From Thiohalobacter sp. (GTDB lineage Bacteria; Pseudomonadota; Gammaproteobacteria; DSM-19610), in the NCBI GenBank assembly GCA_026984515.1, contig JALSRZ010000109.1, forward strand, positions 1 through 49,231: 49,231 nt of DNA. The letters run 5' to 3'. How positions within the stretch are numbered: position 1 is the first letter of the stretch; every line of letters begins with the position of its first letter. The translations under genes were made by a program, and so were the position numbers. Positions 1 to 49,231 of the stretch are shown here, one piece after another. The notes beneath the pieces are model-generated. The model did no database searches. It had not been told where the DNA came from and worked only from the letters and a program-made list of their open reading frames with translations.

Positions 1-100
1 ATTTCCACTCAAGCCCACCCAGCTCAAGGCTCTGATCAGGCTCCCGCCTCAGACCTTGACCTAAAATCCGCGCTGCGGCCAAGGCTGTGAGAAATTCGGG

Positions 101-487
101 CTAGCCCAGCGCGTCCCGCACTTTTTCCAGTTTGGCGCGCACTTCGCCCGCCAGCTGTTCCACACCGGCCTGTTCAACCAGACCCAGCACTGCATTGGGA
201 TCCATGAAGGCAACCGTAACAGCGCCGTCGTCTTCCTCACGCACCACGACATTACAGGGCAGCAGCAAACCGATATCCGGATCGGCATTCAGCGCCTGGT
301 TGGCGAGTTTGGGGTTACAGGCACCGAGAATGGTGTAGGGCTTACGGTCCACGTCAATCTTTTTCTTCAGGGTTGCCTTGACATCGATTTCTGTCAACAC
401 GCCGAAACCCTCGGCTTTCAGCGCTTCCGTAACCTTGTGGATGGCGTCGTCAAAGCCGCCGGATACCTGCACACTAAATCCATACAT
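101..487 (-). CDS. DUF302 family protein
   Basis: A 128-residue protein with the layout of the DUF302 family: an opening phrase of the MYGFSVQVSGGFDDAIHKV type, a middle phrase TILGACNPKLANQAL, and LLLPCNVVVREEDDG. These family features include the conserved cysteine and the LPCNVVV strand. There is no signal peptide, so it is probably cytoplasmic. DUF302 proteins are common in sulfur oxidisers and other chemolithotrophs and some have been linked to metal or redox sensing, but no reaction is established and I assign none. It is transcribed away from the CPBP protease gene with a short divergent gap. The family call is firm, the role unknown. Confidence 0.85.
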   Translation of the reverse strand: MYGFSVQVSGGFDDAIHKVTEALKAEGFGVLTEIDVKATLKKKIDVDRKPYTILGACNPKLANQALNADPDIGLLLPCNVVVREEDDGAVTVAFMDPNAVLGLVEQAGVEQLAGEVRAKLEKVRDALG

Positions 488-571
488 GGTCGTTCTCCCG
501 TGTAAGTGAGGTGCGCAATTGTACTTGATCCGGCGGGTGTCTGTAGCCCGGCAATCGCGTACGATACGCCG

Positions 572-1015
572 GTGAATGCTGCACAGGCCCGCTACTGGAA
601 AGACCCGCTGTTTTTTGCCGCTCTCGGCGCGGCGCTGCTGTACTGGGGTGTACTCTACCTGCTGGTCCGGCCTGCACCCGACCCCGCCTGGCCGTTACGC
701 GAACCGCTGCGCTTTCTCTACCCGGCCCTGCTCTACCCGGTGGTGGAAGAAATGATCTTTCGCGGTTACCTCCAGGAACTTGCCCACCGGCACCTGAAAC
801 CCTGGCGGCTCGGCCCGCTCAGCCACGCCAATATCCTGACCAGCCTGCTGTTCACGGCATTGCACTTTATCCACCACCCGCCCCTGTGGGCGGCAGCGGT
901 GCTGGTACCGTCCCTGCTGTTCGGGTTTTTCAAGGATCGCAGCGAGCGCCTGGGGGCACCGATCGCGCTGCATGTCTTCTACAACAGCGGCTATTTTCTG
1001 CTGTTCACCCAATAA
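572..1015 (+). CDS. Small CPBP (CAAX/Abi-type) intramembrane protease
   Basis: Carries the three motif blocks of the CPBP glutamic intramembrane proteases: EE at residues 59-60 with R64 (EEMIFRG), H98 in LHFIHH, and HVFYN at 134-138. It has four to five hydrophobic stretches. At 147 residues it is far shorter than usual Abi proteins and fits the compact proteases paired with C-terminal sorting tags (possibly the JDVT-CTERM type, from memory). I chose GTG at 572 because the hydrophobic protein starts there; the frame is open back to a GTG at 506 and the 22 extra residues look non-coding. No tagged substrate gene is visible nearby. A strong terminator follows the stop codon directly. Confidence 0.72.
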   Translation: MNAAQARYWKDPLFFAALGAALLYWGVLYLLVRPAPDPAWPLREPLRFLYPALLYPVVEEMIFRGYLQELAHRHLKPWRLGPLSHANILTSLLFTALHFIHHPPLWAAAVLVPSLLFGFFKDRSERLGAPIALHVFYNSGYFLLFTQ

Positions 1016-1039
1016 AAAGGAGCCCGCAGGCTCCTTTTT
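1014..1039. terminator. Bidirectional Rho-independent terminator
   Basis: A perfect 11-bp stem (AAAAAGGAGCC / GGCTCCTTTTT) with a 4-base loop, flanked by A and T runs. It overlaps the stop codon of the CPBP gene and lies just behind the convergent small exported-protein gene, so it can serve both. Confidence 0.9.
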
Positions 1040-1057
1040 CCAGGCCGCTGCCGGCGC

Positions 1058-1375
1058 TTACAGCTTGCCGAGTGGCCGGGTGAAGGTGTATGCGGCCGGC
1101 TCGGCAACCAGCGTGGTCGCCGATTCGCCCGTGTTGCCGCCCAGTGCACTGAATGGCAGGGTGATAATAAAGGTTACCGTGGTCACCACCGTGCTGACCA
1201 GCATGAACGGCCGCACCAGGAACGCATCGGCCATCATCATGCCACCGCTCGGCTCTTCGCTGTCGACCATGTAACCATAGGAATTCGCACTGGCGGTCAT
1301 CGGCAAGCTCAGCGTGGTCATGGTCAACACGCAAACCATAAGATAACTGGCCAGTTTTTTAGTGATTATCTGCAT
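1058..1375 (-). CDS. Small exported/membrane hypothetical protein
   Basis: A 105-residue protein with a clear signal peptide: KK at residues 6-7, a hydrophobic core, and a probable cleavage after TASA near residue 30. The mature part has one hydrophobic segment (about residues 55-80, LVRPFMLVSTVVTTVTFIITLPFSALGG) and a short polar tail. I recognise no catalytic motif or domain. It could be an inner-membrane protein with two spans or a periplasmic protein with an amphipathic segment. It is a stand-alone gene, with the terminator at 1014-1039 behind it and about 200 bases in front before purC. Coding is supported by the signal peptide and the SD-like TCAGGAGACAC upstream of the ATG. Confidence 0.7.
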   Translation of the reverse strand: MQIITKKLASYLMVCVLTMTTLSLPMTASANSYGYMVDSEEPSGGMMMADAFLVRPFMLVSTVVTTVTFIITLPFSALGGNTGESATTLVAEPAAYTFTRPLGKL

Positions 1376-1570
1376 GATCTGTGTCTCCTGTTGAACATGC
1401 CCCAGTCGGGTGTATCAAGTATAGGCTAACCGGACAGCGAAATCGGGGCCGTGGTGCACCGGGTTCGCCGCATCCCGCGTCCTGGGACCTTATCGGCCAC
1501 CGTAGCGGAAATTTGATGAATTCAGTCACAATTCGGGCGCGCTACCGCAAACGGGCGGCTTGTACCTGAT

Positions 1571-2464
1571 TTACCCGGAAAAATCCGTTAGCCGCTGGAG
1601 TGCCTCCCGGTACTTTTCCGCGGTCTGACGAATAATCCTGTCCGGCAGGGACGGCCCTGGCGGGGTTTTGTCCCAGTCCAGGGTCTCCAGGTAATCGCGC
1701 ACGAACTGCTTGTCAAAACTGGGGGGACTGACCCCCACCCGGTATTCCGCTTGCGGCCAGAAGCGGGAGGAATCCGGGGTCAGCACTTCATCGATCAGGA
1801 CCAGGCCACCGCTGTTGTCCAGGCCGAATTCGAACTTGGTATCGGCGATGATGATGCCCCGCTGCAGGGCGTAGGCGGCGGCTTCGCGATACAGCTTCAG
1901 GCTGATGTCCCGTACCTGTGCGGCAATCGTTGCACCCAGCAGCGCCTCGGTGTGACTGAAATCGACATTTTCGTCGTGGCCGCCCACCTCCGCCTTGGTG
2001 GAGGGTGTATAGATGGGCTCCGGCAACTGCTCGGCCAGCTGCAGTCCGGCGGGCAGCCGGATACCACACACGGCGCCGCTGGCCTGGTAATCCTTCCAGC
2101 CGGAACCGATCAAATAACCTCGCACTATGGCTTCTACCGGCAAGGCCTCGAGTTTGCGCACCACAATGGCGCGCCCTTCCACCTGGGCGCGCTCCTGCGC
2201 GTCCGGCAGCACCGTTGCCAGCGGCATGTCCGCCAGGTGGTTCGGGACCAGGTGACGGGTTCGCTCGAACCAGAAATTGGCAACGGCTGTCAGTACCGCC
2301 CCCTTGCCCGGGATCGGGTCCGGCAGCACCACGTCAAACGCCGACAGCCGGTCAGTGGTCACGATCAGCAGGTGCTCCTCGCCAACGGCGTAAATGTCGC
2401 GCACCTTGCCGCGCGCCAGCAGCGGCAGGCTGTCGATTCGGGATTCGTACAGTATTTCCAGCAT
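1571..2464 (-). CDS. purC: SAICAR synthase
   Basis: Phosphoribosylaminoimidazole-succinocarboxamide synthase of purine biosynthesis. It joins CAIR to aspartate using ATP, in the cytoplasm. The protein (297 residues from the chosen start) shows the family phrases [30 protein letters not shown] and the [16 protein letters not shown] segment of the active site. It is the longer form of PurC seen in many gammaproteobacteria and yeast. The ATG at 2464 (MLEILYES) has GGAG 9 bases upstream; the frame is open 25 codons further but those lie over the promoter palindrome. It is divergent from purEK, which supply its substrate. Confidence 0.97.
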
Positions 2465-2485
2465 AGCGATCTCCACGGCAGGGAC

Positions 2486-2527
2486 GCATTGTACCGGTGG
2501 CGGGCGCCCGATGCAGTGGTACAATGC
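2486..2527. promoter_or_regulatory. Symmetrical divergent promoter of purC and purEK
   Basis: A perfect 10-bp inverted repeat, GCATTGTACC (2486-2495) and GGTACAATGC (2518-2527), 22 bases apart. Each arm holds TACAAT, a good sigma-70 -10 hexamer, on the outward-reading strand (2520-2525 for purE, 2488-2493 for purC). The -35 regions would overlap in the centre and are weak. The leaders would be about 20 bases to each start codon. The arrangement is read from sequence; promoter activity is inferred. Confidence 0.55.
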
Positions 2528-2553
2528 GCGTTTCCTCAAACCCGGGGGCAGGT

Positions 2554-3048
2554 ATGGGACCCAGGAAAATCGGCCTGGTAATGGGCAGCAACAGCGACTG
2601 GGACGTCATGCAGGCGGCCGCGCAACAGCTGGAACACTTCGGGGTGGAGTTCGAGGCGCGCGTGGTATCGGCCCACCGGACACCCGACCTGCTGTTTGAA
2701 TACGCGGCCAGTGCGCGGCAACGCGGCCTGGCCTGCATCATCGCCGGGGCGGGCGGTGCAGCCCACCTGCCGGGCATGCTGGCGGCCAAAACCACCCTGC
2801 CGGTGCTGGGCGTCCCGGTTCCCTCGCGTCATCTCAAGGGTATGGATTCCCTGCTCTCCATCGTGCAGATGCCCAAAGGCGTGCCCGTCGCTACCTTTGC
2901 CATCGGCACTGCGGGCGCAGCCAATGCGGCCCTGTTTGCGGTCAGCCTGCTGGCCAGCGAAGACGCCGGGCTGGCCGCGCAACTCGACGACTTCCGCGCC
3001 GCGCAGACCGACATGGCGCTGCACATGGAGCTGCCCCCGCAACCGTGA
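2554..3048 (+). CDS. purE: N5-carboxyaminoimidazole ribonucleotide mutase
   Basis: Moves the carboxyl group of N5-CAIR to carbon 4 to give CAIR, the substrate of PurC. The 164-residue class I PurE has the signatures GSNSDWDVM (residues 11-19) and VVSAHRTPD, plus [11 protein letters not shown] and GVPVPS in the substrate pocket. The ATG at 2554 follows GGGGGCAGG; the frame runs 19 codons further upstream, across the promoter, and I exclude that part. It overlaps purK by four bases, so the two are translated together. Presence of purK implies this is the bacterial mutase type rather than the class II carboxylase. Confidence 0.97.
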
Positions 3049-4181
3049 TCCTGCCCGACTCCACCCTCGGCGTGCTGGGTGGCGGCCAGCTCGGGCGCAT
3101 GTTCTGCATGGCGGCACACAGCATGGGCTACCGGGTATGGGTGCTCGACCCGGACCCCGACAGCCCGGCCGGTGCAATCGCCGATCGACACCTGCAGGCC
3201 CGCTACACCGACCATGCCGTGCTGGAAGACATGGCCGAACACTGCGCGGCCGTCACCACCGAATTTGAAAATGTGCCGGCCGAGACGCTGGAATTCCTGG
3301 AAGCACACACCCGGGTCCGGCCGGGTTCGCGCGCGGTTGCCATTGCCCGCGACCGCATCCTCGAAAAAACCTTTATCCGGGAACAGGGGCTGGCAACCGC
3401 GCCGTTCTTTGCCATCCAGACCAGCGATGACCTGCAGACAGCCTGCGCCGGTCTGCGGATGCCGGCGCTGCTGAAAACCGCGCAACTCGGTTACGACGGC
3501 AAAGGCCAGTTTGCAGTCAACAGCCCGTCAGACGCCGGGCAGGGTTTTCGGCAACTGCAGCAAGCACCCTGTATCCTGGAGGAACGTGTCGACCTGGCGC
3601 TGGAATTCTCGGTGATCCTGGCGCGCAGCGTCCAGGGCGATATCGCGGTCTACCCGCCGGGCGAGAATGTACACGTCAATGGCATACTGGATACCACCTG
3701 CGTACCGGCAGGCATCGGCACAGACACGAAGACGCAGGCTGAAGCCATGGCCGTCAGGCTCGCAGAGGCCATGCAGTACTGCGGTGTGCTGGCGGTTGAA
3801 TTTTTCCTGACCCGGGACGGGCAGCTGCTGATCAACGAAATGGCTCCGCGCCCGCATAACAGCGGGCACTACACGCTGGATGCCGCACTCACATCCCAGT
3901 TCGAACAGCAGGTGCGCAGCCTGTGCGGACTGCCACCGGGTTCCACTGAACTGTTGTCCCCGGTGGTGATGGTGAACGTACTCGGCGACCTGTGGGAACA
4001 GGGTACACCCTGCTGGGAACGGCTGTTCGCGCATCCCGGGGTGAAACTGCACCTGTACGGGAAACACCTGGCGCGAAGCGGCCGCAAGATGGGGCACTAT
4101 AACTGCCTGGCAAAAGACCCGTCCGCAGCGCAGGATCTTGCACAGGAAGTCCGCACGGCGCTTGCTCCGGAGCAGCGCTGA
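3045..4181 (+). CDS. purK: N5-CAIR synthetase (ATP-grasp)
   Basis: Makes N5-CAIR from AIR, bicarbonate and ATP. It has 378 residues with the ATP-grasp layout: an N-terminal Rossmann-like domain ([12 protein letters not shown] at about 9-20), [19 protein letters not shown] as the ATP-binding strand, and the metal site phrase [15 protein letters not shown]. The start is GTG, overlapping the purE stop as GTGA, so translation is coupled. The gene ends 62 bases before the convergent cbbR gene; I see no clean terminator in that gap, only GC-rich imperfect repeats. Confidence 0.97.
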
Positions 4182-4243
4182 AACGTGCAGGTAAGCCCGG
4201 CATCGCGCCGAAGGGCGGCGCTCCTGCGAAGGGAGACTGCGCG

Positions 4244-5185
4244 TCAACCCGCTGGAGCGCTCTCCTGCAAACGCTGGAGCGTCGGCAGGTTCAGCATCTG
4301 CGCCGACTCCTCGCACACGAAGGCCCGGAAACCCTGTGCCGCTGCCGACAGGCGTTTGCCGTTGCGGTGCATGATGTACCAGTTACGCACGATCGGCAGC
4401 TCGACCACGTCCAGGATCACCAGTCGTTTCAGTTCCAGCTCCATTTCCAGGGTGTGCAGGGACAACAGGCCCAGGCCCAGGCCGGCCTCGACACCCTGCT
4501 TGATGGCCTCGGAACTGCTCATCTCCATGGTCGATGACAACGACAGGCCGTGCTCGACAAAAAACCGTTCCGTGGCCGAACGCGTACCGGAACCTTGTTC
4601 GCGCACCAGGAACGTCTCCTGCTGCAAGCGTTCCAGCGGAATCCTGGCTTGGCCAGACAGCGGGTGTGCGGGCGGCGCAATCGCCACCAGCGGGTTCTCC
4701 ATGAAGATCGTTGCCACCAGGTCCATGTCCTCCGGCGGCTTGCCCATCACCACCAGGTCGGTGTTATTGTCGGACAGGGCGTGCAGCAGGCCTTCCCGGT
4801 TGGTGACGTCCAGGCTGACCTGGACACCGGGGTAACGGCGGCAGAACTCCGCCAGCAACTGTGGAACGAAATAGTTGGCCGTACTGGCAACGGCAATATG
4901 CAAGCGGCCCCGTTCCAGCCCCCGCATTTCATCGAAAACCAGGCTGGCCTCTTCCAGAGTGCCCAGGATAGAGCGCGCATAGCGCTCCATCTCCTGGCCT
5001 GCCTCGGTGAGAAAAATCCGTTTGCCCACCTGCTCAAACAGGGGCAGGCCCGTCCCTTCCTCCAGCTGTCGAACCTGCATGGAAACGGCCGGCTGGGTGA
5101 GGTGCAGCTCGCTTGCTGCGCGGGTAAAGCTCAGGTGCCGCGCCACGGCTTCGAAAATGGTCAGCTGGCGAAGGGTTAGATTCAT
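4244..5185 (-). CDS. cbbR: LysR-type regulator, CbbR
   Basis: LysR-type activator expected to control the Calvin-cycle genes. The 313-residue protein has a winged HTH at about residues 3-63 (LRQLTIFEAVARHLSFTRAASELHLTQPAVSMQVRQLE), in the wording typical of CbbR rather than of generic LysR proteins, followed by a substrate-binding effector domain. Known CbbR proteins sense metabolites such as RuBP, phosphoenolpyruvate or NADPH; which one acts here cannot be read. It is the last gene of the minus-strand carbon-fixation block, behind sqr, and has its own palindromic operator in the upstream gap, so autoregulation is likely. That it is CbbR is inferred from N-terminal similarity and context. Confidence 0.85.
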   Translation of the reverse strand: MNLTLRQLTIFEAVARHLSFTRAASELHLTQPAVSMQVRQLEEGTGLPLFEQVGKRIFLTEAGQEMERYARSILGTLEEASLVFDEMRGLERGRLHIAVASTANYFVPQLLAEFCRRYPGVQVSLDVTNREGLLHALSDNNTDLVVMGKPPEDMDLVATIFMENPLVAIAPPAHPLSGQARIPLERLQQETFLVREQGSGTRSATERFFVEHGLSLSSTMEMSSSEAIKQGVEAGLGLGLLSLHTLEMELELKRLVILDVVELPIVRNWYIMHRNGKRLSAAAQGFRAFVCEESAQMLNLPTLQRLQESAPAG

Positions 5186-5212
5186 AGGAACGAACCTTAT
5201 GATGGCCCATAG

Positions 5213-5235
5213 TACAATAAGATTTTCTTATTGTA
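5213..5235. promoter_or_regulatory. CbbR-type operator palindrome before cbbR
   Basis: A perfect inverted repeat with 10-bp arms TACAATAAGA and TCTTATTGTA around TTT. Its core reads TAA-N7-TTA, matching the TNA-N7-TNA half-site pattern described for CbbR. It begins 27 bases upstream of the cbbR start codon, consistent with autoregulation. It is also just downstream of sqr, so it does not obviously serve that gene. Confidence 0.65.
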
Positions 5236-5279
5236 TCCCTTCAGCCCGCCGCCAGCCAGCAGACTGACTCCCGCCCGCG

Positions 5280-6841
<1,562 letters not shown>

Positions 6842-7453
6842 TTACGCGCTGCCACCGGGCAGGCATGGCCGGTTATGAAACTCCAGCTTGCGGCCATAGC
6901 GCCCGCACAGAAAACGCGTGAATGCCGCGTTGTCGATGCGTGCGCGATACCAGGAAGCCGGCTCGGAACCCAGTACGTGCCCCAGTGCTGCACGTATTAC
7001 GCCGGCGTGCGCGATGACCAGCACGTGGCTGCCCCGGTACTCGCTGAAAACAGACTCAAGGGCCTCAGCAACGCGCGCACCGAACGACTCCAGCGATTCG
7101 GAACCGCGTGGCCGGTTGTGCTGCGGGTCCTGGTAGAAAGCCCGGTATTCCGCTTCGTCACGCGCCATGATCTGTTCGGCGCTCAAACCTTCCCAGTCAC
7201 CCAGGCCGACTTCGCGGAAACGCGCGTCAACCTCCACCGGCAAACCGTAACGCTCCTGCAACGCTACCGCGAACGCGTGGCAGCGCTGCATGGGTGAAGA
7301 GACCAGCCGGGACCAGGGCACATTGTCGCCTACGGCATCCCACATCTGTTGCCAGCCAGTATCGCTTAACGGGTCGTCAACACCGTGCCCGCGAAAACGA
7401 CGTCCACCGACCGGCTCGCCGTGGCGGATGAAATCAATGATGGTGTCTGCCAC
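6842..7453 (-). CDS. Histidine phosphatase family protein linked to cbb genes
   Basis: A 203-residue member of the phosphoglycerate-mutase-like phosphatases. Catalytic residues are readable: R10-H11 in the RHGE motif (phosphohistidine), R57 (SSPMQRC), E81 (REVGLGDWEG) as proton donor and H149 (VIAHAGVIR). It is cytoplasmic. The start is GTG, only four bases after the cbbO stop, so it is co-transcribed with cbbQO. Its substrate is unknown. The plant phosphatase that destroys the RubisCO inhibitor CA1P belongs to the same superfamily, so clearing a misfire sugar phosphate is a reasonable idea, but it is inference only. A cobalamin-pathway phosphatase (CobC-like) is a possible alternative with no support from neighbours. 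Confidence 0.88.
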   Translation of the reverse strand: MADTIIDFIRHGEPVGGRRFRGHGVDDPLSDTGWQQMWDAVGDNVPWSRLVSSPMQRCHAFAVALQERYGLPVEVDARFREVGLGDWEGLSAEQIMARDEAEYRAFYQDPQHNRPRGSESLESFGARVAEALESVFSEYRGSHVLVIAHAGVIRAALGHVLGSEPASWYRARIDNAAFTRFLCGRYGRKLEFHNRPCLPGGSA

Positions 7454-7457
7454 CGGT

Positions 7458-9704
7458 CTACCTGGTCAGCGCCATGAACAGCTGCGGCAGTTTTTCGGGC
7501 AGCCGTTCGACCCGGTCAATCACAGTGTAGCTTTTTCCGAAGATGTCACTGACATACTCGTCGGCGCGTGGGTCGAGCGATATACAGTGCGTGTAGATGC
7601 CTTTCTGGTCCAGTTCCTGCACGGCCTTGTGTGCATCCTCGATCAACAGGCGGTCGTCACTGGTATCGACATCGGCGGGTTCACCATCGGTCAGGATCAG
7701 CATCAGTTTCTTGTCGGCCTGTTGCGCTTCCAGGTAGTGTGCCGCATGGCGCATGGCAGCGCCCATGCGGGTCGAGTAGGCGGCATCCATCGCTGCCAGC
7801 CGGCCCTTGACTTCGTCTCCCCAGTGCTCGCGGAACCCTTTGAAGTGCAGGAAGCGAACATCATGCCGGGTATTGGAATGAAACCCGGCGATAGCAAACG
7901 AATCGCCCAGTTTCTCGATCGCCCAGGCCAGCAGGGAAACGGCTTCCTGGCTGAGTTCCAGGATACTCTGCTCACAGCCGTCCGGTATCTCGTTGACGGA
8001 CTCGGACAGGTCCAGCAACAGGGTAACCGCCAGGTCGCGGCTGTCGTGACGGTGACTCATATTGATGCGCGGGTCCGGCTCGGCACCGCACTTGTAATCG
8101 ATCAGCGAACGAATCGCAACGTCCAGGTCCAGCTCGCTGCCTTCTTCCTGGTAACGGATGCGCACCAGGTTCTGGGGTTTGAGCATTTCCAGCATCTGCC
8201 TGAGGCGTTTTGCCAGCGCACTGTGCTTGCGCAGCAGCTGGTCGATGTCGCCCGGATTGCCCTGCGGATGCAGGACTTCATAGACACTCACCCAGTCGGG
8301 ACGAAAGGTTTTGGTGTTGTAATCCCACTCGGGATAGTGTCGCGGAGGCAAGCCTTCGGTCTCGACTTCCTCCATCGGCACATCGCGGTCATCCTCGAAG
8401 GCTTCTTCCTCGTCACCTTCCTCGATGAATTTCCACATGTGGCGGTTATCGTCGCGGTACTCGACCTCGGTATCCTCGAAACGCACATTGGGCAACAGGT
8501 CACTCTGCCGGCGCGTGCGGGCAATGAAGGACACGGCCAGCCCGGCCACCTCGGCAGTACTGGACTCACCCGCCTGCATCAGTTCGTGAAAACGCGCAGC
8601 GAACTCAAGCACATCTTCGTTCCTGTACGGGTGCCGGTCATCCAGGATGGCGCGCGACAGCATGGCGAGCCGGTGGCGTATACAGGATTCCTTTTCTGAA
8701 TCACAGGCAGCTTCTTCCGGCTGCGGGTGCAGAGCCTGGAAAATCCTGCGCATACCCGGAAAGCGGCGCATGATCAGCGCCTCCACGCGCGAATCTTCCA
8801 GCAACTCTATGGCAACACGCTGAAAGGGACTGTAGTTATCCGCGATGATCGCTGTAGTCCAGCGCCGGTGGCCGGCAATGTGGGCGAGTACGGCGCGATA
8901 GCGATCAATACCCCGGATACCTGCGTAGTCATCATAGACATCCGGAACCCGGATACCGAGACGGTCATAGTAGGGCATGGGCTTACGCAGGGTATCGAAG
9001 GCCAGCGAGTAAGGCACCAGGTATTCGGGGTCTTGCCACAGTCCACGCAGGTACAGGTCCAGCTTGCGTTCGTGGTCGGCAAACAGCGTGCCGTGACGCT
9101 CGCGCTGCAGCATGGCCCGGCTGTCGGCGGACTGCAGCGAGAAAAAGTCGCGCTGGCGGTCCGGGTTGTCTGAATAGTTGCGGATACCGTACTCCAGCCA
9201 GTTTTTCAGTCCTTCCAGGGACAGCTGGTTCAACAGGTACGGCACCTGGTTGAGAAAATCGGGCAGGCCCGGACTGGGGATGGTGGTATGAAAACCGTGT
9301 ATAGACCCCGTGGTGCGTTCCATGAAATCGAACACCAGGTCCAGGTAGTGCTGCATCTGTTCACGACTGCCAAGACGGCGTGCCGCTTCCAGGAGTGACT
9401 GCAGGAAAGGCAGGATGGAGTTACCGTTGGGGCTGCGCGACATCTTCCATACGCACTGTGAAACCGTCGACAGCATGCTTTCACCCAGCAGGCGGGCGAC
9501 TTCCGGCATCTCCTCCAGGTACACCAGCACCGGCTCGAAACCGCGACCGATCATGCACACCAGCGACGCACCTTCCAGGTAGTCCCGGATGCCCTGCCCG
9601 GAGAGCAGCGCAACGGCTTCGTCCATGCAATCCGGGAAGACGTCGTCGAGCTGCTCGAAGTTGCACTTGAGCTGTTCCCGGTAGACCGAAAGATCAGTGT
9701 TCAC
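7458..9704 (-). CDS. cbbO: RubisCO activase subunit, von Willebrand domain
   Basis: The adaptor subunit of the CbbQ-CbbO RubisCO activase, which pulls inhibitory sugar phosphates out of RubisCO sites. The protein is 748 residues: a long helical N-terminal half, an acidic linker (EEGDEEEAFEDDRDVPMEEVE, about residues 425-445) and a C-terminal VWA domain with the MIDAS motif D565-L-S567-E-S569 (DLSES) and a DGEPAD loop. This matches CbbO; NorD is the close paralogue in nitric oxide reductase clusters, but the RubisCO context decides. The start is GTG with AGGTG eight bases before it. It lies 50 bases after cbbQ on the same strand. Confidence 0.93.
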   Translation of the reverse strand: MNTDLSVYREQLKCNFEQLDDVFPDCMDEAVALLSGQGIRDYLEGASLVCMIGRGFEPVLVYLEEMPEVARLLGESMLSTVSQCVWKMSRSPNGNSILPFLQSLLEAARRLGSREQMQHYLDLVFDFMERTTGSIHGFHTTIPSPGLPDFLNQVPYLLNQLSLEGLKNWLEYGIRNYSDNPDRQRDFFSLQSADSRAMLQRERHGTLFADHERKLDLYLRGLWQDPEYLVPYSLAFDTLRKPMPYYDRLGIRVPDVYDDYAGIRGIDRYRAVLAHIAGHRRWTTAIIADNYSPFQRVAIELLEDSRVEALIMRRFPGMRRIFQALHPQPEEAACDSEKESCIRHRLAMLSRAILDDRHPYRNEDVLEFAARFHELMQAGESSTAEVAGLAVSFIARTRRQSDLLPNVRFEDTEVEYRDDNRHMWKFIEEGDEEEAFEDDRDVPMEEVETEGLPPRHYPEWDYNTKTFRPDWVSVYEVLHPQGNPGDIDQLLRKHSALAKRLRQMLEMLKPQNLVRIRYQEEGSELDLDVAIRSLIDYKCGAEPDPRINMSHRHDSRDLAVTLLLDLSESVNEIPDGCEQSILELSQEAVSLLAWAIEKLGDSFAIAGFHSNTRHDVRFLHFKGFREHWGDEVKGRLAAMDAAYSTRMGAAMRHAAHYLEAQQADKKLMLILTDGEPADVDTSDDRLLIEDAHKAVQELDQKGIYTHCISLDPRADEYVSDIFGKSYTVIDRVERLPEKLPQLFMALTR

Positions 9705-9754
9705 GGCTGTGCACCTGCCGGCAGCGGCCGTAATATGTCGCTTGCCGCGTGTCT

Positions 9755-10558
9755 TTATGCAAAAACCGCATCGATAGCATGATCCAGCGTGGCACGGATA
9801 TCGGCGTCGTCGGTAATGGGGCGCACCAGCGCCATGCGGCAGGCATCCGCCGCTGTTACCTCACGCTTCATCAGGTTGGCCGCATACACCAGCAGGCGGG
9901 TGGATATGCCTTCGTCCAGGCCGTGCCCCTTCAGGTTGCGCGCAGCGTGCGCAATCTTTACCAGCTTGTCGGCGATAGCCTCATCCACGCCGGTCTCCTT
10001 GCGCACAATGGAAGCTTCCACGCCGCTGTCCGGGTAATCGAAATCGAGCGCGGAAAAACGCTGCTTGGTGGACTGCTTGAGATCTTTCATCAGGCTCTGG
10101 TAACCGGGGTTATAGGAAATCACCAGCTGGAAATCGGGGTGTGCATCCACCAGCTCGCCCTTTTTGTCCAGCGGCAGCACACGCCGATGGTCGGTGAGGG
10201 GATGAATCACAACCGTTGTGTCCTGCCGTGCCTCGACGATCTCGTCGAGATAACAGATCGCACCGATGCGGGCCGCCACTGTCAGTGGCCCGTCCAGCCA
10301 GCGGGTACCGTCGGCATCCAGCAGGTAGCGGCCGACCAGGTCCGAAGCCGTCATGTCCTCGTTGCAGGCCACGGTGATCAGCGGCTTGCCGAGCTTCCAG
10401 GCCATGTACTCAATAAAACGGGATTTTCCGCACCCGGTCGGCCCCTTGATCATCACCGGCATGCGCGCCGCATAGGCAGCTTCATACAGCTCCGTTTCAT
10501 TGGACTGCGGCTGGTAAAAGGGTTCGGACTTGATAGTGTATTGCTCGGTATCACTCAT
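9755..10558 (-). CDS. cbbQ: RubisCO activase AAA+ ATPase
   Basis: MoxR-type AAA+ ATPase forming the hexameric motor of the CbbQO activase. The 267 residues show Walker A GPTGCGKS at 39-46, Walker B ICYLDEIVEA at 101-110, and the CbbQ-type N-terminus (YTIKSEPFYQPQSNE). NorQ is the nearest relative, but cbbM lies directly upstream. The start codon is odd: a REP/MITE-like repeat ends two bases before the ATG, so the 5' leader is repeat-derived and shows no Shine-Dalgarno sequence. It is separated from cbbM by that repeat, a second inverted repeat and a strong terminator, so expression should be lower than or separate from cbbM. Confidence 0.94.
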   Translation of the reverse strand: MSDTEQYTIKSEPFYQPQSNETELYEAAYAARMPVMIKGPTGCGKSRFIEYMAWKLGKPLITVACNEDMTASDLVGRYLLDADGTRWLDGPLTVAARIGAICYLDEIVEARQDTTVVIHPLTDHRRVLPLDKKGELVDAHPDFQLVISYNPGYQSLMKDLKQSTKQRFSALDFDYPDSGVEASIVRKETGVDEAIADKLVKIAHAARNLKGHGLDEGISTRLLVYAANLMKREVTAADACRMALVRPITDDADIRATLDHAIDAVFA

Positions 10559-10560
10559 CG

Positions 10561-10648
10561 TTTCAATGGGGTCAGACTCGATTGATCTTAACCCCTTCTC
10601 CTGTAATTAAGCTGGCACCGGGATCGATCGAGTCTGACCCCATTGAAA
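10561..10648. repeat. MITE-like inverted repeat, GGGGTCAGACTCG type
   Basis: Two perfect 22-bp inverted arms (10561-10582 and 10627-10648), each containing GGGGTCAGACTCG or its complement, enclose 44 bases. A 20-base match to the arm is found at 21987-22006, inside the element between soeA and soeB. Such sequences recur in gammaproteobacteria near REP-associated tyrosine transposases (from memory). No transposase gene is present in the window, so this would be a non-autonomous copy. Confidence 0.85.
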
Positions 10649-10656
10649 CATTGAAA

Positions 10657-10728
10657 CTGCAGGAGCGGGCTTGCCCGCGAAGCGGGGAGAGTCACACGCC
10701 TTGTTCGCGGGCAAGCCCGCTCCTGCAG
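10657..10728. repeat. REP doublet (BIME) of Pseudomonas-like sequence
   Basis: Two perfect 25-bp inverted copies of a REP unit (10657-10681 and 10704-10728), each with its own small internal hairpin GCGGGC-TT-GCCCGC. The wording GGAGCGGGCTTGCCCGCGAA is close to the REP family of Pseudomonas. It lies between cbbQ and the cbbM terminator, nine bases from the repeat at 10561-10648. Confidence 0.9.
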
Positions 10729-10761
10729 AAAAAAAGCCCCCGTAGATGCGAGGGCTTTTTT
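10729..10761 (-). terminator. Terminator of cbbM
   Basis: Read on the minus strand just after the cbbM stop: a GC stem (GCCCTCG / CGGGGGC, one mismatch tolerated) with a six-base loop and a seven-base U run. An equal A run on the other side also makes it work in reverse. It separates cbbM from cbbQO. Confidence 0.85.
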
Positions 10762-10786
10762 ACATCCGCAAACCAGTAAAACCGGC

Positions 10787-12172
10787 TTACTTGTGTACAC
10801 CCAGCTTGTCGCGCCAACCCGGGTACAACATGTCAGCGTCACCGGGGAAGGACTCAAACGCACGCGCGAATTCCTTATGATCCCTGGCGAAATCGATCGG
10901 GTCGGCACCGGCCTTCCAGCACTCGTAGGCCTGGCGCAGGGAGATCGCACCGGCAGCCGGGCTGTCGATGTGGCCATAGGAACCGCCACCGGCCGTGTTG
11001 ATGACGTTGCCGTGGCCCAGGTTCTCGAAGAAACCGGGCAGGCGCAGCGCGTTCATGCCACCGGAGATGATCGGTGTAGTCGGCTTCATGCCATACCATT
11101 TCTGGTAGTAGACCGGCCCCTGGCATTCGTCGCGTTCGATCATGTACGCAATGATCTTGTCGTCGTGACCACCTTCCATTTTACCGTAACCCATGGTGCC
11201 GACATGGATACCGGAAGCACCCTGCAGACGGGCGATCTTGGCCAGTACATAGGCGGTATACCCGCGCCTGGAAGAAGGCGAGGTGATCATGCCATGACCG
11301 GCACGGTGGTAGTGCAGGTACTGGTTCGGGTACTGGCGACGAGCCGTAGTGATCATACCGGGACCACCCACGAAACCATCGACCAGGAAAGCCACCTTGT
11401 CAGCATCTTCGCCAAAGGTCTCCAGGATGTAATCCGCGCGGGCGCACATTTCAAAGTGGTCGTCAGCGGTGATGTTGGCCGAAAACAACTTGGCCTGGCC
11501 GGTTTCATCCTGGGCACGCTTGAGCGCATCGGCGACCAGCGGAATCACCTTCTTGGTGGGACAGAATACCTGGTTGCCCTGGGGTTCGTCGTTCTTGATG
11601 AAGTCGCCACCCAGCCAGAACTGGTAGGCCGCTTCGGCGAAAGGCTCGGGACGCAGGCCCAGCTTGGGCTTGATGATGGTACCGGCGATGTAACCGCCAT
11701 CCTTGAGCGGACGGTCGAGGATACGCCACAGGTCCGTGATATCCTTCGCCGGGCCGTCGAACAGCTGAATCGCGCGCGGCGGGACAAAGAGATCGATCAT
11801 CTGACCGTGGGCTATATCGCCCATGCCCTGGTTGTTACCGATGGCCATGGTCAGGAAGGACACGATCATCATGCGACCATCAGTGATATTACGGTCGAAC
11901 AGCTCCAGCGGATAGGCAATACGCATATCCTCGTTGGCTTCGTCGATGTGGTAGACCAGCGCATCAACGCCCTTGGTGAAATCGTCGGTCGTACAGACTT
12001 CCACGTTGGTGCCGGTGGAGGACTCAGCCGCAAAATGGGAAGCGGCTTCAAGGTAACCATGGCCGCTTGCCGGCTTCATCTTGTAAGCAACAAGAATATG
12101 GTTACCGCCCGCGATCAGGTCCTCTTCTTTGAGGCTGAGATCGGAATAACGCTGGGATTGGTCGAGAGCCAT
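10787..12172 (-). CDS. cbbM: Form II RubisCO large subunit
   Basis: Ribulose-bisphosphate carboxylase/oxygenase of the form II type, which works without a small subunit. The 461 residues carry the active-site lysine K168 in [13 protein letters not shown], the carbamylated lysine K193 in [13 protein letters not shown], and the mobile loop lysine K331 in MGYGKMEGG. These phrases are diagnostic for form II (Rhodospirillum rubrum/Thiobacillus type). No cbbS gene and no carboxysome genes are nearby. The ATG has AGGAG eight bases upstream. A CbbR-like palindrome sits about 140 bases upstream and a terminator directly follows. Form II enzymes have low specificity and suit high-CO2, low-oxygen settings. 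Confidence 0.99.
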
Positions 12173-12307
12173 GCTAGTTCTCCTCGCAGATTGACAATGT
12201 AAAAAACCGGTTTGTTGATCAACCCGGGAAAATGCACCGTGACCAACAGAAGGGCGGTACTTTACGTTCTGCGAGCAATAAATAACACTCAGGGTTTTTG
12301 ATTGTTA

Positions 12308-12327
12308 CCATAAATATTTACTTATGG
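12308..12327. promoter_or_regulatory. CbbR-type palindrome upstream of cbbM
   Basis: An inverted repeat CCATAA-N8-TTATGG in the AT-rich gap (12173-12342) before cbbM. It contains TAA-N8-TTA, one base longer than the palindrome before cbbR. It lies 136-155 bases upstream of the cbbM start, a usual place for an activator site given a leader of some length. It abuts the 3' end of the YkgJ-type gene. The assignment to CbbR is inference. Confidence 0.5.
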
Positions 12328-12342
12328 GAAAACTCCGTTCGG

Positions 12343-13227
12343 TCAGGATGCGGCCGGATCCTCGTTATCCACCCCCATTTCTTCGCGTAATGCGCGCTGT
12401 TCCCTGCGGCGCTGAACCAGTTTTTCTTCCGCATCCGCCTTTTTCTCAATGGATTCCTCGGCAAACATGACCTGGCGGATCATCCGGTCACCGAATTTCA
12501 GCAGCGCCAGATCGTCCTCCATCAGCTCCCTGCGGGTGGCCTCATCGATCACAAAGCTCTGGCTGAAACCCTCGCTGTCCACGAAAGCGCGAAAGCGGTC
12601 CATGTCATAACAGGCCATAAAGAAGAACTGCAGGCTGGTTTTTGACAGTTTGCCGATCGAGGGGCCTGCCGACTTCATTTTCAGGATCAACTGCCGCCAG
12701 GCACGCCCCTGCTCGTCATACTCTATCAGCCCCTGCTCCTTACGGTATTCACCGATGGTGATCTCGCGGTCTTCCAGGTGGCCCTTGCAGTGATCTTCCT
12801 CCACCAGCGCATAGGATGCGCGGTCAAAGTTCTCGTCGGCGCGGCGCATGGACAACAGGCCGACCGGGTAGTAGCGACAGGCAGTCGGCCGGTCTTCGTA
12901 GACACTGCAACCCTCTTCCGTCATGAACTGGCAGGCAGTCCCGCCTTCCACCGGCTTGTATTTCACACCGGCAATGCTGTTGGCGGCAAACTCGAACGGG
13001 ATGGTGTATTTTTTCAGGAATTCCGATGCAGTCAGGCCCAGGCGCTGCTTGAGACGAATGATGTCATACGGGGTGAGCGTGATATCGATGTTGCTGCAAC
13101 AGGCGTTAAAACATTCGATCCCCTTGTAACACCGGAATTTGATGACATGGTCTTCATCAAAGGTTTTCGGTGTCACGGGACTGGGTTCAAACGGTGACTC
13201 TCCGATATTGATTTCCACATCGGCCAT
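12343..13227 (-). CDS. YkgJ-family cysteine cluster protein
   Basis: A 294-residue protein with the zinc/iron-chelating YkgJ cysteine pattern: CYKGIECFNACC at about residues 33-44, then CQFMTEEGCSVYEDRPTACRYYPVG about 60 residues later. The last ~40 residues are charged and helical, likely a coiled coil. The frame is open 38 codons further upstream, but ATG at 13227 has GAGGT at the right distance and opens with MADVEINIG. It lies between the aprA terminator and the cbbM control region, and probably has its own promoter. Members of this family often sit beside sulfur or C1 metabolism genes; the function is not established, metal-cluster handling being a guess. Confidence 0.85.
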   Translation of the reverse strand: MADVEINIGESPFEPSPVTPKTFDEDHVIKFRCYKGIECFNACCSNIDITLTPYDIIRLKQRLGLTASEFLKKYTIPFEFAANSIAGVKYKPVEGGTACQFMTEEGCSVYEDRPTACRYYPVGLLSMRRADENFDRASYALVEEDHCKGHLEDREITIGEYRKEQGLIEYDEQGRAWRQLILKMKSAGPSIGKLSKTSLQFFFMACYDMDRFRAFVDSEGFSQSFVIDEATRRELMEDDLALLKFGDRMIRQVMFAEESIEKKADAEEKLVQRRREQRALREEMGVDNEDPAAS

Positions 13228-13324
13228 AGCGGCATACCTCTGCATCATAGTATTGAATGTCGGTGGATCGGCTAGGATACCACGAGTCCGCACACCCGAA
13301 TCAGCCACGGAAAACGCGGAAAAT

Positions 13325-13360
13325 AAAAAAAGCCCGGACACCTGAAAGGCACCCGGACTT
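13325..13360 (-). terminator. Terminator of the sat-aprBA operon
   Basis: On the minus strand, about 28 bases after the aprA stop: a 13-bp stem (AAGTCCGGGTGCC / GGTGTCCGGGCTT, including G-U pairs) with a six-base loop and a run of seven U. Confidence 0.85.
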
Positions 13361-13387
13361 CCTGATCAAGCTACTGTTCAGTAAGAC

Positions 13388-15370
13388 TTACTTGAACAGC
13401 TTGCTCTTGTCGACCAGATCCACGTGCTGGCGCTTGAAGCAGGTCCACTTCTTGGACTCGCGATCGTAGATCGAGTTGACGAAGCACTTCCAGTTCTCCT
13501 CGTCGACCAGGTTGTAGTCGGCGCGGTAGTAGAAACCCGGGTAGCGGGATTCTTCACGGAACTCGATGTGCTTCATGTGGGCTTCAGCCGTAATGATGCG
13601 GTGGTAGTTCTCCCAGGCACGCAGCAGTTCGTGCAGGTCCTTGGCGCGCATCTTCTCGGCATCTTCCTTCAACATGTCGAGCTTCTCACCGGCGACTTCC
13701 AGCATCTTGCCGTTGGTCTGGTAGTAGGTTGCAACACCGGCCACGTACTCGTCCATGATCTTCTGCAGGCGGAACTGCAGCATCTTGGGCGTAATGTAGT
13801 TCGGGTTGATATCGATCGCTGTGGAGTAATCCTTGTGCTCCAGGAAGTTCCTGACCGGCTTGTAGATCTCGGCCACCAGGTCATCCACGGAATCCGCCAG
13901 TTCCGGCTTCAGGTCCGGGTTGTCCAGGCAGTACTTGACCATGGACTTGGCGCACATGCGACCTTCAGCGTGAGAACCGGAGGAGAACTTGTGACCGGAG
14001 GCGCCCACGCCATCACCGGCAGTGAACAGGCCCTGGACCGTCGTCATACCGCGGTAGCCCCAGTTCCAGCCCTTCGGCAGGTGATCCGGAACGCCGGCCT
14101 CACCTTCATCCGTCGGCGCACCGACATCGGTAGGACCGGAGACCCAGATGCCGCAGCAACCGGAGTGGGAACCCAGCAGGTAGGGTTCGGTCGGCATCAG
14201 CTCGGAGTTCTTCTTCTCCGGCTCGATGTTCTCACCGACCCAGATACCACACTGGCCAACACACATGTCGAGGAAATCTTCCCAGGCTTCTGCTTCCAGG
14301 TGCTTCACTTCGCGCGGCGACAGGGTTTCGCGCAGGTTGGCGAGTGCGGTCACGGTGTCCATGTAGATCGGACCGCGGCCTTCACGCATTTCCTTCAGCA
14401 TCAGGTGGTTACGCAGGCAGGAAGCCGGAACGGCCGCCTGGCCATAAGGAGGATAATCGTCCAGCATCTCCTTGTTGCGATCCATGTACACTTCTTCGAA
14501 GGCGTTGGTAGCCTTGGCCTTGAACAGCAGGAACCAGGCACCCACAGGACCATAACCGTCCTTGAAGCGGGTCGGTACGAAACGGTTTTCCATCAGCGTC
14601 AGCTCGGCACCGGCTTCAGCAGCCATTGCATAGGTCGAACCGGCATTCCACACCGGGTACCAGGCACGGCCCTGGCCTTCACCCACGGAGCGGGGACGGA
14701 ACAGGTTGACGCAGCCACCGGCGGCCAGCAGGCAGGCCTTGAACTTGTAGACGACAACCTTGTGGTCACGAGTGGAGAAACCGACTGCACCGGCAATGCG
14801 GTTCTTGTCGTTCTTGTCGTTGACCAGCTTGACGATGAAGATACGCTCCTGGATGTTATCGATACCCAGCGCTTTCTTGGCGGCTTCCGCAACGATCCAC
14901 TTGTAGGATTCGCCGTTGATCATGATCTGCCACTTACCGGAACGAACGGGCTTGCCGCCGTCCTTCAGCGGGGTCATGCCCTTGGAACCGTCGTGGCGTT
15001 CGCCGTTTTCGTCGGTCTTCCAGATCGGCAGGCCCCATTCCTCGAACAGGTGCACCGATTCGTCGACGTGGCGGCCCAGGTCGTAGGCCAGGTCGTCACG
15101 GGTGATGCCCATCAGGTCGTTGGAGACCATGCGGGCGTAGTCCGCCGGATCCTGCTCGGTGCCGATGTAGGTGTTGATGGCGGACAGGCCCTGCGCAACG
15201 GCGCCGGAGCGGTCCATTGCAGCCTTGTCGACCAGCTTGATTTTCAGGTCGGTGCCTTCGGCCCAACGCATGATTTCGAATGCAGCGCCGCAGCATGCCA
15301 TACCACCGCCGATAAGAAGAATATCAACTTCTTCCTCGACGACTTCAGGATTTCCGAATTCTCCTGCCAT
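13388..15370 (-). CDS. aprA: Adenylylsulfate (APS) reductase, alpha subunit
   Basis: FAD-containing catalytic subunit of dissimilatory APS reductase. In a sulfur oxidiser it works in reverse, joining sulfite to AMP to form APS. The 660 residues show an N-terminal FAD fold (DILLIGGGMACCGAAFEI, about 12-29), the VVVYKFKACLLAAGGCVNLFRPRSVGEG segment at the flavin, LLGSHSGCCGIWVSGPTD, and the C-terminal aromatic region ending DYNLVDEENWKCFVNSIYD. Length and phrases match the family well. It is last in the sat-aprB-aprA operon. No aprM membrane anchor gene is next to it, so electrons must reach the quinone pool by another partner such as QmoABC encoded elsewhere. Confidence 0.98.
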   Translation of the reverse strand: MAGEFGNPEVVEEEVDILLIGGGMACCGAAFEIMRWAEGTDLKIKLVDKAAMDRSGAVAQGLSAINTYIGTEQDPADYARMVSNDLMGITRDDLAYDLGRHVDESVHLFEEWGLPIWKTDENGERHDGSKGMTPLKDGGKPVRSGKWQIMINGESYKWIVAEAAKKALGIDNIQERIFIVKLVNDKNDKNRIAGAVGFSTRDHKVVVYKFKACLLAAGGCVNLFRPRSVGEGQGRAWYPVWNAGSTYAMAAEAGAELTLMENRFVPTRFKDGYGPVGAWFLLFKAKATNAFEEVYMDRNKEMLDDYPPYGQAAVPASCLRNHLMLKEMREGRGPIYMDTVTALANLRETLSPREVKHLEAEAWEDFLDMCVGQCGIWVGENIEPEKKNSELMPTEPYLLGSHSGCCGIWVSGPTDVGAPTDEGEAGVPDHLPKGWNWGYRGMTTVQGLFTAGDGVGASGHKFSSGSHAEGRMCAKSMVKYCLDNPDLKPELADSVDDLVAEIYKPVRNFLEHKDYSTAIDINPNYITPKMLQFRLQKIMDEYVAGVATYYQTNGKMLEVAGEKLDMLKEDAEKMRAKDLHELLRAWENYHRIITAEAHMKHIEFREESRYPGFYYRADYNLVDEENWKCFVNSIYDRESKKWTCFKRQHVDLVDKSKLFK

Positions 15371-15422
15371 TTGTAATTACCTCTAGTACTTGAATCTGAA
15401 AGTGAATACTGTTTCGCGGACC

Positions 15423-15890
15423 TTACAGGTTGATCAGCTCGCTGCGATCGCCTGCGCGGAAGCCGTTCTCCTGACAGAAGAAACCGATGTCTGCGATCTT
15501 GGACATATCCGCAGCGGGCTTGCCTGCGTAGGGATCGATGGAACCTTCCGGTGTGGTGCGGATCGGGAACTTGAAGCGCTTCATGGTGCCGTTGCGGAAC
15601 TTGATGGTCCACATGATGGAGTCGGTACCACGCAGGGGCTGCACGGAGCCGCCCAGCGGTACGATATCGGCATAGTGACGGGCTTCGATCGCCTGCTGCG
15701 GGCAGATCTTCACGCAGGAGTAGCATTCCCAGCACTGCTCGGGCTCCTGGTTGAAGGCGCGCATGGCATGGCCGGTTTCAGAACCGTCCTTGTCCAGCTT
15801 CATGAGGTCGTGGGGGCAGATATACATGCAAGCAGTCTTGTCCTGGCCCTTGCAACCGTCGCACTTGTCTGTACGTACAAATGTAGGCAT
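15423..15890 (-). CDS. aprB: APS reductase, beta (iron-sulfur) subunit
   Basis: Ferredoxin-like electron-transfer subunit of APS reductase, 155 residues. Two [4Fe-4S] clusters are visible: C10, C13, C21, C25 and C53, C56, C59, C63 with the family phrase CWECYSCVKICPQQAIEARHY. The C-terminal half (FKFPIRTTPEGSIDPYAGKPAADMSKI) is the arm that wraps around AprA. It lies 52 bases before aprA and 76 bases after sat on the same strand. Confidence 0.98.
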   Translation of the reverse strand: MPTFVRTDKCDGCKGQDKTACMYICPHDLMKLDKDGSETGHAMRAFNQEPEQCWECYSCVKICPQQAIEARHYADIVPLGGSVQPLRGTDSIMWTIKFRNGTMKRFKFPIRTTPEGSIDPYAGKPAADMSKIADIGFFCQENGFRAGDRSELINL

Positions 15891-15966
15891 GGTTTCTCTC
15901 CGTTTTTACTTTACTTCAGTGATATATCATCCGCCGCCGGCTGCCCGGCAACGGTCTCTAGAGTCG

Positions 15967-17184
15967 TTATTTTGCCGAGTGACCCGACATCTTGATCTCG
16001 ACCTTGTCTTCTTCCTTGATGCCGCTGTAATAGGCACGCAGGATTTCCAGCACTTCCGGACGCGAGAACTTGTCCGAAACGTCTTCACCCTCGGACAGCG
16101 CCTTGCGCAGCTTGGTACCCGACAGCAGGATGCGGTCCGGGCCTTCGTGCGGACAGGTCTTCATCGAAGCCATGCCGTCGCACTTGTTGCACCAGAAGGT
16201 CCAGTCGATCTTGAGCGGCTGGGTTTCCAGCGCATCCGCGTCGATTTCGTCGAAGATGGTGTGTGCGTCAAACGGGCCGTAGTAGTCACCGACACCGGCA
16301 TGGTCGCGACCGACGATCTGGTGAGAACAGCCGTAGTTCTGGCGGAACAACGCATGCAACAGCGCCTCGCGCGGACCGGCGTAGCGCATATCCAGCGGGT
16401 AACCGGCCTGGATCACGGTGTTGTCGGAAAAGTATTTTTCAATCAGCGTGCCGATCGCATTACTGCGCACGTCGGCCGGAATATCGCCGGGCTTCAGCTT
16501 GCCCAGCAGGGAATGGATCAGAACACCGTCGAGGGTCTCGATGGCGATCTTGGCCAGGTATTCGTGGGAACGGTGCATCGGGTTGCGGGTCTGGAACGCT
16601 GCAATGGTCTTCCAGCCGCGCTTTTCAAACTCGGCACGGGTCTGCGCGGGTGTCATGAACTGGTCGCCGTACTGTTCGGGGAAACCACCCTGGGACAACA
16701 CCTTGATCGGGCCGGCGAGGTTGACATCGCCCTGCTCCATGACCATCTTCACACCCGGGTGCTCCATATCCGTGGTCTTGTAGACCATCATGCACTCGTG
16801 TTTCTTGTCGATGCCGAATTTCTCGGTCACCTTCATGGTAGCCAGGATCTCGTCGCGCTCTGCATCATACAGCGCTACGTCGTCACCTTCGCTGATAGAA
16901 TCCGCAGTGGCCTGATCGGTAGACAGGGTAACCGGGATCGGCCAGAACAGGCCACTGGCCATCTTCATGCCGTCGCAGACGCCTTCCCAGTCGGCGTGGG
17001 TCATGAAACCATCCAGCGGGGTAAAACCACCGATACCCATCATGATGATGTCGCCGGCTTCGCGCGAAGACACATTGACTTTGGGCAGTGATGCGGCGCG
17101 ATCTTTTTCAGATGCAAGTGCATCGCCTTCGAGAAGCAGCGGCTTTAAATCGCCACCGCCATGGGGCTTCACTAAACTGGACAT
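15967..17184 (-). CDS. sat: ATP sulfurylase (sulfate adenylyltransferase)
   Basis: Converts APS and pyrophosphate into sulfate and ATP when run in the oxidative direction, so it recovers energy from sulfite by substrate-level phosphorylation. The 405-residue homo-oligomeric (dissimilatory) type shows [13 protein letters not shown] and [18 protein letters not shown], the nucleotide- and APS-binding motifs. I chose the ATG at 17184 ([11 protein letters not shown]) because AAGGAG sits five bases before it; the frame is open for five codons more. First gene of sat-aprB-aprA. The unknown secreted-protein gene is divergent from it across a 370-base gap. Confidence 0.97.
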
Positions 17185-17551
17185 GAGACTCCTTACCAAG
17201 CTGGCTTATCTATATGTTATCCGCGCGCAAGCACGCCATTCCTGCCTCGCGACAGGGGGTGTAACCTTAATGATGTAAAGAGGGAAATCCAGTCAGTTAA
17301 ATTTACTCCAGCATAAAGCCACCTTATTGTTTGGCTTTCAGGTTGCCATACTTTATAACCTATTGTATAAAATGAATTTATTAGAATACCTGACAAAAGT
17401 TGCAGGCCGCCCCGGCAGTGGATCGACAAGCCTCACGGCATAAAGTAGACAACTTCTACATTGGTGACCAGGCCGCTCAATAAAGGTGGCGAGCGCCTGT
17501 ATCGGACCGGAATCGCCGTGGAGCGGCGAAGATCAACGCAAGGGAGACGCC
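17185..17551. promoter_or_regulatory. Divergent control region of sat-aprBA and the unknown gene
   Basis: An AT-rich island (about 17275-17400) in GC-rich surroundings, the expected place for the sat promoter and for that of the rightward gene. It contains TTTATTAGAATA at 17377-17388, which recurs exactly at 18895-18906 in front of soeA. No clear sigma-70 pair stands out. The open frame 17217-17429 on the minus strand has no coding character. Confidence 0.4.
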
Positions 17552-18796
17552 GTGCATCATCAACAAGCAGTGCGCCGGGCCTGTGTACTGGCCTGCACCG
17601 GCTGGCTGTTCCTCAGCGCGGCACTGGCTCAGCCAGGCGCCGTTCCCGTCTCGGGCTGCGCCTCACCCGATGCCCTGGCGGTTGTTCCCGCGGCACAACT
17701 GCCGGCCTTGCTGGGCAAACCGGTACAGCAGGTCACACTGCTGCAGTACCGGGACAGCGAATTGTCACCGATCGTCACGCAGATCGATCAGCGGGACCAG
17801 GACGGACGTTACCTGCTGAAAGACGTGTCCGACCAGGACGGCCCTGCGCTGCTGGGTCCGGACGACGAAATCGTTTTCCGACTGTCCGATGGCGCAGCTC
17901 GCCTGCCAGCCGGGTTCCCACGGGCAGAATCGCTGGTTGAAATAGCCATCGGGGAAACCGGCTGGGTGTACGCCGGGTTGTCCGGGCGGGCGGCGCAGCC
18001 GCCTGCCCGGGCGCGGACCCGCTACCTGCCGGACACCGACAGCATCGAAACCGACGTGTACAAAATCGGCTTTGCAGAACGGCACCCGTTCCTCATCGAC
18101 CGCTTTCAGTGGCGGCTCGACGACAGGCACTGGCACCCGAATTCGCTCGATGCCATGAAAATCCGCCACCAGGGGGTCATGTTCGGCTTCATCCCCTTCC
18201 GGCGCACGTCAAAGGATTACAGCTCCCGCCTGACCCGGGTGAAAACCGGCCCACTGCGGGTGATCCGCCGCACGGAAAACAGTGTCCGTATCTTCTGGCA
18301 GCTGAAAACACCGGCGCTCTACGTGGACTACGTGATGATGCCCGGCAGCTTTGTCATGGACACCATTGTGGATATCCCCTTCAACCTGGGCCTGTTTTTC
18401 AGCCATGTCGAAACATTGACAACGATCGACTGGCTCGATACACCGGGGTTGCCGCAACTGACCATTCGCTCACCGGCGGCAACCTCCGGCCTGCCAGTGA
18501 ACGGACGAATGAGCCATGCAAAGACCCGCTTTAACCAGCTCAGCGATACCCGCTTTTCGGTACACAGTGCCTGGGGTTCGGTGTATGTACAGCTGGATAT
18601 CCCGGATGATTTCCCGATCAAACCCTGGTTGTTCCTGAGTGACCGGGCCGATGTGATCGATCCGCCGGAGAACCAGCCCGGCCAGTTTGGCAATGTCGGC
18701 TACCGGACGACCGGCTGGGAAAACATCGATACCGAAGTCCATCACCTGAAGTTCACTACCTGTATGATTCCGGCAGACGTTCAGCAGGCGCCATAA
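17552..18796 (+). CDS. Secreted protein of unknown function in the sulfite-oxidation locus
   Basis: A 414-residue protein with a signal peptide (basic start, hydrophobic VLACTGWLFLSAALA, cleavage near ALAQP) and a mature part rich in beta-strand-like sequence. A conserved-looking core runs from about residues 160 to 290, with phrases such as MFGFIPFRRTSKDYSSRLTR, VRVIRRTEN-like VIRRTENSVRIFWQL and SFVMDTIVDIPFNLGLFFS. Few cysteines; no heme, iron-sulfur or transmembrane motif. I recognise no family. The GTG at 17552 has AGGGAG seven bases upstream; the open frame starts 22 codons earlier without signal-peptide character. It is between sat and soeA, on the soe strand, with a 219-base gap to soeA. 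Confidence 0.75.
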   Translation: MHHQQAVRRACVLACTGWLFLSAALAQPGAVPVSGCASPDALAVVPAAQLPALLGKPVQQVTLLQYRDSELSPIVTQIDQRDQDGRYLLKDVSDQDGPALLGPDDEIVFRLSDGAARLPAGFPRAESLVEIAIGETGWVYAGLSGRAAQPPARARTRYLPDTDSIETDVYKIGFAERHPFLIDRFQWRLDDRHWHPNSLDAMKIRHQGVMFGFIPFRRTSKDYSSRLTRVKTGPLRVIRRTENSVRIFWQLKTPALYVDYVMMPGSFVMDTIVDIPFNLGLFFSHVETLTTIDWLDTPGLPQLTIRSPAATSGLPVNGRMSHAKTRFNQLSDTRFSVHSAWGSVYVQLDIPDDFPIKPWLFLSDRADVIDPPENQPGQFGNVGYRTTGWENIDTEVHHLKFTTCMIPADVQQAP

Positions 18797-19015
18797 CCAC
18801 CGGCCGCCTGGTGATTTCCGCAACAGGTCTCTACCGCGAGAAGCCAGCTTATAATTGTAACCTTTTGTTTTAACATACATTTAGTAATATCCCGTTTATT
18901 AGAATATTATGATATTTTATGACGGTTTCAGTAACGCTGATTGGCCAGGGTCTACACTGGTCCAGTACATTGCCCGGTCTTTTGACCCGCACGGCCACTC
19001 ACCAGGGATCGCACC
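18797..19015 (+). promoter_or_regulatory. Control region upstream of soeABC
   Basis: An AT-rich stretch (18850-18925) unlike its surroundings, holding the second copy of TTTATTAGAATA (18895-18906) and the AT-rich ATATTATGATATTTTATG beside it. It probably contains the soeA promoter. The exact -10/-35 assignment is ambiguous. Confidence 0.4.
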
Positions 19016-21928
19016 ATGTCCAGACCTATTCACGACCCGCTGTCAAAAGAGCTCGATGAAGGCAGCCGTATAGAGGTTAAAAACACCACCTGCTACATGT
19101 GCGCCTGCCGCTGCGGGATTCGCGTCACCCTGCGCGATGGTGAGGTCCGCTACATCCAGGGCAACCCCGATCACCCGCTCAACAAGGGCGTGATCTGCGC
19201 CAAGGGTTCGTCCGGCATCATGAAACAGTACTCGCCGGCACGTCTCACCAAACCCCTGCTGCGCAAACCCGGTAGCGAGCGTGGCGACAACGAGTTCGAG
19301 GAAATCTCCTGGGACAAAGCCTTCGACCTGGTCAGCGAACGGCTCGCCGAAATCCGCGCCACCGACCCGAAGAAATTCGCCCTGTTCACCGGCCGCGACC
19401 AGATGCAGGCCCTCACCGGCCTGTTCGCCAGGCAGTTCGGCACGCCGAACTACGCCGCACACGGGGGTTTCTGTTCCGTGAACATGGCGGCCGGCATGAT
19501 CTACACCATCGGCGGCTCTTTCTGGGAGTTCGGCGGTCCCGACCTCGACCGCGCGCGCCTGTTTGTCATGATCGGCACGGCGGAAGATCACCACTCCAAC
19601 CCGCTGAAAATGGCGCTGTCAAAATTCAAGCGCCAGGGCGGCAAGTTCATTTCCATCAACCCGGTGCGTAGCGGCTACTCGGCCATTGCCGACGAGTGGA
19701 TTCCCATCAAGCCCGGCACCGACGGCGCCCTGTTCCTGGCACTGACCAATGAGATCATCAAGCAGGGTTTGTACGACCGCGAGTTCCTGGTGAACTACTC
19801 GAATTCAGCCGAGCTGGTCAACATGGACCCGGACTCCAGCGAGTACGGGATGTTCGTGCGCTTCGAGGTACCGCCGGAAGAAGGCTGTTTCGACCCGCAG
19901 AACAAGTTGTGGTGGGACCGCGAGCTGAACAAGCCGATCTCCACCCACACCCCCGGCGCCGACCCCTACTTCCTGGGCGAATTCAAACTCGACGACGGCA
20001 CACCGGTAAAACCGGCCTTCCAGCTACTGGTGGACCGGGTCAGGGAATACACCGCCGAATGGGCCTCCAGCATTACCGGCATCCCCGAGGCGACCATCAA
20101 GCGCCTGGCGCATGAAATGGCCATCACCGCGCGCGACGAAAAAATCGAACTGCCGATCCCCTGGACCGATACCTGGGGCAACGAACACGAATCGGTCACC
20201 GGCAACCCGGTGGCCTTCCACGCCATGCGCGGACTGGCGGCGCACTCCAACGGTTTCCAGACCATTCGTGCCCTGTCTATATTAATGAGTATTCTCGGTA
20301 CCATCGACCGCCCGGGCGGCTTCCGCCACAAGGCGCCCTTCCCGCGCCCGATACCGCCCTGTGCGAAGACCCCCAACGACCCGCGCGCCGTACAGCCCGA
20401 TACGCCACTGGACGGTATGCCACTGGGCTGGCCGGCCGACCCCGACGATCTGTTCGTCAACGATGACGGCTCGCCGGTACGCATCGACAAGGCCTTCTCC
20501 TGGGAATACCCGCTGTCGGTGCACGGCCTGATGCACAACGCCATCACCAATGCCTGGCGCGGTGATCCCTACAAAATCGACACGCTGCTGATTTTCATGG
20601 CCAACATGGCGTGGAACTCGTCGATGAACACCTCCGAAGTGCGCAAGATGCTCAATGACCGGGACGAAGACGGTGCGTACAAAATACCGTTCCTGATCGT
20701 GGCCGATGCCTTCCAGTCGGAAATGACCGCCTACGCCGACCTGGTGCTGCCTGACACCACCTACCTGGAACGTCATGACTGCATGTCCATGCTGGACCGG
20801 CCGATTTCGGAATACGACGGTCCCGTGGATTCAGTGCGCATCCCCGTGGTGCCGCCCAAAGGCGACTGCAAGCCTTTCCAGGAAGTGCTGATCGAACTGG
20901 GTTCCCGCCTGAAACTGCCCGCCTTCAGCAACGCCGACGGCAGCCGCAAATTCCGCGACTACCCCGATTTTGTTACCAATTATGAAACCACGCCTGGTTC
21001 CGGTATCGGCTTTCTCGCCGGCTGGCGCGGCAAGGGCGGCGAGAAGTTCATGAAGGGTGAGCCCAACCCGAAGCAGTGGGAGATGTACGAAAAAAACAAC
21101 TGCGTGTTTCACTACGAGCTGCCCAAATCCTACCAGTACATGCGCAACTGGAACCAGGGTTACCTGGAATGGTCGAAGCGTCACAGCCTGACGCGCTACG
21201 TGGAACCGATCAACATTCATATCTATTCCGAAGTGCTGCAGAAGTTTCGCCTGGCTGCACAGGGAAAATCGGATGGCAAGCAGCCGCCGGAGCACCTGCG
21301 CAAGCGTATCGAAACCCACTTCGATCCACTGCCTTTTTATTCACAACCGCTGGAAGCAGAAGCATCCGACCTGCACAAATACCCGCTCAACGCCATTACC
21401 CAGCGCCCGATGGCCATGTATCACTCGTGGGATTCGCAGAACGCCTGGCTGCGGCAGATTCACACGTACAACTTCCTGTATGTAAATTCAAAGACCGCAC
21501 GCAACGCCGGCATCGAAGACGGCGCCTGGATGTGGGTGGAGTCCATGCACGGCAAGGTACGTTGCCTGTGCCGCTATTCGGAAACCGTGGAACCCGGCAC
21601 GGTGTGGACCTGGAACGCGATCGGCAAGGCCTCCGGTGCCTGGGGCCTGGACGGCGACGCCAACGAATCCGAGCAGGGCTTCCTGCTGAACCATATCATC
21701 AGCGAAGAACTGCCTCCCGGTGCGGACGGCGAACACCTGTCGAATTCCGACCCGATCACCGGCCAGGCCGGCTGGTACGACGTACATGTTCGCATCTACC
21801 CGGCGGGGGATGACGAACCAAAGATGTCTTCCCCGCAGTTCGGCACCCTGCACCCGCTACCCGGGCAGTCACAGGAAAAGAAACGCGGCCGCTGGCTGAC
21901 CTATTTCGCCGGAAGAAAAAAATCTTGA
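19016..21928 (+). CDS. soeA: Sulfite dehydrogenase (quinone), molybdopterin subunit
   Basis: Catalytic subunit of SoeABC, which oxidises sulfite directly to sulfate in the cytoplasm and reduces quinone. The 970-residue protein is a DMSO-reductase-family enzyme with one N-terminal [4Fe-4S] site (C26, C29, C33, C61) and C153 (GGFCSVNM) in the position of the molybdenum ligand. There is no twin-arginine signal, as expected for SoeA and unlike polysulfide or thiosulfate reductases of the same family, which are exported. A DmsB-like ferredoxin and a DmsC/NrfD-like anchor follow. Function is therefore inferred from the missing Tat signal, the organism type and the apr-sat neighbours. Confidence 0.88.
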   Translation: MSRPIHDPLSKELDEGSRIEVKNTTCYMCACRCGIRVTLRDGEVRYIQGNPDHPLNKGVICAKGSSGIMKQYSPARLTKPLLRKPGSERGDNEFEEISWDKAFDLVSERLAEIRATDPKKFALFTGRDQMQALTGLFARQFGTPNYAAHGGFCSVNMAAGMIYTIGGSFWEFGGPDLDRARLFVMIGTAEDHHSNPLKMALSKFKRQGGKFISINPVRSGYSAIADEWIPIKPGTDGALFLALTNEIIKQGLYDREFLVNYSNSAELVNMDPDSSEYGMFVRFEVPPEEGCFDPQNKLWWDRELNKPISTHTPGADPYFLGEFKLDDGTPVKPAFQLLVDRVREYTAEWASSITGIPEATIKRLAHEMAITARDEKIELPIPWTDTWGNEHESVTGNPVAFHAMRGLAAHSNGFQTIRALSILMSILGTIDRPGGFRHKAPFPRPIPPCAKTPNDPRAVQPDTPLDGMPLGWPADPDDLFVNDDGSPVRIDKAFSWEYPLSVHGLMHNAITNAWRGDPYKIDTLLIFMANMAWNSSMNTSEVRKMLNDRDEDGAYKIPFLIVADAFQSEMTAYADLVLPDTTYLERHDCMSMLDRPISEYDGPVDSVRIPVVPPKGDCKPFQEVLIELGSRLKLPAFSNADGSRKFRDYPDFVTNYETTPGSGIGFLAGWRGKGGEKFMKGEPNPKQWEMYEKNNCVFHYELPKSYQYMRNWNQGYLEWSKRHSLTRYVEPINIHIYSEVLQKFRLAAQGKSDGKQPPEHLRKRIETHFDPLPFYSQPLEAEASDLHKYPLNAITQRPMAMYHSWDSQNAWLRQIHTYNFLYVNSKTARNAGIEDGAWMWVESMHGKVRCLCRYSETVEPGTVWTWNAIGKASGAWGLDGDANESEQGFLLNHIISEELPPGADGEHLSNSDPITGQAGWYDVHVRIYPAGDDEPKMSSPQFGTLHPLPGQSQEKKRGRWLTYFAGRKKS

Positions 21929-21945
21929 ACTTCAGAAACCACAAC

Positions 21946-22062
21946 CGTCATTCCGGCGCATGCCGGAACCCGGAGTTTCAATGGGGTCAATGGGGTCAGA
22001 CTCGATTGAAATGCCCAGTGTTTAATCAAGCTTTATGGATTCCGGCATGCGCCGGAATGACG
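21946..22062. repeat. REP-like inverted repeat nested with MITE fragment inside soe operon
   Basis: Perfect 23-bp inverted arms at 21946-21968 and 22040-22062, each with an internal palindrome (TTCCGGCGCATGCCGGAA type). Between them lies a copy of the GGGGTCAGACTCGATTGA sequence seen beside cbbQ, with a 9-base tandem stutter of TCAATGGGG (21978-21995). The element fills most of the 191-base gap between soeA and soeB. Confidence 0.88.
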
Positions 22063-22119
22063 AGGAACAGGCGTATTTTGAAACCCATTACAAAGATGAC
22101 TCCGCAGAGGAAATACTGA

Positions 22120-22851
22120 ATGTCACAACTGGCTCTGGTCATCGATCTGAACGTCTGCGTCGGCTGTCACGCCTGCGTGACCAGCTGCAAGGAGTGGAAT
22201 ACCTCCGGAACGGCCGGTTACATGGCGGATATGAACCCGTTCAGCAAGGACCCCACCGGCACCTTCTTCAACCGGGTGCAGACCTTCGAGGTCGGCGAGT
22301 TCCCGAACGCGGAAACCGTGCACTTTCCCAAGAGCTGCCTGCATTGCGAGGACCCGCCCTGCGTGCCCGTATGCCCGACCGGCGCCAGCTACAAGCGCGA
22401 GCAGGACGGTATCGTACTGGTCGACTACGACAAGTGTATCGGTTGCAAATACTGTTCCTGGGCCTGCCCCTACGGTGTTCGCGAACTCGACGAGCACCAG
22501 AAGGTCATGAAAAAGTGCACGCTGTGCGTGGACCGTATCTACGACGAATCACTACCGGAAAACGAACGCAAACCGGCCTGCGTGATGGCCTGCCCGACCA
22601 GCGCGCGCCTGTTCGGCGACGTCAACGACCCCGACTCGGAAGCCGCCATTGCCATCCGCGAACGCGGCGGCTACCAGCTGATGCCGGAGTGGGGCACCCG
22701 ACCGGCCAACCATTACCTGCCGCGCCGCAAGACCCGTATCACCATCCACGATGACGAGCTGGTGCGAGTCGACAACCCGCTCAAAAAAGAACGCCAGCTG
22801 CCCATGCCGGACAGCGACGAACCGACACTCGACGATATCACTTCGTGGTAA
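22120..22851 (+). CDS. soeB: Sulfite dehydrogenase, iron-sulfur subunit
   Basis: Electron-transfer subunit with four [4Fe-4S] clusters, 243 residues. Visible cysteine blocks are CVGCHACVTSC, CLHCEDPPCVPVCPTGA, CIGCKYCSWACPYG and CTLCVDRI with the later CVMACPTSARLFGD. It is of the DmsB/PhsB type and passes electrons from SoeA to SoeC. No export signal, in line with a cytoplasmic complex. The ATG follows GAGGAAA. It is separated from soeA by a repeat element rather than the usual short spacing, and lies 13 bases before soeC. Confidence 0.92.
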   Translation: MSQLALVIDLNVCVGCHACVTSCKEWNTSGTAGYMADMNPFSKDPTGTFFNRVQTFEVGEFPNAETVHFPKSCLHCEDPPCVPVCPTGASYKREQDGIVLVDYDKCIGCKYCSWACPYGVRELDEHQKVMKKCTLCVDRIYDESLPENERKPACVMACPTSARLFGDVNDPDSEAAIAIRERGGYQLMPEWGTRPANHYLPRRKTRITIHDDELVRVDNPLKKERQLPMPDSDEPTLDDITSW

Positions 22852-22864
22852 CCGGAGTTAGACC

Positions 22865-23845
22865 ATGCACCCTGCCTTCTCTGTCGTATTCCTGACCACC
22901 CTGATCGGTGTCGGCCAGGGCCTGTTCCTGGCATTGTATACTGGCCAGCTGTATTCAGTGGTAAAAGTACTGCCGGTCCAGGATTCCGCCAACTTTTACG
23001 GACTCGGCAGCCTGATCGCTGTCGCCTTCCTCGCAGCCGGACTGTTCAGTTCCTTCTTCCACCTCGGCCACCCGGAACGTGCCTGGCGCTCCGCGGCACG
23101 CTGGCGCACTTCCTGGCTGTCGCGTGAAGTCATTGCGCTGCCGGCGTTCATGGGCATGACGGCGATCTACGGGCTGATCCATTACCTGGGCTGGAACCCG
23201 GTGCTGTTCACCTTTCGCGATACCTTTGAGGTAGACCTGTCGCTGCTGGTCGGTGCCGTCAACACCGCGCTGGCTTTCACACTGTTCCTGTGCACCGGCA
23301 TGATTTATGCGTGTATCAAGTTCCTGCAGGAGTGGGCCACACCGCTGACCGTCGTCAACTACACACTGCTGGGTTCCGCCTCCGGTTTCATGCTGGCCAC
23401 TGCGTTTGCCTCGCACCAGGGCTCTGAACTCACCGGTTTCTACGGCGGGTGGGCGATTATCCTGACCCTGGCCGCACTGCTTACCCGTATCTCCAGCCTG
23501 GTGCGCAATGCGCGCATCAAACACCACTCTACACTGCAGACTGCCATCGGCGTTCGTCACGCAAGAATCGAACAGAAGGCACAGGGCTTCATGTCCGGTT
23601 CCTTCAATACGCGCGAATTCTTTCACGCTGCATCACCGGCCGTTTTCAGGGCTATCAAGTGGTTCTTCCTGGTCACGGTGTTCCCGGCCCCGGTCCTGCT
23701 GCTGTCGCTGGGACTGACCGCCAATGTACTGTTCCTGTATGTCCTGGCCTTTGCCGTTCAGTATGCCGGCCTGATTGCCGAGCGCTGGTTTTTCTTTGCC
23801 CAGTCGAATCACCCGCAGAATCTGTATTATCAGACGGTTGGGTGA
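22865..23845 (+). CDS. soeC: Sulfite dehydrogenase, membrane anchor
   Basis: DmsC-family integral membrane protein of 326 residues that binds the SoeAB dimer to the inner membrane and transfers electrons to quinone. About eight hydrophobic spans are visible, beginning at residue 3 (FSVVFLTTLIGVGQGLFLALY) and including VVNYTLLGSASGFMLATAFA and the last pair near the C-terminus. HLGHPERAWRSAARWRTSWLSREV at about 62-85 is the family's conserved loop between the second and third spans. There is GGAG upstream of the ATG, 13 bases after soeB. Confidence 0.9.
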   Translation: MHPAFSVVFLTTLIGVGQGLFLALYTGQLYSVVKVLPVQDSANFYGLGSLIAVAFLAAGLFSSFFHLGHPERAWRSAARWRTSWLSREVIALPAFMGMTAIYGLIHYLGWNPVLFTFRDTFEVDLSLLVGAVNTALAFTLFLCTGMIYACIKFLQEWATPLTVVNYTLLGSASGFMLATAFASHQGSELTGFYGGWAIILTLAALLTRISSLVRNARIKHHSTLQTAIGVRHARIEQKAQGFMSGSFNTREFFHAASPAVFRAIKWFFLVTVFPAPVLLLSLGLTANVLFLYVLAFAVQYAGLIAERWFFFAQSNHPQNLYYQTVG

Positions 23846-23965
23846 TGCGGAGGTTGCCGGATACGCCAATTCGGGACGGTTCACGATTACGCTGATGCAG
23901 GTCAGTGTCATGCCCCTGCAAAAGATCCTATTGTTGGCTGTGGCAACCTGGACTATGCTCAAATC

Positions 23966-24946
23966 ATGCAGCAGCTGATCGATCCCTTTGGACGGCCCAT
24001 CGAGTACGTGCGCCTGTCGGTGACCGATCGCTGCGACCTGCGTTGCAGCTATTGCCTGCCGACCGGCTTCACCGGCTTCGGGGAACCGGAAGACTGGCTG
24101 ACGCCAGGCGAGATCGAACGGGTGATCAGCGCCTTCGGTCGCCTTGGCGTGACGCGCCTGCGTCTCACCGGTGGCGAACCGCTGGTACGCAAAAACCTGC
24201 CCGAACTGGCCGCACGCCTTGCGGCGCTGCCGGGCATCGATGACCTGTCACTCAGCACTAACGCAACGCGCCTCGACAAATACGCCAACGCACTGATAGC
24301 CGCGGGGGTGTCCCGTATCAACGTCAGCCTGGACAGCCTGCGTGCCGACCGCTTCCAACAAATTACCCGGGGCAAGCTGGAAAAAGTACTCGCGGGTCTG
24401 ATGGCGGCGAAAGCCGCCGGCTTCGCGCCGATCAAGATCAACATGGTGGTGATGGGCGGAGTGAACGATGACGAAGTCGAGGACATGGTTGACTTCTGTA
24501 TCGAGCACGACTTTACGCTGCGCTTTATTGAAACCATGCCCATGGGCAGCACCGGGATATCCGCCAGCACGCACTATGTCAGCCTGCAAACCGTTCGCAG
24601 GCAACTGGAACAGCAATATGAACTGATTCCCGGTGTCATGCCCGGGGGCGGGCCGGCCCGCTACGTACGGGTTGCCGGCACAGAACTGCGTATTGGCTTC
24701 ATCACCCCTATCTCGCAACATTTCTGCGCAAGCTGTAACCGGGTACGCCTGTCAGTGGACGGCACGATCTACCTGTGCCTGGGACAGGACGACAAACAGG
24801 AACTTCGCCCGCTGCTGCGCGCGGGCGCCACCGACCGGGATATAGAACAGGCGATACTCACAGCAGTCGCTCGCAAACCGGAGCGCCACGAATTCAGCGA
24901 CAAACCGGAACAGATTGTGCGTTTCATGTCGGTAACCGGCGGCTGA
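23966..24946 (+). CDS. moaA: GTP 3',8-cyclase (molybdenum cofactor synthesis)
   Basis: Radical SAM enzyme for the first step of molybdopterin synthesis. It has 326 residues with the N-terminal SAM cluster C23, C27, C30 (CDLRCSYC), the TGGEPLVRK strand, the C-terminal substrate cluster C254, C257, C271 (CASCNRV...YLC) and the conserved C-terminal Gly-Gly that activates the mechanism. It lies 120 bases after soeC on the same strand and beside the convergent nap operon, so it stands between two molybdoenzyme clusters whose cofactor it helps to make. No clear SD precedes the ATG. I see no molybdenum-cofactor riboswitch in the gap, but I could not fold it. Confidence 0.96.
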   Translation: MQQLIDPFGRPIEYVRLSVTDRCDLRCSYCLPTGFTGFGEPEDWLTPGEIERVISAFGRLGVTRLRLTGGEPLVRKNLPELAARLAALPGIDDLSLSTNATRLDKYANALIAAGVSRINVSLDSLRADRFQQITRGKLEKVLAGLMAAKAAGFAPIKINMVVMGGVNDDEVEDMVDFCIEHDFTLRFIETMPMGSTGISASTHYVSLQTVRRQLEQQYELIPGVMPGGGPARYVRVAGTELRIGFITPISQHFCASCNRVRLSVDGTIYLCLGQDDKQELRPLLRAGATDRDIEQAILTAVARKPERHEFSDKPEQIVRFMSVTGG

Positions 24947-24994
24947 CACCGGGCCGCACCCACAATAACGGTCAACCACAACCCATAAACACCC

Positions 24995-25020
24995 ACCCGC
25001 AGGAGCGGTCTCCTGCGGGT
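24995..25020. terminator. Hairpin between convergent moaA and napC
   Basis: A perfect 11-bp stem (ACCCGCAGGAG / CTCCTGCGGGT) with a CGGT loop, between two convergent genes. U runs are poor on both sides, so its efficiency is uncertain, but position and stability favour a shared terminator. Confidence 0.65.
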
Positions 25021-25044
25021 TGTCGGGTTTGCGCCTTTTCCGGT

Positions 25045-25671
25045 TCAGTTGGTACCGATAACCGCGGTCGGATCCACTTCACGCATGTCCGGCAATTCGT
25101 GGGCGATACCCTTGTGGCAGTCTATGCAGGTCTTGCCTTCTTCCAGCCCCTTCGAATGCTGTGACACCGCGCGCCGGCCCTGTTCGGCAAAGTCCATGTA
25201 CTCGTAGTTGTGGCAGTTACGACACTCACGCGAGTCAGTGTTTTTCATGGCCTTCCATACGTGCCTGGCCAGCTCCAGGCGATGCGCCAGGAATTTCTCG
25301 CGGGTATCGATGGTACCCATGACCTTGTGGTACAGCTCGTTGGTCGCCTGGATCTTGCGCACCACCTTGTGCACCCATTCCTTCGGCACATGACAGTCCG
25401 GGCAGGTAGCGCGGACACCGGTACGATTGGAATAGTGGATGGTGTTCTTGTACTCCTGGAACACATTGTCATTCATTTCGTGGCAGGAAATACAGAACTC
25501 TTCGTTGTTGGTCATCTCCATGGCGGTGTTGAAACCGCCCCAGAAAATAATTCCCGATACAAAGCCGACCACCAGCAATGTACCCAGCGAGTATTTTACC
25601 GATGGGCGCCTGAGTACGCTCCAGAGCCCGCATATAAAACCCTTGCACCGGTTTGAGTAGTTATCTGTCAT
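25045..25671 (-). CDS. napC: Tetraheme cytochrome c, NapC/NirT family
   Basis: Membrane-anchored quinol dehydrogenase that hands electrons to NapB. The 208 residues hold an N-terminal membrane anchor (about residues 26-48) and four CXXCH heme sites at 60-64, 90-94, 150-154 and 182-186. This is the standard length and spacing for NapC. It is the last gene of the nap operon, 27 bases after napB. Confidence 0.95.
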   Translation of the reverse strand: MTDNYSNRCKGFICGLWSVLRRPSVKYSLGTLLVVGFVSGIIFWGGFNTAMEMTNNEEFCISCHEMNDNVFQEYKNTIHYSNRTGVRATCPDCHVPKEWVHKVVRKIQATNELYHKVMGTIDTREKFLAHRLELARHVWKAMKNTDSRECRNCHNYEYMDFAEQGRRAVSQHSKGLEEGKTCIDCHKGIAHELPDMREVDPTAVIGTN

Positions 25672-25698
25672 GACGCATCCTGTTCGCAGTGGTGACGG

Positions 25699-26136
25699 TT
25701 ATTCGCCGGCAATGGCCTGAACCGGTTTGAAGGTGTTTTCAACCAGCGGCCTGGCACCCGCCTGCGGCACGTGACACTGGGTGCAGAAATAACGCCGGGC
25801 CGACACGTTGGCCAACACATTCTTGTTGCGGTCCTCGAAGTGCGTCTGGCTGATCTTGGTGGCGCCGGCCTCGCGGTAATGCTTCCAGCTGTGGCAACTC
25901 AGGCACTTGTTGGAATTCCGGTCGATGCGGTAGCCCTTGATCTTGTGCGGAATGAGTGGCGGCTGCTGCACGTAGTCACGCGCAATCGGTTCCCCGTCCT
26001 TGGCGAACTGCTTGGGTTCCGGCGCCCGGGACTCGTCCTGCAGATCGATGTGACCACGCAACGAGCGCACACCTTCAGCCTGCGCCAGCCCGACCGTACC
26101 CAGCAATACCAGTATCATTGACAGTTTTTTAATCAT
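25699..26136 (-). CDS. napB: Periplasmic nitrate reductase, diheme subunit
   Basis: Small diheme cytochrome that feeds electrons to NapA in the periplasm. It has 145 residues, a signal peptide cleaved near VGLAQA (residue 20), and heme sites CLSCH at 78-82 and CTQCH at 118-122 with the typical HKIKGYRIDRNSNKC phrase. It overlaps napH by four bases. Confidence 0.96.
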   Translation of the reverse strand: MIKKLSMILVLLGTVGLAQAEGVRSLRGHIDLQDESRAPEPKQFAKDGEPIARDYVQQPPLIPHKIKGYRIDRNSNKCLSCHSWKHYREAGATKISQTHFEDRNKNVLANVSARRYFCTQCHVPQAGARPLVENTFKPVQAIAGE

Positions 26137-27044
26137 CGCAAAGCCTCCACTCCGAGGGATTGATGTGTAGTTTGTCCAGGTTTGTCCGCACGGTTACCGA
26201 AACGGCTGCCGAAACGGAATACATCTTTGGCGCAAACGTCGATACAACGTCCGCAATTGGTGCAATTGGCCGAGGTGATCACCGGACCAATACCCTTGTC
26301 CGCGCCTTTCAGCGCCGGTCGAATCACTTTTGGTTCCGGGCAGACCAGGAAGCAGTCCATGCAGTCATCGCACTGTTCCCGCTGGTCGGCACGCACCCGC
26401 AGCAGGCTGCGCACGCCCAGCAAACTGTAGAAAGCTCCCACCGGACACAGGTGGCCACACCAGGCACGCCGGCTCACCAGGAAGTCGAGCAGGAATACCG
26501 CCAGCACCAGCAACCACGCCAGGCCCATACCGAATATCAACCCACGGTGCAGCATGGACACCGGGTTCACGAATTCCCAGACCAGCGCACCGCTGAACAG
26601 CGCCAGCAACAGGCTTGCCGCCAGTATCCAGTAGCGCGCCGTGGACGAAAGGCGCGCAGCCCCGGTGATGCCCAGCCGTTCACGCAGCCAGTGCGCGGTG
26701 TCGGTCACAATATTCACGGGACAGACCCATGCACAGTACACTCGCCCGCCCACCAGCAGGTAGAAGGCGGTAACGATCAGTGCCCCGGTGATGGCAACCA
26801 TCTCCGGCCTGTGCCCGGCCAGCAGCGACTGCAACAGCACATAGGGATCGGTAAGTGGCAGTATGTCGAGCGTCAGACTGGCGTTGAGATTGCCCTTGAC
26901 CAGCCAGATGCCAAACCAGGGGCCCAGCATAAACAGACCCAGGATAGACAACTGGGTGAAGCGCCGCGCCAGCAGCCACCGGTTGGCAGACCACCGGCCC
27001 TTGACGGCAACGGCCTCTGCCCCGGGACGGGTTGTACGCTTCAT
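26133..27044 (-). CDS. napH: Quinol dehydrogenase membrane subunit
   Basis: Polytopic membrane ferredoxin of the NapGH quinol dehydrogenase. The 303 residues show four to five membrane spans, the CAWVCPVN and [11 protein letters not shown] motifs facing the cytoplasm, and two [4Fe-4S] sites near the C-terminus ([14 protein letters not shown] and [11 protein letters not shown]). It overlaps both napG and napB by four bases, so the three are tightly coupled. Confidence 0.95.
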
Positions 27045-27916
27045 CGCCGCCCCTCCACACCGCGGTTAAGGGTATCCAGCGGATCACTGGCAAAGGGCGT
27101 CCGGCCGCTGTTTTGCTCAAAAATCAGCCCCTCGCCTTCGTAATCGTAACGCTCACCCTGCGGCAGGTTATAACGGTGTTGCTGGTCCGGCGTCACCAGG
27201 CTGCCGCCGGCTTTCTGCTTTTCTTTCCAGCCCCAGCGGTAATGGTGACCCAGCTCGCCCTTTGCCAGCCGGGTTGGCAGCACCTTGATGGCGGCTTCCT
27301 CCAGCACACAGGCCTTTTCGCATTTGCCACAGCCGGTGCAGGCATCCGAGTGCACCGTGGGAATGAACAGCGCGTGTTTGCCGCTACGGCGATTGTGTTG
27401 CATCTCCAGGGTGATGGCCTGGTCAATGGACGGGCAGACACGGTAGCAGACGTCACAGCGCAGGCCCTGGAAATTCAGGCAGTTTTCCTCGTCGATCAAT
27501 ACCGCCAGGCCCATGCGCGCGTCGTCGATATCGCTCAGCTCGTGGTCCAGCGCGCCGGTGGGGCAGGCTTTGACGCAGGGAATGTCTTCACACATTTCAC
27601 AGGGCACATCGCGCGCCGTGAAATACGGCGTCCCGGTAGCCACCTCGTCACCCAGCCGGGCTAGGCTCAGTGTGTCATAGGGGCAGTCACGCACACACAA
27701 ACCGCAGCGTATGCAGGCACCGATAAAATGCGCCTCATCCAGCGCGCCCGGCGGGCGCAATGCCAGCGCCGGCAGGGACGCGGCCTGGCGGGCGTACAGG
27801 CCGATACCCATGCTGAACAGGGTAACGCCGCCACCGGTACGCGCCATGTCGACCAGGAATCGCCGCCGCGCTGCCGAGACCGGTGCTGGCGATGGTTTGC
27901 GTGCCGCTGCCGTCAT
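27041..27916 (-). CDS. napG: Ferredoxin-type protein NapG
   Basis: Exported ferredoxin of the NapGH module with four [4Fe-4S] binding blocks ([59 protein letters not shown]). The N-terminus has a twin-arginine-like [16 protein letters not shown] before a hydrophobic run, so Tat export is likely. I start it at the ATG at 27916 ([10 protein letters not shown]); the frame is open 16 codons further into napA. That start lies 20 bases after the napA stop. Confidence 0.93.
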
Positions 27917-27936
27917 GATCCTGCGCCCGCTGACCT

Positions 27937-30477
27937 TCAGGCCTTGACCACCTTCACCGCACACTTCTTGTAGTCCGTTTCCTTGGACAGCGGGTCGGTG
28001 GCATCCAGCGTCACCTTGTTGATCAGGCGGCTGGCATCAAACCAGGGTACAAAGATCAGGCCACGTGGCGGACGATTACGGCCGCGCGTTTCAATCCGCG
28101 CCGAGATCTCGCCGCGCCGGCTGACCACTTTTGCCGCCAGCCCGCGGCGCAGGCCGCGTTCCCTGGCGTCGTCCGGGTGCATGAAGATCACCGCATCGGG
28201 AAATGCGCGGTACAGTTCCGGCACACGGCGCGTCATAGAGCCCGAATGCCAGTGCTCCAGCACGCGCCCGGTACTGAGCCACAGATCATATTCTTCGTCC
28301 GGGCTCTCGGCGGCCGGCTCATAGGGCGCGGTAATGATGTTGGCGCGGCCGTCCGGCCTGCCATAGAAGGTAACTTCCTTGCCCTTCTCGACGTAGGGGT
28401 CGTAGCCCTCGCGGTAGCGCCACAGCGTCTCCTTGCCGTCGATGACCGGCCAGCGCAGGCCTCGCACCTTGTGGTAGGTATCGTAGGGCGCCTGTTCATG
28501 ACCCTTTTTCACACCCTCGTGCTGGAAGCGGCGGTATTCCTCGAACAGGCCTTTCTGCAGGTAAAAACCGAAATCTTCCATTTCGTGGTTGGTGTAGTGG
28601 TTACCGGCTTCATCCGTCACAGTCTGCCTGGGGAACTTGTCTACCTGGCCATTGGCAAACAGCACTTCATACAGGGTCTTGCCGCGGTATTCAGGGTTTT
28701 TCTCCAGCAGCTCATCCGGCCAGGCGTCTTCTGTCTTAAAGCGTTTGGAAAACTCGACCACCTGCCAGAGATCGGATTTCGCCTCGCCCGGTGCGCTCAC
28801 CTGCTCGCGCCAGAACTGGGTACGACGCTCGGCGTTACCGTAGGCGCCCTCCTTCTCGGTCCACATGGCGGTCGGCAGGATCAGGTCGGCGGCCATGGCT
28901 GTGACCGTCGGGTACGGATCGGAGACCACGATAAAGTTGGCGGGGTTGCGATAGCCCGGCAGCGTCTCCTCGTTCATGTTGGCCGCGGCCTGCATGTTGT
29001 TGTTGCACTGCACCCAGTAGGCGTTCAGCTTGCCGTCCTTCAGCATGCGGTTCTGCAATACGGCGTGGTATCCCTTCTTGCCGGGCAGCGTACCCTGCGG
29101 CAGTTTCCAGATCTTCTCGGCGAAATCACGGTGCGGTTTCTTGAACACCACGTAGTCAGCCGGCAGGCGGTGGGCAAAGGTACCCACTTCACGCGCCGTA
29201 CCGCAGGCGGAAGGCTGGCCTGTCAGCGAGAACGGCCCATTGCCGGGCTCGGAGATCTTGCCGGTCAACAGGTGCACGTTGTAGATCAGACCGTTTACCC
29301 ACACACCGCGCGTGTGCTGGTTGAAGCCCATGGTCCAGAACGAGGTAATCTTGCGGTCCGGGTCGGCGTACAGTTTTGCCAGCCGTTCCAGGTTTTCTTT
29401 CGGCACACCCGACAGCTCTGCCGTGTACTCCAGTGTGTAGGGCTTCACCGACTCCGCGTATTCCTCGAAACTGATCTTGCTCAGCTTGCCCTTGTTCGCA
29501 TTCTTTGCCTTTTTCTGCAGCGGATGCTCCGGGCGCAGGCCGTAACCGATATCGGTCGGCGTTTTGGTAAAGTTGACGTGCTGGTCGATAAAGTCCTGCT
29601 TGTAGGCCTTGTGCTCGATAATGTAGTTGGCGATGTAATTCAGGATGGCCAGGTCGGTCTGCGGCGTGAATACCATGTTATTGTCGCCGAGGTCGAAACA
29701 GCGGTGCTCGAAAGTGGACAACACGTGCACCTCGCAGCCGTCCTTCGTCAGGCGGGTGTCGGTCAGCCGCGACCACAGGATGGGGTGCATTTCCGCCATG
29801 TTGGAACCCCACAGCACAAAGGCATCGGCGTGTTCCAGGTCATCGTAGCAGCCCATCGGTTCGTCTGCTCCAAAGGCACGGATAAAACCGCCCACAGCGG
29901 AGGCCATGCAGTGACGCGCATTGGGGTCGATGTTATTGGAACGGAAGCCGGCCTTGTACAGCTTGGAGGCGGCATAACCTTCCCACACCGTCCACTGACC
30001 GGAACCGAACATTCCGACCGTGGATACGATTTCTTCCGGCGGCTTGCCCTTGTTGCGTTCCCGGTCGTTTTTCAGCGCCGCCTTGAACTTCTCTTCCATG
30101 ACATCGAAGGCCTTTTCCCAGCTGACTGGCGTAAACTCACCTTCCTTGTCGTACTTGCCATTGCGCATGCGCAGCAACGGCCGGGTAAGCCGGTCCTGGC
30201 CGTACATGATCTTGGACAGGAAATAGCCCTTGATACAGTTCAAGCCGCGATTGACCGGCGCATCCGGATCGCCCTGGGTGGCCACCACGCGCCCCTCCCT
30301 GGTGCCGACCAGTACGCTGCACCCGGTGCCACAGAACCGGCACGGTGCCTTGTCCCAGCGAATGGTATCTTTTGACTTCGCCAGCGCCTCTTTCACACCG
30401 GGGATGGTGACACCCGCCGCGGTTGCGGTTGCGGCAATTGCATTGGTCTTGATGAATTCACGCCTGGTCAATTTCAT
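27937..30477 (-). CDS. napA: Periplasmic nitrate reductase, catalytic subunit
   Basis: Molybdenum bis-MGD enzyme reducing nitrate to nitrite in the periplasm. The 846 residues open with a Tat signal (TRREFIK at 4-10, cleavage near ALA at 33), then the [4Fe-4S] site C46, C49, C53, C81 and the molybdenum ligand C190 (ARHCMASA). Length is typical of proteobacterial NapA, and the long C-terminal domain is intact ([21 protein letters not shown]). It overlaps napD by four bases. In this context it allows sulfide or sulfite oxidation coupled to nitrate under low oxygen. Confidence 0.98.
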
Positions 30478-30728
30478 TGTTCGGCCTCCTGTTGACCCAA
30501 ATCTTCAAACTGGTGATAGACCATCGACGCGGACAACACGCCCGGCACATCCTGCATGTGCACCAGCAGGTCCGCGATATCCCGCTCACCCTGCTTTTCG
30601 ACGGTCACCACCAGACGCCCGTCCTCGTTTGCACCGTGTACCTCCACACCCTCGAACTGTTCCAGCGTCTGCCAGACATCCTGCAGGTTGCGGGGGAAGG
30701 TTCGTACCACTACGCCACTGATATTCAT
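30474..30728 (-). CDS. napD: NapA signal-peptide chaperone
   Basis: An 84-residue protein that binds the Tat signal of NapA and holds it back until the cofactor is inserted. It has the small ferredoxin-like fold pattern, opening [32 protein letters not shown] and ending in an HQFED tail typical of NapD. The ATG at 30728 overlaps the napF stop as ATGA; the frame is open 17 codons further upstream inside napF. Confidence 0.92.
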
Positions 30729-31234
30729 GCTGTCTCCTCGCTCCGTAAGGGCTGGATACGTAATGCCTGTACCGGGCACGGCGCGTAGCAGGCGCCACAG
30801 CCGGTGCAGGCTGAAAGTTCAACTTCAGGCAGGGATACGCCACCAATGCGGGGCCGCATGCGAATGGCGCGCGGTTCGCAGGGATCAGCGCAGGCCCGGC
30901 ACTCCACACCCTGGAAGGCAATGCAGGTCTCCGTATCGAGCGATGCCCTGAGCGCCCAGGGTGGGCGACCCGCTACCACGGCCAACGCGGCCGGCGTACA
31001 GGCATCACTGCAATCCGCGCAAAACAGGCATTCACCACGACTGAAATCGACCTGTGGAAACCCGCCGCGCCCTTTCACCAGTATGCCGGCAGGACAGGCC
31101 GTGAGGCAGTCGCCACAGCGCGTGCAGCGTTGCGTGAACCGCTCTTCGATCAGCGCCCAGGGCGGCCGGACAGGCGCAGCACGCCCGCCGATATCCCCGC
31201 GCAGAAACTGCATCCGGCTGATCGCTGTGCTCAT
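30725..31234 (-). CDS. napF: Ferredoxin-type protein NapF
   Basis: Cytoplasmic polyferredoxin thought to help mature NapA. The 169 residues have cysteine blocks CTRCGDCLTACPAG, CLFCADCSDAC, CIAFQGVECRACADPCEP and CTGCGACYAPCPVQAL. The third is atypical because the first cysteine is set apart from the other three, as in other NapF proteins. It is the first gene of napFDAGHBC and starts about 30 bases downstream of a good FNR-type promoter. Confidence 0.93.
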   Translation of the reverse strand: MSTAISRMQFLRGDIGGRAAPVRPPWALIEERFTQRCTRCGDCLTACPAGILVKGRGGFPQVDFSRGECLFCADCSDACTPAALAVVAGRPPWALRASLDTETCIAFQGVECRACADPCEPRAIRMRPRIGGVSLPEVELSACTGCGACYAPCPVQALRIQPLRSEETA

Positions 31235-31268
31235 CGATTATCCATACATCAGCATATTAGACTGGTCC

Positions 31269-31311
31269 AATATATGCGCTTTTCCATGGTCCCGGCATTG
31301 ATACACATCAA
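31269..31311 (-). promoter_or_regulatory. FNR/Anr-dependent nap promoter
   Basis: TTGATACACATCAA at 31298-31311 is an exact TTGAT-N4-ATCAA box. On the minus strand, 33 bases from its centre to the centre of TATATT (31269-31274), which is the geometry of a class II FNR promoter (box near -41.5). The predicted start is near 31262, giving a leader of about 28 bases to napF. It implies anaerobic induction. Confidence 0.85.
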
Positions 31312-31378
31312 ATGACCGGTTACACAGGCGAGCCGGCAAGGGACGTGCGGCTGCCGAAACCTGTGTCATGTCAACCTG

Positions 31379-32188
31379 TCAGCGTAGCAGACTTTTTCCC
31401 AGCATGAGCAAACCCAGCACGGCCAGGAACCCGGCAAATACCTGTTTCAGCCTGGCGCGATCCAGGCGGTGCGCCAGCCTGGCGCCCGCGGGCGCACTCC
31501 GCACACTGGCAATACTGATAGCGACTACAGCCGGCCAGTAGACGAAGCCGGTACTGCCTGCCGGCAGTCCCGACCGGCCCAGCCCGGCCGCCACGAAACC
31601 CAGCGTTCCGCTCAGCGCGATGGGCAGTCCACAGGCGGCCGAAGTACCCACGGCCTTGCGTACGTCGACACCGTGCCACACCAGCCAGGGAACGGTCAGC
31701 GTACCGCCACCGATACCGAGCAGCGCGGACAGCGCACCGATAACCATCCCGGCAAGGACATTCCTGCCACGGCCCGGCGCCCTGTGCTGTGCTGCCGGCG
31801 CACGCCCGAACGCCATTTGCGCCGCCACTGCCAGCTCAAACAGTCCGAACAGGCCGGCCAGCGCCGAAGCGCCGATCCACGATGCCAGTGCAGCACCCAG
31901 CCAGCCGCCCGGCAGAATACCGAGCGCAAGCGGCCACATCAGCGGCCACAGCACCGCGCCGCGCCGGTGGTGTGCATACAGCGAAGCAAGCGAGGTGAAC
32001 AGAATGGTCGCCAGTGAAGTGCCGACCGCCAGCTGCATCAGGTGCTGCGCCGCAAATCCCTGCAACGCAAATAACGCAGCCAGCACCGGTACAATCACCA
32101 GTCCGCCACCCACGCCCAGCAGTCCCGCCAGCGTACCGGCGAACAGGCCCAGCAACAGCCAGGCGCCCCACAGGTAAAATATTTCCAT
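31379..32188 (-). CDS. TauE/SafE family sulfite-type exporter
   Basis: A 269-residue membrane protein with the two-fold repeated layout of the TauE/SafE family: AGLLGVGGGLVIVP (about 21-34) and its echo SALLGIGGGTLTVPWL in the second half, in about eight membrane spans. Family members export sulfite, sulfoacetate or related anions. With sat-apr and soe nearby, sulfite export or balance is plausible, but the substrate is inferred. It is transcribed toward nap with a 67-base gap to the FNR box, so read-through could feed napF. Confidence 0.88.
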   Translation of the reverse strand: MEIFYLWGAWLLLGLFAGTLAGLLGVGGGLVIVPVLAALFALQGFAAQHLMQLAVGTSLATILFTSLASLYAHHRRGAVLWPLMWPLALGILPGGWLGAALASWIGASALAGLFGLFELAVAAQMAFGRAPAAQHRAPGRGRNVLAGMVIGALSALLGIGGGTLTVPWLVWHGVDVRKAVGTSAACGLPIALSGTLGFVAAGLGRSGLPAGSTGFVYWPAVVAISIASVRSAPAGARLAHRLDRARLKQVFAGFLAVLGLLMLGKSLLR

Positions 32189-32275
32189 GCACGGGATTGT
32201 ACCTTGCGTGCGACTCTTTTATGGTGGTGCTTACGACTGTAACCGGTCAGCTATCGGCAGGACGCACATACCTAC

Positions 32276-34201
32276 ATGCACACGTGGTTTACGGGAAGCG
32301 TGCTCATCTTCATGCTGTTGCTGACGCCGCTCAGCCTGGCAAACACCTACGACGCCGAACGCGAGCAGTTTCTCCGCGCCGAGGCCACCCTGAAAGCCGG
32401 TGACCGCAAGACGTTCGAACAGCTCAAACAACAGCTCAGCGACTATCCCCTGTACGGCTACCTGGAATACTGGCAACTGCGCAGCCGCCTGGACAAGGCA
32501 AAAACCGCTGAGGTGCAGGACTTCCTGGACCGCTACGACGGGCAACCGATTGCCACGCGCCTGCGGGTCAGCTGGCTGCACAAACTGGGCAAACGCCGGG
32601 ACTGGGACAACTTCCTGAAATTCTACCGTCCCCAGACGGCCTCCGTTACCCTGCAGTGCTACGACGTGCGCGCCCGGCTGGCAAAAGGTGAGCGCGAACA
32701 GGCACTGAAGGATACCCTGGCACTGTGGCTGGTCGGCACTTCCCGGCCGGATGCCTGCGACCCGGCGTTCGACCAGCTCTACGCCAGTTCACTGCTGACC
32801 AGCGCCCGTATCTGGGAGCGCGTGCGGCTGGCTTTTGCCAACCAGAAATCCAGTCTTGCCGTGTACCTGGCCAAACGCCTGTCCGCCAGCGACCGTGAGT
32901 GGGTAAAACGCTGGCAATACGCCCACCGGCGCCCCACCGCGGCGCTGGCCAAAACCTGGGCCAGACAGGACACCCCGCTGGTACGCGAAATCCTGGTGCA
33001 TGCCCTGCGGCGCCTGGCCCGCCACAAACCGGGGCAGGCCTGGAAACACTGGCAGCAGGTACGTAAAACCCACCGTTTCAACCACCGGCAAACGGGAGCC
33101 GTACTGCAGACGATCGCCCTGCACGGCGCCTTGCAAAATGACCCGCAGGCAGCGGACTGGTTGCAGGCGGTACCGGCGGACGCCGCCGACGCCGATATCC
33201 GTCAGTGGCGGGTACGCACCGCGCTGGGAAACGAAGACTGGGATGCCGTGCTGCACTGGATCGATGAACTTACGCCCAGCGAGCGCCAGATGGACAACTG
33301 GCGTTACTGGAAGGCGTATGCGCTGGACAAAACGGGCAAAACCGGCGATGCCTATACTGAATTTGCACGCCTGAGCGGGGAACGCAGCTATTACGGGTTT
33401 CTTGCCGCCGACCGGCTGCAACGTCCCTACCAGATGAACGATGCGCGACTGGAACATCAGCCGTCGCAACTCGATACGGTAGCGCATATCCCGGGTATTG
33501 TGCGTGCACACGAACTGTACCTGGCCGGTAAACACATGGAAGCGCGCCGCGAGTGGTTCCATACCACCGGCTCACTGCCGCAAGGCCAGTTGAAGCTGGC
33601 TGCCCTGCTGGCGCACCGCTGGGGCTGGCACGACCGCGCCATACTGACGGCGTCCAGGGCGGGTTACTGGTCCGACCTTACCCTGCGGTTTCCGCTACCG
33701 CACCGGGAATCCATTTTTGCCTGGGCCAGCCAGTACGACCTGGACCCGGCGCTGATCTATGGCGTTATCCGCCAGGAAAGCGCGTTCATGGAGGACGCAC
33801 GCTCGCCGGTCGGGGCGCTGGGCCTGATGCAGCTGATGCCCGCCACCGGCAAACGCACTGCGCGCGCGCTCAAGATACGCTACCGCGGCAGCCAGGCACT
33901 GCTGCATTCCGACCAGAACATCCGCCTCGGCAGCGCCTACCTCAACCGTCTGCTGCAACGCTACAATGGATCCCCGGTGCTGGCGGCAGCGGCCTACAAT
34001 GCCGGTCCGCACCGTGTCAGCCGCTGGCTGCCCGGCGAGCACAGTGTGCCCGCCAGCCTGTGGGCGGAGCGCATCCCGTTCCGGGAAACCCGCAACTATG
34101 TACGCCGGGTACTGGCCTATGCCACGGTGTTCGAATGGCGGCTGCAGCGACCGCTGACCCGGCTCTCGGAGCGCATGCCGGTCATACAACAACGCTATTG
34201 A
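32276..34201 (+). CDS. Soluble lytic murein transglycosylase
   Basis: Periplasmic enzyme cutting peptidoglycan to 1,6-anhydro products. The 641 residues have a signal peptide (about 1-22), a long alpha-helical superhelix (about 25-470) and the C-terminal SLT domain with the catalytic E501 (IRQESAF), the GALGLMQLMPATG loop at 513-525 and AAYNAGP at 572-578. Size and layout match E. coli Slt70. It is divergent from the TauE gene and is followed after 87 bases by the epimerase-like gene. Confidence 0.95.
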   Translation: MHTWFTGSVLIFMLLLTPLSLANTYDAEREQFLRAEATLKAGDRKTFEQLKQQLSDYPLYGYLEYWQLRSRLDKAKTAEVQDFLDRYDGQPIATRLRVSWLHKLGKRRDWDNFLKFYRPQTASVTLQCYDVRARLAKGEREQALKDTLALWLVGTSRPDACDPAFDQLYASSLLTSARIWERVRLAFANQKSSLAVYLAKRLSASDREWVKRWQYAHRRPTAALAKTWARQDTPLVREILVHALRRLARHKPGQAWKHWQQVRKTHRFNHRQTGAVLQTIALHGALQNDPQAADWLQAVPADAADADIRQWRVRTALGNEDWDAVLHWIDELTPSERQMDNWRYWKAYALDKTGKTGDAYTEFARLSGERSYYGFLAADRLQRPYQMNDARLEHQPSQLDTVAHIPGIVRAHELYLAGKHMEARREWFHTTGSLPQGQLKLAALLAHRWGWHDRAILTASRAGYWSDLTLRFPLPHRESIFAWASQYDLDPALIYGVIRQESAFMEDARSPVGALGLMQLMPATGKRTARALKIRYRGSQALLHSDQNIRLGSAYLNRLLQRYNGSPVLAAAAYNAGPHRVSRWLPGEHSVPASLWAERIPFRETRNYVRRVLAYATVFEWRLQRPLTRLSERMPVIQQRY

Positions 34202-34288
34202 CCGGTAGACATCCCCGTCAGGCCAATTAAAATCGCCACTCTCAGCGGTGACAGCAACGCTACCTGCGCCCACAACAAGAGGATACTC

Positions 34289-35242
34289 ATGAAAGCGCTA
34301 CGAATCTGCGTGCTTGGCGGCACGGGTTTTATCGGTTCGCACCTGGTTTTCCGCCTGACTGACCTGGGCCATTCCGTCACGGTACTGACCCGTCGTCCCG
34401 AACGACACCGCGAATTCCGCATCGGCTCGAACGTGCGCTTGCTGGCGTGCAACCCGTATGATGAAAGCGCCCTGCAAACCGCCATCGCGGATATGGACTG
34501 CGTCATCAACCTGGTCGGTATACTTAACGAGGAAGGCAGCAGTACCTTCCAGCGGGCACACGTCGAACTGCCGCGCACGCTGGTCAAGGCCATGCGCTCC
34601 GCCGGGGTGACCCGTCTGCTGCACATGAGCGCACTGAATGCCAACGTGAACGAATCGCACAGCCGCTACCTGAAATCCAAAGGCCAGGGCGAGGATATGG
34701 TGCACCAGTCACCCGGCCTGGAGGTCACCAGTTTCCAGCCCTCGGTGGTATTCGGACCGGGCGACAGTTTCTTCAACCGCTTTGCCGCGCTGCTGCGACT
34801 GTCGCCGCTGGTGTTCCCGCTGGCCTGTGCCGATGCGCAGTTTGCACCGGTGTACGTCGGTAACCTGGTCGACGCCTTTGTCCGGGCGCTGGGCGACCGC
34901 GGGCTCACCGGCCAGCGCCTGGAACTGTGCGGACCCCGTGCCTACAGCCTGCAACAACTGGTGCAGTACACCGCCCGCCTGACCGGTCGCAACACCTGGG
35001 TGATCGGCCTGCCCGATTTTGCCGCCCGGCTGCAGGCGCGCCTGCTGGGCCTGGTGCCGGGCAAGCCGTTCAGCATCGATAACTACTACTCACTGCAACG
35101 AGACAGCGTCTGCAGGAAACCGGCCTTGCCCGCACTGGATATCACACCACGCTCGGTCGAGGCCATCGTGCCGACCTACCTGGGTGACCGGTCGATGCGG
35201 GCGCAGTATTTCCGCTACCGCGCCCGGGCACGCCGATCCTGA
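34289..35242 (+). CDS. NDUFA9-like NAD(P)-binding epimerase-fold protein
   Basis: A 317-residue atypical short-chain dehydrogenase with the N-terminal [11 protein letters not shown] nucleotide site (about 9-19) and [23 protein letters not shown], where the SDR YxxxK is kept as YLKSK. It is of the group related to complex I subunit NDUFA9. Bacterial members are often found beside cca and lytic transglycosylase, as here; their reaction is not established. The stop shares one base with the cca start codon, so translation is coupled. Confidence 0.88.
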
Positions 35243-36384
35243 TGGACATCTACCTGGTTGGCGGAGCGGTGCGCGACCGACTGCTCGGCCTGCCGGTGCA
35301 GGAACGGGACTGGGTGGTGGTGGGCGCCACCCCGCAGGAAATGCTGGCGCTGGGCTATCGGCAGGTCGGCAAGGATTTCCCGGTTTTCCTGCACCCGGAA
35401 ACCGGCGAGGAGTACGCGCTGGCACGCACCGAGCGCAAGACCGGCCCCGGCTACCGGGGGTTTGCCTTTCACACCAGCCAGGATGTGACCCTGGAACAGG
35501 ACCTGCAGCGTCGCGACCTGACCATCAATGCCATCGCCGAAGCACCGGATGGCACCCTCATCGATCCTTTCAATGGCCGCGAAGACCTGCAACTCGGCCT
35601 GCTGCGCCACGTCAGCCCCGCATTCTCCGAAGACCCGGTGCGTATCCTGCGCGTGGCGCGCTTTGCCGCACGCTTCGACCGCTTCGGTTTCAAGGTGACA
35701 CACGCCACCAACGCACTGATGCGCACCATGGTGGACAATGGCGAGGTCGATCACCTGGTCGCCGAGCGTGTCTGGGCAGAACTGGAAAAAGCGCTTGCCA
35801 CGGATGCGCCACAGCGGTTTTTCACCACGCTGCGCGGTTGTGGTGCGCTGGCGCTGCTGTTCCCGGAAATCGACCAGGAATACCGGGTGGTCGGTCAGGC
35901 CCACACCGGGCAGCCACTGCCGCAACCGCTGCAATCCCTGCGAACCAGTGTCACCGCCAGCACGGATCCCTGCATCCGGTTCAGCGTCCTGATGTATGCA
36001 CTGGCCAGCGATCAACCGCTAGCGCAACGCATGGCACTGGTAGAGGATGCCTGCCGGCGTCTGCATGCGCCCAACGCCTACACGCAGCTGGCGCTGACGG
36101 CGATCCGGCTGACGCCGTTCGCGCTCGGCAAAACCCCGGCAGACCGGCTCGAACTGATGGAATCCGGGGGGGCATTCAAAAACACCGGGCGCTGGCAGCC
36201 ATTGCTGACCGTGTATATCGCCAGCGGGGTGCTGGACCAGGCCACGGCTGACCACCTTTCGGCGGTGGCGGAAAAAGCCGGCCGTATCAACGCCGCTGCG
36301 CTCGGGGACCCGGGCCTCAGCGGACCGGCAATCGGCGCGGCAATACACGCCCGAAGGCTGCAACTTGTTGAATCAGAATACTAA
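35242..36384 (+). CDS. cca: CCA tRNA nucleotidyltransferase with degenerate HD domain
   Basis: Adds or repairs the 3' CCA of tRNAs. The 380 residues have the class II head [25 protein letters not shown] (residue 21 is Glu where E. coli Cca has the first Asp of its DxD pair), RRDLTINA and [16 protein letters not shown] for base selection. After residue 215 the E. coli-type HD phosphohydrolase region lacks its metal residues: the place of CHDLGKG reads MYALASD. So the CCA activity should be kept while the phosphatase/phosphodiesterase activity is probably lost. About 30 residues shorter than the E. coli enzyme. Confidence 0.93.
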
Positions 36385-36496
36385 GCAACCTCTGCTCAAT
36401 TCGTCTCCCAGGGCCGGGTTTGGAAAGTTAAACAACTCAATAATACCGCCCCCCGGCCGCTAACAAGGGTATCCCCGCCACAACCGGAGACCGCTG

Positions 36497-36667
36497 ATGT
36501 GCAGCACACCCAGAGGTTCAGGCAAATCCCGCCCTATCGCACGTTTCCAGGAAGAAACGGACTACGCGTCGTACTCCGCCATGCTCCGACGGGCATCGCG
36601 TTGCATGGACCGCAAAGACCGGCAGCAGGAAGCACAGCGCAAGCGCAACCGTGAGCGCGAAGAATAG
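36497..36667 (+). CDS. Small basic protein, 56 residues
   Basis: An ATG with GGAGA seven bases upstream opens 56 codons ending in TAG, exactly abutting the uppP stop codon on the other strand. The product is highly charged: MCSTPRGSGKSRPIARF at the start, one aromatic patch (DYASYSAML), and a C-terminal Arg/Lys/Glu/Gln-rich helix (KDRQQEAQRKRNREREE). It has two or three cysteines and no hydrophobic segment. I know no family. The SD, the tidy end and the free-standing position support a real gene; nucleic-acid binding would fit the charge but is a guess. Confidence 0.5.
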   Translation: MCSTPRGSGKSRPIARFQEETDYASYSAMLRRASRCMDRKDRQQEAQRKRNREREE

Positions 36668-37465
36668 TCACAGGAACAACGCGAACAGCACCACACCCAG
36701 CACGAAGCGGTATATGACAAAGGGCAACATGCCCACGCGATCCAGCAGCTTCATAAAGTAGTGAATGCAGACATAGGCGCTGACCGCCGATACCACTACA
36801 CCGGTCAGCATCGGTACCCATTCCACCGCGTCCCCGGCTACCAGCAGTTTGCGGCTTTCGTAACCCGCAGCCATCACGATTGCAGGAATCGACAGTAAAA
36901 AGGAAAAGCGTGCCGCTGCCTTGCGATCCAGGCCGACCAGCAAGCCGGCGGTAATGGTGGCACCCGAACGCGAAGTCCCGGGAATCAGTGCCAGCGCCTG
37001 CGCAAAGGCGATGATCGCAATCCGCCCGGCCGTAAGACGGTATTCACAACGCGTCTGCGGCCCCTTGACGTCGGCATACCAGAGCAAGGCGCCAAACAGG
37101 ATGGTGGTGGTGGCAATCACCAGCGGGGAACGCAGCACTGTTTCGATATAACTATGAAACAGCAAGCCGAAAAAACCCAGCGGGATGGTCCCCAGCAGCA
37201 CCGCCCAGGCCAGCCTGGCTTCGTCATCCGGGTAGCGCGAGCCCAGTGAACGGAACCAGGACGACAACATGCCCGCCAGCTCGACGCGGAAATACAGGAC
37301 CACGGCGGTGAGGGTGCCAAAGTGCACCGCCACGTCGAAGGCCAGTCCCTGGTCCGGCCAGTCGGACAGCAGCGGCACCAGGATCAGGTGTGCGGAACTC
37401 GAAATCGGTAAAAATTCAGTGAGGCCCTGTACCAGGGCCAGGATCAATGCGTGTGAAGTTTCCAT
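36668..37465 (-). CDS. uppP: Undecaprenyl-diphosphatase
   Basis: Membrane phosphatase that recycles the undecaprenyl carrier for peptidoglycan; overexpression gives bacitracin resistance. The 265-residue BacA-type protein has E17 with ISSSAHL (21-27) and PGTSRSG at 162-168, the two catalytic loops, and about eight spans. It is the last of a minus-strand group with folB, folK and midA, nine bases after midA. Confidence 0.96.
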   Translation of the reverse strand: METSHALILALVQGLTEFLPISSSAHLILVPLLSDWPDQGLAFDVAVHFGTLTAVVLYFRVELAGMLSSWFRSLGSRYPDDEARLAWAVLLGTIPLGFFGLLFHSYIETVLRSPLVIATTTILFGALLWYADVKGPQTRCEYRLTAGRIAIIAFAQALALIPGTSRSGATITAGLLVGLDRKAAARFSFLLSIPAIVMAAGYESRKLLVAGDAVEWVPMLTGVVVSAVSAYVCIHYFMKLLDRVGMLPFVIYRFVLGVVLFALFL

Positions 37466-37474
37466 ATCAACCTT

Positions 37475-38638
37475 TTATAAACGACTGCGCAGGTCCTGTG
37501 CCGTGAACCCGGTGACCGCCTGATCGAGCCCGCGCGAAAATCCCGTTGCCTTGAAGCGCTCACCCATTTCTCCGGGCAGCATCAGGCGCTTGGCCTCGTT
37601 GCTCAACCGCAGGAAGCGCACTGTATCACCATCGGCGCCGGCCGCCTCCATCAGCCGGTCGATGCCACAGGCGAGCAGGAACTGCGCCTGGCTGGTGTAG
37701 CCCTGCAGTTGCATACCCGCGTCGTCCGCTGCTTCGGCAATAGCGGTAAAATCCACAAACGCTGTAATGTCCTGCAGCCCCGGGGAGCGGAACGGATCGG
37801 CACTGGCCGTGTGCCGGTAGTGACAGATCAGCGTGCCCATGGAACGCTGCGGGTGGTAGTACTCACCGCGACCGTACCCGTAATCCATCATCAGCAACAG
37901 GCCGCGCTCGAGACTGTCCGACAGGCTGCGGATCCAGTCGGGCAGGGCTGCACAGTACTCGGACTGGTAATCTCCCTGCCACTGGTACGCCCGGGCCAAC
38001 TGACGGACATGTGCCTCGAGTTCAAGGTCGGCAGGACGCTCACATTCACACAGGCTATCGCTGTCCAGGGCTACGCCCAGTTCCCGGACACCGTCAGGGT
38101 TCCAGCGAAATCGCCTGACCGGTAACGCGTCCGCCACTTCGTTGCCGAACAGTACACCGCTTACCGGCGATTCCGGCAACCTATCCAGCCAGCTGACCCG
38201 GTCAACAAATGCAGGCGCCCTGTCGCGCAGGGTTTGCCGCTGCAGGGCTCGCATGGCCGGGCTGCGCTCGAGAATACAGTAGTGTTCCGGCAGGGTATCC
38301 AGCACCTGCAGCGCGTTCAGCAGGTCCGCCGCGAGTACCCCGCTGCCTGCCCCCAGCTCCAGCACCACACCCTGCCCGAGCTGCCCCAGCACCGAGGCAA
38401 TACAGTTCGCCAGGCAACGGGCGAACAGGCTGCCGGATTCGGGCGCGGTAATGAAATCGCCCTGCTCGCCAAACGGCACCAGGCCATTGCAGTAATAACC
38501 GAGGCCGGGTTCGTAAAGGGCAGCTTCCATGTAGGCGTCAAAAGGGAGAAAACCATCGCTGCGCTCAATGCGCGCACGGATTTCCTGCACCAGCGCGGCA
38601 CTGACCTTGCAAGCTTCAGGATCGGAGCTCGCATTCAT
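37475..38638 (-). CDS. MidA/NDUFAF7-family methyltransferase
   Basis: A 387-residue SAM-dependent methyltransferase of the DUF185/COG1565 family. Motifs include FDAYMEAALYEPGLGYYCNG near the start, GQGVVLELGAGSGVLAADLL for SAM binding and LFGNEVADALPVRRF. The mitochondrial homologue NDUFAF7 methylates an arginine in complex I; the bacterial target is unknown. I place the start at the ATG at 38638, ten bases after folK, rather than 57 bases upstream inside folK. Confidence 0.9.
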   Translation of the reverse strand: MNASSDPEACKVSAALVQEIRARIERSDGFLPFDAYMEAALYEPGLGYYCNGLVPFGEQGDFITAPESGSLFARCLANCIASVLGQLGQGVVLELGAGSGVLAADLLNALQVLDTLPEHYCILERSPAMRALQRQTLRDRAPAFVDRVSWLDRLPESPVSGVLFGNEVADALPVRRFRWNPDGVRELGVALDSDSLCECERPADLELEAHVRQLARAYQWQGDYQSEYCAALPDWIRSLSDSLERGLLLMMDYGYGRGEYYHPQRSMGTLICHYRHTASADPFRSPGLQDITAFVDFTAIAEAADDAGMQLQGYTSQAQFLLACGIDRLMEAAGADGDTVRFLRLSNEAKRLMLPGEMGERFKATGFSRGLDQAVTGFTAQDLRSRL

Positions 38639-38648
38639 ACTAACGAAA

Positions 38649-39131
38649 CTATTTTTCCAGCGGCCACATCGGCTGGGCAGTCGGGTCGAAAGCATCCCAC
38701 AGCATGGAAAAACTGAACCCGGTTACCGGGTGTTTCATATCCGCCGCGATTTCCGCCAGCGGCTGCAGTACAAAGGCATATTCCAGGATCTCCGGCCGCG
38801 GCAGTTTCAGGTTCGGATCATCCAGCACCAGGTCGCCATAGAGCAACAGGTCGAGATCGAGGGTACGGCTGCTGAACTTGCCGACGCTACGGTCGCGGCC
38901 ATGGCGGTCTTCGATCCGGCTCAGCACCTCCTGCACCTGCTGCGGGGTCTGGCCGGTTTCAAACGCGACCACCAGGTTATAAAAAGCATCCCCCTCGAAA
39001 CCGACCGCCTCGGTTTCAAAAGTGCGCGACTGCTGCAGGTCGCCATACTCCGCGGCCAGTTCTTCCAGGGCACTGGCCACGTTACGCTCACGATCGATAT
39101 TGCTTCCGACACTGACAAACACCTTCACCAT
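38649..39131 (-). CDS. folK: HPPK, folate biosynthesis
   Basis: 2-amino-4-hydroxy-6-hydroxymethyldihydropteridine pyrophosphokinase, the step after FolB. The 160 residues show VSVGSNIDRERN at the start and DRSVGKFSSRTLDLDLLLYGD, the substrate- and metal-binding loop, then LPRPEILEYAFVLQPLAEIA. It lies five bases after folB and ten before midA on one transcript. Confidence 0.95.
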   Translation of the reverse strand: MVKVFVSVGSNIDRERNVASALEELAAEYGDLQQSRTFETEAVGFEGDAFYNLVVAFETGQTPQQVQEVLSRIEDRHGRDRSVGKFSSRTLDLDLLLYGDLVLDDPNLKLPRPEILEYAFVLQPLAEIAADMKHPVTGFSFSMLWDAFDPTAQPMWPLEK

Positions 39132-39135
39132 GCAC

Positions 39136-39495
39136 TCAACTCCCTGCTGCGCCTCTTTCGATGATCACGCCCACACCCCGGGCGCCGCGCACGGCTCCCC
39201 CCTTGTTCAATACCAGACGCACCCAGGACACGGAAAATTCCTCGCGCACCAGTTCCACGATACGCTCCGCCAGCGTTTCCACCAGCTGGAAGCGACTTTC
39301 CTCGACAAAGCTGATTACCCGTTTGGCGACGGCCTTGTAGTTCAGCGCATCCTCGATACGGTCGCTGGCGGCCGCTTTGGCGATATCGGTGGCCATTTCC
39401 AGGTCGATATGCAGGGTCTGCCGGATGGAACGTTCCCAGTCGTAGATACCGATCACCGTATCGATACGGAGATCCCGTATAAAAATTATATCCAT
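39136..39495 (-). CDS. folB: Dihydroneopterin aldolase
   Basis: Cleaves dihydroneopterin in the folate pathway. The 119 residues carry the N-terminal MDIIFIRDLRIDTVIGIYDWER and the family's LNYKAVAKRVISFVEE and QLVETLAERI, with the active-site glutamate and the final basic residues. First gene of folB-folK-midA-uppP, and divergent from plsY as in many gammaproteobacteria. Confidence 0.95.
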   Translation of the reverse strand: MDIIFIRDLRIDTVIGIYDWERSIRQTLHIDLEMATDIAKAAASDRIEDALNYKAVAKRVISFVEESRFQLVETLAERIVELVREEFSVSWVRLVLNKGGAVRGARGVGVIIERGAAGS

Positions 39496-39617
39496 GCCCT
39501 GTGATTCAACGCGCTAAACAATTGCGCAACTATATACAGAATGGCGGGCACCCTCCAGCAATACCGATGCCCGGGACGCGCTTGACCGGGCAGGAGTAAA
39601 GCTTTCCAATAGTCCGC

Positions 39618-40208
39618 ATGACCATGAACCTGCTCCTGATCCTGGCCGGCTACCTGCTGGGCTCGCTGTCATCCGCCATCATTACCTGCCGCCTGCTGGG
39701 ACTGCCCGACCCGCGCGGCCAGGGCTCGGGCAACCCGGGCGCTACCAACGTGTTGCGCATCGGTGGCAAGAAAGCGGCCGCCATCACCCTGATCGGCGAT
39801 ATGCTCAAGGGCTTGCTGCCGGTGCTGGCGGCGAAGGGACTGGGTGCCGATATCAGCATCCAGGCCGCCGTTGCGGTCGCCGCCTTCCTGGGCCACCTGT
39901 ACCCGGTTTTTTTCGGTTTCCGGGGCGGCAAGGGCGTAGCCACGGCACTGGGCGTATTGCTGGGCCTGCACTGGCCGGTCGGCCTGCTGACCATCGCCAC
40001 CTGGCTGGTGATCGCCAGGGTGTTCAAAATCTCTTCACTGGCCGCATTGCTCGCTATCCTGGTCACACCGCTGTACATCTGGTGGCTGATACCCGAGCAA
40101 TCGCTGATCGTGGCCATGCTGTTCATGGGCACGCTGCTGTTCTGGCGGCACCGTTCGAACATCAAGGGCCTGCTGGCCGGCAGCGAAGGAAAAATTGGTG
40201 GTGGATAA
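39618..40208 (+). CDS. plsY: Acyl-phosphate:glycerol-3-phosphate acyltransferase
   Basis: Integral membrane enzyme making lysophosphatidate from acyl-phosphate in phospholipid synthesis. The 196 residues have five or six spans and the three conserved loops: GSGNPGATNVLR, HLYPVFFGFRGGKGVATALG and FWRHRSNIKGLLAG. Two in-frame ATGs lie six bases apart (39618, 39624); either may be used. It is convergent with tsaD. Confidence 0.95.
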   Translation: MTMNLLLILAGYLLGSLSSAIITCRLLGLPDPRGQGSGNPGATNVLRIGGKKAAAITLIGDMLKGLLPVLAAKGLGADISIQAAVAVAAFLGHLYPVFFGFRGGKGVATALGVLLGLHWPVGLLTIATWLVIARVFKISSLAALLAILVTPLYIWWLIPEQSLIVAMLFMGTLLFWRHRSNIKGLLAGSEGKIGGG

Positions 40209-40238
40209 GCTGCAAGCCGGAAAACACTCCCTGCCGTG

Positions 40239-41258
40239 TTATGCGCTGACCGCATCCAGCTCTTCCAGTGACCAGCGCGGCCGCACCTCGATTTCCAGCC
40301 CCTGTTGCTGACCGGCCTGCAGGCGCCACGCCCCGGCGCAGGCGATCATTGCGCCGTTATCGGTGCAGAATTCCAGGCGTGGGTAGAACACTTCACCGCC
40401 CAGCTCCTCAGCCAGCGCATCCAGCCCCTGGCGCAGCGCCCGGTTGGCACCCACGCCGCCCGCCACCACCAGCCGGCCGATGCCGGACTGGCGCAACGCA
40501 CGGCGGCACTTGATGACCAGGGTGTCGACCACTGCATCCTGAAACGCGCGGGCAATATCGGCACGGGCCTGCGGGTCATCCCCGTGTTTCTGAAAAGTGG
40601 TCAGCGCAAAGGTTTTCAGACCACTGAAACTGAAATCCAGCCCCGGTCGGTCGGTCATCGGGCGCGGGAAACGGAACCGGTCAGGGTCGCCCTGCCGGGC
40701 CAGTTCCGCCAGCAGCGGCCCGCCCGGGTACTCCAGCCCCAGTAACTTGGCGGTTTTATCGAATGCCTCACCGGCCGCATCGTCCAGCGTGTCGCCCAGG
40801 ATGCGGTAGGCGCCGATCCGGTCCACGCGCACCAGCAGGGTATGCCCGCCCGAGACCAGCAGGGCCACAAAGGGAAAGGCAGGCGCGGGCGTTTCCAGCA
40901 TGGGCGCCAGCAGGTGACCTTCCATGTGGTGCACCCCCACCGCAGGCACCCCCCAGCTCCAGGCCAGGCTGCGACCGATCGCGGCCCCCACCATCAGGGC
41001 ACCGATCAGGCCGGGCCCGGCCGTATAGGCTACTCCATTGATATCAGTGCTTTTTATCCCTGTCTCGCCCAGTAGCGAGCGCAGCAACGGCAAGGCCTTG
41101 CGCACATGATCCCGCGACGCCAGCTCCGGCACCACGCCACCGTACTGCGCGTGCAGGCCGACCTGACTGTGCAGCGCATGACCCAGCAGACCCGCCCCGG
41201 TATCGAACAGGGCGACGCCGGTTTCATCGCAGGAGGACTCAATTCCCAGTACCAGCAT
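40239..41258 (-). CDS. tsaD: tRNA threonylcarbamoyladenosine transferase
   Basis: Puts the threonylcarbamoyl group on A37 of ANN-decoding tRNAs together with TsaB and TsaE. The 339-residue ASKHA-fold protein has [17 protein letters not shown], the metal-binding [10 protein letters not shown], the glycine-rich [11 protein letters not shown] and [12 protein letters not shown]. It is transcribed divergently from rpsU, the classic arrangement. Confidence 0.97.
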
Positions 41259-41305
41259 GCCGTTATGGTACCGGTTCCGTCGCCACTATCCACCGGAATC
41301 AGTGA

Positions 41306-41334
41306 TTTACCTTTGCCGGCCGCATTGGTACACT
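41306..41334 (+). promoter_or_regulatory. Sigma-70 promoter of rpsU-dnaG-rpoD
   Basis: TTTACC (41306-41311), a spacer of exactly 17 bases, and TACACT (41329-41334). Transcription would begin near 41341, about 31 bases before the rpsU start. Confidence 0.65.
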
Positions 41335-41371
41335 ACGCGCCCTTTATTTTCCGATTCATGAGGAAACGGCT

Positions 41372-41587
41372 TTGCCACAAGTAAAAGTACGTGAAAACGA
41401 GCCTTTCGAGGTCGCCCTGCGACGCTTCAAGCGCTCCTGCGAAAAGGCAGGCATCCTGTCCGAGGTCCGCCGCCGTGAGTTTTATGAAAAACCCACCCAG
41501 GAACGTAAACGCAAGCAGGCTGCCGCCGTCAAGCGCCACGCCAAGAAAGTCTCTCGCGAAAACGCACGCCGTACCCGCCTGTACTAG
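41372..41587 (+). CDS. rpsU: Ribosomal protein bS21
   Basis: Small-subunit ribosomal protein, 71 residues, with the standard [26 protein letters not shown] opening and a basic tail. The start codon is TTG, which is unusual but certain: GAGGAAA lies eight bases upstream and the protein aligns from its first residue. First gene of the macromolecular-synthesis operon. Confidence 0.97.
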
Positions 41588-41614
41588 TCACCCCCCGTTC
41601 CGGTTACCCGTATC

Positions 41615-42061
41615 GTGTCCCTGAAGGACAGGCTCCAGCAGGATATGAAAGACGCCATGCGCGGCGGCGACAAGCCGCGGCTGGGCGTCATTCGCCTGAT
41701 CCTGGCCGCGGTCAAGCAGCGCGAAGTGGACGAACGTGTCGAACTCGACGATGCGCAGGTCACCTCCGTGCTGGACAAGATGTCCAAGCAGCGCCGCGAC
41801 TCGCTCGACCAGTATGAAAAAGCCGGACGCGACGACCTCGCCGCACAGGAACGCTTCGAGCTCGATATCCTCAAATCCTACCTGCCCGAGCCGCTGGATG
41901 ATGCCGAGATCGATGCACTGATCGAGACTGCTGTGCAGGCCACCGGCGCCAGCAGCATGAAAGATATGGGCAAAGTCATGGGCCGGCTGAAAGACCAGTT
42001 GCAGGGCCGCGCCGATATGGGCGCAGTCAGCGCCAGGATCAAGGCCCGTCTCGCCGGCTGA
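41615..42061 (+). CDS. GatB/YqeY domain protein
   Basis: A 148-residue YqeY-type protein related to the C-terminal domain of the amidotransferase subunit GatB. It opens SLKDRLQQDMKDAMRGGDKPRLGVIRLI and holds the family's IDALIETAVQATGASSMKDMGKVMGRLK. A role in tRNA-dependent amidation is suggested by homology but not proven. The start is GTG, with no strong SD. It lies between rpsU and dnaG, a frequent arrangement in gammaproteobacteria. Confidence 0.93.
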   Translation: MSLKDRLQQDMKDAMRGGDKPRLGVIRLILAAVKQREVDERVELDDAQVTSVLDKMSKQRRDSLDQYEKAGRDDLAAQERFELDILKSYLPEPLDDAEIDALIETAVQATGASSMKDMGKVMGRLKDQLQGRADMGAVSARIKARLAG

Positions 42062-42126
42062 TACCCTCCTCCGCGCGACCACTGCCGGTGGTGCGGAACC
42101 ACGGCGCTTCACTTACCATTAGCCTC

Positions 42127-43884
42127 ATGGCCGGCCGCATTCCGCAAAGCTTTATCGATGACCTGCTCAACCGCATCGATATCGTGCAGGTCATCGAATC
42201 ACGCCTGGAACTGAAAAAGGCCGGCCGCGAATACCAGGCCTGCTGCCCGTTCCACAACGAGAAAACCCCTTCCTTTACCGTCAGCCCGAACAAGCAGTTC
42301 TACCACTGTTTCGGCTGCGGCGCCCACGGCAGCGCCGTCGGCTTCCTGATGGACTATGAAAATCTCTCGTTTCCCGAAGCCATCGAGGAACTGGCGCACG
42401 CGGCGGGTGTGGAAGTTCCACGCGAAGCGGGCAGCGACTTTCAACCGGACCCGCGGCGGCAAGACCACTACGGCCTGTTGCAACGTGCAGAACGCTTTTA
42501 CCGCAACCAGCTGCGCGAACACCCGCAGTCCACCAGGGCTGTGGACTACCTCAAACAGCGCGGCCTGAGCGGCGAAATTGCAGCCACCTTCGGACTTGGC
42601 TATGCGCCGCCGGGATGGGATGCCCTGCTGAAACACCTGGGCTCCGATAGCGACACGCAGCGTGCGGCCGTCGAACTCGGTCTGCTGGTACGCAAGGACG
42701 ACGGTCGCCTGTACGATCGCTTCCGGGACCGCATCCTGTTCCCGATCCGCGACCGCCGCGGGCGCACCATCGGTTTTGGCGGGCGCGTACTGGGCGACGA
42801 GAAACCGAAATACATGAACAGCCCGGAGAGCCCGGTGTTCCACAAGGGCCAGGAACTGTACGGCCTGTTTGAAGCCCGCAGGGCCGGCCAGAAACTGGAA
42901 CGCCTGCTGGTGGTCGAAGGCTACATGGACGTGGTTGCACTGGCGCAGTTCGGCCTGGGCAATGCGGTCGCTACGCTGGGTACGGCGACGACGCCGGAAC
43001 ACCTGGAGCGGCTGTTTCGCACGGTGCATGAAGTGGTGTTCTGTTTTGACGGGGACAATGCCGGGCGCCGCGCCGCCTGGCGGGCACTGGAAAATGCCCT
43101 GCCGGTATTACGCGAAGGCCGGGAAGCCCGTTTCCTGTTTTTACCCGAAGGCGAGGATCCCGACAGCCTGGTACGGCGTATCGGCCGGGAAGCTTTCCTG
43201 GAAAAAACTGTCGATGCAGTCCCACTTTCGAGGTTTTTTTATGAATCGCTCAGTCAGCAGGTCGATACCCGTAGTGTCGATGGGCGCGCCCACCTGGTGG
43301 AACTGGCCCGGCCGCTGTTGCAGAAATTGCCGGATTCCGTGTTTCGCGACCTGATGCTGGACCAGCTGTCACAGCAAAGCGGCCTCGACCGGAAGCGACT
43401 GTTTGAGCGCGTGTTCGGAGACCCGGCACCGGCACCGCGGGAAACACCACGCCAACGCGTACGCGGCGCCGGGCCCAGCCCGGTACGGGTCGCCATTCGG
43501 CTGCTGCTGGAACAACCGGAACTCGGCACAGGGATTCAGTGTCCATCGGGATTCGAGGACCTGGAGGTGGCCGGGGTCAGTCTGCTGGTGGAACTGCTTG
43601 AATTAGTACGACAGCGCCCGCATCTCTCACTGGGTGGCATCCTGGAGCACTGGCGCGGCAAGCCCGAGGAAGCCCAGCTGGCCAGGCTGGCCACGCAGCC
43701 GCTGGAAGTGCCCGCGGACGGGTACGCAGCGGAATTTATGGGCGCAATACAGCGTCTGCTTGAACAACGGACCCGTCAGCGCACCGAACAACTGCTTTTG
43801 CAGGAACAGGGCCACGGGTTGACGAATGCAGAGAAACAGGAGTTAAAACAGTTGCTTGTAGAGCATCAGCCGATCTCGCAATGA
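42127..43884 (+). CDS. dnaG: DNA primase
   Basis: Makes RNA primers for replication. From the ATG at 42127 the protein has 585 residues: zinc-binding CHC2 domain (C40, H43, C61, C64), the RNA-polymerase basic segment, the Toprim motif LLVVEGYMDVVALAQFG followed by FCFDGDNAGRRAAWRALE, and a C-terminal DnaB-binding region ending near LKQLLVEHQ. The frame is open for 13 codons before this ATG, but MAGRIPQSFIDDLL is the standard N-terminus. Confidence 0.97.
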   Translation: MAGRIPQSFIDDLLNRIDIVQVIESRLELKKAGREYQACCPFHNEKTPSFTVSPNKQFYHCFGCGAHGSAVGFLMDYENLSFPEAIEELAHAAGVEVPREAGSDFQPDPRRQDHYGLLQRAERFYRNQLREHPQSTRAVDYLKQRGLSGEIAATFGLGYAPPGWDALLKHLGSDSDTQRAAVELGLLVRKDDGRLYDRFRDRILFPIRDRRGRTIGFGGRVLGDEKPKYMNSPESPVFHKGQELYGLFEARRAGQKLERLLVVEGYMDVVALAQFGLGNAVATLGTATTPEHLERLFRTVHEVVFCFDGDNAGRRAAWRALENALPVLREGREARFLFLPEGEDPDSLVRRIGREAFLEKTVDAVPLSRFFYESLSQQVDTRSVDGRAHLVELARPLLQKLPDSVFRDLMLDQLSQQSGLDRKRLFERVFGDPAPAPRETPRQRVRGAGPSPVRVAIRLLLEQPELGTGIQCPSGFEDLEVAGVSLLVELLELVRQRPHLSLGGILEHWRGKPEEAQLARLATQPLEVPADGYAAEFMGAIQRLLEQRTRQRTEQLLLQEQGHGLTNAEKQELKQLLVEHQPISQ

Positions 43885-43986
43885 TGCGGATGACCAGCAA
43901 CAGAACTGGCTAATATAGCCTGCGTAGGCTACAATGGTCGTTTGACTTTTTACCGGACACTTACGTAACGGGGACACCATCGGGTG

Positions 43987-45807
<1,821 letters not shown>

Positions 45808-45824
45808 ATTTAACTCACTGGTAA

Positions 45825-45850
45825 AGTGCGTCACCGGCAGGTGACGCACT
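45825..45850 (+). terminator. Terminator of rpoD
   Basis: A perfect 11-bp stem AGTGCGTCACC / GGTGACGCACT with a GGCA loop followed by CCTTCTT, 18 bases after the rpoD stop. Confidence 0.85.
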
Positions 45851-45882
45851 CCTTCTTGCACGGTACACTTCCGCATCATCAC

Positions 45883-45959
<77 letters not shown>

Positions 45960-46007
45960 ATCCCAACAGTACCTTACGCTTCCTCTTATTGTAATGGTGG
46001 CGTGCTT

Positions 46008-46026
46008 CGGTACACTTTCGGTACAC
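46008..46026. repeat. Short direct repeats CGGTACAC near the att side
   Basis: CGGTACAC occurs at 46008-46015 and 46019-46026, 11 bases apart (one helical turn), between the tRNA and the integrase. A third copy (CGGTACACTT) lies at 45861-45870 just before the tRNA. They could be integrase or excisionase arm sites. Confidence 0.4.
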
Positions 46027-46057
46027 CTGCAAGCTGGAACGGGTACCGGAAGACACT

Positions 46058-47098
46058 GTGGCAACGATTACCAGGACACCCTCGAAGACGTGGAAGGCAA
46101 TTGTCCGCAAACGCGGCTGGCCGACCACAATCAAAACCTTTCGCACCAAACGCGATGCGGAAGACTGGGCGCGCAGTACGGAAGACGAAATGGTGCGCGG
46201 TGTTTACATCGACCGTACTGAAGCCATCCAGTTGCTGCTCAAGAAAGCGCTTGACCGCTACCTGCTGGAAGTTTCCGCAACCAAGAAACCGAGCACGCAT
46301 GCAGCCGAGAAGCACAAGGCCAAGGCACTAAAAGCCGAACTCGGTGACTACAGTCTGGCCGCGCTTAATCCGGGCCTGATCGCAAAATACCGCGATGATC
46401 GGCTGGCCGCCGGCAAGTCGGCGAATACTGTGCGTCTGGAACTCTCCCTGCTCTCACACCTGTTCACCATTGCCATCAAGGAATGGCGGCTGGGGCTGAT
46501 CTACAACCCGGTCATGAATATCCGCAAACCGCCACCTGGACAGGGCCGCAACCGGCGACTGAGTGCCGATGAGGAAAAAACCTTGCTCGAAGCCTGCGAC
46601 AAACACTCCAACCCGATGCTGGGCTGGATTGTGCGCACGGCCCTCTTTACCGGTATGCGCGCCGGTGAAATCATCAGCCTGCGCCGCGGCCAGGTCGATC
46701 TGGTGCGCCGCGTGGTTCGGCTAACCGATACCAAGAATGGCAGCGCCCGCACCGTCCCGCTCACTAATGAAGCAAAAAAGGTTTTAGACAGTGCACTCCG
46801 CAATCCCGCACGCCCTTTCGACACCGACCTTGTCTTCTACGGTGAACCGGGCCGCGACGACAAGCGTAGGCCGTATGAATTCCGCATGGCCTGGAAAAAG
46901 GTTATCAAGAAAACAAAGATCACCAACCTGCGCTTCCATGATCTGCGTCACGAGGCCGTCTCACGCCTGGTCGAAGCCGGTCTTGGTGATCAGGAAGTCG
47001 CGTCCATCTCCGGCCACAAATCCATGCAGATGTTGAAGCGTTACACACATCTGCGTGCGGAAGATCTGGTGGCGCGGCTCGATCAGTTGATGAGCTGA
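46058..47098 (+). CDS. Tyrosine recombinase/integrase of a genomic island
   Basis: A 346-residue site-specific integrase. The catalytic set is complete: R201 (TGMRAGE), K226 (TKNGSAR), H294 and R297 (HDLRHEA), H320 (SGHKS) and Y329 (KRYTHL). The N-terminus (TITRTPSKTWKAIVRKRGWP) is a small arm-binding domain. The start is GTG with GGAAG six bases upstream. It sits 98 bases from the tRNA end in the same direction, the usual position for an integrase using that tRNA as attB. The element probably is active or was recently so. Confidence 0.95.
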   Translation: MATITRTPSKTWKAIVRKRGWPTTIKTFRTKRDAEDWARSTEDEMVRGVYIDRTEAIQLLLKKALDRYLLEVSATKKPSTHAAEKHKAKALKAELGDYSLAALNPGLIAKYRDDRLAAGKSANTVRLELSLLSHLFTIAIKEWRLGLIYNPVMNIRKPPPGQGRNRRLSADEEKTLLEACDKHSNPMLGWIVRTALFTGMRAGEIISLRRGQVDLVRRVVRLTDTKNGSARTVPLTNEAKKVLDSALRNPARPFDTDLVFYGEPGRDDKRRPYEFRMAWKKVIKKTKITNLRFHDLRHEAVSRLVEAGLGDQEVASISGHKSMQMLKRYTHLRAEDLVARLDQLMS

Positions 47099-47179
47099 AT
47101 TCCTCCACCATAGTTCCTGTCCGTAATCAAGTTCGAAAGCACCCCTGTAGGTGCGTGCTTTCGAGCTGGTTAACATATC

Positions 47180-47258
47180 TCTCCATTGGCAAGCTTGTGT
47201 CTCCATATTTAATCAATGGAGATCACGAGCAATGCAAACCGTTGACAGTTCACGGTGA
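47180..47258 (+). ncRNA. Structured leader, copy A, with an 8-codon ORF
   Basis: GTGTCTCC (47197-47204) can pair with GGAGATCAC (47218-47226, one bulged base), hiding a Shine-Dalgarno sequence. Upstream TCTCCATTG (47180-47188) can instead pair perfectly with CAATGGAGA (47214-47222), so two exclusive folds compete for the SD. Nine bases after it, ATG opens an ORF of only eight codons (47232-47258, MQTVDSSR). The layout is a leader-peptide or decayed gene start. Similar to copy B at 47353-47394. Confidence 0.45.
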
Positions 47259-47352
47259 ATTAATTCTGGAACATAACTTCTCGTTTACACTGCTATTTAA
47301 GTGTTTTCATAGCACGTTGCTAAGAGTTTAGTTCTGGAAATCACATAATGGT

Positions 47353-47394
47353 TTGTGCAATCTCGTGTCTCCGAATCATGCACAAGGAGATCAC
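47353..47394 (+). promoter_or_regulatory. Structured leader, copy B, before the small island gene
   Basis: The same GTGTCTCC (47365-47372) and GGAGATCAC (47386-47394) words as copy A, again able to fold over the SD (GGAGA) of the gene starting at 47400. Here an outer stem TTGTGCA (47353-47359) / TGCACAA (47379-47385) can form as the competing fold. SD-to-ATG spacing (9) and the first codons ATGCAA are identical in both copies. Confidence 0.5.
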
Positions 47395-47399
47395 TGACT

Positions 47400-47651
47400 A
47401 TGCAAGATACTGCAAGCCTCAGCACGGCAACACTGGAGAACCAACTCACCGAACATTACGGTCTGTTGCTCTCACAAACACAACTGGCGGCACTACTGGG
47501 CCGCACCACTGGCGGACTGCGCTACAGCCTTTGCTACCCCTGTGACCAGCAGACACGAGACCTGAAGGCCTGTGGTCGAAAGATAGGACGACGTATCTAC
47601 TACCCGGCCAACGAGGTCGCTCAGATCATCATCGGCAGCAACGGCGAATAA
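47400..47651 (+). CDS. Small putative DNA-binding protein (AlpA/excisionase-like)
   Basis: An 83-residue protein with an HTH-like middle (LLLSQTQLAALLGRTTGGLRYSL) and a wing-like end (GRKIGRRIYYPANEVAQIIIG), the pattern of small winged-helix proteins such as AlpA or excisionases. I cannot name a family with certainty. The ATG at 47400 is chosen because AAGGAGA lies nine bases before it and the frame upstream lacks such support. It is located between the integrase and the HTH protein, so a role in island excision or in control of its genes is likely, but inferred. Confidence 0.65.
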   Translation: MQDTASLSTATLENQLTEHYGLLLSQTQLAALLGRTTGGLRYSLCYPCDQQTRDLKACGRKIGRRIYYPANEVAQIIIGSNGE

Positions 47652-47678
47652 ATAGGCCGGTAGCTATCCACTGAGGCG

Positions 47679-48473
47679 GTGAGTATTGCAGCAATGAACT
47701 GGGCCTGGCACCAGGACATCAAGCCGGTGCCCAAGCTGATCCTGATGGCGCTGGCGGACGCGGCCGATGATCAGGGTATCTGCTGGCCCAGTGTCGCGAC
47801 CATTGCCGTCAAGGTGGGTGTATCGACGCGCACCGTGCGACGTGTGATGCAAACGCTGATAAGGCGTGAATTGTTATCAGCCGAACAACGCTACCGCAGC
47901 GACGGTTCCTGTTCCTCGAACCGATACCGGTTGTTGCTGGAAGGGGGTGACAAACTGTCACCGGCCCCTGACCGTAGCGACACCACCCCCGGACACCCGT
48001 GCCAGGGTCCCCCTGACTGCAGTGTCATACCAGGAACCACCATAGGAACCGTAAAAGAACCACCACTACCACCTGAGCCAGAAAAACACCAACCTGATTG
48101 TGGTGGTGGGGAATTATTTGATCTGGTCTACCCAAAAGGACTGTTGCCTGCGGAACGCTCACAGGCAGATGCAATGATTGGCGCACTTGCGGCACCACTC
48201 AACCAGCAGGTACTGGACGAATGGGCCGGGATCATCACCGCCGGTGCGATACGTTCATCGACGCTGGGTTGCCTGCGTGCGCTGGTCAAACGAGCGCAGG
48301 AAGGCACGTTCGCACCAGAGCGTGCCTTGCGAGTTGCGCAGGCAAGGACGGTGCAACAGCGTGTGGCCTCCGCACACACCGCTGTGCCTGAGCCGGGTCC
48401 GGTTGACGAGAACAATGCGCTGGTGCGTCGCCTGATGGCGATCGGCAAGCGGGTGACAGGCGATGGCCGGTGA
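47679..48473 (+). CDS. HTH (replication protein O-like) island protein
   Basis: A 264-residue protein with an N-terminal winged HTH (MNWAWHQDIKPVPKLILMALADAADDQGICWPSVATIAVKVGVSTRTVRRVMQTLIRRELL, about 6-66). It continues with a proline-rich linker of low complexity (residues 95-145) and an arginine-rich helical tail. The layout is that of HTH_36/RepO-like proteins encoded next to integrases in mobile islands. The start is taken as GTG at 47679 (MSIAAMNWAW); the ATG at 47694 is also possible. It lies 27 bases after the small DNA-binding gene, so the two form one unit. Role in replication or copy control of the element is inferred. Confidence 0.7.
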   Translation: MSIAAMNWAWHQDIKPVPKLILMALADAADDQGICWPSVATIAVKVGVSTRTVRRVMQTLIRRELLSAEQRYRSDGSCSSNRYRLLLEGGDKLSPAPDRSDTTPGHPCQGPPDCSVIPGTTIGTVKEPPLPPEPEKHQPDCGGGELFDLVYPKGLLPAERSQADAMIGALAAPLNQQVLDEWAGIITAGAIRSSTLGCLRALVKRAQEGTFAPERALRVAQARTVQQRVASAHTAVPEPGPVDENNALVRRLMAIGKRVTGDGR

Positions 48474-49111
48474 TTTTACTGAAACCACATCAATCTGCAC
48501 GTACCGAAGGCTGCCCGATACAACACAATGTAACCTGTGTGACAGGCGTTTGCCTGGCGCACGCGTTGCTCCGTACGAGCGGCCGTGTCACTACACAGCG
48601 AAGCGCGGTAGTGACGCGGACGCATTCGGGACTTAAGTACGCAGCGTGCCAGAACTTTTTAAAAGCGCGCCCGACTGCCCCGGGGATTATGGTGTCGTTT
48701 GCCAAATATTTTTTCAACATTGTGAACGACAACGACGAAAGACTTGTCTATACTCGCCACACGCAATCAGTTTTATCCGTGGCCACTACGGCAAAGTGGC
48801 AACCAAGGCACCTCCGGGTCGTGCAACAGGTGCATCAGCGAAAGCTGCGATCCTTCCTCAACCTCAGGCAGCGCCGAAAGGTCTGTCCATCTTCGAAAAA
48901 AGAACGACCAACGGGTCTGTTCTATCCAGCAGGCGTTTGTCTGCTTTCAACTCACGAGCTATGTGCCCGACGATTGCCTATGGCGGTTGTTTTGCCGTGC
49001 TCATTTTCCACAATTGCAGGATCGTCCTGCTTACTTCAAAGGAGGTGTTAATCACCATCATAAGAACGCCCGTGCTCGGGCATGTTGGATGTCGTGTGGC
49101 TATTTCTGCGT
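48474..49111. other. Long stretch without a convincing gene
   Basis: Several frames are open here (48470-49051 and 48646-49191 on the plus strand), but their products lack domain or composition signs of real proteins. The stretch holds an 11-bp hairpin at 48584-48618 (core arms GTCACTAC / GTAGTGAC, extended with a G-U pair), a possible -10 TATACT near 48765, and a perfect SD (AAAGGAGGTG, about 49037-49046) that is not followed by an ATG; a GTG inside that SD opens 47 codons to the stop ending at 49191. A structured RNA, an oriT or decayed genes are all possible. Confidence 0.4.
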
Positions 49112-49179
49112 ATCCCACTGAAGCCTGCCACCCATTCCACGTGAAGGTTGCCATCCAGACCACGGCAAAGCTGCCACCC
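49112..49179. repeat. Tandem 22-23-bp repeats, IS21-end-like
   Basis: Three adjacent units (49112-49133, 49134-49156, 49157-49179) share the minus-strand pattern GGRTGGCARSYTT followed by GTGG. CTGCCACCCAT occurs in full in units one and three. IS21-family elements have multiple such repeats at their ends as transposase binding sites, and the wording (TGGCAACCTTCACGTGGAAT) resembles them from memory. The transposase genes would lie beyond the window. A related word, GGCAAAGTGGCAACC, is seen at 48791-48805. Confidence 0.55.
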
Positions 49180-49231
49180 ATCGGAGCGTAGCGACGCGGG
49201 GAAAGTAACGTTAGTCTTCCGGGGTTCGATC

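Follow-up and report, generated by a model that had tools for sequence, protein, structure and literature searches.

We propose, with a probability of roughly 60%, that in islands integrated at tRNA genes a hairpin sequestering the SD gates a replication module of translationally coupled HTH and Rep genes and that, of the two copies of this leader in the window analyzed here (a stretch of 49,231 nucleotides from Thiohalobacter sp.), copy B is the working gate while copy A is an orphan leader. The hairpin would act in cis at the RNA level, its 5' arm (a GGCAANCT box and the anti-SD) pairing with the SD, the spacer and part of the HTH start codon, and this pairing would hold translation of the HTH gene low. 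Once opened, whether by some signal or by simple leakiness, it would allow ribosomes to reach Rep as well, via the overlap between the HTH stop and the Rep start. Copy B would thereby gate the replication module of such islands, which carry defence genes, and copy A, its HTH gene having been lost, would remain as an orphan hairpin between the integrase and the gate. Direct support comes from the conservation of the leader, its covarying pairing at a fixed position, the linkage of HTH and Rep genes, and the overlap of their start and stop codons. The relevant features of the window are as follows.

45883 to 45959, plus strand: tRNA-Met gene, the presumed integration site of the island (ARAGORN, Rfam tRNA).
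46058 to 47098, plus strand: tyrosine integrase gene (PF00589, E 2.6e-31; phrog_1, E 6.7e-67).
47123 to 47174, plus strand: inverted repeat of the TTCGAAAGC type, 3' of the integrase gene (sequence inspection).
47180 to 47240, plus strand: copy A, a putative orphan leader (folding; covariance model R1, 50.7 bits, copy A being in the model), with GTGTCTCC at 47197-47204, GGAGATCAC at 47218-47226 and ATGCAA from 47232. The anti-SD (47197-47204) pairs with the SD (47218-47221) in a predicted fold that has an outer pairing of GCA 47189-47191 with TGC 47233-47235 and a stem of 47193-47206 with 47216-47230, in which U47223 is bulged.
47180 to 47222, plus strand: competing 9-bp stem of copy A, likewise SD-hiding (TCTCCATTG at 47180-47188 with CAATGGAGA at 47214-47222).
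47232 to 47258, plus strand: 8-codon ORF of copy A, MQTVDSSR (ORF reading; comparison with genome G007).
47348 to 47408, plus strand: copy B, the leader of the HTH gene (folding, homologues, covariance model, arm-shuffle test), with GTGTCTCC at 47365-47372, GGAGATCAC at 47386-47394 and ATGCAA from 47400. The anti-SD (47365-47372) pairs with the SD and 3' arm (47386-47394), and an outer pairing of TGCA 47356-47359 with 47401-47404 takes in part of the start codon.
47353 to 47385, plus strand: competing 7-bp stem of copy B, which would free the SD (TTGTGCA at 47353-47359 with TGCACAA at 47379-47385).
47400 to 47651, plus strand: gene for an 83-aa HTH protein, weakly HTH_17/AlpA-like (HTH_17, E 0.026, below the cutoff; orthologues).
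47679 to 48473, plus strand: gene for a replication initiator, phage O-like, HTH_36 (phrog_1032, E 1.7e-23; HTH_36, E 6.1e-12).

The leaders lie within the order rpoD, tRNA-Met, integrase, copy A, copy B, HTH and Rep, upstream of the window end, which is also the terminus of the contig; 98 bp separate the tRNA-Met gene from the start of the downstream integrase gene, and tRNA genes also flank the loci of several relatives with the same gene order. The original prediction described duplicated leaders about 168 bases apart, each followed by ATGCAA, and this duplication is exact in its geometry: both copies have the layout GCAA-CT-GTGTCTCC, 13 nt, GGAGATCAC, 5 nt, ATGCAA, and every part is offset by precisely 168. 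As the exact pattern occurs just twice in the 3.37-Mb host genome, where a control pattern does not occur at all, the duplication is not due to chance. Sequestration of the SD, which had been claimed for both copies, is likewise borne out by the predicted folds of A and B, and copy B does precede a likely DNA-binding gene, namely that of the HTH protein, after which comes the phage O-like initiator gene. The folding energy is exceptional for copy A (z -4.9 over 56 nt, 0 of 200 shuffles) and ordinary for copy B (z -0.5).

The HTH protein of the window scores 15.2 bits against Pfam HTH_17, below the gathering cutoff of 27, and nine of the 11 members of its family match HTH_17, all weakly (best E 0.0013). 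A profile search of the PDB gave no credible match, and an AlphaFold model of the HTH protein, for which three sequences were used, was of low quality (mean pLDDT 49).

Orthologues of the HTH gene were gathered by protein similarity within the genus, the class and selected families, together with two from a pattern scan (L034 and L045); apart from these two, they were chosen without regard to RNA properties. The resulting set, some members of which are mutually close, comprises 15 orthologues besides the gene in the window and spans several gammaproteobacterial families. A recognizable version of the leader lies upstream of the HTH gene in all 15 (it is weakest in L054, L063 and L074), and most leaders have a GGCARNCT box 5' of the stem. 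When 369 gammaproteobacterial genomes were searched with a covariance model, every match at E 0.01 or better stood before this HTH gene, copy A excepted. After training on the nine closest leaders, a model recovered only some of the held-out divergent ones, and a sequence-only model performed about equally. Rfam covariance models gave nothing above threshold on the leaders, only the flanking tRNA and sub-threshold matches elsewhere, and searches of plasmids and phages were negative. An exact-pattern scan of GTDB genome contigs returned 45 stretches. Just three of these (L034, L042 and L045) are homologous; the others (e.g., those at Salinicola ferritin-like and Aquisalimonas genes) are by appearance chance matches or unrelated leaders, and the single match in a scan of viral contigs lies within a gene and was judged to be chance.

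Leader and HTH gene keep company with two unrelated types of Rep, and the kind or orientation of the integrase varies among the loci, so that, judged by its gene neighbourhoods, the leader is part of the HTH-Rep module rather than of the integrase. The suggestion that the leaders control genes for excision or establishment of the island consequently stands only in part: the leader does precede an HTH gene and a replication (establishment) gene, but it stays with these whatever the integrase.

For the pairing itself, the duplex energy of each leader's 5' arm (-48 to -23) with the RBS window (-22 to +4) was set against that of shuffled versions of the same arm. Among 11 divergent leaders, all values in this arm-shuffle test were negative (Stouffer z -8.7, Fisher p 1.6e-9); without copy A the Stouffer z was -7.2, and seven control placements gave z between -2.1 and +1.0. 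When arms were exchanged between leaders, a leader's own arms also paired better (z -3.7 to -4.9, p 4e-4 or lower), but one of five control placements scored as well (z -3.4/-2.6); exchange alone is thus insufficient, and the case for covariation rests on the arm-shuffle test. The letters of the two arms are altered in step: GTGTCTCC/GGAGATCAC in the window has its counterparts in GTTCTCC/GGAGAAC (L069), GTGTTC/GAACAC (L061), GTCTGC/GCAGAC (L063) and GGCCGTGT/ACACGGCC (L062), the last of these forming a stem over the spacer between SD and ATG and not over the SD. Column covariation is weak in a MAFFT alignment with few gaps (0.170 vs 0.141, 30 of 500 shuffles) and RNAalifold gave no consensus structure for the leader alignment, in part because the register of the stem differs from leader to leader; it is on account of these shifting registers that the test of pairing in fixed windows was used. 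Covariation, proposed earlier as a check on the leaders, is accordingly seen as pairing kept at a fixed position despite changed arm letters, with weak column counts, and the leaders have what is expected of an SD-sequestering hairpin, a 5' arm that is complementary to the SD and start, conserved in position, and covarying.

Compared with shuffled leaders, the energy needed to open the RBS is strongly higher in copy A, L063 and L069, but not in copy B, L053, L054, L060, L061 or L074, and the SD of L059 is predicted to be open. Since high opening energies are predicted for some members only, either the gate must be stronger in some leaders than in others or the energy model must be inadequate.

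The stop of the HTH gene, or of what remains of it, overlaps the start of Rep (ATGA or GTGA) in 10 loci, nine with full HTH genes and one (L102) with a mini-ORF. There is no overlap in the window, where the gap is 27 or 42 nt and Rep starts at GTG 47679 or ATG 47694, nor in L052 and L060 (the gaps in these three loci span 12-42 nt); the Rep start of L045 is uncertain. In many of the overlapping relatives, Rep has no evident SD of its own. With its start overlapped by the HTH stop and no evident SD, Rep would also receive ribosomes upon opening of the hairpin; we infer that the hairpin represses translation and that Rep depends on translation of the HTH gene.

L102, a locus from the same genus that was not used in training model R1, was found by that model at 26.5 bits (E 0.017). 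Its hairpin is intact (arm pairing p 0.0005-0.01), and its former start codon, TTG, pairs with CAA, in the place of the UGC-GCA pairing of other leaders. The middle of the HTH gene, however, has been lost: what is left is a 24-codon in-frame ORF whose end is a recognizable HTH tail (FYPVLEVTRIITG vs YYPATEVARIIIG) and whose TGA overlaps the ATG of Rep. L102 may be regarded as a natural experiment on the shrinkage of a regulatory gene to a coupling peptide. An AlpA-like gene of another family adjoins the integrase in this element (positions 1051-1317 of L102, minus strand), and may have taken over the role of excisionase. In L094 (G264), the HTH stop has been lost, apparently through ATGG in place of ATGA, and the HTH frame extends into Rep in another frame.

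Copy A leads, as originally stated, only to MQTVDSSR, and outside the window it is found in G007 (HyVt-581) alone. The ATG of this ORF is ACG in G007, whereas the stem-loop there has a single change, compatible with pairing. Because the start is ACG in the sole relative that has copy A, the 8-codon ORF is not conserved and does not represent a general leader peptide; its end also lies 141 nt upstream of the HTH start. Control by a leader peptide, as had been suggested, therefore appears unlikely, and the ORF is probably the relic of a lost HTH gene start. Copy A itself most likely began as the leader of an HTH gene that later disappeared (compare L102), or as the recombination junction of two islands. 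Between the host genome of the window and G007, the 42-nt stem-loop of copy A differs by one change, with pairing kept, compared with about 10% elsewhere in the intergenic region. A binomial estimate made by hand gives p of about 0.06, and the unchanged block of 49 nt gives about 0.01, values that are suggestive only; the low divergence of the stem hints, by this weak statistic, at some retained role. One form such a role might take, which we consider very doubtful, is that of a stand-alone RNA acting on the gate of copy B, e.g., as a decoy or as an anti-SD on the SD of copy B; the leader would then be an independent translational gate travelling with replication modules, and the HTH would be dispensable as a protein and needed only as a translated coupler for Rep, as the 24 codons of L102 would illustrate.

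The competing upstream arms that were predicted to make the leaders a switch exist, with 9 bp in copy A and 7 bp in copy B, but the stem of copy A also covers GGAG and does not free the SD, so that both folds of this copy hide it, and no alternative stem is conserved across the homologues. That the leaders act as a bistable RNA switch, the TTGTGCA/TGCACAA stem of copy B forming first during transcription, freeing the SD and then yielding, or a ligand choosing between the folds, seems improbable to us. Some evidence does favour it: the SD-free fold lies 0.9-2.4 kcal/mol from the SD-hidden fold in copy B, L052, L057 and L060, the competing pairing is kept through G-U changes in L052 and L055, and the columns of the competing stem covary (0.272 vs 0.141, 0 of 500 shuffles). 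The stem is, however, confined to that one clade (copy B, L052, L055, L057 and L059), is absent from L034, L045, L061, L062, L063 and L069, and has equivalents in L053 and L060 only in other registers, while in copy B of G007 the hidden fold is preferred by 6.4 kcal/mol. A switch may operate in the clade of copy B, where the SD-free fold is near-isoenergetic in several members, but is not a general feature of the leaders. An RNA thermometer has little in its favour: in copy B the predicted opening of the SD is 0.06 at 37 C and only 0.26 at 60 C, and copy A stays closed.

The main rival to an SD-sequestering gate, though in our view an unlikely one, is that the dyad acts as DNA, either as an operator through which the HTH protein regulates its own gene or as part of a replication origin, copy A being a second binding site and the overlap with SD and ATG being ancestral. 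Both arms are common to A and B, orphan copies (copy A, and L102 with its collapsed HTH gene) remain near rep, and copy A of G007 has lost its start codon with the core of the dyad unchanged, all of which would suit a binding site. Such a site is harder to reconcile with arm letters that differ widely against a nearly invariant HTH core, with arm spacings of 10 to 17 nt, with the tolerance of G-U pairs and one-sided bulges, and with a stem that follows the SD and start codon even to the CAA:UUG outer pairing at a TTG start. It is highly improbable that the leaders have no regulatory role whatsoever and simply reflect a homologous gene whose SD and start are conserved, the pairing being inherited and unselected; the ordinary folding energy of copy B, the mixed accessibility results and the weak column covariation agree with this, but neither the fixed-position pairing of divergent arms nor the pairing kept in the later-found leader L102 is expected from descent alone.

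Assuming an SD-sequestering gate, the leader is an undescribed candidate for a cis-regulatory RNA, without a match in Rfam, tied to the replication module of gammaproteobacterial defence-carrying tRNA islands. It suggests how such islands may keep their replication genes silent until needed and, if the gate is real, could be used as a marker for this type of island. The longer stretches read from islands of relatives contain type I restriction-modification, Fic and AbiEii genes and, by this gene content, bear defence-type cargo.

By its name, int-alpA denotes an RNA near the integrase and alpA genes of mobile elements. The leaders in the window resemble it in their setting but match neither this nor any other Rfam family; int-alpA is among the families named in PMC12370729. 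The S004-repA genes of SGI1 (PMC7826253) also belong to an integrative mobilizable element and comprise a small ORF overlapping repA and a stem-loop that masks the SD and start codon, and both the translational coupling and the need for the SD-masking inverted repeat have been demonstrated there by experiment (PMC7826253). Translation of the upstream ORF is required for Rep in SGI1 (PMC7826253), and the HTH-Rep overlap described here would, by analogy, be the same arrangement. However, the stem-loop of SGI1 lies over the start of repA itself and is opened by ribosomes translating S004, whereas our hairpin lies over the start of the upstream ORF, and SGI1 has the activator AcaCD, whereas none is known for the module in the window; the likeness is one of arrangement. 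Coupling of rep to a leader peptide is found in tap-repA of IncFII and similar plasmids, to which PMC7826253 refers; this type likewise has an RNA structure at a start site and a short ORF that lies upstream of rep and is coupled to it, although the upstream ORF of the leader-HTH-Rep loci is usually a full HTH protein, unlike that of tap-repA. PICMI satellites (PMC10803314) are, like the island studied here, small chromosomal islands with an integrase, a small AlpA/HTH_17-type protein and a replication gene; they have the order int-alpA-prim, and alpA is their limiting activation gene. Their replication gene encodes a DUF3987/DUF5906 primase, whereas the Rep of the window is O-like (HTH_36), and the island in the window, unlike PICMI, lies at a tRNA gene and has no known phage helper; a UTR is not mentioned in the PICMI paper (PMC10803314).

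The genome that contains the window has a second island (G000:C173, L057) with the same leader and HTH gene and another type of Rep, in which the integrase is reversed and more distant. Repeats of the TTCGAAAGC type, similar to that at 47123-47174, precede the leader in L057, L061, L062, L073, L074 and L102; as they are found there even where the integrase is reversed, they too seem to be part of the HTH-Rep module. In L034 and L045, toxin-antitoxin-like genes (HigA-like and PIN-domain-like by eye) are inserted between the integrase and the leader, upstream of a conserved promoter-like TTTTC(T/C)ATAG block; a consensus scan for sigma-70 promoters near the leaders gave none that reached threshold. 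Finally, 3' of Rep in the window lies a long, apparently non-coding stretch (48690-49100) with TATACT, CCGGGTCGTGCAACAG, GCATCAGCGAAAGCTGCGATCC and AAAGGAGGTG blocks, which is conserved across islands whose Rep genes differ (81% over 598 nt in L057, 69% in L091), and parts of which are also present in L061, L095 and L102. Rfam gave no match on this stretch, which may serve as an origin or encode a structured RNA that has a promoter of its own.
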